Made by a program: the position numbers and the translations under genes. DNA of 64,000 nt from Notoacmeibacter marinus. Lineage in GTDB: Bacteria > Pseudomonadota > Alphaproteobacteria > Rhizobiales > Rhizobiaceae. The stretch covers positions 1,054,001 to 1,118,000 of the forward strand of contig NZ_NBYO01000001.1 of the NCBI RefSeq assembly GCF_002238045.1, written 5' to 3'. The notes under the pieces are model-generated. The model was not told the DNA's origin and searched no databases. It was given only the letters and a program-made list of their open reading frames with translations. This document shows, in pieces, positions 1-64,000 of the stretch (positions within the stretch are counted from its first letter, which is position 1; each line of letters begins with the position of its first letter).

Positions 1-111
1 AATGGCGCCTTCCGGTGTCGAATGACGGCCCACCGCCTCCGCCGGCTTGACGTGGGTCCATGGCTGGGCGATCCCGAAAGCCGCGAACGAACTATTGGAA
101 GACGGACGGAT
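1..111. other. Left-edge segment, possibly the tail of an upstream gene
   Basis: A plus-strand frame open from base 3 stops at a TGA at 48-50. Its last residues would be a proline-rich tail (five prolines before a final Ala), so it could be the 3' end of a gene starting outside the window. About 15 codons is too little to identify it. The bases from 51 to 111 then form a short leader for the next gene. Confidence 0.2.
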
Positions 112-645
112 ATGACGGCTATCGAACCATCGGCGGAGGCGCGCCAGCTGGCCGAGCCGCTTCTTCAGCGGCTGGCAGCACTCGGGATCGCCGAGAAGAC
201 GCATTGGCACCGGCCTCATTTCACGGTCGAGGAAAGCCGCAAAGATCGCGGCGAAGCGAGTGGTCATACGAAAAATCTCTTCCTTAAAGACAAGAAGAGC
301 CGCTATTTCCTGGTCACCGTACGCGACGATGCCGAACTCGATCTGAAAGGGCTTCACCGCCATATCGGCGCGCAGGGCCGTCTGTCCTTCGGGTCGGCCG
401 AAAAGATGGAAGCGCTTCTGGGCGTCAGTCCCGGTTCGGTCACGGCGCTGGCGGCGTTGAATGCGAAAGCCGATGCGGTCCGGTTCGTCGTCGAGGAAGC
501 ACTTCTCGCCTCCGATCTGGTACATTGTCACCCGCTGACCAATGAGGCGACAACGAGCCTTCGGCCAGCCGATCTGCTGAGCTTCATGCGAGCATGCGGC
601 CACGATCCTCTGATCTTGAATGTCGATGGCACCAACCCTCTATAA
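112..645 (+). CDS. YbaK/ProXp-ala-type aminoacyl-tRNA deacylase
   Basis: A 177-residue single-domain protein of the INS/YbaK superfamily, most like the free-standing prolyl-tRNA-synthetase-associated domain (PrdX, ProXp-ala). That family hydrolyses mischarged Ala-tRNA(Pro) in the cytoplasm. The family pattern is visible: HTKNLFLKDKK around residues 52-62 with the expected catalytic Lys54, then HPLTN with His140. I start at the ATG at 112; the frame is open back to base 22, but the extra 30 residues do not look like the family. It is followed 35 bases later by a co-chaperedoxin gene on the same strand. The domain family is well supported; the exact tRNA substrate is inferred. Confidence 0.85.
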   Translation: MTAIEPSAEARQLAEPLLQRLAALGIAEKTHWHRPHFTVEESRKDRGEASGHTKNLFLKDKKSRYFLVTVRDDAELDLKGLHRHIGAQGRLSFGSAEKMEALLGVSPGSVTALAALNAKADAVRFVVEEALLASDLVHCHPLTNEATTSLRPADLLSFMRACGHDPLILNVDGTNPL

Positions 646-680
646 GGGAACGATTCATCGAAGGCCGCGGGAGTTTGATC

Positions 681-1616
681 ATGAGTGCGAGCGAAGGATT
701 TCTGGACCTTTCGGGGGCCGGCGCAGAATCGAATGAGGCAGCGGGCGATCTCATCGCCGACACAACGACGGCGAGCTTTGCGCAAGACGTCATCGAGCCG
801 TCCAGGCAGGTTCCCGTTCTGGTCGATTTCTGGGCGCCGTGGTGCGGTCCCTGCCGGCAGCTCGGTCCGGTGCTTGAAAAGGTCGTGCGCGAAGCCAAAG
901 GTGCGCTTCGACTGGTCAAAATGAATATTGACGAGCATCCCGCCGTAGCCGGCCAGCTCGGGGTCCAGTCGATCCCGGCGGTGTTCGCTTTCGTCGGCGG
1001 TCGGCCCGTGGACGCCTTCATGGGCGCGCTGCCGGAAAGTGAAATCAAGGCCTTCATCGCCAAGCTTCCAAAGGCCGATGGCGCGCCGGTCGATCCTATC
1101 GCGCAGGCCATGGATATGGCGCGCGAGGCTGAAATGAGCGGCGGGACCGAACGGGCCATGCAGGTCTATTCCGCCATATTGCAGCGCAAACCGGATCATG
1201 GCGAGGCGCTGGTGGCGTTGGCGGGTCTGCTTTGGGATGTCGGGCAGAAGGATGAAGCGAGCGCCATGATCGCCGAACTTCCGGCCGATAGCGATCTGGA
1301 AGGGCTCGCCATGCTTCGCAAGCGCATTGCGCTGGAGGAGGAGGTCGCAGCTCTTGGCGATCCGGCTTCGCTGGCCGCGCGGCTAGAGAAGGATCCGAAC
1401 GACCATCAGGCCCGCTACGATATGGCGGCCATCGAAAATGCCCGCGGCGACAAGCAGGCGGCGGCGGATCATCTTCTGGACATTATTCGCCGCGACCGCG
1501 ACTGGCGCGACGGCGAAGCGCGCGCGAAGCTTCTGTCGTTTTTCGAAGCCTGGGGGCCGAAGGAACCGGTTGTGGCGCAGGCGCGCCGCAAGCTCTCCTC
1601 CATGCTGTTCGCCTGA
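681..1616 (+). CDS. cnoX: CnoX-type co-chaperedoxin (thioredoxin domain plus TPR)
   Basis: A 311-residue protein with an N-terminal thioredoxin domain (about residues 32-140) and C-terminal TPR-like helical repeats. This is the architecture of CnoX/YbbN, a chaperone that protects unfolding proteins from over-oxidation and hands them to GroEL or DnaK. The active site is an intact WCGPC with Cys55 and Cys58. E. coli YbbN lacks this motif but alphaproteobacterial CnoX has it, so reductase activity is likely. The start at 681 has GGGAG about eight bases upstream; the frame is open further back but without family similarity. Cytoplasmic. Confidence 0.9.
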   Translation: MSASEGFLDLSGAGAESNEAAGDLIADTTTASFAQDVIEPSRQVPVLVDFWAPWCGPCRQLGPVLEKVVREAKGALRLVKMNIDEHPAVAGQLGVQSIPAVFAFVGGRPVDAFMGALPESEIKAFIAKLPKADGAPVDPIAQAMDMAREAEMSGGTERAMQVYSAILQRKPDHGEALVALAGLLWDVGQKDEASAMIAELPADSDLEGLAMLRKRIALEEEVAALGDPASLAARLEKDPNDHQARYDMAAIENARGDKQAAADHLLDIIRRDRDWRDGEARAKLLSFFEAWGPKEPVVAQARRKLSSMLFA

Positions 1617-1709
1617 TCGCCGTTCGGTTCATGCTTGAGAAGATGGCGGCCTGCGCCACATGCTGCTTTGGGCCGCATTTTCGGCCCGGTGGCATGGAGC
1701 AGCGATAAT

Positions 1710-2384
1710 ATGCAGGCCGGCAATCGGAATTATCGCAGCGCGGACGAACTGCCTGAATCGGTTCCGATCTTTCCGCTTTCCGGCGCACTTCTTCTGCCGG
1801 GCGGACGGATGCCGCTCAATATTTTCGAACCGCGCTATCTGGAAATGGTCGAAGCGGCGATGGCTGGCGAGCGGCTGATCGGCATGATTCAGCCCTCCCT
1901 GGATGGGAGCCGACGCGCCGATGACGAGCCGATGCTCGCGCCGGTCGGTTGTCTTGGGCGGATCATCTCCTTTGCTGAAAGCGGCGACGGCCGTTACCTC
2001 ATCACCTTGAACGGGGTCTGCCGGTTCCGGCTCGGCGAGGAGTTGGAAAAACCGAGCCGTCCCTATCGGCGTGCGATCATCACGCCTTTTGCTGCCGATC
2101 TGAAGGATGACGATCGCAGCGCGGTGGATCGCGAAGCGCTGATCGGCGCATTTCGCGATTTCGTCGACGCCAACGATATGGAAGTGGACTGGCCGAGCGT
2201 CGAGCAGGCCAGCACGCAAACGCTCGTCAATGTGCTGTCCATGATGTCGCCTTACGGGCCGGCGGAGAAGCAGGCGCTTCTGGAAGCGCCGGATCTGAAG
2301 ACCCGCGCCCAGACGCTCATCGCCATAACCGAACTGCTGCTGGCCAGGGTACCTGACGGTCAGGGTGGCAATAGCCTGCAATAG
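1710..2384 (+). CDS. Free-standing Lon N-terminal substrate-binding domain protein
   Basis: A 224-residue protein matching only the N-terminal (LON, PF02190) domain of Lon protease. It begins with a typical block (SVPIFPLSGALLLPGG, then NIFEPRYLEMV). There is no AAA+ module and no Ser-Lys protease domain. Such stand-alone LON proteins are common in alphaproteobacteria and their role is not settled; substrate recognition or adaptor function is inferred. I chose the ATG at 1710, which has GGAG upstream and begins just before the domain; the same frame runs back to 1635 without similarity. It sits between cnoX and a Trm112-family gene on the same strand, suggesting co-transcription. Confidence 0.85.
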   Translation: MQAGNRNYRSADELPESVPIFPLSGALLLPGGRMPLNIFEPRYLEMVEAAMAGERLIGMIQPSLDGSRRADDEPMLAPVGCLGRIISFAESGDGRYLITLNGVCRFRLGEELEKPSRPYRRAIITPFAADLKDDDRSAVDREALIGAFRDFVDANDMEVDWPSVEQASTQTLVNVLSMMSPYGPAEKQALLEAPDLKTRAQTLIAITELLLARVPDGQGGNSLQ

Positions 2385-2432
2385 GCCCGATATCCGACGC
2401 CTCGAACGGAAGCGACCAGCAAGGGAAAAGCG

Positions 2433-2714
2433 ATGAACGATCCCGATCGCCAACCGCGACAGCCGGAAAAGCCCGATCGCCGGATGCTCGATATCCTGGT
2501 CTGTCCGCTGACGAAAACGTCACTGCGCTACGACGAAAAGGCCGGCGAACTGATCTCCATGGCAGCGAAGCTGGCCTATCCGGTGCGTGGTGGCGTCGCC
2601 ATCCTGCTGCCATCGGAAGCGCGGATGCTGGCCGACGAACCGGTCGTGCCGGCCGACAAGGCGGGCGCAGCGCTGAGGGACAATCGGACGCCTTCCGGTC
2701 GGTCGGATGACTGA
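2433..2714 (+). CDS. Trm112/YcaR-family small protein
   Basis: A 93-residue protein of the Trm112 (UPF0434) family, recognised by the N-terminal [10 protein letters not shown] block and the [13 protein letters not shown] segment. In eukaryotes and archaea Trm112 is an obligate partner that activates methyltransferases acting on tRNA, rRNA and release factor. Bacterial homologues such as YcaR probably act as similar small partners, but this is not established here. Only one Cys remains in the first knuckle, so zinc binding is unlikely. AAGGGA precedes the ATG at normal spacing. The gene follows the LON-domain gene by 48 bases. Confidence 0.85.
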
Positions 2715-2814
2715 ACGGCGGCATATCCTTTCTCTACCTTCGGAGCAGATTGGATGACTGGGCCTGCCGAACGCTCTTTCCTCGCCCGACCGGATTGCCT
2801 ATAGGCTGGCGGAC

Positions 2815-3237
2815 ATGGCACGCATCGACCGAACAGGGGACTGGGCCGGCAGACATTCGCCTTCGCTGGAAGAGCTGGAGCTCTTGGCGCAGCAGGCCTA
2901 TGCGCATCTTCCCCTTCCTTTTCGCGAATTGTCCGGACAGGTTCTGATTTCCGTTGCGGAATTCCCGCAGGAAGAGATCATGGACCATCTGGCGATGGAA
3001 ACGCCTTTCGACCTGCTGGGCCTGTTCGAAGGGCGCGGCATCGCCGAGCGCTGGAACCCGCAGACCGGCGAGGGACCGAACCGCGTCACCCTCTATCGCC
3101 GCGCGATTCTCGATTACTGGGCCGAGAATGAGGAAACGCTGGGCGACATCATCACCCATGTCCTCATTCACGAAATCGGCCATCATTTCGGCCTTTCCGA
3201 TGACGATATGATGCGCATCGAAGCGAGTGCCGATTAG
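2815..3237 (+). CDS. Minimal zincin metallopeptidase-family protein (PF06262)
   Basis: A 140-residue cytoplasmic protein of the small metallopeptidase (DUF1025) family. The zinc motif HEIGHH occupies residues 119-124 (ligands His119 and His123, catalytic Glu120) and is followed by FGLSDDDM, where an Asp is the likely third ligand. Members have the minimal protease fold, but substrates are largely unknown. It closes the plus-strand run that starts at 112 and converges with the LuxR-type gene, only 28 bases away. No strong terminator separates the two. Confidence 0.85.
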   Translation: MARIDRTGDWAGRHSPSLEELELLAQQAYAHLPLPFRELSGQVLISVAEFPQEEIMDHLAMETPFDLLGLFEGRGIAERWNPQTGEGPNRVTLYRRAILDYWAENEETLGDIITHVLIHEIGHHFGLSDDDMMRIEASAD

Positions 3238-3265
3238 GCGCTTAATCTTTCGACGAGATAGCGAA

Positions 3266-4027
3266 TCAGTCGATCAGCCCGAGGCGGATGGATTTGGCCA
3301 CGGTGTGCGTCTTGTTCTGCGTTTGCAACTTGTCCGATGCCGAGGCCAGATGGTGGTTCACCGTATTGGCCGTGGTGCCCAGAAGCGCCGCCGCTTCGGC
3401 GGATGTCTTGCCGGCGGCCGTCAGGCGTATGCAGTCCAGTTCCTTATCCGACAGGTACGGGCCGCCGGGCATGGTTTGCGTGCCTTTGTTCAGTTCCGTG
3501 ATCCGCTCGAAGAACCGGGCGCTGAGATAGGTGAGCCCAGCGCTTTCGTCGGCAGCCATTTCTTCGCGCCGACCGCCATATCCGATCGCGCCCCGATGAC
3601 CTTCCGGCGTGACGGTTGGTATATAGACGCCATTAAGGTGATCGAATTTCTGAAACAGTTGCACCGCGACGTCGCTGTCGCGCCGGCAACGCTTCGCCTT
3701 GACCAGATCCATGTTGTAGGCAAGGGGCAGTGTCGTCTTGCGCAGCCGGCTGAAGATCGGACTGCCTTTCGCAAGCATGTGGGTGTCGTAAGCGCGACTC
3801 AGTTCCGGCTCCCAATTGGTGAGCAGGGTCAGTTCGGAAAGCGATTCCTCGCTGGTTTCGGGCAGGTGCAGAACGATAAAGTGTCGCCAGCGGAAGAAGG
3901 CGACAATCGTTTTCATGACTTTGAGCAGGTCATAACTTGTCAGCGTCGCCGCGATGGCGGCGCTCGTCGTTTCGTAGAAGTCGGCCACCGGGGCCGACGC
4001 GAATGTCTTTTTTGGCATCGCCTTCAC
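3266..4027 (-). CDS. LuxR-type solo regulator with a degenerate autoinducer pocket
   Basis: A 253-residue transcription factor with an N-terminal autoinducer-binding-like domain (about 15-175) and a C-terminal LuxR helix-turn-helix (about 190-250). The DNA-binding half is normal, with EL, GKT and TVNHH positions conserved. In the ligand domain, Tyr80 aligns with TraR Tyr61 and Gly133 with Gly113. However, the usual Asp70 is Ser89, Trp57 is Leu76 and Trp85 is Tyr104; Pro90 is kept. No luxI synthase gene lies in the window, so this is a solo. It may respond to a non-standard ligand or to none. An internal Met at residue 4 is an alternative start. Confidence 0.85.
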   Translation of the reverse strand: MKAMPKKTFASAPVADFYETTSAAIAATLTSYDLLKVMKTIVAFFRWRHFIVLHLPETSEESLSELTLLTNWEPELSRAYDTHMLAKGSPIFSRLRKTTLPLAYNMDLVKAKRCRRDSDVAVQLFQKFDHLNGVYIPTVTPEGHRGAIGYGGRREEMAADESAGLTYLSARFFERITELNKGTQTMPGGPYLSDKELDCIRLTAAGKTSAEAAALLGTTANTVNHHLASASDKLQTQNKTHTVAKSIRLGLID

Positions 4028-4101
4028 ATGGGTTCAAGCGGGGTTGCACTCGAATGATTGTTACGCCGGCCTGAAACAGGGCCGGTACTGAACATGCACC
4101 C

Positions 4102-4311
4102 TTACTGTTCTCCGAGCTTCATATCGGAGGAATATTTCGCGCCCTGGACCGTTTTGACGACAGCCTGGGCGACCCGCATCGTTCCGGCGACCGGATCGTG
4201 GGCGTAAGAGGGATCGCCGTATAATTGCCAACCTTTGGAAAGGGCTTCGCTGACGCGATGGCAGAAGCTGGAATCGTCCGGACCCGTCAGAACGCGATAG
4301 AGCTGCATCAT
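4102..4311 (-). CDS. DUF1737 protein
   Basis: A 69-residue protein whose N-terminal half (LYRVLTGPDDSSFCHRVSEA, then LSKGWQLYG) matches DUF1737, a small family with no known activity. Its ATG overlaps the stop codon of the upstream CitE-like lyase gene in an ATGA arrangement, so the two are almost certainly translationally coupled. No signal peptide or membrane segment is visible. The function is unknown; the coupling is the only functional hint. Confidence 0.8.
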   Translation of the reverse strand: MMQLYRVLTGPDDSSFCHRVSEALSKGWQLYGDPSYAHDPVAGTMRVAQAVVKTVQGAKYSSDMKLGEQ

Positions 4312-5216
4312 TTATCCCCTTGGCTGGCTGATTCGCGCCGGTATGCGCGGCGGAGAAGTCGGAGCGCAGCGTCGCGATGAAGATGTTCCACCATCTGTCC
4401 GTCCACCTTGATGACCGCCTTGCCCGAATTGACGGGATCGGCAAAGGCATCGACGATCTGCCTTGCCCGATCCTGTTCTTGCCCTGACGGTGTAAAAGCC
4501 GCTCTGGCCGCTTCGATCTGCGCCGGATGGATCAGCGTCTTGCCGTCGAAACCCAGCGCGGCGGCCTGGCCGCATTCCGACGACAGACCGTCCCCGTTGG
4601 CAATATCGTTGAAAACGCCGTCGAGAACGGAAAGGCCGCCGGCGCGCGCGGCCATCACCATCTGCGCCAGAAAAGGGATGATATTGGCCCGATCCGGACC
4701 GGGCGCCATGCCGCTCATTGCCACCAGGTCGTTCGTGCCGGCGACAAGGGCGGAAAGGCGCGCTGCCGGCGCACGGCCCAGTTCGGCGACGGCGGACAGG
4801 TTCATCATGCCGCGCGGCGTCTCGATCATGGCCCATATGCGAAAAGCGGCGGCATTGCTGATGGAGGAGAGCGCCTCGGCAAGGGTCAGAATATCGGAGG
4901 GCTGCTCGACCTTCGGCAGCAGAATGGCGTCCGGCAGGCACGCCACGGCGGCCAGCATGTCTTCGGTTCCGTGGGGTCCCCGGAGCGGATTGATTCTGAC
5001 GACGCGGTGAAAGGGGGCGGTCCTGTGGACCCTGAAATGATCCCGGAGCCTTTCGCGCGCCTCGCCCTTTCGATCCGGCGCAACAGCATCTTCGAGGTCG
5101 TAGATGACGGCATCGGGCGACAGGGTGGCAAGCTTCTCCAGTGCGCGCTCATTGGTGGCGGGCACGAAAAGGGTGGCGCTCAGTGACGGTTCGGCATCGG
5201 ACGAATCAGCTTGCAT
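4308..5216 (-). CDS. CitE-like CoA-ester lyase (HpcH/HpaI family)
   Basis: A 302-residue TIM-barrel protein of the HpcH/HpaI aldolase and citrate-lyase beta family. Typical stretches are seen: SATLFVPATN at the start, YDLEDAVAP for Mg/acid binding, RINPLRGPHGTEDM, and IWAMIETPRGMMNL containing the metal-binding Glu. Relatives cleave CoA thioesters such as malyl-CoA, beta-methylmalyl-CoA or citramalyl-CoA; sequence alone does not settle the substrate. I start at the ATG at 5216, where family similarity begins; the frame runs upstream to 5333. It is divergent from leuD and coupled to a downstream DUF1737 gene. Confidence 0.85.
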   Translation of the reverse strand: MQADSSDAEPSLSATLFVPATNERALEKLATLSPDAVIYDLEDAVAPDRKGEARERLRDHFRVHRTAPFHRVVRINPLRGPHGTEDMLAAVACLPDAILLPKVEQPSDILTLAEALSSISNAAAFRIWAMIETPRGMMNLSAVAELGRAPAARLSALVAGTNDLVAMSGMAPGPDRANIIPFLAQMVMAARAGGLSVLDGVFNDIANGDGLSSECGQAAALGFDGKTLIHPAQIEAARAAFTPSGQEQDRARQIVDAFADPVNSGKAVIKVDGQMVEHLHRDAALRLLRRAYRRESASQGDK

Positions 5217-5333
5217 TGGGCCAGTATTCCTATCGCCGGACGATCCTTGCAAGGTCGTGGCAGACCATTTGGTCTTTTCGGCTGGCCCACGCTTTGCTAA
5301 GGCGGTGCCAGAACTGGAGAAGGCCGACACCAT

Positions 5334-5939
5334 ATGGATAAGTTCACCACGCTGACCGGCGTTGCCGCACCCCTTCCCGTGGTCAATGTCGATACCGACA
5401 TGATCATTCCGAAAGACTATCTGAAGACCATCAAGCGCACCGGACTTGGGCGCGGGCTTTTCGCAGAGATGCGCTTCGGCGAGGACGGTACGGAAAACCC
5501 GGACTTCGTGCTGAACAAGCCGGCCTATCGGAATGCCCAGATCCTGGTCGCCGGCAACAATTTCGGCTGTGGCTCGTCACGTGAACATGCGCCCTGGGCG
5601 CTGCTCGATTTCGGCATTCGCTGCGTCATCTCCACCGAGTTCGCCGATATTTTCTACAATAATTGCTTCAAGAACGGCATCCTGCCGATCGTCGTGTCGG
5701 AAGACGATCTGGAGAAGCTGATGGACGACGCCGAACGCGGCGCCAATGCCACTTTGACGGTCGATCTGGAAGCGCAGGAAATTCGGGGGCCTGATGGCGG
5801 CGCCATCGCGTTCGAGATGGATCCCGACCGCAAGCATCGCCTCCTGAACGGTCTCGACGATATTGGAGAGACCCTGCAGAAGGAAGCGGCAATCAGCACG
5901 TTCGAGAACAGGCTGGCCGAGGACCGCCCCTGGACCTGA
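5334..5939 (+). CDS. leuD: 3-isopropylmalate dehydratase small subunit
   Basis: A 201-residue swivel-domain subunit of isopropylmalate isomerase, which converts 2- to 3-isopropylmalate in leucine synthesis. The family signature is clear: [15 protein letters not shown] near the N-terminus, [15 protein letters not shown] in the middle, and a [12 protein letters not shown] stretch. Length is normal. The large subunit gene (leuC) is not in the window. The gene starts 117 bases from the divergently transcribed CitE-like gene. leuB lies 1.7 kb downstream on the same strand. Confidence 0.97.
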
Positions 5940-6092
5940 CGTCCTTCGAAGCGGTGGCGTTGAAGGGCAGGAGACGTTTCATGCCACCGGCATGACCGTC
6001 CACAGATCAGTTCCGCGCAAAACTTCATGTGATTGGCGCGGCTGCGGCTTTGGCGATAATGAAGGGGCGGGAGACCGTCATCGGAGTGTCAC

Positions 6093-7160
6093 ATGTCGTG
6101 CCTGACGCGATTGTTGCTATTGGCGGCCGGACTGGTGGCAACCGCCGTGCCGGCCTTTGCGCAGGAGCCGTCTTCTGCGCCTTCCGCTGTGGGCAATTCG
6201 ACAGAAGAGAAACCGGTGACGCTCGATCTGCCCGGCGAGCCGGTCAGCGCCGTTTCCTTTGCCGGCGGAACGCTCTCGGTTCGGGCGGTGGATGGCGAGA
6301 AGGCCGTCTTCTTCAATGAGGGCGAGATCGCGCGCGATCTGTCTGCCCAGCTTCTTCGCCAATTCAACGTAGGCGGTGCGCCAGTGGCGCTCTACGCCAT
6401 GGGTGCCAATGCGGAATCGTCGGCGCCCTGTAACGGCTTCCTTGTCATCGTCTGGCGCGATCCCGGCGGCACCGTTCGCGGCGGCACACCGCCCTTCATC
6501 TGCGGGACGGACGAGCCGGCCGTTACTCGCGATGCGCTCTATTTCTTCTCCGATGAGATCGCGCCCGGCCAGATCAATCCCATGGTGCGATGGACGGCGA
6601 AAGGCGGCTTCGCCATTGCCGCCGATCTGGCCTTCGCGCCGGTTCCGGGGTCTGGTTGGGACCAGCTGTCCGACCGCGGACTTTCGGTCCGTCAGCTGAT
6701 GGAGAACGCCGCGGTCTACGGGCAGGCTTCGACGACGCTCGGCGACCAGCTCTTCGGTGTCGTTCAGGCGCTTGAGAATGGCGAGCGGGTGGCCAATCCG
6801 GAGCCTGGCGTTCACGTTGCTCAGGGATGCGCGCCAAACCAGTGCGATCAGGTGCAAGCGCTCGGCGTCGTCGATGGCGTCCATCAGGGCACCTTCTTTG
6901 CCGCGCGGGTCAATGGCGAAGTTGCCCGGGTCTGGCCGGATCTGGAAAAATGGCCACCTCGCGCCAAGGAAATCTTCGAGCGCTTCAAGGCTGGGGAAGA
7001 TGTTCTGGCGGCCACTCCGCCGCTCCAGAAGAGCGAAAATGAGCCGACCGGTGACGATGTTACAGCAAAACCCGGCGTTGCCGAGGCCGGCCAGCAGGCG
7101 CTTCGGCCGCTTGCGCCATCCGATGGAGAACCGGCACCGAAAACAGGCCAAGCGCAGTGA
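6093..7160 (+). CDS. Periplasmic protein of unknown function
   Basis: A 355-residue protein I do not recognise. The first 23 residues form a clear signal peptide ending PAFA before QEPSS, so it is probably periplasmic. The mature part contains four cysteines (SAPCNG, PFICG, QGCAPNQC) that could form disulfides. It ends in a Pro/Ala-rich low-complexity tail of about 60 residues. GGAG lies eight bases before the ATG. Its stop overlaps the GTG start of the RidA gene by four bases, which implies translational coupling to a metabolite-repair enzyme. That coupling is the main clue to its context. Confidence 0.75.
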   Translation: MSCLTRLLLLAAGLVATAVPAFAQEPSSAPSAVGNSTEEKPVTLDLPGEPVSAVSFAGGTLSVRAVDGEKAVFFNEGEIARDLSAQLLRQFNVGGAPVALYAMGANAESSAPCNGFLVIVWRDPGGTVRGGTPPFICGTDEPAVTRDALYFFSDEIAPGQINPMVRWTAKGGFAIAADLAFAPVPGSGWDQLSDRGLSVRQLMENAAVYGQASTTLGDQLFGVVQALENGERVANPEPGVHVAQGCAPNQCDQVQALGVVDGVHQGTFFAARVNGEVARVWPDLEKWPPRAKEIFERFKAGEDVLAATPPLQKSENEPTGDDVTAKPGVAEAGQQALRPLAPSDGEPAPKTGQAQ

Positions 7161-7543
7161 GCGGCCGGCATTTGATTTCCAGCGGGTCGCCTTTCGAAGA
7201 AAAGGCCGGCTACAGCCGTGCGGTAGCGGTCGGCGACATGGTGTTCGTCGCCGGGACGACCGGCTATGATTACGAAACGATGACCATGCCCGATGACGTT
7301 GGCGCGCAGGCGGCCAATGCGCTTGCCACCATCGACAAAGCGTTGACCGATGCAGGCGTTGCGATAGCGGACGTGGTACGCGCCACCTATTACGTTACCG
7401 ATATGAACGACGCCGATGCAGTGTTCGCCGAAACGGGCCGCGTCTTCTCCGCCATTCGCCCTGCGGCAACGATTGTCGAAGTCACGAAACTGCTGAAGCC
7501 GGAAATGAAAGTCGAGATCGAGGTGACGGCCAAGCGGGGATGA
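7157..7543 (+). CDS. RidA-family reactive-intermediate deaminase
   Basis: A 128-residue RidA/YjgF-family protein. Members hydrolyse reactive enamine/imine intermediates, such as 2-aminoacrylate, released by PLP enzymes. Visible family features are [19 protein letters not shown], and the C-terminal [24 protein letters not shown], here quoted as [10 protein letters not shown] and MKVEIEV. The start is GTG at 7157, nested in the stop of the preceding gene (GTGA overlap). It lies between leuD and leuB, and branched-chain amino acid metabolism is a typical source of the substrates. The specific RidA subgroup is not certain. Confidence 0.85.
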
Positions 7544-7643
7544 GCGCCGCATCTCTTGCGGCAACAGCCCGCGCACGCTAGCAGGACGCATCCCTTTTCC
7601 CGTCGCCTGTTCCACGGGCCATTCACTGCGAGGACCTTCGACC

Positions 7644-8753
7644 ATGACCAAGACGCTTCTTCTGCTGCCCGGCGACGGTATCGGCCCGGAGGCGATGGCC
7701 GAGGTCGAGAAACTGATCGATGTGCTGAATGCGGAGGAGAGCGCCGGATTCGAGACGGATCGCGGCCTGGTCGGCGGTTCGGCCTATGATGCCCATGGCG
7801 CCGCCATTTCGGAAGAGGATATGGCCAAGGCCATGGCGGCGGATGCGGTGCTGTTCGGCGCGGTCGGCGGGCCGAAATGGGACGACGTGCCCTATGATGT
7901 TCGCCCGGAAGCCGGGCTGCTGCGTCTGCGCAAGGATATGGAACTGTTCGCCAATCTGCGTCCGGCCATCTGCTATCCGGCGCTTGCATCGGCCTCTTCG
8001 CTACGGCCCGAAGTGGTGGAAGGGCTCGATATTCTGATCGTTCGCGAACTGACCGGCGGCGTCTATTTCGGCGAGCCGAAGGAAATCGTCGATCTCGGCA
8101 ATGGCCAGAAGCGCGGCATCGACACCCAGGTCTACGACACGTTCGAGATCGAGCGGATCGCCGGCGTCGCCTTCGAACTGGCGCGGACGCGGGGCAACAA
8201 GGTCTGCTCCATGGAAAAGCGCAATGTGATGAAGAGCGGCGTGCTCTGGAACGAGGTCGTTACCGCCACGCACAAGGCGAACTATTCCGATGTCGAACTG
8301 ACCCACATGCTGGCCGATGCCGGCGGTATGCAGCTCGTCCGCTGGCCCAAGCAGTTCGACGTGATCGTGACCGACAACCTTTTCGGCGACATGCTGAGCG
8401 ATGTGGCGGCCATGCTGACCGGTTCGCTCGGCATGCTGCCCTCGGCCTCGCTCGGCGCGCCGGATCCGAAAACCGGCAAGCGCAAGGCGCTCTACGAGCC
8501 GGTGCATGGCTCCGCGCCGGACATTGCCGGGCAGGGCGCCGCCAATCCGATCGCGATGATCGCCTCTTTCGCCATGTGCCTGCGCTATTCCTTCGAAATG
8601 GTGGAACAGGCCGACCGGCTGGAGAGGGCCATCGCCGCCGTGCTCGATAGTGGCATCCGCACCGGCGACATCATGGCCGAAGGCGCAAGACAGGTTGGAA
8701 CAGTCGAAATGGGTGACGCCATCATCGCTCAATATCGCGAACTGGCGGGCTAG
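7644..8753 (+). CDS. leuB: 3-isopropylmalate dehydrogenase
   Basis: A 369-residue NAD-dependent decarboxylating dehydrogenase that oxidises 3-isopropylmalate in leucine synthesis. Features seen are the N-terminal [11 protein letters not shown], the substrate arginines in [17 protein letters not shown], the catalytic-tyrosine region in a [12 protein letters not shown] block, and the cofactor/metal segment [14 protein letters not shown] followed by [14 protein letters not shown]. Length fits the family. The gene ends four bases from the convergent glycosyltransferase gene, with no terminator between them. Confidence 0.97.
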
Positions 8754-8757
8754 AGGC

Positions 8758-9810
8758 TCAGGCGAACGCTGCCTGAGACGCAGGTGACGGCTCCGGTTTC
8801 ACGCCTGCCGGCACCAGCGTCTGAAGGAAGATATCGGCGCAGGCCTGCCAGCTGAAGGATCCCAGCACGCTTTCCGGATCGACCCGGCCGAGCTCCAGTG
8901 CGCCAAGCGCCGCCCTGCCGAGATCGTCGTCGCAGAGTCCGGCGGCCGGGCCGGCTTCGGCCATGACGTCGGCCGGACCCGGCACCGGGTAGGCCGCGAC
9001 CGGCAGACCGCTTGCCAGCGCTTCCAGAAGGACGAGCCCGAATGTATCGGTCCGGCTCGGAAACACGAACACATCGGCGCCGGCGAAGTGAGCGGCGAGA
9101 TCGATACCGGTCTTGGCGCCCAGAAACACGGCTTCGGGAAAGCGACGCTCCAGTTCGGCGCGCTGCGGGCCATCGCCAACGATCAGCTTGGTGCCTGGCA
9201 GGTCGAGCTTGAGAAACGCCTCGATATTCTTTTCCGTCGCCACGCGGCCGACATTCAGGAAAATCGGACGGGGCAGGTCGAGCGGGATGGCGCGCGCGGG
9301 ATGGAAAAGATCGCGGTCGACGCCGCGCGTCCAGACCTGAAGATTGCCATAGCCGCGCGTCTCAAGGTCGGCGGCGATGGAGGCGGTCGGCACGAGAGTC
9401 GCTTCGCCCTTGCTGTGGAAACGCCTTAGAATGGCGTGAGTGAGCCGCACCGGCACGGGCAGGCGCGCCCGCAAATATTCCGGAAACCGGGTGTGGTAGG
9501 CGCTGGTATAGCGCCAGCCATTGCGGATACAGGCGCGCCGCATGGCCCGGCCGACCGGTCCTTCGGTCACGATGTGGATGTGGTCGGGACCGATCTCGCG
9601 CGCCATGCGTTCCATCGCGCCCGACGTGGCGAGAGCGAGCGGAATTTCAGGATAGGAGGGCAGGGCGATGCTGCGGAAGCGGGAGGGGCCAATAGTCTCG
9701 ACCCGATGGCCGGCGGTGCCCAGATGATCCGCCACGATGCCCATGGTGCGGACCACGCCGTTGATCTGCGGCGGCGCCGCATCGGTGGCGATCAGAATGG
9801 TCTGGCCCAT
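8758..9810 (-). CDS. GT4-family glycosyltransferase (glycolipid type)
   Basis: A 350-residue GT-B fold glycosyltransferase of family 4. The N-terminus ATDAAPPQINGVVRTM resembles the SqdX/MgdA and alpha-mannosyltransferase group that glycosylates lipids. The C-terminal nucleotide-sugar site is seen as FLNVGRVATEKNIEAFLKL and FPSRTDTFGLVLLEALASG, with the Glu-containing motif. No signal peptide is present; such enzymes act at the cytoplasmic face of the inner membrane. Its start codon overlaps the stop of the upstream phosphoesterase gene (TGATG), so the pair is translationally coupled. The acceptor is inferred to be a lipid. Confidence 0.85.
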   Translation of the reverse strand: MGQTILIATDAAPPQINGVVRTMGIVADHLGTAGHRVETIGPSRFRSIALPSYPEIPLALATSGAMERMAREIGPDHIHIVTEGPVGRAMRRACIRNGWRYTSAYHTRFPEYLRARLPVPVRLTHAILRRFHSKGEATLVPTASIAADLETRGYGNLQVWTRGVDRDLFHPARAIPLDLPRPIFLNVGRVATEKNIEAFLKLDLPGTKLIVGDGPQRAELERRFPEAVFLGAKTGIDLAAHFAGADVFVFPSRTDTFGLVLLEALASGLPVAAYPVPGPADVMAEAGPAAGLCDDDLGRAALGALELGRVDPESVLGSFSWQACADIFLQTLVPAGVKPEPSPASQAAFA

Positions 9811-10652
9811 CAGGCGGCTTGCGTCTTTCGTACATCTGGCGCGGGAAGCGCCTGGACGCTTGGTTGCCGGGCATCCGCTTCCCGTTTGGCCAGAACGTCC
9901 ATCCAGCGGATCAATTCAAGGCGACCGTCGAAATGCTCGACGATGGCGGTGCAGCTTTCCACCCAGTCGCCCGTGTTCACATAGGTCATGTCGCCGTCGA
10001 TCGTTTCGATGGCCGCATGGTGAATGTGGCCGCAAATGACACCGTCCAGACCTTCCTTTCTGGCTTCGGCGGCAAGGGTCGTCTCGAACGAGCCGATGAA
10101 ATTGACGGCGCGTTTGACCCGCAGCTTCGCCCAGGCCGAGAAGGACCAGTAGGGGAGGCCAAAGGCTCTTCGGATCAGGGCGATGAAACGGTTCAGATTG
10201 ATCGCCGCGACATAGGCCCAGTCGCCCAGATGGGCTAGAAGCCTTGCGTTCATGACGACCACGTCGAACTGATCGCCGTGGATGACCAGAAGCCGGCGAC
10301 CGTCGGCCGTTTCGTGAACGGTTCGGTCGATCACTTCGATGCCGCCAAAGTGCAGCCCTTGGAAATCGCGCGCGAACTCGTCGTGATTTCCCGGCACATA
10401 GATCATCTCGACGCCCTTGCGGGCCTGGCGCAGCAGTTTCTGGACCACGTCGTTGTGACTTTGGGGCCAATGCCAATGACGCTTCAGCTTCCACCCGTCG
10501 ACGATATCGCCGACAAGGACGATCTTCTCGGCCTGATGCTCGCGCAGAAAACCGAGCAGTGCCGCGGCATTGGACGCTTTGGCGCCAAGATGAATATCGG
10601 ACAGAAAAAGTGTGCGGATTTTCCTGGAAGTCCCGCTCATGGCGACTGACAT
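9810..10652 (-). CDS. LpxH-like metallophosphoesterase (UDP-2,3-diacylglucosamine diphosphatase family)
   Basis: A 280-residue calcineurin-like phosphoesterase. All metal-site blocks are present in order: DIHLG, GDIVDGW, GNHDEF, HGDQFD and GHIHHA. It resembles the UDP-2,3-diacylglucosamine diphosphatase group. In alphaproteobacteria the true lipid A hydrolysis step is usually done by LpxI, so this paralogue may act on another lipid-linked diphosphate. It is coupled to a GT4 glycosyltransferase by a one-base stop/start overlap, which fits a shared glycolipid pathway. Two other in-frame Met codons lie near the start, so the first few residues are uncertain. Confidence 0.85.
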   Translation of the reverse strand: MSVAMSGTSRKIRTLFLSDIHLGAKASNAAALLGFLREHQAEKIVLVGDIVDGWKLKRHWHWPQSHNDVVQKLLRQARKGVEMIYVPGNHDEFARDFQGLHFGGIEVIDRTVHETADGRRLLVIHGDQFDVVVMNARLLAHLGDWAYVAAINLNRFIALIRRAFGLPYWSFSAWAKLRVKRAVNFIGSFETTLAAEARKEGLDGVICGHIHHAAIETIDGDMTYVNTGDWVESCTAIVEHFDGRLELIRWMDVLAKREADARQPSVQALPAPDVRKTQAA

Positions 10653-10783
10653 CCCCTACCGTATACAGTGTCCCTCCCCTATGCGCTTCGCGTAACAGTT
10701 GGATGACAATGGCGCTGCTCGGCCATCTGCCCTGCCTGTCTCCACAGGAAACGCGGCATGGCTGCCTCAACGGAAGGGCAATT

Positions 10784-10814
10784 GACAAGCCGACGCTACA
10801 ACGGCTTGTCTTTT
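10784..10814 (+). terminator. Terminator-like hairpin in the leader of the next gene
   Basis: A perfect 9-bp stem (GACAAGCCG at 10784-10792, CGGCTTGTC at 10802-10810) with a 9-base loop is followed directly by TTTT on the plus strand. The gene to its left runs the other way, so this cannot end a known gene. It sits only 21 bases before the start codon at 10836. It is either an attenuator of that gene or the end of a short unannotated plus-strand RNA from the 10.65-10.78 kb interval. Confidence 0.55.
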
Positions 10815-10835
10815 CCGGCAGACGGGAGGACCATC

Positions 10836-11270
10836 ATGCAGGATACGACACGGGACCAGGAAGAAGAACGGATCGAAGGCGTCTATCGCTCATCCGACGA
10901 TTACTGGTGGAGTGGCCGGATCGCCGGCCCCGACGGGCAGTCCTACCGATTTCAACATAGCGATCTGGTATCGGACGAGACCGCCTATCAATCAGGCGAA
11001 CGCGTGACGTTTCGAGCTGACGGACGATTTGCCCGTGACGTGCGTCGGTCGGGCGGCCGGGTTCGCCCGTTCCGGGTCGATACGCGCGCGGATCCCGGAC
11101 AGGATGAACCGCCAGCCGACCTGGAAATGTCGGCCATGAGCCCGGCAGGCGGTGTCGGCGTGGTCGCGCCGCAGGGCGAAACAGCCGCATCGGGCTCAAG
11201 CGCACGCTGGCTGCTATGGCCATTGGTCGTGGGCATCGTGGCGGGCCTGATTTACGTCTATCTATCCTAG
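10836..11270 (+). CDS. Putative cold-shock-like domain with C-terminal membrane anchor
   Basis: A 144-residue protein without a family I can name. Residues 12-70 read like a beta-barrel nucleic-acid or S1/cold-shock fold: GVYRSSDDYWWSGRI, then DGQSYRFQHSDL, GERVTFRA and ARDVRR. These echo the GFGFI, FVHxSDL, GxxVxF and AxxV spacing of cold-shock domains. A Pro/Ala-rich linker follows, then one strongly hydrophobic helix (about 125-143, ending IYVYLS) as a tail anchor. The ATG at 10836 has GGGAGGA upstream and is preferred over the one at 10758. The domain assignment is an inference from pattern, not from a search. Confidence 0.65.
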   Translation: MQDTTRDQEEERIEGVYRSSDDYWWSGRIAGPDGQSYRFQHSDLVSDETAYQSGERVTFRADGRFARDVRRSGGRVRPFRVDTRADPGQDEPPADLEMSAMSPAGGVGVVAPQGETAASGSSARWLLWPLVVGIVAGLIYVYLS

Positions 11271-11345
11271 GTTCCTGGCCCTGGCCGCCGCTTGCGCCCT
11301 TGGCCGGCAATTGACGGCGACGACCGGCATGACCAGAATTGGACG

Positions 11346-12107
11346 ATGAACGTGGCCAATTATCCCGTATGGACGCTTCGCCGGTTTGCCGCCTGCTTGT
11401 GGGTTCTGCTGCTCGGCAGCCTTCCCGCGCAGAGCCAGTCGCCAATCCGGGTTCTCGAACTCTTCACCTCCGAGGCCTGTCGTGCCTGCCTGCGAGCCGA
11501 TGGCCTGCTCGACCGGGTGGCCCGGGAGCCGCGCACGGTCGCGATCGCCTGGCATGTCGATTACTGGAACATGCGTGGGTGGACCGATCCCCTGAGCCTG
11601 CCATCGGCGGGGCATCGGCAATATGGCTACCGCGATGCGTTCGGTCTGACCGGTGTTTTCACGCCCCAGGTGGTGGTCGACGGCGTCGCCAGCATGGTTG
11701 CCGGCAAGCGATCGCTTGTCGAAGAAGCGCTGCCGCAGAGCGATGTCACGACCATTCCCATTGCGGTCGAGCGCATGGCCGATTCCGTGATGATCGGCCT
11801 GCCGGAGCGATCGGACATGACAGGCGATGTGCGCGTGCTGCTCGTTCTGACCCGGCCCGATCGCGTTCGGTATATTTCCGGTGGCGATAATGCCGGACGC
11901 AGTTCGCTTTCGGTCAATGTGGTGGCGGAACTGCGCACGCTGCAGCGCTGGCGCGGCGGCGCGGAGAAGATCGAACTGCCACGGTCCGACATCGAGGCGC
12001 ATGGCGGTGACAGCTTTCTGCTGATCCAGCGCTTCGACGGGTTGGGGCGCCCGCGTGCGATCATCGGCGCGGAGCGCCTGCTCGGAGAGAAAAGTGCCGG
12101 CAGTTAG
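11346..12107 (+). CDS. Secreted DUF1223 protein with CxxC motif
   Basis: A 253-residue protein of the DUF1223 family, which has a thioredoxin-like fold. A signal peptide covers about residues 1-31. The mature start IRVLELFTSEACRAC carries the family CxxC at Cys45 and Cys48, and HVDYWNMRGWTDP is the second family hallmark. It is probably a periplasmic redox or disulfide-related protein, but no activity has been firmly shown for the family. I chose the ATG at 11346 because the signal peptide begins there. It follows the tail-anchored protein gene by 75 bases on the same strand. Confidence 0.85.
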   Translation: MNVANYPVWTLRRFAACLWVLLLGSLPAQSQSPIRVLELFTSEACRACLRADGLLDRVAREPRTVAIAWHVDYWNMRGWTDPLSLPSAGHRQYGYRDAFGLTGVFTPQVVVDGVASMVAGKRSLVEEALPQSDVTTIPIAVERMADSVMIGLPERSDMTGDVRVLLVLTRPDRVRYISGGDNAGRSSLSVNVVAELRTLQRWRGGAEKIELPRSDIEAHGGDSFLLIQRFDGLGRPRAIIGAERLLGEKSAGS

Positions 12108-12183
12108 AGCTTGGGTCCCGTTATACCTTGCGTTGGCAGAGTCGCCCCGCCAATCTGTGACTCATGAGTAAGAAGGTTCACGC

Positions 12184-12558
12184 ATGAATCAGCCCAAACC
12201 GACGGGCAATCTGGTTGATCTGCGGGCGCACCGCCGTGAAACCCATGGCACGGTGGAGCCGGAGATCACCTTCCACCGCCAGGAGTTGGAGCGAATCCTC
12301 AATCTCTACAGTTTCATGGTCGCCGCCGGGGAGTGGCGCGATTATGCGATCGACTTCATGCAGGACCGGGCCGTGTTCTCGGTTTACCGCCGCGCGCGCG
12401 AAGTGCCGCTCTATCAGATCGTCAAGGAGCCCAAGCGCGCCCGCCGCCAGGGCGAATGGAGCGTGGTGACGGGCGAGGGCCTTGTTTTGAAGCGCGGCCG
12501 TGACCTGGCTTTGGTGCTGCGGGTGTTCGACCGGCAATTGAAGATCGTTCGCGACTAA
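12184..12558 (+). CDS. DUF2794 protein
   Basis: A 124-residue cytoplasmic protein matching DUF2794, a family largely confined to alphaproteobacteria. The recognisable core is ITFHRQELERILNLYSFMV, then GEWRDYAIDF and the basic, barrel-like region around YQIVKEPKRARRQGEW. Its function is unknown. AAGAAGG stands eight bases before the ATG. A seven-codon reading frame just upstream ends in an ATGA overlap with this start, but it may be accidental. Confidence 0.85.
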   Translation: MNQPKPTGNLVDLRAHRRETHGTVEPEITFHRQELERILNLYSFMVAAGEWRDYAIDFMQDRAVFSVYRRAREVPLYQIVKEPKRARRQGEWSVVTGEGLVLKRGRDLALVLRVFDRQLKIVRD

Positions 12559-12785
12559 ATAGTCGGTCTTGCGGGTGGCCGGGCCATCACGCCCGTTCAC
12601 GAAAGTTTGTTTGGAATATGCGACTGAGACGGTGACGGGCCGAAGGCGAGGCGCTAAAGTCTATTCGCTGATGCGTTAGCGTTTCCGCTTGCGAACAGCA
12701 GCCTCCGGTGTGATACGCCCCCTTTCATACTGGAGGCCTGTTCGGCGGGCCGGCAGCCTTCTTCAACCCCCCATTTTTTGAGCCG

Positions 12786-13316
12786 TTAGTCCGGGGATGC
12801 GTCGCCGCCTTGTGAAAGCGCACGCTGCATGATGGCTGTATCGCGCCATTGTCCGCCCTTCCAGCCCGTATCCTTCAGCGTGCCGACCATCGCGAAACCG
12901 TGCCGGGCGTGGAGTGCGACCGAAGCTTTATTGTTCGCCGAATCGCCGATCACCGCGACCATCTGCCACCACGGGCCGGCCTCCGCCTCGCGTATCAGGT
13001 CGAGAAGAAGGGCATTGCCGATGCCCTCGCCCATGCGATCGGCCGCGATATAGATCGCATCTTCCAGCGTGAAGCGCCAGCCGGGCCGCGTATGATAGGG
13101 GCCGGCATAGGCATAACCCACCAGGGTGCCATCGCTATCGCAGGCAATACGGAAGGGGAAATCTTCTGCGACCAATCGCTCGAAGCGAGTTCGCAACTCA
13201 GCCAGTGTCGGCGCTTCCAGTTCGTAGGAACCGAAGCCGGACCGCACATGCTCGCCATAAATCGCGGCAATCGCTTCAATATCGTCCGGTTCGAAGGGCC
13301 GAATGGTGATGGCCAT
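12786..13316 (-). CDS. GNAT N-acetyltransferase, phosphinothricin-acetyltransferase-like
   Basis: A 176-residue GNAT-fold acetyltransferase of the PAT/bar-like group (MddA, YncA). These proteins N-acetylate amino-acid analogues such as methionine sulfoximine or phosphinothricin with acetyl-CoA. The acetyl-CoA loop is seen in the DRMGEGIGNALL segment, and VAVIGDSANNKASVALHARHGF, here cut to NNKASVALHARHGF, is the characteristic C-terminal stretch. It is transcribed alone, separated from the BI-1 gene by a clear terminator. The 227 bases on its far side, towards 12558, contain no gene I can support. Confidence 0.85.
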   Translation of the reverse strand: MAITIRPFEPDDIEAIAAIYGEHVRSGFGSYELEAPTLAELRTRFERLVAEDFPFRIACDSDGTLVGYAYAGPYHTRPGWRFTLEDAIYIAADRMGEGIGNALLLDLIREAEAGPWWQMVAVIGDSANNKASVALHARHGFAMVGTLKDTGWKGGQWRDTAIMQRALSQGGDASPD

Positions 13317-13360
13317 GGGATCTCCGCAGAAAAGACAGTCCCTTACGTCAGCGGACCGAC

Positions 13361-13389
13361 AAGAAAAAGGGCGGCCCGATGGACCGCCC
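13361..13389 (-). terminator. Rho-independent terminator of the BI-1 gene
   Basis: Read on the minus strand, a 9-bp stem with one G-U pair (GGGCGGTCC / GGGCCGCCC), a three-base loop and the run TTTTTCTT follow the Bax-inhibitor gene by 23 bases. This is a textbook intrinsic terminator. It isolates that gene from the GNAT gene downstream. Confidence 0.85.
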
Positions 13390-13412
13390 CCAGATTTCCA
13401 TGGTTCTGCCGG

Positions 13413-14195
13413 TTACTCGCGATTGCCGAGGAACTGCAGCAGGAACATGAAGAGGTTGATGAAATCGAGATAGAGACGCAGTGCGCCAATAATGGCCTTG
13501 CGGCCATGCACAACATCGTCGTCGCCCTCGTAATACATCTCCTTGATCTTCTGGGTGTCGTAAGCGGTCAGGCCAGCGAAAACCAGAACGCCGATCGCCG
13601 AGATCGCGAACTGCAGCGCAGACGATTCCAGGAAGATGTTCACGACCATCGCGATCAGAAGACCGATCACGCCCATGATCAGGAACGAACCCCAGCCCGA
13701 CAGATCCTTCTTCGTCGTATAGCCGTAAAGGCTCAGCGCGCCGAAGGCAGCGGCCGTGATGAAGAAGGTCCGGACGATGGATTCCTGCGTATAGACAAGG
13801 AAGATCGTCGAGATCGATGCGCCCACCAATGCGGCATAGATCCAGAAGGTGGTCTGTGCCGCCGGCACACTCATTTTGTGCACGCGGAACGACAGGAAGA
13901 ACACCAGGGCAAGCGGCGCGAAAATCAGCACCCAGCGCAGCGCGCTCGTATACATCAGCGCGCCGATCTGAGTCAGCATCACGCCGTTGATCTCACCGAC
14001 GGCCAATGCTGGATCGGTGGTAGTGGACAGCGAAAACACACCCCATGCGGCAAGACCCGTCAGGGCCAGGCCGATCATCATGAGGTTGTAGACCTTGACC
14101 ATATAGGCGCGCAGGCCCTGATCGATCGACGCATCGGCGACCGGACCGCCCCGGGTCGTCTGATAGGTCTGATAATTGCGGACAGGGTCAGCCAT
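13413..14195 (-). CDS. Bax inhibitor-1/YccA-family membrane protein
   Basis: A 260-residue polytopic protein with about seven hydrophobic helices, matching the BI-1/YccA/TMBIM family. The end is typical: a final helical segment with ALRLYLDFINLFMFLLQFLG, quoted here as LYLDFINLFMFLLQFLG, after DTQKIKEMYYEGDD. Family members form pH-sensitive ion leak channels or modulate FtsH-type proteolysis; which applies here is unknown. I start at the ATG at 14195 (MADPVRNYQ) with AGAGGAT upstream, not at the earlier Met at 14291. It appears monocistronic, with its own terminator. Confidence 0.9.
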   Translation of the reverse strand: MADPVRNYQTYQTTRGGPVADASIDQGLRAYMVKVYNLMMIGLALTGLAAWGVFSLSTTTDPALAVGEINGVMLTQIGALMYTSALRWVLIFAPLALVFFLSFRVHKMSVPAAQTTFWIYAALVGASISTIFLVYTQESIVRTFFITAAAFGALSLYGYTTKKDLSGWGSFLIMGVIGLLIAMVVNIFLESSALQFAISAIGVLVFAGLTAYDTQKIKEMYYEGDDDVVHGRKAIIGALRLYLDFINLFMFLLQFLGNRE

Positions 14196-14256
14196 TGTGA
14201 TCCTCTCATTAGCTGGCAAAAACCGTTCAGCGGGCGCAAACCCACCTGTTGAACGT

Positions 14257-14285
14257 AATATGCGTATTGCCGAGCCATAGGACAA
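14257..14285 (-). promoter_or_regulatory. Candidate promoter of the BI-1 gene
   Basis: On the minus strand TTGTCC (14285-14280) and CATATT (14262-14257) are separated by 17 bases, about 60 bases before the BI-1 start codon. Each box matches the sigma-70 consensus at four of six positions. This is a pattern match only. Confidence 0.3.
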
Positions 14286-14386
14286 GACCAACGGCAGTGC
14301 GAGCGTCGATAATCGTTAAGTGTTTGGTCCGACGACGAAGAATGTCTCTTCCCGCAACCGGAGCGGCATCTGCGCGTTGCAGACAC

Positions 14387-14827
14387 ATGATCAGAACAGC
14401 TCTTATTCTCGCCGCCGGCTTTTTCGCGTTCGATAATCTGCTACCGCAGGTTTCTCCCGCTCATGGCCGCCCCTTATCCACTTTGAAGTGGGAAAAGCGG
14501 CCGCTTCTCATTTTCGCGCCGGATGCCGGCCAGGCCGATCGTCAATGGTCCATTCTGCAACAAAGCAGCGATGGACTGAAGGACCGGGACATGGTGGTGC
14601 TGACGATTACCGACCGCGTGGATGTCCGTCACGGGCCAGCACCCACGGATCTTTCGGCCGCCGGCCTTCGCGCCTATTACGACGTGCCGCAGGACCGCTA
14701 TGAATCGATCCTGATCGGCAAGGACGGCACCCGCAAGGCGCTGTGGCGCGATCCAGTCGAGGCGGTTGCGATTTTTCGGATCGTCGACGCCATGCCAATG
14801 CGTCAACGCGAGATGATCGACGACTGA
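14387..14827 (+). CDS. Secreted DUF4174 protein
   Basis: A 146-residue protein with an N-terminal signal peptide (MIRTALILAAGFFAF onwards) and a DUF4174 domain. The domain is seen as KRPLLIFAPDAGQADRQ, DRDMVVLTITD and ILIGKDGTRKALW. It has a thioredoxin-like fold without catalytic cysteines and is expected in the periplasm; no function is established. The start is uncertain: an in-frame ATG at 14342 would add 15 residues before the hydrophobic core. I prefer 14387 because it gives a normal short n-region, although neither has a strong ribosome site. It is divergent from the BI-1 gene. Confidence 0.75.
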   Translation: MIRTALILAAGFFAFDNLLPQVSPAHGRPLSTLKWEKRPLLIFAPDAGQADRQWSILQQSSDGLKDRDMVVLTITDRVDVRHGPAPTDLSAAGLRAYYDVPQDRYESILIGKDGTRKALWRDPVEAVAIFRIVDAMPMRQREMIDD

Positions 14828-14921
14828 TCGGCTTTTGCGATCGCGTTGATCGATGTCAATATGTCGTTGTCACGGCAGGACTATTCTTATCCTCGTCATA
14901 TTGCATTTGGTGAGGATACCC

Positions 14922-15116
14922 ATGCTCAAGATCACCGCTCTCGTTCATGTCATGACCATGCCCGTTCTCATGGGCATGTTCGTTATCGCGGCGCTCAGCA
15001 TTCCAGAATTCGCCGACAGTCAGGGCATCATTCTGGCTGCGGCGATCGGCTTCGTCGTCGCCATACCGGTGAGCTGGTTCATCGGCTCGCGGATATGGCG
15101 CGCCCGCCGCGCCTGA
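14922..15116 (+). CDS. Small two-helix membrane protein
   Basis: A 64-residue protein consisting almost entirely of two hydrophobic helices (about residues 3-26 and 36-56) and a basic tail WRARRA. It has no catalytic motif. Similar small proteins are common in Rhizobiales, but I cannot assign a role. GGTGAGG lies about eight bases before the ATG at 14922. The frame is open further upstream to 14853, but that segment is arginine/cysteine-rich and unlike the rest. Confidence 0.65.
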   Translation: MLKITALVHVMTMPVLMGMFVIAALSIPEFADSQGIILAAAIGFVVAIPVSWFIGSRIWRARRA

Positions 15117-15235
15117 TACCGATCGATCCGCCGACCCGTCCGCGTTATCGCCGGTGAGGCTGCATCCGCCTCCGGACCGGTTCCGACGCATCTGAAATTG
15201 ACAGGTCGCCGGACCTGCTGCATAAGCGCGCCATC

Positions 15236-15283
15236 ATGATGACGCCGACCCATTCTTCGTCGAAAACGACGACCACGCTCTGA
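15236..15283 (+). CDS. Possible Thr-rich leader peptide upstream of asd
   Basis: A 15-codon frame (MMTPTHSSSKTTTTL) with six threonines, four of them consecutive, ends 81 bases before the asd start codon. Its stop codon directly abuts the left arm of a hairpin. Aspartate-semialdehyde dehydrogenase feeds Thr, Met and Lys synthesis, so a Thr-rich leader makes biological sense. Weak points are the lack of a good ribosome-binding site and the possibility that ACG/ACC runs arise by chance in GC-rich DNA. Confidence 0.35.
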   Translation: MMTPTHSSSKTTTTL

Positions 15284-15317
15284 TCCCTCCTTCCGTGCCT
15301 TCCCGGAAGGGGAGGGA
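15284..15317 (+). promoter_or_regulatory. asd: Hairpin abutting the leader frame, candidate asd attenuator
   Basis: TCCCTCCTTCCG (15284-15295) pairs with the 14-base segment at 15304-15317 over 12 base pairs, with a two-G bulge and an 8-base loop. A ribosome stalled on the Thr codons just upstream would cover the left arm and prevent the hairpin. A ribosome that finishes and leaves would allow it. There is no U-run after the stem, so it is not a standard intrinsic terminator. The regulatory role is inference. Confidence 0.35.
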
Positions 15318-15364
15318 CGGCGCATGTTCAGGATGGAAGGCGGAACAAGGATCGGATCGATACC

Positions 15365-16399
15365 ATGGGTTTCAAGATTGCAGTGGCCGGCGCGACCGGC
15401 AATGTCGGGCGCGAGATGCTCGACATTCTGGAAGAGCGCGGCTTTCCCGCCGACGAGATTGTGCCGCTCGCTTCGCGGCGCTCGATCGGAACGGAAGTAT
15501 CCTATGGCGACAAGACGCTGAAGGTCCGGGCGCTGGAGGATTACGATTTCTCCGATACCGATCTGTGCCTGATGAGCGCCGGCGGCGAGGTTTCCAAGAA
15601 GATGAGCCCGGCCATCGGCAAGGCCGGCTGCATCGTCATCGATAATTCCTCGGCCTGGCGCTACGATTCAGACGTGCCGCTCATCGTCCCCGAGGTGAAC
15701 CCCGATGCAATCGAAGGCTTCCGCAAGAAGAACATCATCGCCAATCCGAACTGCTCGACCGCCCAGCTCGTCGTCGCGCTGAAGCCGCTGCACGACGCCG
15801 CGACCATCAAGCGCATCGTCGTGTCGACCTATCAGTCGGTCTCCGGCGCCGGCAAGGATGGGATGGACGAGCTTTTCAACCAGTCCCGCGCGGTGTTCGT
15901 CTCCGATCCCATCGAAACCAAGAAGTTCACCAAGCGCATCGCCTTCAACGTCATCCCGCATATCGATGTGTTCATGGAAGACGGCTACACCAAGGAAGAG
16001 TGGAAGATCCTCGCCGAAACCAAGAAGATGCTCGACCCGAAGATCAGGGTGACGGCGACGGCGGTGCGCGTACCGGTCTTTGTCGGTCATGCCGAGGCGG
16101 TGAATATCGAATTCGAAAAGCCGATCACGGCAGACGAGGCGCGCGACATCCTGCGCGAGGCGCCGGGCTGTCTCGTCGTCGACAAGCACGAGGATGGCGG
16201 CTACGTCACGCCGCATGAATGCGCCGGCGACGATGCCACCTACATCTCGCGCATCCGCGAGGACGCCACCGTCGAGAACGGCCTGGCGCTATGGGTCGTC
16301 TCGGACAATCTGCGCAAGGGCGCGGCGCTGAACACGATCCAGATCGCCGAGCTGCTCGTCGCCAAAGGGCTGATCCAGCCAAAGAAGCAGGCTGCCTGA
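15365..16399 (+). CDS. asd: Aspartate-semialdehyde dehydrogenase
   Basis: A 344-residue NADPH-dependent enzyme that reduces aspartyl phosphate to aspartate semialdehyde, the branch point for Lys, Thr and Met and for diaminopimelate in the cell wall. The nucleotide loop VAGATGNVGREML lies at the N-terminus. The catalytic cysteine is in NPNCSTAQLVVALKP, and the substrate-binding VPVFVGHAEAVNIEF includes the active-site His. Length is normal. The gene has its own terminator. A possible Thr-rich leader precedes it. dapF, which acts later on the diaminopimelate branch, lies 32 kb away. Confidence 0.97.
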   Translation: MGFKIAVAGATGNVGREMLDILEERGFPADEIVPLASRRSIGTEVSYGDKTLKVRALEDYDFSDTDLCLMSAGGEVSKKMSPAIGKAGCIVIDNSSAWRYDSDVPLIVPEVNPDAIEGFRKKNIIANPNCSTAQLVVALKPLHDAATIKRIVVSTYQSVSGAGKDGMDELFNQSRAVFVSDPIETKKFTKRIAFNVIPHIDVFMEDGYTKEEWKILAETKKMLDPKIRVTATAVRVPVFVGHAEAVNIEFEKPITADEARDILREAPGCLVVDKHEDGGYVTPHECAGDDATYISRIREDATVENGLALWVVSDNLRKGAALNTIQIAELLVAKGLIQPKKQAA

Positions 16400-16431
16400 C
16401 GGCTTGCATCTTCACTGCCGAAGCGCATTTA

Positions 16432-16463
16432 CGGGCGGGACCTGCAACGGTCTCGCCCGTTTT
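16432..16463 (+). terminator. asd: Rho-independent terminator of asd
   Basis: An 11-bp stem with one G-U pair (CGGGCGGGACC at 16432-16442, GGTCTCGCCCG at 16449-16459), a 6-base loop and TTTT follow the asd stop codon by 32 bases. The SDR gene begins 27 bases later. Confidence 0.8.
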
Positions 16464-16489
16464 CGTCTTGCGCCACCCCGGGAGACTGC

Positions 16490-17155
16490 ATGAGCATCCG
16501 CACACTGATCGTCGGCGCTTCGGGCGGCATTGGCGCGGCGCTCGTCGCAAGATGCGGCGACGATGGTGAGGTGGTAACGCTCTCGCGCTCCGCCGACGGT
16601 CTCGATGTCACCGACGAGGCCAGTGTCGAACGGGCGGTCGCGACGCTGGACGGCGCGTTCCAGCGCATGTTCATCACGGTCGGCATTCTGGCGCCGGCGG
16701 GCGGCGAGCCGGAACGGCGGCTGGGCGAGGTGGCGCAGGATGCTCTGGCGCAGCTTTTCGCCGTCAACGCATCCGGGCCGTTGCTCGTCCTCAAACATCT
16801 CGTTCCGTATCTGCCAAAGGGCGAGATTGCGCGCATCGGGGTTTTGTCGGCGCGGGTCGGCTCCATCGGCGATAACGGGATCGGCGGGTGGTATGCCTAC
16901 CGGGCCTCGAAAGCGGCGCTGAACCAGTTCGTCCGTACGGCGGCGATCGAACTGTCGCGCAGCCATCCGAAAAGCATTCTCGCGGCCCTTCATCCCGGCA
17001 CGGTGGCAACGCCCTTCACCGCCGACTATCAGGGCCGGCACAAGACGGTACCGCCCGAGGCCGCGGCGGAAAATCTCGCCCGCGTGCTGGGCGAACTCGC
17101 GCCCGCCGATACGGGATCGTTCAGGGATCAGAACGGCGAAACGGTCGAGTGGTGA
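16490..17155 (+). CDS. Short-chain dehydrogenase/reductase
   Basis: A 221-residue SDR protein. The cofactor loop is LIVGASGGIGAAL at the N-terminus, and the catalytic pair is in YAYRASKAALN (Tyr and Lys four apart), with Ser in the VLSARVGSIGD segment. It is shorter than most SDRs and resembles the CsgA/C-factor-like subgroup. The substrate cannot be read from sequence. It follows asd behind a terminator, so is probably expressed separately, and converges with the M3 peptidase gene. Confidence 0.85.
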   Translation: MSIRTLIVGASGGIGAALVARCGDDGEVVTLSRSADGLDVTDEASVERAVATLDGAFQRMFITVGILAPAGGEPERRLGEVAQDALAQLFAVNASGPLLVLKHLVPYLPKGEIARIGVLSARVGSIGDNGIGGWYAYRASKAALNQFVRTAAIELSRSHPKSILAALHPGTVATPFTADYQGRHKTVPPEAAAENLARVLGELAPADTGSFRDQNGETVEW

Positions 17156-17163
17156 AGTCCTAT

Positions 17164-17179
17164 CGTTTCACGTGAATCA
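17164..17179. other. parS-like ParB-binding site
   Basis: The 16-mer CGTTTCACGTGAATCA matches the bacterial chromosomal parS consensus TGTTTCACGTGAAACA at 14 of 16 positions, including the whole central TTTCACGTGAA. It lies in the 21-base gap between two convergent genes and overlaps the last codon of the peptidase gene. No parA or parB is in the window. ParB-parS sites normally cluster around the replication origin. Confidence 0.5.
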
Positions 17180-19243
17180 TATTTCGCGGCCCGCTTCGGT
17201 CAGAAGACCGCGCTTCCGCATCATGGCGTCGGGGTTCGGCATCTGTCCGCGAAAGGCGCTGTAGAGCTTTTCGGGGTCCGCGCTGCCGCCGGCGGCATAG
17301 ATGTTGTCGCGTAGCTTCTGCGCGATTTCGGGATGAAAGGGATCGCCCGCCTCGGTAAAGGCTTCGAAGGCGTCGGCGTCCAGCACTTCGCTCCACATAT
17401 AGGAATAGTAGCCGGCTGAATAACCGTCGCCGGCAAAGATGTGCTGGAAGTGCGGGCTGCGATGGCGCATGGCGATGGCGTCCGGCTTGCCAAGCATTTT
17501 CATGGTCTCGGCCTCGAAGGCGATGGGATCGTCGGCAGGCGCGCCGGCGTGGTACTTCATGTCCATCAGCGCCGAAGCCGTGAACTCGACCGTCGCGAAG
17601 CCCTGGCCAAAATCCTGCGCCGCCTTCAGCTTGTCCATCAGATCCTGCGGCATCGGCTCGCCGGTCTTCACATGGCGCAGATGGCTTTGCATGATTTCCG
17701 GGACGGTCAGCCAGTGCTCGTAGAGCTGGCTCGGCAGTTCGACGAAATCGCGGCTGACGGAGGTGCCGGAAATGGACGGCCAGGTGACCTCGGACAGCAG
17801 GCCGTGCAACGCGTGGCCGAATTCATGGAAGAGCGTGCGCGCCTCATCCATGGAGAGCAGGGCCGGCTGGCCGGTCTGCGGCTTGGCGAAGTTCATGACA
17901 TTGTAGATGATCGGCATGTCGCCGCCATCGAGCTTGTGGGCGCTTTGCAGCCGGCTCATCCAGGCACCGGAGCGCTTGCTCGGACGATTGAAATAGTCGG
18001 CAAGGAAGACGCCGCGCAGGCTGCCGTCGCCGTCGCGCACCTCGAATGTGCGGACATCCTCATGCCAGCCTTTCAGGTCTGGCCGTTCCACCATCTGCAG
18101 GCCGAACAGGCGGCGGGCGACATCGAAGCACGCTTCGATCACGCGCTCCAAGGCCAGATAGGGCTTCAGTTCCGCCTCATCGAAGGCGAAGCGCTCGGCG
18201 CGCAGCTTTTCCTGCCAGTAGCGCCAGTCCGGCCCGGCGATCTCGGCGTTCTGCCCGGCGTCGGCTGCCAGCCTGCCCAAAGCCTTGCGGTCGTTCTCGG
18301 CGACGGCCTTGGCGCGTTCCCAGACCGGCTCCAGCAGGCCCATCACGCGGTCGGGCGTCTTGGCCATGGTGTTGTCGAGCTTGAAGGCGGCAAAGGTCGG
18401 ATAGCCGAGAAGCTTCGCCTTCTCATCGCGCAGTTTCAGCGTCTCGGCGATGATCGGCGCGTTGTCGGTCTCGTCGGAGAGGCTACCGCGATTGGTGAAG
18501 GCCTCATAGGCGGCCTGGCGGAACTCCGCCTTGTCGGAGGCCTGCATGAACGGCTCGTAGAGCGAGCGCGACAGGGTGACAACGTAGCGGCCTTCATGGC
18601 CGCGTGCTTCGGCCGTGGAAGCCATCGCAGCGATCAGATCGTCCGGCAGGCCGGCGACATCGGCCTCGTCCAGAACCAGTTCCCATTCCGCCTCATCCTT
18701 CAGGACGTTCTGGCCGAAGGCGGCGCCGAGTTCGGCCAGCCGCGCGCCGATTTCGGCGAAGCGTTCGCGGTCGGCCCCTTCCAGCTTGGCGCCGGCGCGC
18801 ACGAAACCCTTCCAGGTCTTCTCCAGCACCTGCGCGGTTTCGCCGTCGAGGCCGAGCCGGTCGCGCTTCTCCCAGAGCGCATCGACGCGCGCAAAGAGCT
18901 TCTCATTCATGGCGATGGCGGTGAAATGCCGGCTCATCGCGGGCGACAGCTTGCGTTCCAGCGCCTGGATATGCGGGTTGGTGTCCGCACCGGCGAGACC
19001 CCAGAAGATGGCCGAGACCCGCGACAGGGCTTCGCCCGCCAGTTCCAGCGGCTTCAGCGTGTTGTCGACCGTCGCTTCGGCATCGTCGCCGGCAATCGCC
19101 TCGATCTCCGTCAGATGGGCAGCCATGGCGGCTTCGAAGACGGGTTCGAAATCGGCCTGGTCGATGGCAGCATAGTCGGGCAGGCCATGTTCGCCCGTCC
19201 AGTTCGTGAGGGGATGGGCGGCAAGATCGATGGAGGCGGTCAT
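17177..19243 (-). CDS. M3-family oligopeptidase (oligopeptidase A / Dcp type)
   Basis: A 688-residue zinc metallopeptidase of family M3. The zinc motif HEFGHALHGLLSEV lies near residue 475, inside the typical MDEARTLFHEFGHALH block. The family tail with FQHIFAGDGYSAGYYSYMWS is present. No signal peptide is seen, so it acts in the cytoplasm, degrading short peptides and cleaved signal peptides. Oligopeptidase A and dipeptidyl carboxypeptidase are hard to separate by sequence, so I give no symbol. The gene appears monocistronic. Confidence 0.93.
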   Translation of the reverse strand: MTASIDLAAHPLTNWTGEHGLPDYAAIDQADFEPVFEAAMAAHLTEIEAIAGDDAEATVDNTLKPLELAGEALSRVSAIFWGLAGADTNPHIQALERKLSPAMSRHFTAIAMNEKLFARVDALWEKRDRLGLDGETAQVLEKTWKGFVRAGAKLEGADRERFAEIGARLAELGAAFGQNVLKDEAEWELVLDEADVAGLPDDLIAAMASTAEARGHEGRYVVTLSRSLYEPFMQASDKAEFRQAAYEAFTNRGSLSDETDNAPIIAETLKLRDEKAKLLGYPTFAAFKLDNTMAKTPDRVMGLLEPVWERAKAVAENDRKALGRLAADAGQNAEIAGPDWRYWQEKLRAERFAFDEAELKPYLALERVIEACFDVARRLFGLQMVERPDLKGWHEDVRTFEVRDGDGSLRGVFLADYFNRPSKRSGAWMSRLQSAHKLDGGDMPIIYNVMNFAKPQTGQPALLSMDEARTLFHEFGHALHGLLSEVTWPSISGTSVSRDFVELPSQLYEHWLTVPEIMQSHLRHVKTGEPMPQDLMDKLKAAQDFGQGFATVEFTASALMDMKYHAGAPADDPIAFEAETMKMLGKPDAIAMRHRSPHFQHIFAGDGYSAGYYSYMWSEVLDADAFEAFTEAGDPFHPEIAQKLRDNIYAAGGSADPEKLYSAFRGQMPNPDAMMRKRGLLTEAGREI

Positions 19244-19311
19244 GAAACAGTCTTTGGCTGGGAATGAATGATCCCGACTACATAGGCAGCCTCACCCGGC
19301 CCGCCAATGCG

Positions 19312-20361
19312 TCATCCCATGCCGAGCGCAGCCTTCGCCTTGTCGGTCGGCTTCCAGCGGAACTCCGTGCGGATCACGCCATGGTCGCCGGTGCCGCTGA
19401 ATTTGTGGTCGTCGACGTTCAGGTGGTCATTCTCGACGATCATTTCGCGGAACAGCCAGAGACGGTCATCGCTATTGTCGTAGAACTGTTCGGAAAACAG
19501 GATGTGGTCGAGGCTCTCCCGGTCCTTCTTGAAGATATGGGTGTAGTAGACGTCGCGGGTAGAGCGATATTCCTGCAGCGTCTGGGCGGTATAGAGCCCG
19601 TTGTCGACGCCGCCGAAGGAGAGCGGCGCCAGATAACTCGGCTGTTCGGTCAGGATGTTCAGCGTGTTGCTCTGCTTGCCGTCATTCATGTCGCCGATGA
19701 TCACGACGGGCGTGTCCGTTTCCTTGGCGATTTTCGTAACGATGACGCGCAGGGCGGCCGCCTCGGCCGTGCGGCGGATGGTGGAGATGGCATAGCCGAG
19801 CGCGGTGACGTGATCGCCGTGAACATCGCGGTCGTACCAGTCGTCGCGCCAGATCTGCGTCGGGCGGCGGCTCTTGAAGTGGCAGACGAAGACATCGATG
19901 ACCGGCGTTGTGGGGTGCGGCTGGACCCTTGCGTGAAGGACGGGGCGCGAAAAGCTCGACAGATTGACGGCGATCGCCTCGGTCTGCGGATCGTCGCCTT
20001 CGGAACGCAGGACCATCTCATCGGGGAAATCGGTGATCCATTCCGGCTCGCCAACCAGTATCTCCTCGCGCACCGCGCCGGCGCAGACAATGCTGCGGCC
20101 ATCGTGATCGGGCGGCACGAGAGGCGTATGGCTGTCGCTCAGGCCGGCGCTCTCCAGCGCATCGACCAGCGCTTGGCGCGCCCATAATTCCTGGAAACCG
20201 ACGAAATCCGGAGAGAGCCTTGCCAGCGTGTCGCCGGTCCATCGAATCTTGCGGTCGTAGATCTCCTGCGTCCAGCCATCGGCGTCGCTATAGATCGCTT
20301 CGCCCGGCAATTGCAGGTTGTAGAGATTGAAGCTGGCGAACGAAATGTCGCGATCGGCCAT
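19312..20361 (-). CDS. Endonuclease/exonuclease/phosphatase-fold protein
   Basis: A 349-residue protein of the EEP superfamily (DNase I/exonuclease III fold). Visible motifs in order are SFASFNLYNLQ, FVGFQELWA with the metal-binding Glu, VFVCHFKSRR, VVIIGDMNDGKQSNTL and a final GTGDHGVIRTEF with the catalytic Asp-His. The substrate could be nucleic acid or a phosphoester; the sequence does not decide. I start at the ATG at 20361 (MADRDISFASFN); the frame extends back to 20487 without family similarity. It is divergent from the marR gene. Confidence 0.85.
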   Translation of the reverse strand: MADRDISFASFNLYNLQLPGEAIYSDADGWTQEIYDRKIRWTGDTLARLSPDFVGFQELWARQALVDALESAGLSDSHTPLVPPDHDGRSIVCAGAVREEILVGEPEWITDFPDEMVLRSEGDDPQTEAIAVNLSSFSRPVLHARVQPHPTTPVIDVFVCHFKSRRPTQIWRDDWYDRDVHGDHVTALGYAISTIRRTAEAAALRVIVTKIAKETDTPVVIIGDMNDGKQSNTLNILTEQPSYLAPLSFGGVDNGLYTAQTLQEYRSTRDVYYTHIFKKDRESLDHILFSEQFYDNSDDRLWLFREMIVENDHLNVDDHKFSGTGDHGVIRTEFRWKPTDKAKAALGMG

Positions 20362-20495
20362 GGCACACCCTTTCCAAACCACTAGCCGAGGAAAAATATC
20401 TGCAAATTGCGACGGAGCCGTGACAAATAGGAATAGATACCGAAGGGCCCGCCGCCTCTGATGAATGCGAATGCGATGCTTCTCCAATCATCCCC

Positions 20496-20523
20496 TTGCA
20501 AGGTCAAAAGGCCACCATATAAT
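20496..20523 (+). promoter_or_regulatory. Sigma-70-type promoter of the marR-MFS operon
   Basis: TTGCAA (20496-20501) and a perfect TATAAT (20518-20523) are separated by 16 bases. This predicts transcription from about 20530 and a leader of some 24 bases. The surrounding AT-rich stretch stands out from the GC-rich neighbourhood. Confidence 0.65.
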
Positions 20524-20555
20524 AAGGCGCTCTTATAATCATATGGTCTTATTAT
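20519..20555. promoter_or_regulatory. Inverted repeat, candidate MarR operator
   Basis: ATAATAAG (20519-20526) and CTTATTAT (20548-20555) form perfect inverted arms 21 bases apart. The left arm overlaps the -10 box and the right arm overlaps the start codon of the marR gene. This is a typical position for autorepression, and binding there would block the operon. The assignment is inferred from position and symmetry. Confidence 0.5.
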
Positions 20556-21045
20556 GTCTCCCTACGATTGCGACTCTTCCATTTTCGTTGTGTTCGATCT
20601 CGTGCGGGCCTTTCGAAGCCGCTTCGAGGAGGCCGTGGCAGCCTCATCCGTTGCGGTGACGCCTGCAGAATCGCGTGTATTGCTCGATCTGACGAAGCAT
20701 GGGCCGTCGCGCCAGGCTGAGATCGGCGAGCGGCTTTCCATTGGTGCGATGAGCGTGACGGGTCTGGTCGACCGGCTGGAGCGCGCCGGGTTCATCCGCC
20801 GCGAAGCCGATCCGCATGATCGCCGGGCAAAATGTATCCATCTGACCGATGCGAGCCGATCGGTTCTGGACGAGGTCCAGTCGGTCAAACAGGCACTGCG
20901 CGAACGTGCCGGTCGCGGCATCGACCCAGCCGATTACGAGGTTTATGCACGGGTCATCCGCCGCATGCGGTCCAATCTGGCCGACGATCCACAACCCGAA
21001 GACGCTTTGCCGTCGAACGCCGGATCGGAGCGGTCCAATGCTTGA
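20554..21045 (+). CDS. MarR-family transcriptional regulator
   Basis: A 163-residue winged-helix protein of the MarR family. The DNA-binding region includes LTKHGPSRQAEIGERLSIGA, here cut at 20 residues, followed by VTGLVDRLERAGFIRREADPHDRR, of which GLVDRLERAGFIRR and the wing residues DPHDRRAK are diagnostic. MarR proteins are usually ligand-released repressors of adjacent transporter genes. The next gene, an MFS drug-efflux-type transporter, overlaps this one by eight bases, so the pair forms an operon. A strong promoter and an inverted repeat overlap the start. No good ribosome site precedes the ATG. Confidence 0.88.
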   Translation: MSPYDCDSSIFVVFDLVRAFRSRFEEAVAASSVAVTPAESRVLLDLTKHGPSRQAEIGERLSIGAMSVTGLVDRLERAGFIRREADPHDRRAKCIHLTDASRSVLDEVQSVKQALRERAGRGIDPADYEVYARVIRRMRSNLADDPQPEDALPSNAGSERSNA

Positions 21046-22366
21046 GCGCTCCGGTCTCACTACGTTCGAAACAGATGGCGATAGCGAGCCGAAGGCGGAA
21101 TCGCGGCCGATCATGAGCGAACGGCGGGTCAGCCTCCTCGGCGCGCTTTTCGTTGCCATCGGGCCGATCTCCATGGCCCTCTACACTCCGGCAATGACAG
21201 AGATCGTCAATGCTTTCGGCACCACCGAATCCATGGTGAAGCTGACACTGACGCTCTATTTCGCTGGCTTTGCCGTATCGCAGCTTATTGCAGGCCCGCT
21301 CTCGGACGCGCTTGGGCGCCGGCCTGTGACCATCCTTTTCATGGCGATCTATCTCGTCGCCTCCCTGACGGCGCTTTTCGCTCCCTCGATCGGGTTCCTG
21401 ATCGCCGCGCGGTTCGTCCAAGGCATTGGCGCATCCGCAGGGCAGGCCATTGCGCGCGCGGTCGTCCGCGACCTTTTCACCATGGACCAGAGTTCGCGGG
21501 TGATGAACCTGATCGGGATCATTCTGGCGGTCGGTCCCGCCGTCGCGCCGACTGTCGGTGGGCTGATGCTGGAAGTCACGACATGGCAGGCGCTTTTCGT
21601 CCTCATGGCCGTTCTCGGTTTGACCGTCATCGCCGGGGCGGTGTTCGGCCTTCGAGAAACCGTCACGCCGGATCGCTCGCGCCTGAATTTTCGGGCGCTG
21701 GGCGGCTCCTATCTGCAATTGCTCGGCAATCGGCATTTTCTGACCACAAGCGGGGTGCTCGGTGGCACCGTCGGCGCGCTTTACGCCCAGTCGACCTTTC
21801 TGCCGTTTATTCTGATGAACGATGTCGGTCTTTCGGCGAGCCAGTTCGGCGCGTCCATGTTGATGCAGTCCGGCAGTTTCTTTGCTGGCTCGCTTGTCAC
21901 ACGCGCGCTGATGAAACGCTTTAGCGCCTACCGGCTGGTCCCCGGCGGAATGGTCTTTATCGCCATTGGCGCGCTCGGCATATCACTGCTGCTGTTTCGA
22001 GCACCGAGCTTTCTGAATGTGATGGGACCGGTCGCCTTCTACGCGTTCGGCATCGCGCTGATCATGCCCGCCATGCTAACGGCGTCGCTTGCACCCTTTC
22101 CGCACATTGCGGGCGCGGCATCCTCGATGAACGGGTTCATCCAGATGGGCGCGGGTCTCACCGTCGGCACGATTGGCGCCCTTATCGGCGATCCGACCTT
22201 CGCGATGGGGCTTCTGATCCCGCTCATGGGGCTGTCGGCCATCGTCTCATACGCGATCTATCGCCATAATCCGCATCTGGCCGAACCCGAACCGGTGCGC
22301 AATGTCACCATCGGTCCGCAATCGACGGGCCGGGCGCTACGCATCGAGACGAACCGGAACGATTGA
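21038..22366 (+). CDS. Bcr/CflA-type MFS drug-efflux transporter
   Basis: A 442-residue, 12-helix major facilitator of the Bcr/CflA drug:H+ antiporter family. The loop 2-3 signature GPLSDALGRRPV and the helix-5 drug-antiporter motif ILAVGPAVAPTVGG are present. It likely exports a toxic small molecule sensed by the coupled MarR regulator. I use the ATG at 21038, which overlaps the marR stop and has GGAG upstream. An internal Met at 21113, closer to the first helix, is an alternative. The substrate is unknown. Confidence 0.88.
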   Translation: MLERSGLTTFETDGDSEPKAESRPIMSERRVSLLGALFVAIGPISMALYTPAMTEIVNAFGTTESMVKLTLTLYFAGFAVSQLIAGPLSDALGRRPVTILFMAIYLVASLTALFAPSIGFLIAARFVQGIGASAGQAIARAVVRDLFTMDQSSRVMNLIGIILAVGPAVAPTVGGLMLEVTTWQALFVLMAVLGLTVIAGAVFGLRETVTPDRSRLNFRALGGSYLQLLGNRHFLTTSGVLGGTVGALYAQSTFLPFILMNDVGLSASQFGASMLMQSGSFFAGSLVTRALMKRFSAYRLVPGGMVFIAIGALGISLLLFRAPSFLNVMGPVAFYAFGIALIMPAMLTASLAPFPHIAGAASSMNGFIQMGAGLTVGTIGALIGDPTFAMGLLIPLMGLSAIVSYAIYRHNPHLAEPEPVRNVTIGPQSTGRALRIETNRND

Positions 22367-22370
22367 CGCG

Positions 22371-23603
22371 TCAGTCGTCAGCCAGTCTCGTCTCGATATG
22401 GCTGGCGGCTTCCAGCGTCTTGTGGACCGGACATTTGTCGGCGATGGCGAGAATGGAATCGTGCTGATCGGCCGGTGCGCCATCCTCGATGGAGATGAAG
22501 CGGCGGAACCGGTCGATCCGACCGGTCAGTCCCTTCTCGGCGCATTCCTCGCAATCCTTGACGTGGATCTTGTCGTGCTCGACCGCGACGCTCACCTTGC
22601 CGATCGGCCAGCCTTTGCGCTCGACGTAGAGGCGTATGGTCATCGCGGTGCAGGCCGCCAGCCCGACTGACAGATAATCGTAAGGGGACGGGCCGCTGTT
22701 CAGACCGCCATAATCCTCCGGCTCGTCGGCCAGCATGGTGTGGCCATCGGCGTTGATAGCAAGCTGGAACTTCCCGCCGCCCGTTTCCGCGGCGACGACG
22801 CGGCCGGGCTGAACTTTCGGGAAATGGATCTGGCCGTGATCGCCGATATAACGCGCGGCCCAGGCGCCGATCATCGCTGCGACGAATTCGGCATCGGCCG
22901 GATCGTCCAGCAAATGGCTTGCCCCATCCAGCCCGATGAAGCTTTTCGGGTGGAACGCCGCTTCGTAGAGCGCGCGAGCATTCTCCACGTCGACGGTATC
23001 GTCGGTCGGTGAATGCATGATGAGGAGCGGACGACGCAGGCCACGCACCGTCTCCAGCAGCTTCTGCTCGCAGGCATCGTCGATAAAGCTTTTGCGGATG
23101 GCGAATCGCCGCCCGCCGAGCGTCACCTGCGCTTCGCCTCTGGTTTCGATGGCGTCCAGATCGGCTTCGAAATTGCCGAGCACGTGGCTGACGTCGGAGG
23201 GCGCGCCGATGGTCACGACGCCTTCGATCGACGGCGCGCGGGCTGTCGCCTGCAACACTGCCGCGCCACCCAGCGAATGGCCGATCAGCAGGCGCACGGC
23301 CATGCCGCGTTGCTCCATGAAGGCGAGCGCCGCGCAGAGGTCCTCCACATTGGACGAAAAATCGGTATTGGCGAAATCGCCGCCTGAGCCGCCGAGGCCG
23401 GTGAAGTCGAACCGCAACACGCCGAAGCCATGTTCGGTGAGCGCGGCGGCCACACGGCGTGCGGCGTGGATGTCCTTGGAGCAGGTGAAGCAATGGGCGA
23501 AAAGCGCATAGCGCGTCGCTACGCCGCTTTCCGGCAGGTCGAGCCGGGCGGCCAGTTCGTTGCCCAGCGCTCCGGTGAAGGTCAGTTTTTCGCTTCTCGC
23601 CAT
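22371..23603 (-). CDS. Alpha/beta-hydrolase fused to an OsmC-like domain
   Basis: A 410-residue bifunctional protein. Residues 1-255 form an alpha/beta hydrolase: HCFTCSKD oxyanion region, nucleophile Ser110 in GHSLGG, and an acid/His near the domain end (DGASHLLDD). Residues 265-410 form an OsmC/Ohr-like domain with the redox cysteine pair in LAACTAMT and ADKCPVHKTL. OsmC-type proteins reduce organic hydroperoxides, so the hydrolase may release acyl or lipid peroxides for the second domain; that is inference. The start at 23603 is where similarity begins. It converges tail-to-tail with the MFS gene, four bases away. Confidence 0.9.
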   Translation of the reverse strand: MARSEKLTFTGALGNELAARLDLPESGVATRYALFAHCFTCSKDIHAARRVAAALTEHGFGVLRFDFTGLGGSGGDFANTDFSSNVEDLCAALAFMEQRGMAVRLLIGHSLGGAAVLQATARAPSIEGVVTIGAPSDVSHVLGNFEADLDAIETRGEAQVTLGGRRFAIRKSFIDDACEQKLLETVRGLRRPLLIMHSPTDDTVDVENARALYEAAFHPKSFIGLDGASHLLDDPADAEFVAAMIGAWAARYIGDHGQIHFPKVQPGRVVAAETGGGKFQLAINADGHTMLADEPEDYGGLNSGPSPYDYLSVGLAACTAMTIRLYVERKGWPIGKVSVAVEHDKIHVKDCEECAEKGLTGRIDRFRRFISIEDGAPADQHDSILAIADKCPVHKTLEAASHIETRLADD

Positions 23604-23758
23604 GTCCCGCTCCGTTTTATGCATTGCTACAGAATTCGGCTGGAATTGCGAAGTGTTACGCCTGGGACTTGGGCAGAGGCGGTCCGTGTCGTTGCGCCTC
23701 CCTTGCGACATGGCGGAAGATTGGACGCACGGATCGTTCGAAGCGGTCTCGGAGAAGC

Positions 23759-24403
23759 CTAGCGGTCGATGAGCTCCGGGGTCGAGCGATGCTGCCAGCC
23801 GCGCGCGGCCAGTTCCGGTTCGTCGGTCTGGCTTTTCGGATAGCCGATGCACAGAATGGCGATCAACGACCAGTGTTCTGGCACATCCAGCAGATCGGCA
23901 ACGAAGCGCGGCTCGAGGATCGACACCCATCCCACGCCGATGCCTTGTGCGCGAGCTGCGAGCCAGAACGTATGGATCGCCATCACCGTGGAATAGCGCA
24001 GCATTTCCGGCATGGTTGCGATGCCGAGACCATGGCCGGCCGCTGGATTTTCATCGGAAAACACGGCGAGAACCTCCGGCGCTTCCCGAAGACCATGCAG
24101 TTTGAGCGCGCGATAGGCGGCGGCCCTTTCCGAGTCATAGGCGCGCACGGCTATGCGGCTGGCGGCGTCGACATGCGTCGTCAGCCTGGCGCGGCGATCC
24201 GGCGACGAAATGCGGATAAAGCGCCATGGCTGCGCATTGCCGACGGACGGGGCGAGCGCCGTTAGTGCGATCAGCCGTTCGAGCGCGCCATCCGGTAGCG
24301 CCTCGTCGGAAAAGTGCCGCACATCGCGACGCCAGGCGAGCAGGGTTTCGAACTCCGTCCGAAAGTCCTCGTCGAATACGGGAGGGCGCGCACCGTCTTG
24401 CAG
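23759..24403 (-). CDS. bluB: 5,6-dimethylbenzimidazole synthase, non-canonical start
   Basis: A nitroreductase-fold FMN enzyme that converts reduced FMN and oxygen into dimethylbenzimidazole, the lower ligand of cobalamin. Seen are APSVGNAQPWRFI, YRALKLHGLREAP and GVGWVSILEP with the catalytic Ser. The first in-frame ATG/GTG/TTG is GTG at 24322, but that would remove RRDVR, whose Asp is essential in Sinorhizobium BluB. The open frame continues upstream without a standard start. CTG at 24403 (or ATT at 24406) lies 11 (or 8) bases after a perfect GGAGG, giving 214 residues, the normal length. It is 36 bases downstream of argG. Confidence 0.85.
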   Translation of the reverse strand: MQDGARPPVFDEDFRTEFETLLAWRRDVRHFSDEALPDGALERLIALTALAPSVGNAQPWRFIRISSPDRRARLTTHVDAASRIAVRAYDSERAAAYRALKLHGLREAPEVLAVFSDENPAAGHGLGIATMPEMLRYSTVMAIHTFWLAARAQGIGVGWVSILEPRFVADLLDVPEHWSLIAILCIGYPKSQTDEPELAARGWQHRSTPELIDR

Positions 24404-24439
24404 AATAGGTCTGTCCTCCGCGAAGCTTCGCGTTCCCCT

Positions 24440-25669
<1,230 letters not shown>

Positions 25670-25940
25670 CGCCTGTCCCTCTCAACCATGTTGCAGCGCA
25701 AATGCGCCTTTCGTCCGGCGCTTCTAGCGCAGGGTAGGCTGGCTGAACAAGTCGTCGATGGACCGATTGTCGCTGGCTTCCGACACCCAGCACCCGCAAA
25801 CGATCGAACCGTTCACGGAGCGCGATGCTGCGTTGCAATATTTTTATGGCGACTCGCCGGGCAAGCCACTATATCGATCACCAGCGGGAGGGAATGTAGT
25901 GACCGGCGTCCATTGGCGCTCAAACCAGGATCGAAGCACA

Positions 25941-26543
25941 ATGTACCCGCATCTGTCCCATCTCGTTCACAAGGTTCTTCGCCATCCGAAAGCCGGTAGC
26001 GACAAGGCCGGGGCTTCGTCGTGGAAGACGACGGATATACGCCGTTTCACCGAAACCAAATGCGGCATGAAGGTCATGGTCCGGTATGGTGGGCCCGAAG
26101 ATGCTGCGGCGCTCTCCGACTTCCACCGCCGCCAGCGACCGGAAGACCTGCAGTTTCGCTTCCTGTCCTCCATGTCCACCGTCTCGCCGGAGCGGATCGC
26201 CGAAATGCTCGATGGCGATCACGAACACAAGGCCATTGTTCTGGCGTTCGAAGAACATGGCGCAGCCGTTCTCGGCTACGCGCTGGTCGCCGGCGACAAC
26301 CGATTCGATACGGCTGAGATTGCAATCAGCGTCGATCCGGCTTTTCGCCGACGCGGCATAGCATCGCTTCTGGTCTATGAGGCAGAACGGTTCGCCGAGG
26401 CGCGCGGTTACGGCGCGGCGCTCCTGATCGGCTCCCGGCGCAACCGGGCGGTGATCGAATTGGAACGTTCGCTCGGTTACCGGATCAGCACCATGCCCGA
26501 CGACGCCACGCTGAGCATGGCCGAACGGCCTCTGGTCAGCTGA
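25941..26543 (+). CDS. GNAT-fold acetyltransferase
   Basis: A roughly 200-residue protein with a GNAT domain in its C-terminal 160 residues. The acetyl-CoA-binding loop is VDPAFRRRGIASLLV (the R/Q-x-x-G-x-G/A type), preceded by VRYGGPEDAAALSDFH. That opening resembles the acetyltransferase module of Pat/PatZ protein acetyltransferases, but the substrate is unknown. The start is uncertain: ATG at 25941 has AGGA at suitable spacing, ATG at 26067 would give only the domain, and the frame is open to 25758. The gene is divergent from argG. Confidence 0.75.
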   Translation: MYPHLSHLVHKVLRHPKAGSDKAGASSWKTTDIRRFTETKCGMKVMVRYGGPEDAAALSDFHRRQRPEDLQFRFLSSMSTVSPERIAEMLDGDHEHKAIVLAFEEHGAAVLGYALVAGDNRFDTAEIAISVDPAFRRRGIASLLVYEAERFAEARGYGAALLIGSRRNRAVIELERSLGYRISTMPDDATLSMAERPLVS

Positions 26544-26660
26544 ACGACCCGGCCGGAATCTTTTGCGCCAACCGTGTTCGCCGTCTCATTTTCGACCTGA
26601 AATTCCGGTTGTGGTATCAATCTGAATTGAAACGATTCGGGATGATGAGGGGATCACGAA

Positions 26661-26939
26661 TTGGACGACCGGACGCGGGGCAGCCGTCTGACACAACGGT
26701 TCGATAGTGAAGACACCATTCTCGATGCTTTGGAGACCTTGCATCGCGAAGGGGTGGCGATTTCGGAATTGGAAAATTGTCTGGTGAGAATCGGTCCGAC
26801 CGATCTGGACCTTCTTTCCGATGTTCTGGCGCGGTTGCGCCAGACAATGGCGGCAAACGACCAGGATGCGATGCAGTCGCCAGCCCAAGCCACCATGCCG
26901 TCATCGACACGAACCGGTCGGTTCGCGCCTTCGAGATAG
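26661..26939 (+). CDS. Small hypothetical protein, TTG start
   Basis: A 92-residue protein that I do not recognise. Residues 15-65 look helical and amphipathic (EDTILDALETLHREG, then LDLLSDVLARLRQTM) and the tail is polar and disordered. The start is a TTG with AGGGG about eight bases upstream; no ATG lies in frame nearby. A real gene is likely because of the ribosome site and helical regularity, but coding status is not secure. It faces a small membrane-protein gene across a 27-base gap. Confidence 0.5.
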   Translation: MDDRTRGSRLTQRFDSEDTILDALETLHREGVAISELENCLVRIGPTDLDLLSDVLARLRQTMAANDQDAMQSPAQATMPSSTRTGRFAPSR

Positions 26940-26966
26940 TTGCGCTGCGGTTATCCGTTCCGGGTT

Positions 26967-27371
26967 TTATCGGCTGTCCGCCGCCTGCCAGCGGCCTGCA
27001 TTGCGGCCGGCGATCAACCAGTAGGTGAGACCGCCAAGGGCTGCCGAAGCCGCCAATGGAGCAGCGTCGACGACGCCATCCGGGCCGAGGAATGCGCCGA
27101 CAATGCCGACGCCCATTCCAAGGCCGACATAGACGAGCCAGTTCCGCCAACTCTGCCATTCGGCAATCACGACGATCGGCAGCCATGCTTTGAGGGCGAA
27201 AGCGCCGAAGACCGGCAACATCGAAGCGAAGAAAACCAGCGCACTCAGCCCTTCGACCAGCCGGTCGCCCTCGCCGATAAAGGCGAACAGGACAGTGACG
27301 GCCGCCGTCGTGACGCCGACCGCCAGGCAATAGCCGATACCGATGGCAAAGAGGCGGAGCACGGCGCGCAT
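26967..27371 (-). CDS. Small four-helix membrane protein
   Basis: A 134-residue hydrophobic protein with four likely membrane helices (about residues 5-32, 40-66, 72-98 and 105-122). No catalytic or transport motif stands out. It follows rlmN by only six bases on the same strand and is probably co-transcribed with it. The function is unknown. Confidence 0.7.
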   Translation of the reverse strand: MRAVLRLFAIGIGYCLAVGVTTAAVTVLFAFIGEGDRLVEGLSALVFFASMLPVFGAFALKAWLPIVVIAEWQSWRNWLVYVGLGMGVGIVGAFLGPDGVVDAAPLAASAALGGLTYWLIAGRNAGRWQAADSR

Positions 27372-27377
27372 ATCGAT

Positions 27378-28625
27378 CTAATCCGCGCCGTGGCCGGCGA
27401 TCATCATCGTCTCCAGCTTCAGGCGTTCGGACTTGCGCATGCGCTCGCTTTCGCTCTTGAGCTGCCCACATGCGGCCAGAATGTCGCGGCCGCGCGGCGT
27501 GCGGATGGGCGAAGCATAGCCGGCGGCGTTCACGAAATCGGCGAAGGCCTCGATCTGCTCCCAGTCGGAGCATTCGTAATCGGTTCCGGGCCAGGGGTTG
27601 AACGGAATCAGATTGATCTTGGCGGGAATGCCCTTGAGCAGTTTCACCAGATCGCGCGCATCGGCCATGCGGTCATTGACGCCCTTGATCATCACATATT
27701 CGAAGGTGATGCGGCGTGCGTTCGACAGGCCGGGATAGGCGCGGCAGGCCTCCATCAGCTTTTCCAGCGGGTACTTCTTGTTGATCGGCACCAGCACGTC
27801 GCGCAATTCATCGTTGCAGGCGTGCAGGCTGATGGCGAGCATGACGCCGATTTCCTCGCCGGTGCGGTAAATCTCCGGCACCACGCCGGATGTCGACAGC
27901 GTGATCCGGCGCTTGCTGAGCGAAAGACCATCGCCGTCGGACGCAATGAGAAGCGCCTTCTTGACGGCCTCAAAATTGTAGAGCGGCTCGCCCATGCCCA
28001 TCATGACGATATTGGTGACCTTGCGCCCCTCGGCCGGAACGATCCCGCCGGCCGGCGTGTCACGGTCGGGAAAGTCGCCGAGCCGGTCGCGGGCAATCAG
28101 AAGCTGGGCAAGGATTTCCTCCGCGGTCAGGTTCCGTACGAGACGCTGCGTGCCGGTGTGGCAGAACGAGCAGGTGAGCGTGCAGCCGACCTGGGAGGAG
28201 ATGCAGAGCGTGCCGCGATCCTCCTCCGGAATATAGACGGTTTCGACCTCGACCGGGCGGCCGGCACCGCGCGGCGGAAAGCGGAACAGCCATTTGCGAG
28301 TGCCGTCCTCGGAAATGCGCTCTTCGACGATCTCCGGCCGGGCAATGGTGAAATGGCTGTCGAGCTTGACCCGCAGATCCTTGCCGACATTGGTCATATC
28401 CGCGAAATCGGAAACGCCGCGCACATAGAGCCAGTGCCAGAGCTGGCTGACACGCATCTTCTGCTGCCGTTCCGGCACGCCGATCTCGCCAAGCGCATCG
28501 GCCATCTCATCACGCGTCAACCCGATCAGAGCCGGCTTTTCCGCCATGTTTGCGGGCATGGGCGACACAGGCGGGGCGGAAAGTGCCTCGCTCTTCGGAT
28601 CGGTCAGATCGATGGAAACGGCCAT
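27378..28625 (-). CDS. rlmN: Dual-specificity 23S rRNA/tRNA methyltransferase RlmN
   Basis: A 415-residue radical-SAM enzyme that methylates C2 of A2503 in 23S rRNA and A37 in some tRNAs. The iron-sulfur CxxxCxxC motif is in [19 protein letters not shown], and the methyl-carrying cysteine is in the C-terminal [11 protein letters not shown]. Other family blocks are [26 protein letters not shown] and [12 protein letters not shown] start at the ATG at 28625; the open frame beyond lacks similarity. A four-helix membrane-protein gene follows closely, and an ialB-type gene lies 156 bases upstream. Confidence 0.95.
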
Positions 28626-28781
28626 GAATGCGGTTCCGCTGGTTACAAGAAACAGGTTGCGTCCGGCAGAGCCGGTAACGTCGGTTTTAGGGGCCACACA
28701 TACGTTTCGCCCGCCCGAAGCGCAAGAAACGCTCCCGACGGGCTCATTCAACCGATGTCAAAGCCGTCTGGCTCTACGGCG

Positions 28782-29270
28782 TCAGCAGCCGGAGAAGCCG
28801 TCAATCGTGGCCGTTACGCCCGACAGCGAGAAGGTGTAGCTCGTATCGTTGCCGCGGCCGGACTGCGCCTTGACCGTCATGTTCGAGCCGGCCTTCATCG
28901 CCGCGACCAGGGCGTCGGACTTGCTGGAATCGGCAAGCCAAGCGCGGTTGCCTTCGGCGAACATGTCGAAGCTCTCATCGCCGACCGTGACCTTGACGGT
29001 GAACTTCTCGTTCATCGAATAGCCGGAAACGAATTGCGGAGAGACCTTCGCCTCATCCTTCATGACCATAAAGAAATTGTCGCCATGATTGAGGCTGGGC
29101 GGCTGCTTGCTTTTGGCCAGCGTGGCGGCGAAGCAGGTGCCGCCTTCCTGCGCCTTGTAGAGCGACCAGTCATTGTTGGCCTTGACGAGTTTGGCCTGGG
29201 CCATCGCCGGCCCGGCCATGATGCTGGCGATGAGAAAGGCGGCGATCGCTTTTCCTGTTAGGCTCGGCAT
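28782..29270 (-). CDS. Invasion-associated locus B (IalB) family periplasmic protein
   Basis: A 162-residue protein with a signal peptide (residues 1-24, ending AMAQA) and an IalB-type domain. The domain is seen as DWSLYKAQEGGTCFAAT and the terminal Cys (DGFSGC), which probably pairs with the Cys in GGTCFA. IalB was named in Bartonella for a role in erythrocyte invasion, but homologues are widespread in free-living Rhizobiales, where the role is unknown. A periplasmic location is expected. It is transcribed ahead of rlmN on the same strand. Confidence 0.8.
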   Translation of the reverse strand: MPSLTGKAIAAFLIASIMAGPAMAQAKLVKANNDWSLYKAQEGGTCFAATLAKSKQPPSLNHGDNFFMVMKDEAKVSPQFVSGYSMNEKFTVKVTVGDESFDMFAEGNRAWLADSSKSDALVAAMKAGSNMTVKAQSGRGNDTSYTFSLSGVTATIDGFSGC

Positions 29271-29533
29271 GGTCTACGAAACCCTTTCAATCTCTTGGAA
29301 GCCGGCCCGAATGGCGAGCCGTTCTGATTTGGGCCAGTGTCGAACCGTCACGGTTAAGGAAACGTGAAGGATTGGAATGGTGGCTGCCGCTCCCCGCCGG
29401 TTCGACCCCGCCCAGCGTTCGCTGTCACTGAAACGCGGCAAATTCGGCAATTCTTTGGCCTTTGGCGATAGATCGGTCGCCACCGGCGCAGTGGTTCGGA
29501 GCATACGGCGTGCCGGGCGGGAAATGAGAGCGG

Positions 29534-29938
29534 TCAGGCGCGGCCCGGCTCTGCCGTGCCAATATCGATCTCTTCTTCGGCCAGCGCCTTTCTTGCGGCG
29601 GCGTAGTGCGCGTCGGTCATATGGCTTCGAATGGTCGAGATCGCATACATCAGGACGGCCATATCGTCGGTGAAGCCGATGCCCAGAATAATGTCCGGCA
29701 ACAAATCGAACGGCAGGATGAAATAGGCGAGCGCAGCCAGAAGGATGCCCCTGGCGCGCACCGGAACGTTCGGGTCGAGCGCGCAATAATAGGCTGCCAC
29801 AAGATCTTCGATGAACGGAATACGGCGCGCAACGCGTTTGAGCTTGGTCCAGAAAGAGCGGCGGACATGGTCTTCGCGCTCGGCCCGCTTCTTGTCCGAA
29901 ACAGGCGCCAGAATGGTTTCGATCCGCGATTTCTCCAT
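29534..29938 (-). CDS. YkvA/DUF1232 membrane protein
   Basis: A 134-residue protein with the DUF1232 core: a hydrophobic helix, then YFILPFDLLPDIILGIGFTDD, of which YFILPFDLLPD and GFTDD are the signature pieces. The N-terminal 50 residues are basic and polar. The family is found in many bacteria and plants, with one or two membrane segments and no firm function. The gene stands alone. The 263 bases between it and the ialB-type gene hold no gene I can support. Confidence 0.85.
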   Translation of the reverse strand: MEKSRIETILAPVSDKKRAEREDHVRRSFWTKLKRVARRIPFIEDLVAAYYCALDPNVPVRARGILLAALAYFILPFDLLPDIILGIGFTDDMAVLMYAISTIRSHMTDAHYAAARKALAEEEIDIGTAEPGRA

Positions 29939-30027
29939 AGCCAGTGCTCCCGGACACTCTTTCCAGCCGTCGTGGCGATAGCCGACAAATGGGCATCTGG
30001 AACGCCTGGCGCAATATTAAACCATGT

Positions 30028-30330
30028 TTACGGGCCTTTGGGAGCGTGGTTCTCCATGGCTCGCGCCAGTTCGATATCGCGCTCGGTGACGCCGCCGGCA
30101 TCGTGCGTGGCAAGCTCCACCTCGACCCGGTTGTAGCTGTTCGACCAGTCAGGATGATGGTTCATCCGCTCCGCATCCTCGGCTACCGCATTCATGAAAG
30201 CCATCGCCGCGCGGAAGTCGGTGAATTTGAAACTTTTGCGGATGGCCCTGCTCGATGGCGCCGCTTCCCAGTCGGGCAACCAGTCGCGAAGCGCTTTTTG
30301 CAGATCGTCGCCGGTCATGATGTTCGCCAT
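30028..30330 (-). CDS. phhB: Pterin-4a-carbinolamine dehydratase
   Basis: A 100-residue enzyme that recycles 4a-hydroxytetrahydrobiopterin, normally for phenylalanine hydroxylase. The active-site signature is complete: MNHHPDWSNSYNRVEVELAT with the two His, followed by HDAGGVTERD. I start at the ATG at 30330, which has GGAG at seven bases; the ATG six bases earlier is too close to that site, and the open frame to 30486 lacks similarity. No phenylalanine hydroxylase gene lies in the window, so it may serve another pterin enzyme. Confidence 0.92.
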   Translation of the reverse strand: MANIMTGDDLQKALRDWLPDWEAAPSSRAIRKSFKFTDFRAAMAFMNAVAEDAERMNHHPDWSNSYNRVEVELATHDAGGVTERDIELARAMENHAPKGP

Positions 30331-30582
30331 CGCCATGCTCCATATGTTTATCGTAGAAGGCGTCAAAGGTTCGATCGCTCCAGCCGAAAATTGAAAGCAA
30401 CGGACGATCCGCAGATTGTCTACAGGCAGAAAGATCGGCCGGCTCGGCCCGGCATGAGATGTTGGACTTATACGCGGTTTATCCACGTTCGAACATGCGT
30501 CAGCGTTCCGTTAAATTGCTATCTACCGGTGGATGTGGTTGCCTGCCGGCCAAACTGCATTTGGTAGTGGCGGGAGATTGGC

Positions 30583-32277
<1,695 letters not shown>

Positions 32278-32287
32278 CAACATGCAT

Positions 32288-32312
32288 TGACGGTCCGCCT
32301 GGCGGACCGTCA
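32288..32312. terminator. Hairpin between the BCCT and thpR genes
   Basis: A perfect 11-bp inverted repeat (TGACGGTCCGC / GCGGACCGTCA) with a three-base spacer lies between two convergent genes. It follows the BCCT gene by 10 bases. There is no run of T on either strand, so it is at best a weak or Rho-assisted terminator or an RNA-stabilising stem. Confidence 0.5.
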
Positions 32313-32334
32313 TCTTCACGTTTCCGCGAACCGG

Positions 32335-32922
32335 TCAGACGGTATAGGCGTCCGCATAAGACTGGGACTGCCTTGCCCTTCCGGGTTCGGCCTTGAGCGC
32401 CCAGCTTTCCTCGACGACATAGGGCCCACCGCCCACACTGTCGCGCGAACTCATCAGCACGAAGCGCGAAACGGGGAAGGGCAGGGTCCGAAAGCCGCCT
32501 CGTCCGGAGAGCCAGCGGGCGACTTCGCGGCTATCGGGATTGCGCAGCCGGGCGAGTGTCACATGCGGGGTGAATTTCCGTTTGTCCGACGGTAGGCCAA
32601 GGCGCTTGGCGCGGCGGTCGATATCGGCAGCCAGTTCACTCAGCGGTACCGACGGCCAGACGCCGGCATAGATGGAATGCGGCTTCTTGCTGCCGAAGGC
32701 GTGAATGCCATCCAGTTCGATATCGAAGGCCGGCCGGCGTATCTGGTCCAGCGTCTCGACGATCTGATCGGCGACATGGCCTTCGACATCGCCGAAAAAG
32801 CGCAGCGTGATGTGGTAATTTTCGGGATCGATCCAGCAGGCGCCGTGCAGGCCGCCCTGAACAAGGGTGAGATTGCGCGCCGCGTCCTGCGGCACTTCGA
32901 GGGCGGCGAACAGGCGCGGCAT
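32335..32922 (-). CDS. thpR: RNA 2',3'-cyclic phosphodiesterase
   Basis: A 195-residue 2H phosphoesterase (LigT/ThpR family). The two catalytic His-x-Thr motifs are visible as YHITLRFFGDV near residue 40 and FTPHVTLARL near residue 120, spaced as expected. The family opens 2',3'-cyclic phosphates or joins tRNA half-molecules in vitro. I start at the ATG at 32922 (MPRLFAALEVP) rather than six codons earlier. It precedes no obvious operon partner; the esterase gene upstream is on the same strand, 104 bases away. Confidence 0.88.
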   Translation of the reverse strand: MPRLFAALEVPQDAARNLTLVQGGLHGACWIDPENYHITLRFFGDVEGHVADQIVETLDQIRRPAFDIELDGIHAFGSKKPHSIYAGVWPSVPLSELAADIDRRAKRLGLPSDKRKFTPHVTLARLRNPDSREVARWLSGRGGFRTLPFPVSRFVLMSSRDSVGGGPYVVEESWALKAEPGRARQSQSYADAYTV

Positions 32923-33026
32923 GGCAGTCTCCCAAATCACCTCGGGTGCGTCAGCCGACCATCATTTTTCCGGCGCGGCAAGCCGGCGGAATGTTTTTCC
33001 CCGGCCTGTTGCGAATGGCCAAGCGG

Positions 33027-33701
33027 CTAACCCGGCAGGTCCTGCTGCCGTTCCAGCGCCTTCACCACGACCGGCAAAGCGTTGTTCACCATGGCTTTGA
33101 CGCCTTTCGGATTGGGATGCATCCCATCGTCAAGAAGCATGGACCGGTTTGCGGCCACCCCATCCAGGAAGAACGGAACGAGCGGCACATCGTGCTTTTT
33201 GGCGAGTTCCGGATAGATCGAATCAAAGGAAGACACGTAATTGTCTCCGAGCTGCGGCGCGGCCTTCATGCCGAACAGAATGGCGGCAATGCCGCGTTCC
33301 GACAGGCGGGTCAGCATCGCATCAAGATTGGCGCGCGTCGCATCCGGCGGCTGGCCGCGCAGCATGTCATTGGCCCCCAGTTCCAGCAGAACCAGATCGG
33401 CATCGTCCGGCACGCTCCAGTCGATGCGCGCCTTGCCGCCGCTGGTCGTATCGCCGGATACCGCGCCGTTGATCACCTCGACCTGGAGGCCCCGCTCGCG
33501 CAGCGCAGCCTGCATCTGAGGGACGAACCCTTCCTGCGGGCCGAGCTGGTAGCCGGCCATCAGACTGTCGCCGAACGCGACGATCTTGAACGACTTGGCG
33601 GCAGCGGGGTGGGACATGGCAAGCACGCCCAGGAAAACAAAAATGGCGAAAACAACCGGCAGACTGGCCCGATTCGGTATCCATGCTGGTTTGAAGCCCA
33701 T
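33027..33701 (-). CDS. tesA: SGNH-hydrolase arylesterase/lysophospholipase, TesA type
   Basis: A 224-residue secreted SGNH/GDSL hydrolase of the TesA group (acyl-CoA thioesterase I, protease I, lysophospholipase L1). The N-terminus has a signal sequence ending AAAKS near residue 36. Block I is IVAFGDSLMAGY (Ser), block III is ELGANDMLRG, and block V is LDDGMHPN (Asp and His). It is divergent from ybbA-ybbP, an arrangement conserved across many proteobacteria, which suggests a shared envelope-lipid role. Periplasmic location expected. Confidence 0.9.
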   Translation of the reverse strand: MGFKPAWIPNRASLPVVFAIFVFLGVLAMSHPAAAKSFKIVAFGDSLMAGYQLGPQEGFVPQMQAALRERGLQVEVINGAVSGDTTSGGKARIDWSVPDDADLVLLELGANDMLRGQPPDATRANLDAMLTRLSERGIAAILFGMKAAPQLGDNYVSSFDSIYPELAKKHDVPLVPFFLDGVAANRSMLLDDGMHPNPKGVKAMVNNALPVVVKALERQQDLPG

Positions 33702-33772
33702 CGATGCGATCCCATATGCGAAACGCGCAGCGGCGTTTTGCCGTTCACGTATTATCCGACTCCATATAGGAC

Positions 33773-34534
33773 ATGCATCCCGTGAGCCCCAGCCCCGCCG
33801 AACCTGTCGTTCTTTCCCAGGCCCAAACGCCGGAGGAGACAGCGCCGGCGGTCATCTTTTCAGATGTCAGCCTGACACTCGGTCGTGACGCCGCGGCGGT
33901 TTCAGTGTTGAAAGACATCGATCTGACCATTCCCGCCGGCCAGTCGGTCGGGATCGTCGGGCCGTCTGGGTCGGGCAAGACGACGCTCCTAATGGTGATG
34001 AGCGGGCTGGAACGGGTGGATCGCGGCCGGGTTCACATTGCCGGCACGGACATCACCGATCTGTCCGAAGACGAGATGGCCAGGTTTCGCGGCCGTCATA
34101 TCGGTATCGTCTTTCAGAACTTTCATCTGGTGCCCAATATGACGGCGCTCGAAAACGTCGCCGTGCCTCTGGAACTGGCGGGCCGGGCCGATGCGTTCGA
34201 CGTGGCGCGGCGCGAACTCGATGCTGTGGGTCTTGCCGATCGCGTGACGCACCGTCCGAGCCAGCTTTCCGGCGGCGAACAGCAACGTGTCGCCATTGCC
34301 CGGGCGCTTGCTCCGACGCCAAGCCTTCTGATCGCCGATGAGCCGACCGGCAATCTCGATCAGGAAACGGGCCGGCAGATCGCCGACCTTCTCTTCCGGC
34401 GGGCCGATGAGGCCGGCACCACACTGGTTCTCGTTACCCATGACCCGACGCTGGCCGGACGTTGCGTCCGTTCGGTCGCCATGCGTTCGGGCCATCTGCA
34501 GGACGGTGTCGCCGCCGACCGTGGCGCGGCATGA
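33773..34534 (+). CDS. ybbA: ABC transporter ATPase YbbA (LolD-like)
   Basis: A 253-residue ABC ATPase of the MacB/LolD group. Walker A is [12 protein letters not shown], the signature is [15 protein letters not shown], and Walker B is [12 protein letters not shown]. The N-terminal 25 residues are a low-complexity extension. Its stop overlaps the start of the permease gene (ATGA), so the two are made together. Such type VII ABC systems act as mechanotransmitters or extract lipids or lipoproteins rather than pump across the membrane. The TesA-type hydrolase is divergent, 71 bases away. Confidence 0.92.
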
Positions 34535-37095
34535 ACGCGACCGCGCAGAATTTACGGCTGGCCTGCCGCTTCGCCCTGCGCGAATTGCGGGGCGGGCTTT
34601 CCGGCTTCGTCATCTTCGTTTCCTGCATTGCGCTCGGCACCGCCGCCATTGGTGGGGTGAACGCGCTGTCTGCGGCCATTCAGGACGCGCTGTCATCGGA
34701 AGGCCGAACGCTGCTCGGCGGCGATCTGCGCTTTGAGATCGACCAGCGCGAAGCGCGCGAAGAACAGCGGGCCTTTCTTGCGCAGCAGGGCGAACTGTCC
34801 GAGACAATCGTCCTGCGCTCCATGGCGCGCCTGCCGGACGGTTCCGATCAGACGCTGGTCGAGGTCAAGGCCGTGGATGACAACTGGCCGCTGGTCGGGA
34901 CGGTGGAGGTCGAAGCCGAGGAAACGCCTTTGCCGGCCCTTCTGGCAGAGGATGACGGTGTTCATGGCGCTCTCGTGCCCGACCTCCTTTTACAGCGTCT
35001 GGATGTGGCGGTCGGCGATACGATCGCGCTCGGCAATGCGCGCTTTCGGATCGCAGGCGAACTTCTAACCGAACCGGATGCCGCTTCGGAAGGTTTCGCT
35101 TTCGCGCCGCGCTTCCTGACTTCGCTCGACGGGCTGCGGTCCGCCGGCCTGCTCCGACCAGGCGCGCTGAGCGAATGGCAATACCGCCTCAAGCTGCCGG
35201 GCGATCCGTCCGACCGGGCGGTGGCCACGGTCCGCGAGAGCGTCGAAACGGCTTTTCCCGAAGCCGGCTGGTCGATCCGCGACCGCAATCGCGCGGCGCC
35301 CGGCCTTGCCCGCAATATCGACCGGTTCAGTCAGTTTCTCACACTCGTCGGCCTGACCGCGCTCGTCGTCGGCGGGGTCGGCGTCGCCAATGCCGTGCGC
35401 TCCCATGTGAGCGGTCGGCGCGAGGTGATCGCGACCTTGCGCAGTCTCGGTGCGTCGGGGGCCCTCGTATTCCAGGTCTATCTCATCCAGATCCTGATCA
35501 TCGCCGCGCTCGGCATCGTGATCGGCTGCGCCATCGCCGCCTTCGTGCCCCCCTTTGCCGGTTTCTTTCTTCAGGGCCTTTTGCCGGTGTCCGTGTCGGG
35601 CACGGTGCAATGGGCGCCGCTTCTTACGGCGGCCCTTTGCGGCCTACTCGTCACGCTGGTCTTTGCCATTCCAGCGCTCGGACTTGCGGCGCGCATCCGC
35701 CCCGCCGAACTCTTCCGCGATGCGGCCAGCGGCGCGCTGACCGGACAGGCGGAACGGCGCTACCTCATCGCTGCCGCCATCGCAGCAGGGCTACTGGCGG
35801 GCCTGGCACTACTCATCGCCGGCAACCGAACGGTGGCGCTCACCTTCATGGGCGGGGTTCTCTTCGCCTTTCTGGTCCTGCGCATCGTGGGCTTTGGTCT
35901 CCAGGCGCTGGCGCGGCGTGCGCCGGCTGTCCGTTCCACGCCGCTGCGCCTTGCCATCGGCAATATTCACCGGCCCGGTGCGCTGACGCCATCGGTGGTG
36001 CTGGCGCTCGGCCTGGGGCTGACGTTGCTGGTGGCTATCGGCTCGATCGACACCAATCTGCGTAAGCAGATTTCCGGCTCGCTCCCTGAGATCGCGCCGA
36101 ACTTCTTCTTTCTCGACATTCAGAGCGACCAGATCGAAACTTTCCGCGCTATCGCGGCGCAGACCGCTCCGAACGGCGAACTGGACGCCGTGCCCATGTT
36201 GCGCGGCCGCATTCAGGCAATCAACGGGATCGATGCGCAGGAATGGGCCGAAACGCGGGCCAATGGCGGCGAATGGGTTCTTCGCGGCGATCGGGGGCTC
36301 ACCTATTCACCCGGCCTGCCCGACAATTCGAGCCTTGTGGACGGCGAATGGTGGTCGGAGGATTACGATGGCGCGCCACTGGTGAGTTTTGCCGAAGAAG
36401 AGGCGCTCGAACTCGGCCTGTCCATTGGCGACAAGGTCACCGTCAATGTGCTTGGCCGCGAAATTACGGCGGCCATCGCCAATCTTCGACGGGTCGAATG
36501 GGAGAGCCTGTCGATCAATTTCGTCATGGTGTTTTCGCCCAACAGCTTTGCCGGCGCCCCGCATAGCTGGCTGGCAACGCTGACCGACCCTTCGGCGACG
36601 GGGGACGATGAGGCAACCATTCTCCGCGCGGTGACCAATACGCTGCCGACGGTGACCACCATCGCCGTCAAGGACGCCATCTCCATCGTCGACCGGATTG
36701 TCGGCCAGCTCGCTGCCGCCATCCGCGCTGCGGCGGCTGTCGCCCTGGTCGCTTCGGTTCTCGTGCTCGCCGGGGCGCTGGCGGCCGGGCAGGCGGCACG
36801 GCGCCGCGATGCGACGGTCCTCAAAATGCTGGGCGCGACCCGCAACACGCTGATCGCCGCCTTCGCATCGGAATATGCGCTGATCGGCCTTGCGACGGCA
36901 CTTTTCGCGCTGGCCGCTGGCGGCGCGGCGGCAGCCTACGTGATTTCGGGGTTGATGGATTTGCCGTTCACCTTCGATCCGGTGCTCGCGCTCACCATCA
37001 TCGGAGCGGCGCTCGTTCTGACGGTCGGTTTCGGGCTTCTGGGCACATGGCGCATTCTGGGCGAAAAGGCCGCGCCGGTGTTGCGCAATTTGTAA
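34531..37095 (+). CDS. ybbP: FtsX-like ABC permease YbbP
   Basis: An 854-residue inner-membrane protein with two FtsX-type permease modules and large periplasmic segments, matching YbbP. A first helix lies near residues 25-45, a cluster of helices occupies about 265-465, and the last FtsX module ends with helices from about 730 to the C-terminus. The ATPase partner gene overlaps its start codon by four bases. I use the ATG at 34531 because of this coupling. With TesA it probably handles hydrophobic envelope compounds; the substrate is unproven. Confidence 0.9.
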   Translation: MNATAQNLRLACRFALRELRGGLSGFVIFVSCIALGTAAIGGVNALSAAIQDALSSEGRTLLGGDLRFEIDQREAREEQRAFLAQQGELSETIVLRSMARLPDGSDQTLVEVKAVDDNWPLVGTVEVEAEETPLPALLAEDDGVHGALVPDLLLQRLDVAVGDTIALGNARFRIAGELLTEPDAASEGFAFAPRFLTSLDGLRSAGLLRPGALSEWQYRLKLPGDPSDRAVATVRESVETAFPEAGWSIRDRNRAAPGLARNIDRFSQFLTLVGLTALVVGGVGVANAVRSHVSGRREVIATLRSLGASGALVFQVYLIQILIIAALGIVIGCAIAAFVPPFAGFFLQGLLPVSVSGTVQWAPLLTAALCGLLVTLVFAIPALGLAARIRPAELFRDAASGALTGQAERRYLIAAAIAAGLLAGLALLIAGNRTVALTFMGGVLFAFLVLRIVGFGLQALARRAPAVRSTPLRLAIGNIHRPGALTPSVVLALGLGLTLLVAIGSIDTNLRKQISGSLPEIAPNFFFLDIQSDQIETFRAIAAQTAPNGELDAVPMLRGRIQAINGIDAQEWAETRANGGEWVLRGDRGLTYSPGLPDNSSLVDGEWWSEDYDGAPLVSFAEEEALELGLSIGDKVTVNVLGREITAAIANLRRVEWESLSINFVMVFSPNSFAGAPHSWLATLTDPSATGDDEATILRAVTNTLPTVTTIAVKDAISIVDRIVGQLAAAIRAAAAVALVASVLVLAGALAAGQAARRRDATVLKMLGATRNTLIAAFASEYALIGLATALFALAAGGAAAAYVISGLMDLPFTFDPVLALTIIGAALVLTVGFGLLGTWRILGEKAAPVLRNL

Positions 37096-37144
37096 GAGGG
37101 ATATTGCCGGCGTCGGGGACACTTCATCAAGTGCACCAAAAAGA

Positions 37145-37176
37145 AAAGGGCCGGCGGATCGCTCCGCCGGCCCTTT
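37145..37176 (-). terminator. acnA: Terminator of acnA
   Basis: A perfect 14-bp stem (37145-37158 with 37163-37176) and a 4-base loop lie between the convergent ybbP and acnA genes. On the minus strand the stem is followed by a run ending TTTTCTT, so it ends acnA transcripts. On the plus strand the T-run is only three bases, but it may also stop ybbP read-through. Confidence 0.85.
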
Positions 37177-37196
37177 CTCGATGCTTGTGCGATGGC

Positions 37197-39905
<2,709 letters not shown>

Positions 39906-40223
39906 AGAACCTCACTCACTTTTGCGGAGCCAGAAAAGGGCAGAGTGTCGCGGCGCCAGATGCAAAAACTGGCACGGACATGCGGGTGCGGCCATTTCCG
40001 CCTGGTGTCCCTTACCGAAAGGCCCGACAGAGCGGGCGTCGTCCGGTTCGGCTCCAAAAAAGTTTCCACGCCGGCCGCTGGCATGGTTGCCGGGTTTATA
40101 TGGACTTCGCTAGAAGGATTCCAGACTGGAAGCGTGGTTTTTCGCCCGTTCGATGCACGACTATGGGTCAACACAGGATCGGGCGCCCCTCGGCCAAGGG
40201 TTCCCGGAGCCAGGATTTAAGCA
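39906..40223. other. Divergent acnA/ccmA intergenic region without a gene
   Basis: These 318 bases separate the divergent acnA and ccmA genes and must hold both promoters. A TATAAA on the minus strand (40100-40095) could be an acnA -10 box, but no convincing -35 box stands 16-18 bases away. A run of six A near 40056-40061 and GGAG before ccmA are the only other signals. I see no RNA gene or reading frame I would defend. Confidence 0.5.
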
Positions 40224-40865
40224 ATGCGCCTTGTTCTCGACGGCCTGTCCGGCGCCCGTGGCGGGCAAACGCTCTTTTCGCCCATCTCGCTCAGTCTGGA
40301 GGCCGGCGACGCGCTGCTGGTAACGGGTCCCAACGGCTCCGGCAAATCGACCTTGTTGCGCATCATCGCCGGACTTCTGGCGCCAGCGAGCGGCCAGGCT
40401 CGGCTCGAGGATGCGGACAACGCCTTTCCCGATCTGGCGTCCGCCTGTCATTTCCTGGGCGATGGAAACGCGCTGAAGGCGGGGCAGACCGTTCGGCAGA
40501 ATCTGGAGTTCTGGGCCAACTATCAGGGCCGTTCGGGCCGCTCCATCGCCGAAGCGCTAGACATGATCGAACTGCCGACCATCGCCGACCTGCCGACGGA
40601 GGCGCTTTCGAAAGGGATGCGCCGGCGAGTCGCCATCGCGCGCCTTCTGGTCTCGGACCTGCCGGTCTGGCTGATGGATGAGCCGACCAGCGGGCTCGAC
40701 AGCGCGTCGGTGGAACGGGTGGAGCGGCTCATTGTGGACCACCGCGCCAAAGGCGGAATCGTGATCGTCGCCAGCCATCACGATTTGCGAATCGAAGGGG
40801 CGCTGTCGCTTGATCTGTATCATCGCCACCTCGGCCGGACCTCTCTACAAGACAATTCCGCATGA
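40224..40865 (+). CDS. ccmA: Heme exporter ATPase CcmA
   Basis: A 213-residue ABC ATPase of the System I cytochrome c maturation pathway. Walker A is GPNGSGKSTLLR, the signature is the CcmA-typical LSKGMRRRVAIARLL, and Walker B is VWLMDEPTSGLD. With CcmB, C and D it releases heme-loaded CcmE for delivery to apocytochromes. Its stop overlaps the ccmB start by four bases. It heads a ccmABCDG operon in which every junction overlaps or is nearly contiguous. Confidence 0.95.
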   Translation: MRLVLDGLSGARGGQTLFSPISLSLEAGDALLVTGPNGSGKSTLLRIIAGLLAPASGQARLEDADNAFPDLASACHFLGDGNALKAGQTVRQNLEFWANYQGRSGRSIAEALDMIELPTIADLPTEALSKGMRRRVAIARLLVSDLPVWLMDEPTSGLDSASVERVERLIVDHRAKGGIVIVASHHDLRIEGALSLDLYHRHLGRTSLQDNSA

Positions 40866-41605
40866 CCGGTTTGTTCCTCAGAGATGTCCGCCTTTCGATC
40901 GCCGCTGGCGGCGGCGCGTTCGTCGCGCTGCTGTTCTTTCTGGCGATCGTCGCGATCATTCCGTTCGGGGTCGGCCCCGATCTGAAGCTCCTCGGCGAGA
41001 TCGGTCCGGCGGTGCTCTGGATCGGCGCGCTGCTTTCTGGCCTTCTCGGGCTGGACCGGCTCTTCGCGCTAGACCGGGAAGACGGTTCACTCGATTTGTT
41101 CCTGATGGCTGCGGGGCGCCAGCCTCTCGTCCTGACGGTTTTCACCAAATGCCTGGCGCATTTTGCCGGGATCGTACTGCCATTGGTGCTGGCAGCGCCG
41201 CTGCTCGGCCTTCTTCTCAACATGACGCCGCTGTCCATCGGCGCGACGGTGCTGACCCTCCTTGTGGGCGCGCCAGCTATCAGCTTCGTCGGCGCGGTCG
41301 GCGCCGCCGTGACAGTTGCGCTGCCACGCGGCGGATTGCTGGTCGCCATATTAGTGCTGCCGCTTCTCATTCCGGTTCTGATCTTCGGCGTCGCGGCGGC
41401 CAATGGCGCGGTGCGCGATCCGGACCCCTTTCTGGCGCCCTTCCTCATTTTGGCGGCGCTTACCCTGTTTTTTGCTGTTATCGGCCCCGTGGCCGCCGCC
41501 TACGCCCTTCTGGTGGAAACGCATCCAATTGCTGACAATGCCGCCGATCCTTATGAAGAGGATGGCTGGTTCGAGCACTCCGACACGGTGGGTCAGGAAA
41601 AATGA
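40862..41605 (+). CDS. ccmB: Heme exporter permease CcmB
   Basis: A 247-residue inner-membrane protein with six helices, matching CcmB (family length about 220). Its start LFLRDVRLSIAAGGG and the central LDLFLMAAGRQPLVLT are typical. The C-terminus carries some 25 extra polar, acidic residues (NAADPYEEDGWFEHSD), longer than most homologues. It pairs with CcmA. The start overlaps ccmA and the stop overlaps ccmC, four bases each, so translation is coupled. Confidence 0.93.
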   Translation: MTGLFLRDVRLSIAAGGGAFVALLFFLAIVAIIPFGVGPDLKLLGEIGPAVLWIGALLSGLLGLDRLFALDREDGSLDLFLMAAGRQPLVLTVFTKCLAHFAGIVLPLVLAAPLLGLLLNMTPLSIGATVLTLLVGAPAISFVGAVGAAVTVALPRGGLLVAILVLPLLIPVLIFGVAAANGAVRDPDPFLAPFLILAALTLFFAVIGPVAAAYALLVETHPIADNAADPYEEDGWFEHSDTVGQEK

Positions 41606-42381
41606 ACGAAAACACAGCGACCGCGAAACCGTCCTTCATCACGCGACTGGCCAATCCGTCGCGATTCATCGGCCTGGCCGACCGGCTGATTCCGTGGCTG
41701 ACGGGCATCGGCCTGATCCTGACGGCGATCGGGCTTGTCGGCGGTTGGCTGGCGCCGGAGGATTACCAGCAGGGCGCGACCGTGCGGATCATGTATCTGC
41801 ACGTGCCCTTCGCCTGGCTGGCGATGATGATCTATGGCGTGATGACGCTGGCGGCGCTCGGCACGCTGGTCTGGCGCCACCCGATCGCCGATATTTCGCT
41901 CAAGGCGGCGGCGCCCATCGGCGCGGTGTTCACGCTTCTGTCGCTCTTCACCGGTTCGGTCTGGGGCAAGCCGATGTGGGGCACATGGTGGGTCTGGGAC
42001 GCGCGGCTGACCTCCATGTTCGTGCTGTTTCTGATCTATCTCGGCCTGATCGCGCTGACCCGCGCAACGCCAGAGCCGGGACAGGCGGCACGTGCGGCCG
42101 CCATCGTTACGCTGGTGGGCGCGCTGAACCTGCCGATCATCAAATTTTCGGTCGACTGGTGGAACACGCTGCATCAGCCGGCGAGCGTCTTCCGCGCCGG
42201 GGGGCCGACCATCGACTGGTCCATGCTGTGGCCACTTCTGGTCGCGGCGATCGGCTTCACGATCCTTTTCAGCGCCCTGCATCTGACCGCCATGCGCACG
42301 GAGATCTGGCGCCGACGGGTCCATACGATGCGCCGCCTTGCCGCCCAGCGCGCGGATCGCACGATGGGAGGGACGGCCTAA
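41602..42381 (+). CDS. ccmC: Heme-handling protein CcmC
   Basis: A 259-residue, six-helix inner-membrane protein that presents heme to CcmE. The heme-binding tryptophan-rich WWD motif is seen as WGTWWVWDARLTS near residue 130, flanked by the expected histidines in HVPFAWL and WWNTLHQPAS. Length is slightly above the family norm because of an N-terminal extension. It overlaps ccmB by four bases, and ccmD starts at its last base. Confidence 0.95.
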   Translation: MNENTATAKPSFITRLANPSRFIGLADRLIPWLTGIGLILTAIGLVGGWLAPEDYQQGATVRIMYLHVPFAWLAMMIYGVMTLAALGTLVWRHPIADISLKAAAPIGAVFTLLSLFTGSVWGKPMWGTWWVWDARLTSMFVLFLIYLGLIALTRATPEPGQAARAAAIVTLVGALNLPIIKFSVDWWNTLHQPASVFRAGGPTIDWSMLWPLLVAAIGFTILFSALHLTAMRTEIWRRRVHTMRRLAAQRADRTMGGTA

Positions 42382-42557
42382 TGTCGCATTTTGCCTATAT
42401 CGCCGTAGCCTATGGCGGGTCCGCACTCGCTCTGGCCGGCCTGGCCTTGTGGCTGGTCAGCGATATGCGGGCGCGCCGCCGCGAACTCGATCATCTGCAT
42501 GATGCCGGCCACCGTCGCCGGTCGGACCGTCAGGAGACGCTTCGTGAAGCCAAGTGA
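42381..42557 (+). CDS. ccmD: Heme exporter protein CcmD
   Basis: A 58-residue protein with one membrane helix (FAYIAVAYGGSALALAGLAL, residues 4-23) and a basic cytoplasmic tail (RARRRELDHL), the standard CcmD layout. It helps release holo-CcmE from the CcmABC complex. The start touches the last base of ccmC. The 3' end overlaps the ccmG start by 14 bases in another frame. Confidence 0.88.
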   Translation: MSHFAYIAVAYGGSALALAGLALWLVSDMRARRRELDHLHDAGHRRRSDRQETLREAK

Positions 42558-43182
42558 GAAGAAAGCGTCCCAACCTTCGGGGCCGCCACAGCCCGAACGC
42601 AAACGAGCCGTTCTCTTTCTGCCCGTCATTCTGTTCGCTCTGGTGGCGGCCATCTTTCTGGCCATGGAGATTTCCGGGCGCGACACCAGCACGGTGCCAA
42701 GCGCGCTGATCGGCCAGCAAGCGCCGCGCACCACGCTGACACCGCTGGAGGGGCTGGAACAGCCCGGTCTCGATACGGAGAAGCTGAAGGGCCAGGTGGC
42801 GCTCGTCAACGTCTTCGCTTCCTGGTGCGCGCCTTGCCGTGTGGAGCACCCAGTCCTGATGGATCTGTCGGAAGACAACCGGTTTCTCATGGTCGGTCTG
42901 AATTACAAGGATGCGTCGGACAATGCGCGGCGGTTTCTTGGGGAACTGGGCGATCCCTACGATGCGGTGGGCGTTGACCCCTCAGGCCGCGCTGCCATCG
43001 ACTGGGGCGTCTATGGCGTGCCGGAGACCTTTCTGCTGGATCGTAACGGCATTATCGTCTGGAAACATGTCGGCCCGCTGACCACCGAGCGGGTACAGTC
43101 CGAACTCATGCCGCGCATCGAGGAGGCGCTGGAGGCGTCGCCGGGCGAAGAGCCTGGAATGGAAGCGCCGCCATCCAGCTGA
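42544..43182 (+). CDS. ccmG: Cytochrome c maturation thiol-disulfide oxidoreductase CcmG
   Basis: A 212-residue membrane-anchored, periplasm-facing thioredoxin (DsbE/CcmG) that keeps apocytochrome c cysteines reduced. An anchor helix lies at about residues 20-38, and the active site is ASWCAPCRVEHPVL. The acidic insert of CcmG proteins follows. I choose GTG at 42544 because AGGAG lies eight bases upstream and no ATG precedes the anchor in this frame, so the gene overlaps ccmD by 14 bases. The C-terminal 20 residues are a disordered extension. Confidence 0.92.
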   Translation: MKPSEKKASQPSGPPQPERKRAVLFLPVILFALVAAIFLAMEISGRDTSTVPSALIGQQAPRTTLTPLEGLEQPGLDTEKLKGQVALVNVFASWCAPCRVEHPVLMDLSEDNRFLMVGLNYKDASDNARRFLGELGDPYDAVGVDPSGRAAIDWGVYGVPETFLLDRNGIIVWKHVGPLTTERVQSELMPRIEEALEASPGEEPGMEAPPSS

Positions 43183-43214
43183 TCTTTAGCCATGATTTGG
43201 CGTTCGGACGCCGG

Positions 43215-44294
43215 TCAGGCGGCGATCCGCAGGCGATTGCGACCCTCGGCCTTGGCTTCGTAGAGGGCGCGGTCGGCGGCGATCAGCATCTGGGAGGGGT
43301 CCAGGCTGGCGTTGCTGCTCGTATGTGTGATGCCGAAGCTGGCGGTGCAGTGAATGGCCTGACCCGCTGTGATGACCGGATTTCCTTGAATTTCCCGGCG
43401 AATGGCCTCGGTGCGCCGTAACGCGGTCTCGAGGCAGACGTCGCTCAACAACATGCAGAATTCTTCGCCGCCGATCCGCGCGACAATATCGTCCGGCTGA
43501 ATCGAGCCTGTCAGAACGGCGGCGACATTTCTCAGAACCTCGTCTCCGACCGCATGGCCATGGGTATCGTTGATGCGCTTGAAATGGTCGAGGTCGCAAA
43601 GAATGATGCCGAAGGCGGTTCCTTCGTCCGAGAGCGCTTTCAGCTTCTCCTCGAAAGCCAGACGATTACCAAGCCCGGTCAGAGGGTCGGTATTGGCCAG
43701 GTCGGACAGGATCAGGCGGGATTTGTGAAGCTGCTCGAGCGTCCAGATGAACCGCATTTCGATGATGACAATCAGGATCGACATGGTCGAGAGCGTGACG
43801 CAATAGGTAACGAAGCCGGCAACCGACATGGCCGAAAGCGAAAACGTCGCCGCAGCCAGCGATAGGATGGCGGTCACAAGAATGAACAGGCCGCCGGGAA
43901 TACCGCCAATCACGAACGCGGCGCCCAAGGCCGGAAAGTGCCAGGCAAAGCGCATCTCGTCTGCCAGAACGAGCATATCGGCGGACAGCAACACGGTCGC
44001 CAGTCCGACAATATAGATCGGCACCGTATGGCGCATCGTTTCAGGTCGACGCGTGACAAGCATGTTCAGCCCGACAGACAGGAAGCCCAATGCGATCGTC
44101 AGCCAAAGATGAAGATCCGGCAGTACCCACAGACCACCCGCCGCTCCAAGGGCGGCTATGATGGATATGACAGCCGTGGCGTGCAGCATTCCATAGGACA
44201 TCCAGGAACGGAAAGCTTCCAGTTCCGGAAATGTTCGGACGGCCCGGCGGCCGCCGAGCGTCTGGACGAAATGATTCATTGCCCCTTCTGGCAT
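43215..44294 (-). CDS. Membrane-bound GGDEF diguanylate cyclase
   Basis: A 359-residue protein with about six N-terminal membrane helices (35-180) and a C-terminal GGDEF domain (about 200-355). The active site is GGEEF at 275-279, with the Mg-binding Asp in ILCDLDHFKRIND intact, so c-di-GMP synthesis is likely. The product-inhibition site, normally RxxD just upstream, reads QPDD (266-269), so feedback inhibition is probably weak or lost. The sensory signal of the membrane part is unknown. The start at 44294 has AGGGAT upstream; 44279 is an alternative. Confidence 0.9.
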   Translation of the reverse strand: MPEGAMNHFVQTLGGRRAVRTFPELEAFRSWMSYGMLHATAVISIIAALGAAGGLWVLPDLHLWLTIALGFLSVGLNMLVTRRPETMRHTVPIYIVGLATVLLSADMLVLADEMRFAWHFPALGAAFVIGGIPGGLFILVTAILSLAAATFSLSAMSVAGFVTYCVTLSTMSILIVIIEMRFIWTLEQLHKSRLILSDLANTDPLTGLGNRLAFEEKLKALSDEGTAFGIILCDLDHFKRINDTHGHAVGDEVLRNVAAVLTGSIQPDDIVARIGGEEFCMLLSDVCLETALRRTEAIRREIQGNPVITAGQAIHCTASFGITHTSSNASLDPSQMLIAADRALYEAKAEGRNRLRIAA

Positions 44295-44361
44295 GTGCCA
44301 GATCCCTACCTAAGGTAAGGAAATTAGGAGAGAAATCTTAATCAGGAGTTTCAGATTTTAC

Positions 44362-45018
44362 TTATCGCCCGTTCGAACGCTCATCTGGCAGGCTGTTTCT
44401 GGTGATGATCGGCAGCATGGCGAGCGTGAAGGCGAAGGTGATGGGCATGATACCCCAGACCTTGAAGGCCACCCAGAAATCGGTCGAGAAATTCCGCCAG
44501 ACGATTTCGTTCAGAACGGCCAAGACAATGAAGAAGAGGCCCCAGGCCAATGTCAGCTTCTTCCATCCCTCGTCGGTCAGGCGAAAGGCGCTGTCGAAGA
44601 CATAGGCCAGAAGCGAGCGGCCGAACAACAGTCCGCCCAGCAGGATGAAGGCGAACAGGCCGTTCACGATGGTCGGCTTGACCTTGATGAAGGTCTCGTC
44701 CTGCAGCCACAGCGTCAGGCCGCCGAACACCAGAACCACCACGCCGGAAACGAGCGGCATGATCGGCAGTTTTCGTGTCAGGAGCCATGAGACGGATAGA
44801 GCAATGGCGGTTGCGACCATGAAGGCGGCCGTCGCCAGAAAGAGCGGGCCGCCCAGTTCGCCGAGCGCGGGAAAGCGTTCGGCCAATGCCGGTCCCCGTG
44901 AATTGGCGAAGAAGAAGATCATCAGCGGGCCGAGTTCGAGCGTCAGCTTCAGGAGCGGGTTCATCTCCTTGCGTTCCGGACTGCCGGGCTTGGCCTCGAA
45001 TAGATTGCCACCTGTCAT
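44362..45018 (-). CDS. yciB: Inner-membrane intracellular septation protein YciB/IspZ
   Basis: A 218-residue protein with about five membrane helices, matching YciB (septation protein A). Typical stretches are [13 protein letters not shown] at the start and [16 protein letters not shown] in the middle. It is linked to envelope integrity and cell division in other bacteria, without a known enzymatic role. The ATG at 45018 follows AGGAGAA. It lies downstream of ftsY on the same strand, as in other Rhizobiales. Confidence 0.9.
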
Positions 45019-45127
45019 GAATCGTTCTCCTGTCGCGCACGGCCACACATAGGGTATGTCGCAGCTGGATGGAAACTCTGTTGTTTACGCCGCTCCGAGA
45101 AGCGATCCGAACACGCCTATGGGTCGA

Positions 45128-46492
45128 TCAGGCCCGGTCCGGCTCCATGCCGGCAATGACGCGTGCAAAATCGCGCGCCTCGAATGGTTCGAGATCCTCG
45201 ACGCCCTCGCCGACGCCGATGAAGAAAACCGGCAGGCGGAATTTCTCGGCAATGGCAACGAGAATGCCACCGCGCGCCGTGCCGTCCAGCTTGGTCATGA
45301 CAAGGCCGTTGACGCCGGAGATTCGCTGGAACATCTCGACCTGGCGCATGGCGTTCTGCCCGGTCGTGGCGTCCAGCGTCTGCAGGACCGTATGAGGCGC
45401 GCTGTCGTCGATCTTTCTTAGCACACGCACGATCTTGGCCAGTTCATCCATCAGCTCGGCCTTGTTCTGCAAGCGGCCCGCCGTATCGATGATCAGGACA
45501 TCGGAGCCGTTCTCCCTGGCCCGTTCATAGCCGCGATAGGCAAGGGCGGCGGCATCGGCGCCGATCTCGCTGGCGACCAGCTCCGATCCCGTGCGCTCGG
45601 CCCATATCTTGAGTTGCTCGATCGCTGCGGCGCGGAATGTGTCGCCCGCCGCCATCGTTACTTTCAATCCACCGGCGGTCAGTTTGGAGGCAAGCTTGCC
45701 GATGGTCGTCGTCTTGCCGGTGCCGTTGACCCCGACGACGAGAACGACATGAGGCGCATGGCCGAGATCGAGTTCCAGAGGCGTCGCCACAGGAGCCAGG
45801 GTCTGTTCGACTTCGCGGGCGACGACTTTCCTGACATCGTCCATTGTCAGATCGCCACCGAAACGCGCATCGCGCAACGTCTCGAGAATGGACGATGCGG
45901 TCGGCACGCCGAGATCGGCGGAAACCAGCGCGTCCTCGATATCGTCGAGCGCGTCTTCGGTCAGCTGACGGCCGGCGAAAGCGACGGAAAGGTTCTCGCC
46001 CATGGCGCGGGAGGATCGTGCGAGCCCGCCGGTCAGCCGGCCCAGCCATGACGCGCGCGAAGGGGAAGCCGACGCGTCGCCCAGCCGTTCGACCGATCTG
46101 CCGACGCGGACGCGGTCCTCGCCGAGGCGACGTTCCTGCCGGCTCGGCGCATCGGGCTCAATCGGCGTTTCGGGGTCAGTCAGCTTCTCGTCGCCGCTGG
46201 CGAAGTCGCCGCTCTGCCGGTCCTCGGCCACCTCTTCGGCGAGCGTTTCGACAAAAGGCTCGGGGTTCGCTTCGGCGGCGATCTGCTCTTCCGTCGGCGG
46301 GGCCGGTGCCGCATCGTCGATATTGGCGGTTTCCGCACTCGGCTGAAAAGTGCCGTCCGGCGCGAAGCCCTCGGCCTGTGCGAAGGATTGGTCCTCGGAA
46401 ACATCGTTCGGAGCGTCTGGCGCGCGTGGCTCGTCCTCCTCTTCCGCCTTGCGTCCGAAAGAGAAAACCTTGCCGAGAAATCCGCGCGCCAT
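45128..46492 (-). CDS. ftsY: Signal recognition particle receptor FtsY
   Basis: A 454-residue SRP receptor that docks ribosome-SRP complexes at the inner membrane. Residues 1-145 are an acidic, disordered A domain, followed by the helical N domain and the GTPase G domain. G1 is GVNGTGKTTTIGKLASK near 254, DTAGR and TKLDGTARGG follow as G3 and G4, and the end GVGEGVEDLEPFEARDFA is diagnostic (quoted here in part). It lies in a minus-strand run with dapF, mtaB and a small acidic protein gene. Confidence 0.97.
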   Translation of the reverse strand: MARGFLGKVFSFGRKAEEEDEPRAPDAPNDVSEDQSFAQAEGFAPDGTFQPSAETANIDDAAPAPPTEEQIAAEANPEPFVETLAEEVAEDRQSGDFASGDEKLTDPETPIEPDAPSRQERRLGEDRVRVGRSVERLGDASASPSRASWLGRLTGGLARSSRAMGENLSVAFAGRQLTEDALDDIEDALVSADLGVPTASSILETLRDARFGGDLTMDDVRKVVAREVEQTLAPVATPLELDLGHAPHVVLVVGVNGTGKTTTIGKLASKLTAGGLKVTMAAGDTFRAAAIEQLKIWAERTGSELVASEIGADAAALAYRGYERARENGSDVLIIDTAGRLQNKAELMDELAKIVRVLRKIDDSAPHTVLQTLDATTGQNAMRQVEMFQRISGVNGLVMTKLDGTARGGILVAIAEKFRLPVFFIGVGEGVEDLEPFEARDFARVIAGMEPDRA

Positions 46493-46518
46493 TGTGATCC
46501 GTTCGTCAGGTAAGAGGT

Positions 46519-46779
46519 CTATTTGCCGCTTTTGGCAGCGTCTTTACCCTCGGCATAGTCCTCGGGCATGTTCTTGATCGGCTCCGCGCCAGCCGTATCA
46601 TTTGGTTCCGCGCCGGCCTCGGCATCGGCGATGACGTTGGCAGCAGCCGAGCCATGGGCGTCGGCATCCGGCGCGTCTGTCACATGGATGGCCGGTTTTT
46701 TCGGCTGGCCGGTCGCGGTTTCGACGTCGCCGTCCTCGCCGGGCTTGCGGTCGATCGTGTCTTTCTGAATGTCGCTCAT
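46519..46779 (-). CDS. Small acidic, probably disordered protein
   Basis: An 86-residue protein rich in Asp, Glu, Ala, Gly and Pro, with no hydrophobic core or known motif (for example DAPDADAHGSAAANVIADAE). It is probably intrinsically disordered and cytoplasmic. Its start overlaps the mtaB stop by four bases (ATGA), and ftsY follows 26 bases later, so it is embedded in the dapF-mtaB-ftsY run. I do not recognise the family. Confidence 0.65.
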   Translation of the reverse strand: MSDIQKDTIDRKPGEDGDVETATGQPKKPAIHVTDAPDADAHGSAAANVIADAEAGAEPNDTAGAEPIKNMPEDYAEGKDAAKSGK

Positions 46780-48146
46780 GAATGGACGGGCTCCCTTTTG
46801 TCCAGAGCCGTCAGGCGGCCCTGAAGAGTCAAACCGTCATGGCCCGTGATGGTTGCCGAATGAACGGCGCCAGGTTCGATATCGGGCCGGTTGTTGAGCT
46901 GCACCGGCGTATAATCCGCCGTCCGTCCGAAGCCGTCCTTTTCTACCAGGACCGGTTCGGTCGCGCCGACCTTGCGCCGCAAATGGGCGGCAAGCGCCGC
47001 ATCGCCGGCGCGGCGAAGACGGGCCGCGCGATCCTTGACGATGGCGCGGGACAATTGCGGCATACGCGCGGCCGGCGTGCCCTCGCGCGGCGAAAACGGG
47101 AAGACGTGCAGGAAGGACAGGCCGCATTCCTCGACCAGCGACAGGCTGTTTTCAAACGCTTCGTCGGTCTCGGTTGGAAAGCCGGCGATGAGATCGGCGC
47201 CGAAGGCGATGTCGGGACGCAGTTCGCGCGCTTTCCTGCAAAAGGCGATCGCATCGTCGCGCAAGTGCCGCCGCTTCATGCGCTTCAGGATCAGATCGTC
47301 GCCATGCTGCAGCGACAGATGCAGATGCGGCATCAGCCGCTCCTCATCGGCAAGCGCGGCCAGCAGATCGTCATCGGCTTCGATGGAGTCGATGGAAGAC
47401 AGGCGCAGGCGCTTCAGTTCCGGCACGCCCTTTAGAATGGCGCGGACGAGGCGGCCAAGCTTCGGGCCGCCGGGCAGGTCGCCGCCCCAACTCGTCATGT
47501 CGACGCCGGTGAGCACCACTTCGCCATAGCCATTGCCGGTGAGGCGCTTGACCTCTTCGACGACGCCGCCAGCCGGAACGGAGCGCGAATTGCCGCGGCC
47601 ATAGGGAATGATGCAGAAGGTGCAGCGATGGTCGCAGCCATTTTGGACCTGCACGAAAGCGCGCGCTCGGCCCTCGATGGCGTCGACCATATGGGCGGCG
47701 GTCTCGGTCAGTTCGAAGATATCGTTGACGCGGACCTTCTCATAAGCGTTGACGCCGAAATCCGGCAAGGCGCGATAGCTCTGCGCCTTCATCTTGTCGC
47801 CATTGCCGATGACGAGATCGACCTCATCCATCGCGCCGAAGGCCGCCGGCTCGGTCTGCGCCGCGCAGCCGGTGACGATGATCCGCGCATCGGGGTTCTC
47901 GCGCCGTGCCTTGCGGATCGCCTGACGCGCCTGACGGGTCGCTTCGGCGGTGACGGCACAGGTATTGAAGACCAGCGCGCCGCCCGGCAGTTCGCCAAGG
48001 CCGGCGGCATTCGCCTCGCGCTTCATCACCTCGCTCTCATAAGTGTTGAGCCGGCAGCCGAAGGTCACGACCGAAACGCCGGCCTTGCCATCGGGCCGTT
48101 CCTCTTCAGCGGCGTGCCAGTCCGAAGGAGCGAAAGCGTGGCTCAT
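46776..48146 (-). CDS. mtaB: tRNA t6A37 methylthiotransferase MtaB
   Basis: A 456-residue radical-SAM methylthiotransferase that converts t6A to ms2t6A at position 37 of ANN-decoding tRNAs. The N-terminal UPF0004 cysteines are seen in [16 protein letters not shown] and VTGCAAQ. The radical-SAM motif is [17 protein letters not shown], and a TRAM domain ends the protein. MtaB-type sequence (GCRLN) separates it from MiaB. It overlaps dapF upstream and a small acidic gene downstream by four bases each. Confidence 0.95.
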
Positions 48147-49033
48147 GCGCTCGCGTCTTCTCTATCGCGCATGAAAGCGCCGGTGATCGGGTTCACGCGG
48201 CCGGACCATTCCCATTCGGCCGGGCCGGTCATGATCACGTGATCGTCTCCCCGCCAGAGAAGGTCGAGCGGTCCGCCCGGCAGATTGACCGTCACGTGCC
48301 GGACGGTGCGATGACGGCGGACGCTAGACACTGCCGCTGCGCAGGCAGCGGAGCCGCAGGCCTCGGTCAGGCCGACGCCGCGCTCCCAGGTGCGCAGATC
48401 GATGGTCTGCTTGTCGCGAACATGCGCGAGAGAGACGTTCACCCGTTCCGGGAAGAGCGGATGATTCTCGACCAGCGGACCAAACTTCTCCAGCTCGTAG
48501 GACCAGACATCGTTATCGACGAAGAAGACCGCATGGGGATTGCCCATAGAGACGACCGCCGGCGAGTGGACGATAGGGTCGTCCGCCGGGCCGACCGCCA
48601 GTTCGATATGGCGAGTGTCCTGAAATGGTTCCGACAGCGGAATATCCTGCCAGCCGAAACGCGGCACGCCCATGTCGACGGCAATCTGGCCGCCATCGGT
48701 TTCCTCGGCATTCAAGATGCCGGCGGCGGTCTCAAAGGTGAAGCGGCTCTGCCCGGTCTCGGCGGAAAGCGCGCTGACAACGCAGCGCGTACCATTGCCG
48801 CAGGCGCCGGCTTCCGAACCATCGGCATTGAGGATGAGGATGCGCTGGTCGGTGCCGTTCAGACGCGGATCGTGAACCGCCATGATCTGATCGAAGGCCG
48901 TCTGCGGGTTGTTGGCCAGGGAAATGGCAGCCTGCGAAGTCACGTGCTCGCTCCGCCCGCGCATATCCACGACGAGGATGCGGTTGCCGAGCCCGTTCAT
49001 GCGGGCGAATGGGACGGTCGTGTCGTCGGTCAT
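48143..49033 (-). CDS. dapF: Diaminopimelate epimerase
   Basis: A 296-residue PLP-independent racemase that makes meso-diaminopimelate for peptidoglycan and lysine. The two catalytic cysteines are in [11 protein letters not shown] and [24 protein letters not shown] near the N-terminus is also typical (most members have GNDF; here GNRI). Length is slightly above the norm. It starts the minus-strand dapF-mtaB-ftsY-yciB series. asd, which acts earlier in the pathway, is 32 kb away. Confidence 0.95.
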
Positions 49034-49143
49034 CGGGCCGGTCGGTCAGGGTGGCACGGCATAGCGCAGCCGAAATGCCGCGCGATCTCCGCCGCTATAT
49101 GGCGGAAACCGGCAGCTTTTTCCAGAGCGGACGGCCAGCCGAA

Positions 49144-49305
49144 CTAGGCGATGGCAATAATGCCGAGCACCGCCAACAGGAAGAGAATCAGGACAATTGC
49201 GATGAGAATCTTCGCGCCGGTCATAGCAATGCCGGATATGCGGCCCAGACCGAGAAGCCCGGCGACGGCGGCGACGATGAGAAGAATGAGAATCCATTTG
49301 ATCAT
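49144..49305 (-). CDS. DUF1328 small membrane protein (YtjA family)
   Basis: A 53-residue, almost entirely hydrophobic protein with two helices separated by GLGRISGIAMTGAKIL, the DUF1328 hallmark. Homologues are often stress-induced and of unknown function. I start at the ATG at 49305 (MIKWILILLIV) with GGGAGAT upstream. The gene stands alone; the 218 bases between it and the lipoprotein gene hold both divergent promoters. Confidence 0.85.
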   Translation of the reverse strand: MIKWILILLIVAAVAGLLGLGRISGIAMTGAKILIAIVLILFLLAVLGIIAIA

Positions 49306-49523
49306 TGCAAATCTCCCGATAGCGTAATGATTGAAACTAGTTGGCGTGCTGGGGATCGCCGACAAGTGCGGCTTGGATCGACTGTTGCCCTATGGCAACA
49401 TGTGGCCTGCCGCGGGACTCGCTGGCATTTTGTTCTTCTCCTGCTCTTGCGGCGACCCCAAAACCGCCCTTTTCTGTGGCAAGAGGGACACAATGATTTG
49501 CGTAAGCGGTGGGGAACGACCCA

Positions 49524-50123
49524 ATGATTCTTAAACGCCGAGGCGGAGCACGCGCTCCGCTGGTTCTGACAATCGCGGTAAGCGTGGCGGCGCTGACCCT
49601 GGCAGGCTGCACGTCCAGCCGCTTTGACGGCGCCTATAATCAGCCAGCGGCCTCGCCCGCGCCTCAGCCACTGCAGCCGGCTCCGGTTCAGACAGTGCAG
49701 AGCAACCAATTGCCGCCACCGGTCGATCCGGCGACGGCGGCACAGAGTGCCGATCCGCTCGGTAACCCGACGGACGGCTCCGTGGACGTCGCCGCGGTGA
49801 GCCCTACGCCGGAATCCAGCCCATCCGTTTCCGCTGCCGGCGCGCCGATCAGCAAGGGTGAGGTCGTTGGCAACTGGAAGACGCAGGCTGGCGGCGCAAG
49901 CTGCCAGATGTTCCTGACGCTGACGAAATATGGCAGCGCATCGCGCGGCGGCACCCGCGGCTGCTCGGGCGATCTGGCCAATCTTCGCGGCTGGGACGTC
50001 AAGGGCAGCCAGCTCGTGCTCTATGATGAAAGCGGCGGCACCATCGGTCGCCTCTATGGCGCAGGACCGGGCCGCTATTCCGGTCAGACCTCGTCCGGCA
50101 CGCCCGTCACGCTGTCACGATAA
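49524..50123 (+). CDS. Omp19-type lipoprotein, AprI/Inh protease-inhibitor family
   Basis: A 199-residue outer-membrane lipoprotein. The signal peptide ends in the lipobox LAGC with lipidated Cys29. A Pro/Gln/Ala-rich linker (about 35-105) leads to a C-terminal Inh-type beta-barrel with GNWKTQAGGASCQMFLTLTK and a second Cys in GTRGCSGDL, likely disulfide-bonded. It resembles Brucella Omp19, which inhibits host and bacterial proteases; that activity is inferred here. The start at 49524 has GGGGAA upstream. Confidence 0.88.
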   Translation: MILKRRGGARAPLVLTIAVSVAALTLAGCTSSRFDGAYNQPAASPAPQPLQPAPVQTVQSNQLPPPVDPATAAQSADPLGNPTDGSVDVAAVSPTPESSPSVSAAGAPISKGEVVGNWKTQAGGASCQMFLTLTKYGSASRGGTRGCSGDLANLRGWDVKGSQLVLYDESGGTIGRLYGAGPGRYSGQTSSGTPVTLSR

Positions 50124-50191
50124 GAGAAGGCCGATAGACGGAGTATGAAGGGCGTGGCGGTTGCTGCGCCTTTTCGCCATTCAGAGCATTC

Positions 50192-50220
50192 TTGACGCCA
50201 TGGAAAGCGCGGCCTAATCG
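50192..50220 (+). promoter_or_regulatory. zapE: Candidate promoter of zapE
   Basis: TTGACG (50192-50197) and TAATCG (50215-50220) are 17 bases apart, immediately upstream of the zapE ATG at 50229. The -35 box is good and the -10 box poor. If used, transcription would begin within a few bases of the start codon, giving a nearly leaderless message. No ribosome-binding site is visible there. Confidence 0.3.
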
Positions 50221-50228
50221 CCCAAATC

Positions 50229-51404
50229 ATGAGCCATTCTTCCGCCGCCGATCACGCGCTTGCCGAGCCTTGCCCCGTCCGCAACGCCTATGAGCATAAG
50301 GTCTCGGCGGATGGGCTGATCGCCGATGCGATCCAGCGCAAGGCCGCCGACCGGCTCGACCGGCTCGTCAACGATCTGGCCGAAGCACGCCCGGCGACCA
50401 AGAGCAGCGCGCTCGGCTGGCTGTTCGGCAAGCGACGCGAAAAGAAGAATGTGCGCGGCCTTTATCTGCATGGGGGCGTCGGGCGCGGCAAAACCATGCT
50501 CATGGACATGTTCTTCGATCACGCGCCGCTCAAGCGCAAGCGGCGCAGCCATTTCAACGACTTCATGGCCGATGTGCACGACCGGATCGGCGCGCATCGC
50601 GAGGCGCTGAAGAATGGCGAGGCGAAGAGGGACGATCCCATCCCACCCGTCGCCGAACAGATCGCCGAGGAAAGCTGGCTGATCTGCTTCGACGAGTTCA
50701 CCGTCACCGACATCGCCGACGCCATGGTGCTGTCGCGGCTGTTCTCGGCGCTGTTCGACAATGGCTGCGTGCTCGTCGCCACCTCCAATGTCGCGCCTTC
50801 CGATCTCTACGGGGACGGGTTGAACCGACCGCTCTTCACCCCGTTCATCGACGTTTTGAAAGCGCATACCGATGTGATGGAACTGGATAGCGGGCGGGAC
50901 TACAGGCTCGACAAGCTGTCCGCCCTGCCGGTCTATATGAATCCGCTATCGGAGGAGACGGCACAGCGAATGGACGAAGCCTGGCAGACGGCAATCGATG
51001 GCGAGAATGAAGCGGCGGTTGCTGTCGAAGTGAAGGGCCGGACGATCGACGTTTCCCGCGCCGCTGGGCCAATGGCTCGCTTCACCTTCGAGGAATTGTG
51101 CGCCCGGCCCCTCGGCGCGCGTGACTATATGGCGCTGGCCGACCGGTTCGATCATTTCTTTATCGACGGTGTGCCGCAGATGGATCTGGACCGGCGCAAC
51201 GAGGCCAAGCGCTTCATCCTTCTCGTCGATACGCTTTACGACCGGAAGAAGAGCCTGCATCTGTCTGCGGCCGCGTCGGCGGAAGAGCTCTATGTCGGAA
51301 AGAGCGGCACCGAATCCTTCGAATTTGACCGGACAATCAGCCGGCTGATCGAAATGCGCGATGAAAGCTGGCCACCACAGGCTGGCGATGCCGTCGAGTA
51401 TTAG
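50229..51404 (+). CDS. zapE: Cell-division ATPase ZapE (AFG1 family)
   Basis: A 391-residue AAA+-like ATPase of the AFG1/ZapE family. Walker A is LHGGVGRGKTMLMDMF, Walker B is LICFDEFTVTDIADAM, and the sensor stretch VLVATSNVAPSDLY follows. ZapE interacts with FtsZ at the late divisome in E. coli; mitochondrial AFG1 has quality-control roles. Length fits. The gene lacks an upstream ribosome site. mdh follows 2 kb away, a neighbourhood seen in other Rhizobiales. Confidence 0.93.
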   Translation: MSHSSAADHALAEPCPVRNAYEHKVSADGLIADAIQRKAADRLDRLVNDLAEARPATKSSALGWLFGKRREKKNVRGLYLHGGVGRGKTMLMDMFFDHAPLKRKRRSHFNDFMADVHDRIGAHREALKNGEAKRDDPIPPVAEQIAEESWLICFDEFTVTDIADAMVLSRLFSALFDNGCVLVATSNVAPSDLYGDGLNRPLFTPFIDVLKAHTDVMELDSGRDYRLDKLSALPVYMNPLSEETAQRMDEAWQTAIDGENEAAVAVEVKGRTIDVSRAAGPMARFTFEELCARPLGARDYMALADRFDHFFIDGVPQMDLDRRNEAKRFILLVDTLYDRKKSLHLSAAASAEELYVGKSGTESFEFDRTISRLIEMRDESWPPQAGDAVEY

Positions 51405-51537
51405 GCGACGCGCTGCCGACAGTGCGGATCGGACGCCTTGCCGGTAACGAAACAGGATAATCGTCTCGTCCGCCGACGATCCGAAGGAACGTTTCGCGTC
51501 CTGGAACATTGAGCGAACACGAAACAGGAGTGTTTGC

Positions 51538-51771
51538 ATGATCAGGACCGAAGCCAAAGCGAAGCCGAAGGCCGAACCGGCCGGCAATGCCGAAAAGGAT
51601 CCGGAGGACTGGGTCACCGGCGACGAGACGATGACCGGGGCGCAGGCAAGCTATCTGAAGACGCTCAGCGAGGAAGCCGGCGAGGCGTTCGATCCAAATA
51701 TCACAAAGGCCGAAGCAAGCCAGCGGATCGACGAATTGCAGGCGAAAACCGGCCGGGGTCAGGCAGGCTGA
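51538..51771 (+). CDS. DUF3072 protein
   Basis: A 77-residue cytoplasmic protein matching DUF3072, recognised by DPEDWVTGDETMTGAQASYL and the helical KAEASQRIDELQAKTG. The N-terminus is Lys/Ala/Pro-rich and probably disordered. The function is unknown; the shape suggests a small helix-loop-helix protein. It appears to be transcribed alone between zapE and a VOC-family gene. Confidence 0.8.
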   Translation: MIRTEAKAKPKAEPAGNAEKDPEDWVTGDETMTGAQASYLKTLSEEAGEAFDPNITKAEASQRIDELQAKTGRGQAG

Positions 51772-51869
51772 TCGTACAGGCAATCCGGCCTGAACGCTCT
51801 GGCCGAACCGGGCAAAGCGATGTAGAGCGCAGGCGGCGTGTCCCTGCCTCGTAAACCGTCGAGTTCCGC

Positions 51870-52277
51870 ATGGCTCTTTCGATTGCCCTCGTTACCCTTG
51901 TCGTACCCGATTACGATGAGGCGATCGCCTTCTATTGCGGCGCGCTCGGCTTCCGGCTCCTTGAGGACACCGATCTCGGCGATGGAAAACGCTGGGTGCG
52001 CGTAGCGCCGGACGGCGTGGGAACAGCGCTTCTTCTTGCAAGAGCAGTGACGGACGAACAATCGGCCTCCATTGGTCGCCAGGCCGGCGGACGCGTTGCC
52101 TTCTTTCTGCAGACCGAGGCGTTCGCCCGCGATTGGCAGGCGATGAGCGCGGCTGGTGTTCATTTCGTGGAAGCACCCCGCAACGAAAGCTACGGCACAG
52201 TCGCCGTCTTTGAAGATCCGTTCGGCAATCGCTGGGACCTGATCGAACGGTCGCGGCCGTCCGAGGAGGGGCAATGA
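51870..52277 (+). CDS. VOC/glyoxalase-family protein
   Basis: A 135-residue protein with paired beta-alpha-beta-beta-beta modules of the vicinal-oxygen-chelate superfamily. It opens with LVTLVVPDYDEAIAFYCGAL and ends with AVFEDPFGNRWDLIER, where the Glu is a typical metal ligand. Members include glyoxalases, dioxygenases and antibiotic-binding proteins; the reaction cannot be fixed from sequence. Its stop overlaps the start of the DMT transporter gene by four bases. Confidence 0.8.
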   Translation: MALSIALVTLVVPDYDEAIAFYCGALGFRLLEDTDLGDGKRWVRVAPDGVGTALLLARAVTDEQSASIGRQAGGRVAFFLQTEAFARDWQAMSAAGVHFVEAPRNESYGTVAVFEDPFGNRWDLIERSRPSEEGQ

Positions 52278-53155
52278 ACCGCCCCATTCCGCTTCTACTC
52301 ATCACCGGTGTCCTGCTCGGTCTCATCTTTCCGATGGGGCGCGTTGCCGTTGAATCCGGCGTACCGCCCATCGTCTGGACCTTTCTCATCGCCGTCGGAT
52401 CGGGGGTCGGGCTCAGCCTGCCTTTGATCCGCCGCCTCGGCCGTCGCGACTGGCCCCGCGGTTTCTGGATCTACGCCGTCATTTCCGGCCTCGTCTCGAA
52501 CGTGCTGCCGAACCTGCTGGTGTTCGCCAGCGCGCCGCGCCTCGGCGCCGGCCATGTCGGGCTGATGTTCACGCTATCGCCGGTCTGCACCCTCGCCCTG
52601 TCCCTTGCTGCCGGTATGCGGCGACCGAGCGGGATTGCGCTGGCCGGGATCGCGATCGGCTTCATCGGCGCCGTTATCCTCGTACTTGGAAAGGGTGAGA
52701 CGCGCCCGGTCGCTGCGGAAACGCTCTGGCTTGCACTTGCCCTTCTCATCCCGGTCTTTCTGGCGCTCGGCAATATCTATCGGGGATTGGCCTGGCCGAC
52801 AGGCGCGGGCGCGATGGAACTGGCCTCGGCCAGCAATCTGACCTCGGCGATCATGCTTTTGGCCGCTATTGCGATCTCCGGCGAGGGTCTCGCCCAGATC
52901 GTCAGCGTCGCCAATGTGCCTATGCTGGGTGCGGTGCAGCTCGTCCTGTCATGCGTCTACTATCTGGCGCTATTCGCCTTGCAGCGCGTTGGCGGACCCG
53001 TCTATCTCAGCCAGATCGGCTATGTGGGTGCGGCCGTGGCGCTGGCTGCAGGCGTTATTGCGCTTGGCGAGCGTTACGGCGCGTTGACCTGGACGGGCGC
53101 GACGATTGTTCTTGTCGGGATCGGCTTCACGATCCGCGCGCAAATGCGGCGGTGA
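52274..53155 (+). CDS. DMT-superfamily EamA transporter
   Basis: A 293-residue inner-membrane protein with ten predicted helices in two EamA repeats, typical of drug/metabolite exporters. The repeat ends near GIAIGFIGAVILVLGKGE and ATIVLVGIGFTIRAQMRR mark the two modules. The direction and substrate are unknown. Coupling with a VOC-family gene suggests handling of one small molecule by both, but that is inference. Confidence 0.85.
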   Translation: MNRPIPLLLITGVLLGLIFPMGRVAVESGVPPIVWTFLIAVGSGVGLSLPLIRRLGRRDWPRGFWIYAVISGLVSNVLPNLLVFASAPRLGAGHVGLMFTLSPVCTLALSLAAGMRRPSGIALAGIAIGFIGAVILVLGKGETRPVAAETLWLALALLIPVFLALGNIYRGLAWPTGAGAMELASASNLTSAIMLLAAIAISGEGLAQIVSVANVPMLGAVQLVLSCVYYLALFALQRVGGPVYLSQIGYVGAAVALAAGVIALGERYGALTWTGATIVLVGIGFTIRAQMRR

Positions 53156-53218
53156 GCGGCGCGCCATTCCATCGCGCGAGGCCACTCAGGAGGATTGCTT
53201 CGAAACGACGGAGCATAT

Positions 53219-53234
53219 TTGACGTTTACGTAAG
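53219..53234. promoter_or_regulatory. ACGT-TT-ACGT dyad upstream of mdh
   Basis: TTGACGTTTACGTAAG lies 167 bases before mdh in an AT-rich stretch. Its core, two ACGT palindromes separated by TT, resembles operators of MerR-family LiuR/FadP-type regulators as I recall them. TTGACG could also be a -35 box, but no good -10 follows. A second small dyad, TTCAA/TTGAA, lies at 53245-53258. Regulation of the TCA operon is inferred. Confidence 0.3.
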
Positions 53235-53307
53235 AAAAGTTTTGTTCAACCGTTTGAAATTCTTTGCGCCAAAAGAATCGGTTGCGGAACCGCCGTGTTC
53301 ATCCTAA

Positions 53308-54366
<1,059 letters not shown>

Positions 54367-54397
54367 ATCGTCGCCAGGCGGTTTCGGGAGGACAGGG

Positions 54398-54565
54398 ATG
54401 AGGCGATGGGCTCCGGCTTTGCTTCTGCTGGTGGCGGGGACGCTGCCGGCACAGCCTGCCGAATCCGCCTATTCCAAGTGCGACCACGCCAACCTTCATT
54501 TCATCACTGGCGGCCCGGAAGGTTTCGGCCGCCCGCTCCATCCCACCGAGCCGGAAGGCCGCTGA
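54398..54565 (+). CDS. Small secreted protein in the TCA operon
   Basis: A 55-residue protein with a signal peptide of about 21 residues (MRRWAPALLLLVAGTLPAQP) and a mature part of some 35 residues containing one Cys and HFITGGPEGFGRPLH. GGGAGGACAGGG precedes the ATG, so translation is likely. It lies between mdh and sucC on the same strand, 31 bases after the mdh stop. I do not recognise the family. Confidence 0.65.
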   Translation: MRRWAPALLLLVAGTLPAQPAESAYSKCDHANLHFITGGPEGFGRPLHPTEPEGR

Positions 54566-54592
54566 GCGAAACCTGCCCCCAGAGGAGTCAGA

Positions 54593-55786
54593 ATGAACAT
54601 TCATGAATATCAGGCGAAGGCGCTGCTGAAGGAGTATGGCGCGCCGGTTGCGGACGGCGTGCCGGTCTTCGAGGCGTCGGAAGCCGAAAGCGCGGCGAAG
54701 AAGCTGCCCGGCCCGCTCTATGTGGTGAAGAGCCAGATCCATGCCGGCGGGCGCGGCAAGGGCAAGTTCCGCGAACTGCCGGCGGACGCCAAGGGCGGCG
54801 TTCGGCTGGCCAAGAGCCTCGAAGAGGTCGTCCAGAACGTCAACGAGATGCTCGGCAACACGCTCGTCACCAAGCAGACGGGCGATGAGGGCAAGCAGGT
54901 CAACCGCCTCTATATCGAGGATGGCGCGGATATCGACCGCGAGCTCTACCTCTCCATTCTCGTCGACCGCTCGACCGGCCGCAACGCCTTCGTGGTCTCC
55001 ACCGAGGGCGGCATGGATATCGAGGCCGTCGCCGAAGAGACGCCAGAGAAGATCCTGACCCTGCCGATCGATCCGGCAACGGGCGTCACCGAGGCCGATT
55101 GCAACAGGCTCTGCGAGGCGCTGAAGCTGGACGGCGCGGCGAAGGAAGACGGCAAGACGCTCTTCCCGATCCTCTACAAGGCCTACACCGAGAAGGATAT
55201 GAGCCTTCTCGAGGTCAACCCGCTGATCGTGATGACCGACGGCCATCTGCGCGTTCTCGACGCCAAGGTCTCCTTCGACGGCAATGCGCTGTTCCGCCAT
55301 GACGACATCATGGAGCTTCGCGACAAGAGCGAAGAGGACGAAAAGGAAATCGAGGCGTCCAAATACGATCTCGCCTATGTCGCGCTCGACGGCAATATTG
55401 GTTGCATGGTCAATGGCGCGGGCCTGGCCATGGCGACGATGGACATCATCAAACTCTATGGCGCCGAGCCGGCCAACTTCCTCGATGTCGGCGGCGGCGC
55501 GACGACCGAGAAGGTCACCGCGGCGTTCAAGATCATCACCGCCGATCCGGCGGTCGAGGGCATTCTGGTCAACATTTTCGGCGGCATCATGCGCTGCGAC
55601 GTGATCGCCGAAGGCGTGATCGCCGCAGTCAAGGAAGTCGGCCTGAAAGTGCCGCTCGTCGTGCGCCTCGAAGGCACCAATGTGGAAAAGGGCAAGCAGC
55701 TCATCAATGACAGCGATCTGAACGTCATCGCCGCCGACGATCTGGACGATGCGGCGCAGAAGATCGTCAACGCGGTCAAGGGCTGA
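54593..55786 (+). CDS. sucC: Succinyl-CoA synthetase beta subunit
   Basis: A 397-residue ATP-grasp subunit that couples succinyl-CoA cleavage to nucleotide triphosphate formation. The start [16 protein letters not shown] is diagnostic, followed by [16 protein letters not shown] and the C-terminal [16 protein letters not shown]. Length is standard. sucD follows after 14 bases. GAGGAGT precedes the ATG. It works with SucD as a heterotetramer in the cytoplasm. Confidence 0.97.
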
Positions 55787-55800
55787 GGGACAGATTCGAT

Positions 55801-56703
55801 ATGAGCATTCTCGTCAATAAAGACACCAAGGTCCTCGTGCAGGGCCTGACCGGCAATACCGGCACGTTCCACACCGAACAGGCGCTGGCCTATTACGGCA
55901 CGCAGATGGTCGGTGGCACGCACCCGAAGAAGGGCGGCCAGACCTGGCAGGGCTCCAATGGCGAAGAGCTTCCGATCTTCGCCTCCGTGAAAGAAGGCAA
56001 GGACGCCACCGGCGCCAACGCCTCTGTCGTCTATGTGCCGCCGGCAGGCGCCGCCGCCGCGATCATCGAGGCGATCGAAGCCGAGATTCCGCTGGTGATC
56101 TGCATTACGGAAGGCATTCCGGTTCAGGACATGGTCAAGGTGAAGGCCCGCCTCGCGGACAGCAATTCGCGCCTGATCGGGCCGAACTGCCCGGGCGTGC
56201 TGACGCCGGAAGAGTGCAAGATCGGCATCATGCCGGGCTCGATCTTCAAGAAGGGCTCGGTCGGCATCCTGTCGCGCTCCGGCACGCTGACCTATGAGGC
56301 GGTCTTCCAGACCACCAATGAGGGGCTCGGCCAGTCGACCGCCGTCGGCATTGGCGGCGATCCGGTCAAGGGCACCGAATTCATCGACATGCTCGACATG
56401 TTCCTCGACGATGACGAGACCGAGTCGATCATCATGATCGGCGAGATCGGCGGCTCGGCCGAGGAGGATGCCTCGGAATGGCTGAAGGAACAGGCCGCGA
56501 AAGGCCGCAAGAAGCCGATGGTCGGCTTCATCGCGGGCCGCACCGCGCCTCCCGGACGGACCATGGGCCATGCCGGCGCCGTCATCTCCGGCGGCAAGGG
56601 CGGCGCGGACGACAAGATCGCGGCGATGGAAGATGCCGGCATCACCGTTTCGCCGTCGCCCGCGCGTCTGGGCAAGACGCTGGTTGAGGTTCTGAAGGGT
56701 TAG
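55801..56703 (+). CDS. sucD: Succinyl-CoA synthetase alpha subunit
   Basis: A 300-residue subunit that binds CoA and carries the phosphohistidine. The CoA-binding start [17 protein letters not shown] and the active-site stretch [20 protein letters not shown] with the catalytic His near residue 250 are present. [18 protein letters not shown] also fits. It is followed by a 13-bp perfect inverted repeat before sucA. Confidence 0.97.
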
Positions 56704-56717
56704 ACCCATTTAAGATC

Positions 56718-56747
56718 GATCACGGCCGATAAGGATCGGCCGTGATC
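56718..56747. repeat. 13-bp inverted repeat between sucD and sucA
   Basis: GATCACGGCCGAT (56718-56730) and ATCGGCCGTGATC (56735-56747) form a perfect stem with an AAGG loop, 14 bases after the sucD stop. No T-run follows on the plus strand, so it is unlikely to be a full terminator. Possible roles are RNA processing, partial attenuation or 3'-end protection that changes the ratio of SucCD to SucAB. Confidence 0.75.
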
Positions 56748-56840
56748 ACCACAAGCGGCCCTAAAGTCGCAGAAGCATAAGGCGAGGGCGCTGCCGGACC
56801 GGTCGGCGACGAATGATCAGGAGCCGGGCGACAGGCCCGG

Positions 56841-59800
56841 ATGAGTGCCATGGCACGTAACGACCAACAGAACGAAACCTTCGCCGAAAGCTCGTTTCTT
56901 TATGGCGGCAATGCCGACTATCTGGAACAGATTTACGCGCGCTGGCAGGACGATCCGTCCTCGGTGAGCGAGGACCTCCGCAGTTTCTTTGAAAGCGTCG
57001 GCGACGATGCCGCGATCGTGAAGAAGAACGCGGAAGGGCCCTCCTGGGAGCGCCCCGACTGGCCGATCGCCGAGAATGGTGAAATGGTTTTGGCGCTCGA
57101 CGGCGACTGGGGCGCGGTCGAGAAGACGCTGGAACAGAAGATCCGCTCGAAGAACGAGAAGGTTGCGGCGCTGCGCGGCGAAGCCGCCGTGTCGCAGGAA
57201 CAGATCCACCAGCAGACGCGCGATTCCGTGCGCGCGACGATGATGATCCGCGCTTATCGCGCGCGTGGCCATCTGCACGCCAATCTCGATCCGCTCGGTC
57301 TGGCGGGCGACAAAGAAGATTACGACGAATTGTCGCCGTCCAATTACGGCTTCGAGGAAAAGGACCTCGACCGGCCGATCTTCATCGACAACATGCTGGG
57401 GCTGGAAACCGCGACCGTCCGCCAGATGCTCGACATTCTGCGACGGACCTACTGCTCGTCCATCGGCGTGGAGTTCATGCACATCTCCAATCCGGAGGAG
57501 AAACTCTGGATCCAGCAGCGCATCGAAGGCCCTGACAAGGGCGTCGACTTCACCGATATGGGCAAGAAGGCGATCATGCAGAAGCTGGTCGAGGCGGAAG
57601 GCTTCGAACAGTTTCTCGACGTCAAATATCGCGGGACCAAGCGTTTCGGTCTCGATGGCGGCGAATCGGTCGTGCCGGCGCTGGAGCAGATCATCAAGCG
57701 CGGTGGCCAACTCGGCCTGAAGGAGATCGTCTTCGGCATGGCCCATCGCGGCCGGCTCAATATTCTCAGCCAGGTGATGGCCAAACCGCATCGCGCGATC
57801 TTCCACGAGTTCAAGGGCGGCTCGTTCAAGCCGGACGAAGTCGAGGGATCGGGTGACGTCAAATACCATCTCGGGGCGTCGTCCGACCGGGAGTTCGACG
57901 GCAACAATGTGCATCTGTCGCTGACGGCCAATCCATCGCATCTGGAGATCGTGAACCCGGTGGTACTGGGCAAAGCGCGCGCCAAACAGGACCAGCATTT
58001 CGACCGCAAGCGCGAGGAGGTCGTGCCGCTGGACGATCGCGCCAAGGTGCTGCCGCTGCTCATTCATGGCGACGCGGCCTTTGCCGGCCAGGGCGTGGTG
58101 CCGGAGTGTTTCGGCCTGTCGGCGCTGCGCGGCCATCGCGTCGCCGGTTCGATCCATTTCATCATCAACAACCAGATCGGCTTCACGACCAATCCGCGCT
58201 TTTCGCGCTCTTCGCCCTATCCGTCCGATGTCGCCAAGATGATCGAGGCGCCGATCCTGCATGTGAATGGCGACGACCCGGAATCCGTGGTCTATGCCGC
58301 CAAGATCGCCATCGAGTTCCGGATGAAGTTCCACAAGCCGGTGGTGATCGACATGTTCTGCTACCGCCGCTTCGGCCACAATGAGAGCGACGAGCCGAGC
58401 TTCACCCAGCCGAAAATGTACAAGGTCATTCGCCAGCATCCGACGGTCGTGTCCCTTTACGGCGAGAAACTCGTCAATGACGGGCTGGTCAGCACGGACG
58501 AACTGGAAGCGATGCAGAGCGAATGGCGCAAGCATCTGGACGAGGAGTTCGATGCTGGCGATGCCTATGAGCCGAACAAGGCCGACTGGCTGGACGGCGC
58601 GTGGCGCGGGTTTCGCAAGGCCGATGTGGCCGATGAACAGCGGCGTGGCAAAACGGCCGTGCCCAAGAAGACGCTGGAGGAGATCGGCCGGAAGATTTCG
58701 ACCGTCCCCGACGATCTCGAAGCGCACAAGACGGTGCGCCGCTTCATGGACAATCGCCGCAAGATGATCGAGAGCGGCGAGGGGATCGACTGGGCAACGG
58801 CCGAGGCGCTGGCCTTCGGTTCGCTCCTGATGGAAGGCAGCCCCGTACGGCTGTCCGGCCAGGACAGCGAGCGCGGCACCTTCAGCCAGCGTCATTCGGT
58901 GCTCTACGACCAGCGCACAGAAGACCGCTATGTGCCGCTCAACAATATGGGACCGAACCAGGCCTATTTCGAAGTCATCAATTCGATGCTCTCGGAAGAG
59001 GCGGTGCTCGGTTATGAATACGGCTTCAGCCTGGCCGAGCCGCGCGCGCTGACGCTCTGGGAAGCGCAGTTCGGCGACTTCGCCAATGGCGCGCAGGTGG
59101 TGTTCGACCAGTTCATCTCGTCGGGCGAGCGCAAATGGCTGCGCATGAGTGGCCTCGTCTGCCTTCTGCCACACGGCTATGAGGGGCAGGGCCCCGAGCA
59201 TTCGTCGGCACGGCTGGAGCGCTTTTTGCAGCTTTGCGCCGAAGACAATATGCAGGTGGCCTACTGCTCCACCCCGTCGAACTATTTCCATATTCTGCGC
59301 CGTCAGCTGGTGCGCGATTTCCGCAAGCCGCTGATCCTGATGACGCCGAAGAGCCTTCTGCGCCACAAGCGCGCCGTCTCCAAACTGTCGGAGATCAGCG
59401 GCGAGAGCACGTTCCACCGCCTGCTTTACGACGATGCGGAGTACAACCCCGATTCGGTGAAGACCAAGCTTGTCAGCGACAGCAAGATCCGCCGCGTCGT
59501 GATGTGTTCCGGCAAGGTCTATTACGACCTTCTGGAAGAGCGCGAGGAACGCGGCATCGACGATGTCTACCTGCTGCGGATCGAACAGCTTTACCCGTTC
59601 CCGGCCAAGGCGCTGATCAATGAATTGTCGCGCTTCAAGAATGCCGAGATGGTTTGGTGCCAGGAAGAGCCCAAGAATATGGGCGCCTGGAGCTTCATCG
59701 ACCCTTACCTGGAGTGGGTGCTGGCCCATATCGATGCCACGCATCAGCGGGTTCGCTATACGGGGCGGGCGGCAGCCGCCTCGCCAGCGACGGGCCTGAT

Positions 59801-59855
59801 GAAGAAACATTTGGAACAGCTCGAGGCTTTCCTCGAGGACGCTCTCGGCGACTGA
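56841..59855 (+). CDS. sucA: 2-oxoglutarate dehydrogenase E1 component
   Basis: A 1004-residue thiamine-diphosphate enzyme that decarboxylates 2-oxoglutarate and passes the succinyl group to the E2 lipoyl arm. Typical pieces are [17 protein letters not shown] at the N-terminus, [26 protein letters not shown] and [12 protein letters not shown], plus the C-terminal [15 protein letters not shown]. Homologues begin MARxDQ, so the true start may be the ATG at 56850, three codons in. No clear ribosome site favours either. Confidence 0.97.
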
Positions 59856-59889
59856 GCGGATCCACGAACACGAAGGACGGATCGAACAT

Positions 59890-61548
59890 ATGGCAACCGA
59901 AATCCGCGTTCCCTCTCTCGGCGAAAGCGTAAGCGAGGCCCAGATCGGCGAAATCTACAAGAAGGTGGGCGATACGGTCGCCAAGGATGAGAGCCTTCTT
60001 GAACTGGAAACGGACAAGGCGGCGCAGGAGCTGCCCTCGCCCGTCTCCGGCACCATTGCCGAGATTGCCGTCGAGACCGGCGACGAGGTCGAGATCGACA
60101 CGCTGCTGATGACGATCGAGGAAGGCGATGGCGCTTCGCAGACCGATAAGGGTGACGATGCGGTGGCGCAGGCTGCCGGTTCGGCCGCGGCGGATGCCGA
60201 TTCCAAGCCGGGCGAAGCCCATAGCGAAGACCAGTCCGGCGGCAAGGCGGACGAAGGCAAGGGTGGCAAGCTCGTTGCCGTGGAAACGCCCTCGGCCGGC
60301 GAGAGCGTCAGCGAGGCCGATGTCGGTGAAATTTTCGTCAAGGTGGGCGACACGGTGAAAGCCGACGATCCGCTGCTCGAACTGGAAACCGACAAGGCTG
60401 CGCAGGAAGTACCGGCTCCGGTCTCCGGCGTTGTGCGCGAGATCGCCGTGTCCGAAGGCGACACGGTCGAGCCCGGCGATCTGCTGCTCAAGATCGAAGA
60501 GGGTGCGCAGGGCAGCGCCAAGTCCGGCGATGAAAAGACGGCCGATTACGGCGGGGGCAAAGACATTCAGGGCGAATCCGGCACCACGGCCAGCCGGGAC
60601 GAACGCCACGCCGGGGATATGGATGGCGAAGGCCGCGATCCGGCGCCGGCGGCGGCCAAGCTGATGCGCGAGAACGATCTGACGAAAAGCGAGATCGCCG
60701 GTTCAGGCAAGGGCGGGCAGATCCTGAAGGGCGATGTGCTCACGGCCATCGAGCGCGGCAAGGATGAGAACGGATCGTCTGCCGGCAAATCCTCTTCGAA
60801 GGAGAGCAAGCCCGCACCGAAGCGCGCCCCGTCCACGCCGGACGATGCGGAGCGCGAAGAGCGGGTCAAGATGAGCCGCCTGCGCCAGACCATCGCCAAG
60901 CGGCTGAAAGGCGCGCAGGACACCGCCGCCATGCTCACCACCTTCAACGAGGTGGATATGAGCGCGGTCATGGACCTGCGCAAGAAATACAAGGAGCTGT
61001 TCGAGAAGAAGCACGGCGTGAAGCTCGGCTTCATGGGCTTCTTCACCAAGGCCGTCTGCCACGCGCTGCAGGAAGTGCCGGCGGTGAATGCCGAGATCGA
61101 CGGCACCGACATCGTCTACAAGCATTTCGCCCATATCGGCGTGGCCGTCGGCACCGATCGCGGCCTTGTCGTGCCGGTGGTGCGCGATGCCGACCAGATG
61201 ACGATCGCCGAGATCGAAAAGGAAATCGGACGGCTCGGTCTGGCGGCCCGTGACGGCGACCTTACCATGGCCGACATGCAGGGTGGCACCTTCACGATTT
61301 CGAATGGCGGTGTTTATGGTTCGCTCATGTCGACGCCGATTCTGAACAGCCCGCAATCGGGCATTCTCGGCATGCACAAGATTCAGGAACGGCCGATGGT
61401 GGTCGGGGGCCAGATCGTGGTGCGGCCGATGATGTATCTGGCGCTTTCCTATGACCATCGGATCGTCGACGGCAAGGAAGCGGTGACCTTCCTCGTGCGC
61501 GTCAAGGAAAGCCTGGAAGACCCCGAACGCCTCGTTCTGGATCTTTAG
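59890..61548 (+). CDS. sucB: 2-oxoglutarate dehydrogenase E2 with two lipoyl domains
   Basis: A 552-residue dihydrolipoyl succinyltransferase. Two lipoyl domains are visible, at about residues 1-80 and 127-203, each with [10 protein letters not shown] (lipoyl-lysines Lys43 and Lys169), joined by Ala/Gly/acidic linkers. A peripheral-subunit-binding domain follows (about 255-295), then the catalytic domain ending with [11 protein letters not shown] (His523, Asp527). Most proteobacterial SucB proteins have a single lipoyl domain and about 400 residues, so this one is enlarged. It starts 34 bases after sucA. Confidence 0.96.
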
Positions 61549-61553
61549 AAGAC

Positions 61554-62048
61554 ATGCGGCCCGGCCTGTCAGCGCTGATCGTTCTGGCGGCCGGGTCTGC
61601 GACCATGCCGGCCCATGCCAGTTGTTCGCAGGGCCGGGCCATCTATCACACGCCCATCAGCCGGACAGAGCTTGCCTTCGTTACGCCGGAGGACGCGGCG
61701 GCCAAGACTCACGAAGTCGATGTTCGGCTCGGCGCGCTCGAAAGCCGGGCCTATATCAACCCGTCGGCCGATCTGAACCAGCCCGTAATGACGCTGCCTT
61801 ACCAGTGTCCCGAGGACGATCTGACCGAAGCCGATCTGGACGCGTGCATCCTCTATCGCGGCGTCGTCTACGCGCTGTCGGCCGGCGAGACGCTGCGCAC
61901 TCTGCCCGATGCCGACAAGGCGGCTGCCACGCAGATCCTCCTGCCGAATTTCAGCGCGTCGCTCTACGGCAATCCGGTACTCGACGCGATCGAGGCCGAT
62001 GGCAAACAGGGCGACATCTTCACGCTATCGGGGTGCGGGGACGAATGA
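61554..62048 (+). CDS. Secreted protein of unknown function in the TCA operon
   Basis: A 164-residue protein with a signal peptide of about 22 residues (ending PAHA before SCSQG) and four cysteines in the mature part (SCSQG, YQCPED, DACILY, SGCGDE) that could form two disulfides. I do not recognise the family. It starts five bases after sucB and ends 88 bases before lpd, so it should be on the same message as the 2-oxoglutarate dehydrogenase genes although it is exported. Confidence 0.7.
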   Translation: MRPGLSALIVLAAGSATMPAHASCSQGRAIYHTPISRTELAFVTPEDAAAKTHEVDVRLGALESRAYINPSADLNQPVMTLPYQCPEDDLTEADLDACILYRGVVYALSAGETLRTLPDADKAAATQILLPNFSASLYGNPVLDAIEADGKQGDIFTLSGCGDE

Positions 62049-62090
62049 TTTCTTGCGGGTCCGGCGAAGGCGCCGCCTGTGATGCGAACG

Positions 62091-62133
62091 AAGTGACGAC
62101 AAGAACGGAAGTGACGACAAGAACGGAAGTGAC
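62091..62133 (+). repeat. 18-bp tandem repeat before lpd
   Basis: AAGTGACGACAAGAACGG occurs twice in perfect tandem (62091-62108 and 62109-62126), followed by a partial third copy AAGTGAC. The last copy supplies the GGAAG that serves as the lpd ribosome site at about eight bases before the ATG. The unit length is a multiple of three. Confidence 0.85.
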
Positions 62134-62136
62134 CTT

Positions 62137-63540
62137 ATGGCCTATGATGTCATCGTAATCGGAAGCGGGCCTGGCGGCTATGTCTGCGCCATCAAGGCTG
62201 CGCAGCTCGGCCTCAAAACCGCGGTGATCGAAAAACGCGAAACCTTCGGCGGCACATGCCTGAACATTGGCTGTATTCCCTCCAAAGCGCTGCTTCACGC
62301 CTCCGAAGAGTTCCACAAAGCCGGTCATGAATTCGGAGAGCTCGGCATCAAGGTCGGCACGCCCGAACTCGATCTGTCGGAGATGATGGTGCACAAGGAC
62401 AAGGTGGTGAAGTCCAATGTCGATGGCGTGCAGTTCCTCTTCAAGAAGAACAAGATCGACAGTTTTCACGGCACAGGTCGCATTGCCGGCCAGGGACAGG
62501 TGATCGTTACCAAGGAGGACGGTTCGGAGGAGACGGTCGAAGGCAAGAACATCGTCATCGCCACCGGTTCCGATGTGGCGGGCATTCCCGGCGTCGAGGT
62601 CGATATCGACGAAAAGATCATCGTGTCATCGACTGGTGGGATCGCGCTCGACAAGGTGCCGGAGCGGATGATCGTGGTCGGCGGCGGCGTGATCGGTCTG
62701 GAGCTCGGTTCGGTCTGGAAGCGGCTTGGCGCCGATGTCACCGTGATCGAATATCTGCCGAAGATTCTGGGCGGCATGGATGGCGAACTCTCCAAACAGT
62801 TCCAGAAGCTGCTGAAAAAGCAGGGCGTCGATGTGCGGCTGTCGTCCAAGGTGACAGGCGTGGAGAAGGGCGATGGCGGTGCGGCGGTGACGTTCGAGCC
62901 GGTCGATGGCGGTGATGCGGAGAACCTGGACGCCGATATCGTGCTGATTTCGACGGGGCGGCGGCCCTACACCGATGCGCTCGGTCTGGACGAAGCGGGA
63001 ATCGAGACCGATCGCGGACGGGTCGCGATCGACGATCATTTCCGCACCAATATAGAGGGCATCTATGCGCTCGGCGATGTCGTGCGCGGGCCTATGCTGG
63101 CCCACAAGGCCGAGGACGAGGGCATTGCCGTGGCGGAGATCATCGCCGGCCAGTCCGGCCATGTGAATTATGATGTCATCCCATCGGTTGTCTACACGGC
63201 GCCGGAAGTCGCGTCCGTCGGCAAGACAGAAGAGGAGCTGAAGGATGCGGGCGTCGACTATAATGTCGGCAAGTTCAGCTTCTCGGCCAATGGCCGTTCA
63301 CGCGCCATGCTCACGACCGACGGGTTCGTCAAGGTACTGGCCGACAAGACAACGGACCGGGTGCTCGGCGTGCATATTCTTGGCCACAATGCCGGCGAGA
63401 TGATCCATGAGGCCGCCGTGCTGATGGAGTTTTCCGGCTCGAGCGAAGATCTAGCGCGTACCTGCCATGCGCATCCGACCATGAGCGAAGCGGTGCGCGA
63501 AGCGGCTTTCGCCTGCTTCGCCAAGCCCATCCATAGCTGA
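62137..63540 (+). CDS. lpdA: Dihydrolipoyl dehydrogenase (E3)
   Basis: A 467-residue FAD disulfide oxidoreductase that reoxidises the lipoyl arms of SucB. The redox-active cysteines are in GGTCLNIGCIPSKALL, the NAD loop is VVGGGVIGLELGSVW, and the catalytic His-Glu pair is in CHAHPTMSEAVREA. Length is standard. It closes the operon and is followed by a strong terminator. GGAAG from an upstream tandem repeat serves as its ribosome site. Confidence 0.97.
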   Translation: MAYDVIVIGSGPGGYVCAIKAAQLGLKTAVIEKRETFGGTCLNIGCIPSKALLHASEEFHKAGHEFGELGIKVGTPELDLSEMMVHKDKVVKSNVDGVQFLFKKNKIDSFHGTGRIAGQGQVIVTKEDGSEETVEGKNIVIATGSDVAGIPGVEVDIDEKIIVSSTGGIALDKVPERMIVVGGGVIGLELGSVWKRLGADVTVIEYLPKILGGMDGELSKQFQKLLKKQGVDVRLSSKVTGVEKGDGGAAVTFEPVDGGDAENLDADIVLISTGRRPYTDALGLDEAGIETDRGRVAIDDHFRTNIEGIYALGDVVRGPMLAHKAEDEGIAVAEIIAGQSGHVNYDVIPSVVYTAPEVASVGKTEEELKDAGVDYNVGKFSFSANGRSRAMLTTDGFVKVLADKTTDRVLGVHILGHNAGEMIHEAAVLMEFSGSSEDLARTCHAHPTMSEAVREAAFACFAKPIHS

Positions 63541-63565
63541 GGCAGGGTATTGTCCCCTACAAAAC

Positions 63566-63593
63566 AAGGCCCGCCAAACCGGCGGGCCTTTTT
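63566..63593 (+). terminator. lpdA: Rho-independent terminator after lpd
   Basis: A perfect 10-bp stem (AAGGCCCGCC / GGCGGGCCTT) with a 5-base loop and a T-run follows the lpd stop codon by 25 bases. It probably ends the whole mdh-suc-lpd transcript. Confidence 0.92.
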
Positions 63594-63636
63594 CGTTGAG
63601 GTCTCCATGCGACCGATGAGGCCAGGACGAGGGTGC

Positions 63637-63843
63637 TCAATTACCGGTCGGCGCGTCCGGCACTTCCGGTGCTTCGATATTGACGTCGACATCGCCGCCC
63701 CCGGCCATCTCGCCGAAGCCGCCGCCGAAGAACCACCACAGGCCCAGGGCGATGAGGATGATGAGGATGATGGCGAAGATCCATCCGCCACCACCGCCGC
63801 CGCCATTATTGGTGACGATTACTTCCCGTTCACGTTCAGCCAT
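63637..63843 (-). CDS. Small single-pass membrane protein with a glycine run
   Basis: A 68-residue protein: a charged start (MAEREREVIVTNN), a run of seven Gly, one membrane helix (about 21-40, WIFAIILIILIALGLWWFF), a second Gly-rich stretch and an acidic, Pro-rich tail (DVDVNIEAPEVPDAP). AGGAGAT precedes the ATG. No known motif; the charge pattern suggests the basic/polar start is inside and the acidic tail outside. The 157 bases beyond it to the window edge show no gene. Confidence 0.7.
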   Translation of the reverse strand: MAEREREVIVTNNGGGGGGGWIFAIILIILIALGLWWFFGGGFGEMAGGGDVDVNIEAPEVPDAPTGN

Positions 63844-64000
63844 TGTAATCTCCTAAATAAATTAAGTCCCTGCGGAGAAATGAGTGTCCCCGGGGAAAGG
63901 TTCCCGAAGGTTGGCGGGCGTGTCCGGACCCATCGTCACCCGGTCCGGCGACCCCCTCGCTACCGTCGCTGGGCATCCTATCCCAGAAAGGCGATCCATC

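Follow-up and report, generated by a model that had tools for sequence, protein, structure and literature searches.

In enteric bacteria, the thrABC operon is preceded by thrL (Rfam Thr_leader), a short leader in front of aspartate-family genes, which contains a run of Thr codons as well as Ile codons, competing helices and an intrinsic terminator. The leader described here, in front of asd of Notoacmeibacter marinus and many of its relatives, resembles thrL in the Thr run and in the competing helices, but it has no U-run, its gene is asd, and it has no Rfam match.

A second system is known from S. meliloti. According to the accessible text of Hadjeras et al. (2023, PMC10117765), SEP5 is a small frame that lies in the 5'-UTR of a gene named there aspartate dehydrogenase and carries, towards its 3' end, six Thr codons and three Lys codons. 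The same text reports its translation by Ribo-seq and by Western analysis of a tagged fusion, and calls it 'possibly a leader peptide' and 'conserved only in Sinorhizobium' (PMC10117765). A preliminary description of our locus had known of no described example in this group, and should be corrected in this respect, since the accessible text shows that SEP5 had already been proposed. We have found three Sinorhizobium loci (L039, L041 and L044) in which the frame before asd ends in SKTTAKTTTKTV followed by the stop codon, with the Thr and Lys count of SEP5. Because the codon counts match, we infer that SEP5 is probably the same leader as the asd leaders of these loci. The SEP5-type arrangement, i.e., a block of Thr and Lys codons just before the stop and ahead of asd, is seen in the leader of our window (the whole stretch of DNA analysed, 64 kb) and in 79 of the 80 best genome_contigs loci out of 581 (L074 is the miss).

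The window form differs from SEP5 in that it has 15 codons with six Thr and one Lys, and is probably near-leaderless. In addition, the accessible account of SEP5 (PMC10117765) is given without RNA structure, whereas competing helices are described for the asd leaders here. The same accessible text also covers trpL / rnTrpL of S. meliloti, a leaderless leader frame and tryptophan attenuator that acts also as an sRNA (PMC10117765). The short leader of the window would be like it in its leaderless start, while the gene and the codons differ. An asd leader is not named in the accessible parts of PMC4117421, PMC1273637, PMC2245857 and PMC4833913, and we have found no other report of one in the open literature; a mention is possible in Vitreschak et al. 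2004 or Lopatovskaya et al. 2010. The leader idea itself was thus already proposed; our analysis adds that it extends across the order, that helices compete behind it, that a terminator is lacking, and that a short, probably near-leaderless form exists.

The Thr-rich frame before asd and its conservation

The first features of the locus are as follows.

15198..15226, + strand: putative promoter (TTGACA, 17 nt, CATAAG), both hexamers unchanged across the genus (three genomes)
15236..15283, + strand: leader peptide frame, MMTPTHSSSKTTTTL and stop, read from the sequence, with six Thr codons, probably near-leaderless
15365..16399, + strand: asd, aspartate-semialdehyde dehydrogenase (NF011456, TIGR01296), the presumed regulated gene

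As the preliminary description had noticed, and as can be read directly in the sequence, a frame of 15 codons precedes asd (ATG ATG ACG CCG ACC CAT TCT TCG TCG AAA ACG ACG ACC ACG CTC TGA). Six of the codons are for Thr, four of them consecutive at 15266-15277, and one is for Lys; 81 bases lie between the leader stop and the asd start. When the 246 nt from 15119 to 15364 were shuffled 5000 times with dinucleotides preserved, such a frame (8-40 codons, at least six Thr, a run of four) appeared in 0 cases, and neither strand of the 64 kb window holds a second one. Genome-wide, the pattern of four Thr codons, one further codon and TGA occurs in 2 copies, of which the second ends a longer open frame elsewhere. 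The locus has one feature of a leader-peptide attenuator of an amino-acid biosynthesis gene, a short upstream frame rich in codons for an end product of the pathway. Of three other aspartate-pathway loci of the same genome, those of homoserine dehydrogenase and threonine synthase have no Thr/Lys-rich short frame, and that of aspartate kinase has one weak frame (MATCSTTSMLRITSKRSPSSASASAVVAR) with a longest Thr run of at most two.

The product of asd scores 517 bits against NF011456 and 455 bits against TIGR01296, both over the cut-off, and also matches PF01118 and PF02774. Shortly 3' of asd, a strong terminator-like hairpin of 12 pairs at 16431-16460 is followed by TTTTCG, and a short-chain dehydrogenase gene starts beyond it at 16490. 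Since this hairpin precedes the next gene, asd may be transcribed alone. Just 5' of the leader region, downstream of a DUF4174 protein, lies a small hydrophobic frame of ~64 residues (14924-15118), with no Pfam or NCBIfam match at E 0.001.

The putative promoter hexamers, TTGACA at 15198-15203 and CATAAG at 15221-15226, would place the transcription start near 15233-15236, almost at the leader ATG. They are absent from the list of a consensus scan, and the second hexamer ends in G, not T. Of 128 leader loci, 115 have TTGAC at a distance of 36-62 nt upstream of a start codon in frame with the leader; any copy of it occurs in 250 of 2560 shuffled 170-nt stretches. A clear ribosome site had been reported as missing at the leader, and this holds; a near-leaderless start would explain the absence. 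The leader is probably translated in this species.

We have compared asd upstream regions at the levels of family, order and class, together with the best 80 of 581 confirmed genome_contigs loci, which include some metagenome bins. A frame was counted if its stop lies 60-170 nt before asd and its last 12 codons hold at least 4 Thr and at least 6 Thr plus Lys. It was found in 3/3 genomes of the genus, in 25/31 of other genera of the family (G004 and G007, with a match not at residue 1, and G008, with distant matches only, are outside this count), in 8/24 of other families of the order (the partial genes of G045 and G050 are outside), in 3/39 from the remaining orders of the class (some 130 further class genomes that had a match are outside), and in 79/80 of the best 80 of 581 genome_contigs loci. 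The controls gave 0/179 on the reverse strand, 3/2467 at random positions of the same loci and 2/1790 after shuffling. With an earlier criterion of at least 5 Thr in the last 15 codons, the numbers were 3/3 for the genus, 22/32 for the family, 11/24 for the order, 2/39 for other orders and 70/80 for the best 80 of 581 genome_contigs loci, and the controls gave 0/139, 5/2467 and 5/1790.

Among the misses, L074 has 3 Thr and 3 Lys in the region of the last 12 codons. In the family, L005, L026, L027, L028 and L149 have a short frame at the same place with 2-3 Thr codons, and no such frame was seen before asd in L016. Relatives that lack the frame or carry frameshifts in it had been named in advance as evidence against a leader; what we observe is that the frame is retained in the genus and, mostly as a longer version, in many genomes of the order. 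In three loci of other orders of the class (L116, L132 and L175) a Thr/Lys-rich frame also stands before asd. In other-order loci such as L118, L119, L128 and L134, a frame ends just before asd and no leader is apparent. This frame reads like the C-terminal end of 3-isopropylmalate dehydrogenase (leuB), and asd seems to follow leuB directly in such loci.

Within the genus, no change is seen in the six Thr codons, in the stop or in either promoter hexamer. The sequences diverge 5' of TTGACA, and are near-identical from CATAAG via the leader and the hairpin behind it until shortly before asd begins. Where the leaders differ, codons other than those for Thr have changed their amino acid, with one Thr gained in G001, and there is no evidence of synonymous change inside the genus, as all shared Thr codons are invariant. 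In a 56-row alignment of long-form leaders, all 160 internal gaps of the leader part are of 3 nt (they recur in few columns, so they are not 160 events), while gaps after the stop are of mixed lengths. Variability there is 0.95 bits at third codon positions, against 0.31 at first and 0.48 at second positions. Since the gaps come in threes and the third positions vary most, the frame appears to be read as codons. Overall, a Thr-rich leader peptide before asd is strongly supported by this comparison, and the leader would most likely serve as a threonine-sensing control element of asd. Of the threonine-sensing leader and attenuator that had been suggested for this site, the Thr-rich leader stands, but the hairpin is not terminator-like here.

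Long and short leader forms

For the 115 loci measured, the median leader length is 39 codons. Long leaders typically end in KTTTKTV and the stop, and their N-terminal half is variable. Counted back from the stop in the 79 genome_contigs frames (from the best 80 of 581), Thr occupies position -6 in 78, -5 in 77 and -2 in 77, and Lys occupies position -7 in 72 and -3 in 70. The idea of Thr sensing agrees with the Thr codons and is to be amended in that the leaders of most relatives carry Lys besides Thr. As both amino acids are products of the pathway, the long leader may sense the two together.

In nine loci (L001-L003, L005, L024, L026-L028 and L149) the leader has 10-15 codons, and its ATG lies 35-39 nt after TTGAC. 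Because this spacing is so small, the short leaders are probably near-leaderless. They retain the stop-proximal block and do not have the N-terminal part. In an asd tree of 93 rows, which is a tree of one gene and does not include L149, and whose automatic count leaves aside 58 long-leader rows, the eight short-leader rows occupy four places as read from the drawn tree: the genus of the window beside L004/L031, L005 beside Chelativorans and Nitratireductor, L024 beside L014, and L026-L028 beside Stappiaceae. Since the short rows sit in four places, separate shortenings of the leader in several lineages are the simplest reading.

Some short leaders have changed further. L028 and L149 have 2 Thr codons, and the endings of L026, L027, L028 and L149 are LTKTSIS, LTKKTSIS, TIKTSIS or TIKTAII, with 2-3 Thr plus Lys, Ile and Ser. 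These four are possibly cases of a shift in the sensed amino acid, or of decay.

Taken as one picture, an order-wide, terminator-free Thr/Lys leader by which the asd start is opened or closed would have been cut independently to a near-leaderless mini-leader that keeps the stop-proximal Thr codons and the RNA switch. We propose this combination tentatively, and rate it slightly below an even chance.

Competing helices behind the leader

The features behind and within the leader that bear on RNA pairing are given below.

15257..15272, + strand: small hairpin in the Ser-Ser-Lys-Thr-Thr codons (UCGUCG-AAAA-CGACGA), predicted by MFE, near-invariant in the genus
15284..15295, + strand: strand M, left hairpin arm directly after the stop codon, which can pair with R1, with R2 or with the asd start region
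15296..15303, + strand: strand L (UGCCUUCC), hairpin loop, complement of R2 by helix search
15304..15317, + strand: strand R1 (CGGAAGGGGAGGGA), right hairpin arm, which can pair with M or L
15335..15343, + strand: strand R2 (GGAAGGCGG), a run of purines 5' of the asd start, which competes for M or L
15347..15356, + strand: putative asd ribosome-binding region AAGGAUCGGA, invariant in the genus

The hairpin 15284-15317 begins at the base after the leader stop, so the frame does end directly against it, as had been described. It has 12 pairs, a 2-nt bulge and -18.2 kcal/mol, and by itself it is nothing unusual for a sequence of this composition, since 107 of 1000 shuffles reach a fold as good. 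The genome contains one copy of it when up to 3 mismatches are allowed, for which reason we have rejected a dispersed palindromic repeat. No family of Rfam 15, including Thr_leader, is found in the window at the gathering score (0 matches), and a search of 12 loci with E up to 1 gave two sub-gathering hits, neither at the leader.

The best contiguous helix between the post-stop region and the 45 nt before asd is UGCCUUCC:GGAAGGCG. Moreover, GGAUCGGA, in the putative asd ribosome-binding region, can pair with UCUGAUCC at 15279-15286, which holds the leader stop codon, and both strands are invariant in the genus. The AAGGA before asd can alternatively pair with M. In G001, the left arm has changed from CUUCC to CUCCC, the right arm from GGAAG to GGGAG, and the R2 copy, 25-30 nt before asd, from GGAAGG to GGGAGG. 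These three linked changes preserve both alternative pairings (a U-A to C-G pair change for M with R1), and the M:R2 pairing in the genus rests on this one joint change.

Across relatives, we have used a swapped-partner test, in which the strands of a locus are paired with each other or with those of another locus (10000 permutations; 33 and 47 thinned representatives of 126 loci). Relatedness is handled by the thinning alone, and the segment windows overlap slightly, so the effects of M and L are not fully separate. The best-supported helix is L:R2, for which 0 and 0 of 10000 permutations were as good (z -6.3 and -5.8 in the two sets). The corresponding numbers are 0 and 0 for L:R1, 7 and 1 for M:R1 (z -3.4 and -4.3), 86 and 2 for leader:M, 27 and 246 for R1:R2, and 236 and 5 for L with the last 20 nt. 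In this test M:R2 is unsupported across relatives (2480 and 4222 of 10000), as is M with the last 20 nt (755 and 1464), and nulls were obtained for leader:L (4720 and 4514) and leader:R1 (6980 and 4912). Earlier versions with other segment borders agreed. The long-range helix is maintained by different letters in different loci, e.g., CCCUCACC:GGUGAGGG, CGCUCUUUCC:GGAAAGGGCG and CGUUUUGCUCUC:GAGAGCAAGACG. Duplex energies over long stretches (own -33.3 versus swapped -32.3, 13 of 5000) were too diffuse, and tests of contiguous helices were used instead.

Inside the leader, relatives have a Thr-codon hairpin near the stop, in which ACG/ACC is swapped with ACC/ACG. The two codons co-exchange between these states in 61 and 28 cases, with 14 other combinations, and pair 39-51 of the A2 alignment is GC in 28 rows, CG in 19 and unpaired in 9, relatedness being included in both counts. 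The register of R1 and R2 differs from clade to clade, and pair counts are therefore limited to the two helices inside or beside the leader. Against 500 shuffles, the cells paired, the cells changed on both sides and the covariation score exceed all, while pairs changed on both sides were as high in 284 of 500 and pair types in 450 of 500. RNAalifold gave no structure on an 80-sequence alignment, and a weak one on A2, which is stronger in one clade (27 rows) and weak in the other 29, owing to this difference in register.

Overall, the locus shows in statistical terms mutually exclusive helices downstream of or overlapping the leader (leader:M, M:R1, L:R1 and L:R2), and competing helices behind the leader are supported by these comparisons.

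Proposed mode of control and alternative explanations

We consider it probable that the leader acts in cis and ties asd expression to charged tRNA-Thr, in most relatives also to tRNA-Lys, through the following mechanism. Transcription would begin almost at the ATG of the 15-codon leader, which would be translated without a Shine-Dalgarno site, and the position of the ribosome on the leader would set the folding of the RNA behind. Strand M may pair with R1 in the local hairpin; alternatively, M and the stop-codon region may pair with R2 and the stretch before asd, which would close the asd start. At low Thr, a ribosome stalled on the final Thr codons would cover the stop-codon region and part of M, leaving the asd start open. 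When Thr is plentiful, the ribosome would terminate and leave, and the RNA could close.

Predicted folding provides the alternatives. With the whole leader free and the M core (five pairs) forced onto R1 versus R2, the energies are -51.4 versus -51.1 kcal/mol in G000, -48.1 versus -48.2 in G002 and -48.7 versus -53.3 in G001. The best unforced folds are of the hairpin type in G000 (-52.4), a third fold with M on the AAGGA before asd in G002 (-50.3), and M on R2 in G001 (-53.3 kcal/mol). Whenever M lies on R2 or on AAGGA, the region of the leader stop codon (UCUGAUCC) is paired as well, with the sequence just ahead of the asd start. Hairpin and closed folds therefore differ by no more than about 2 kcal/mol in two of the genomes and by 5 in the third. 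They compete for M, as a switch would require.

The direction of control is less plain. By footprint geometry, a ribosome on the Thr run would reach the left arm only when it stands on the final one or two codons, whereas one on the stop codon would cover nearly all of it. The earlier suggestion that a ribosome on the Thr codons masks the left arm thus applies to the last codon or two and fails for the earlier Thr codons. If the leader codons are covered while M stays free, each of the three genomes of the genus favours the closed fold, by 6-7 kcal/mol over the hairpin (-37.2 versus -30.8 in G000, -35.9 versus -28.7 in G002, -39.8 versus -32.7 in G001). Because RNA with M free closes, low Thr would open asd only if the stall falls on the last Thr codon or two; otherwise, with an earlier stall, the direction would be reversed. 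In ribosome-masked folding, a stalled ribosome leaves the asd start region more open than a terminating one does in 9/47 loci and less open in 17/47 (threshold 0.05), and over a wider stretch in 7/59 and 19/59. We infer from the logic of the pathway that low Thr should lead to more asd, while folding is mixed or against it. This folding is at equilibrium, without pseudoknots or kinetics, and may be the wrong instrument for direction.

As the hairpin is not followed by a U-run, nor is one conserved in relatives, we expect the leader to act through access to the start site or through Rho more probably than through an intrinsic terminator. Rho-dependent attenuation would use the C-rich stretch after the stop as a Rho entry when it is free of ribosomes, with a held ribosome or an alternative fold blocking Rho, so that asd is transcribed at low Thr. 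The post-stop stretch is indeed C/U-rich (CUCUCC core), the longest T run is at most 3 in 112 of 128 leader loci (L028 being measured on another frame), and this explanation is compatible with the folding results that are at odds with a simple opening of the start. The position of R2, however, is conserved near the asd start, and it pairs with L; this speaks for an effect on the start site. We regard control by Rho as rather unlikely, and control at the asd start would be the preferred reading.

Classical transcription attenuation, with the hairpin (in relatives, the one after it) serving as an intrinsic terminator, would agree with the resemblance of the Thr/Lys codons and competing helices to thr, trp and his leaders, and with a T run of 4-5 somewhere in the stretch in the remaining 16 of 128 loci, e.g., L048 and L049. 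We hold it to be improbable, for a scan listed nothing terminator-like at 15284-15317, and neither the leader region of the window nor those 112 loci have a U-run. The preliminary description had listed the U-run as missing, and it is likewise absent in most relatives. An intrinsic terminator in the window was rejected on these grounds. In the two Brucella loci L048 and L049, a hairpin followed by TTTTT, terminator-like, lies about 34 nt before asd; termination may have been gained or lost locally there.

The leader could also encode a small protein acting in trans, with control of asd being secondary. The accessible text of PMC7298713 reports such a role for peTrpL, the trp leader peptide of S. 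meliloti, and SEP5 was detected as a tagged soluble protein according to that of PMC10117765. The conserved part of our leader, on the other side, is the Thr/Lys block beside the stop, and the N-terminal half varies between genera and is absent in the short forms, which makes a trans-acting peptide improbable. Finally, an accidental Thr-rich frame beside an unrelated hairpin would suit the ordinary hairpin, but given the shuffles without any such frame, the conservation far above three controls and the gaps in threes, its probability is close to nil.

The gene asd makes the precursor common to lysine, threonine, methionine, and diaminopimelate for the cell wall. If the proposed control is true, a leader reading charged tRNA-Thr and tRNA-Lys on asd would be a simple pathway-level feedback, in a large group to which plant symbionts, bacteria of the soil and pathogens of animals belong. 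In the short form, the design comes down to 15 codons plus about 80 nt of RNA, so that it is easy to test, and it would show near-leaderless translation serving amino-acid sensing.
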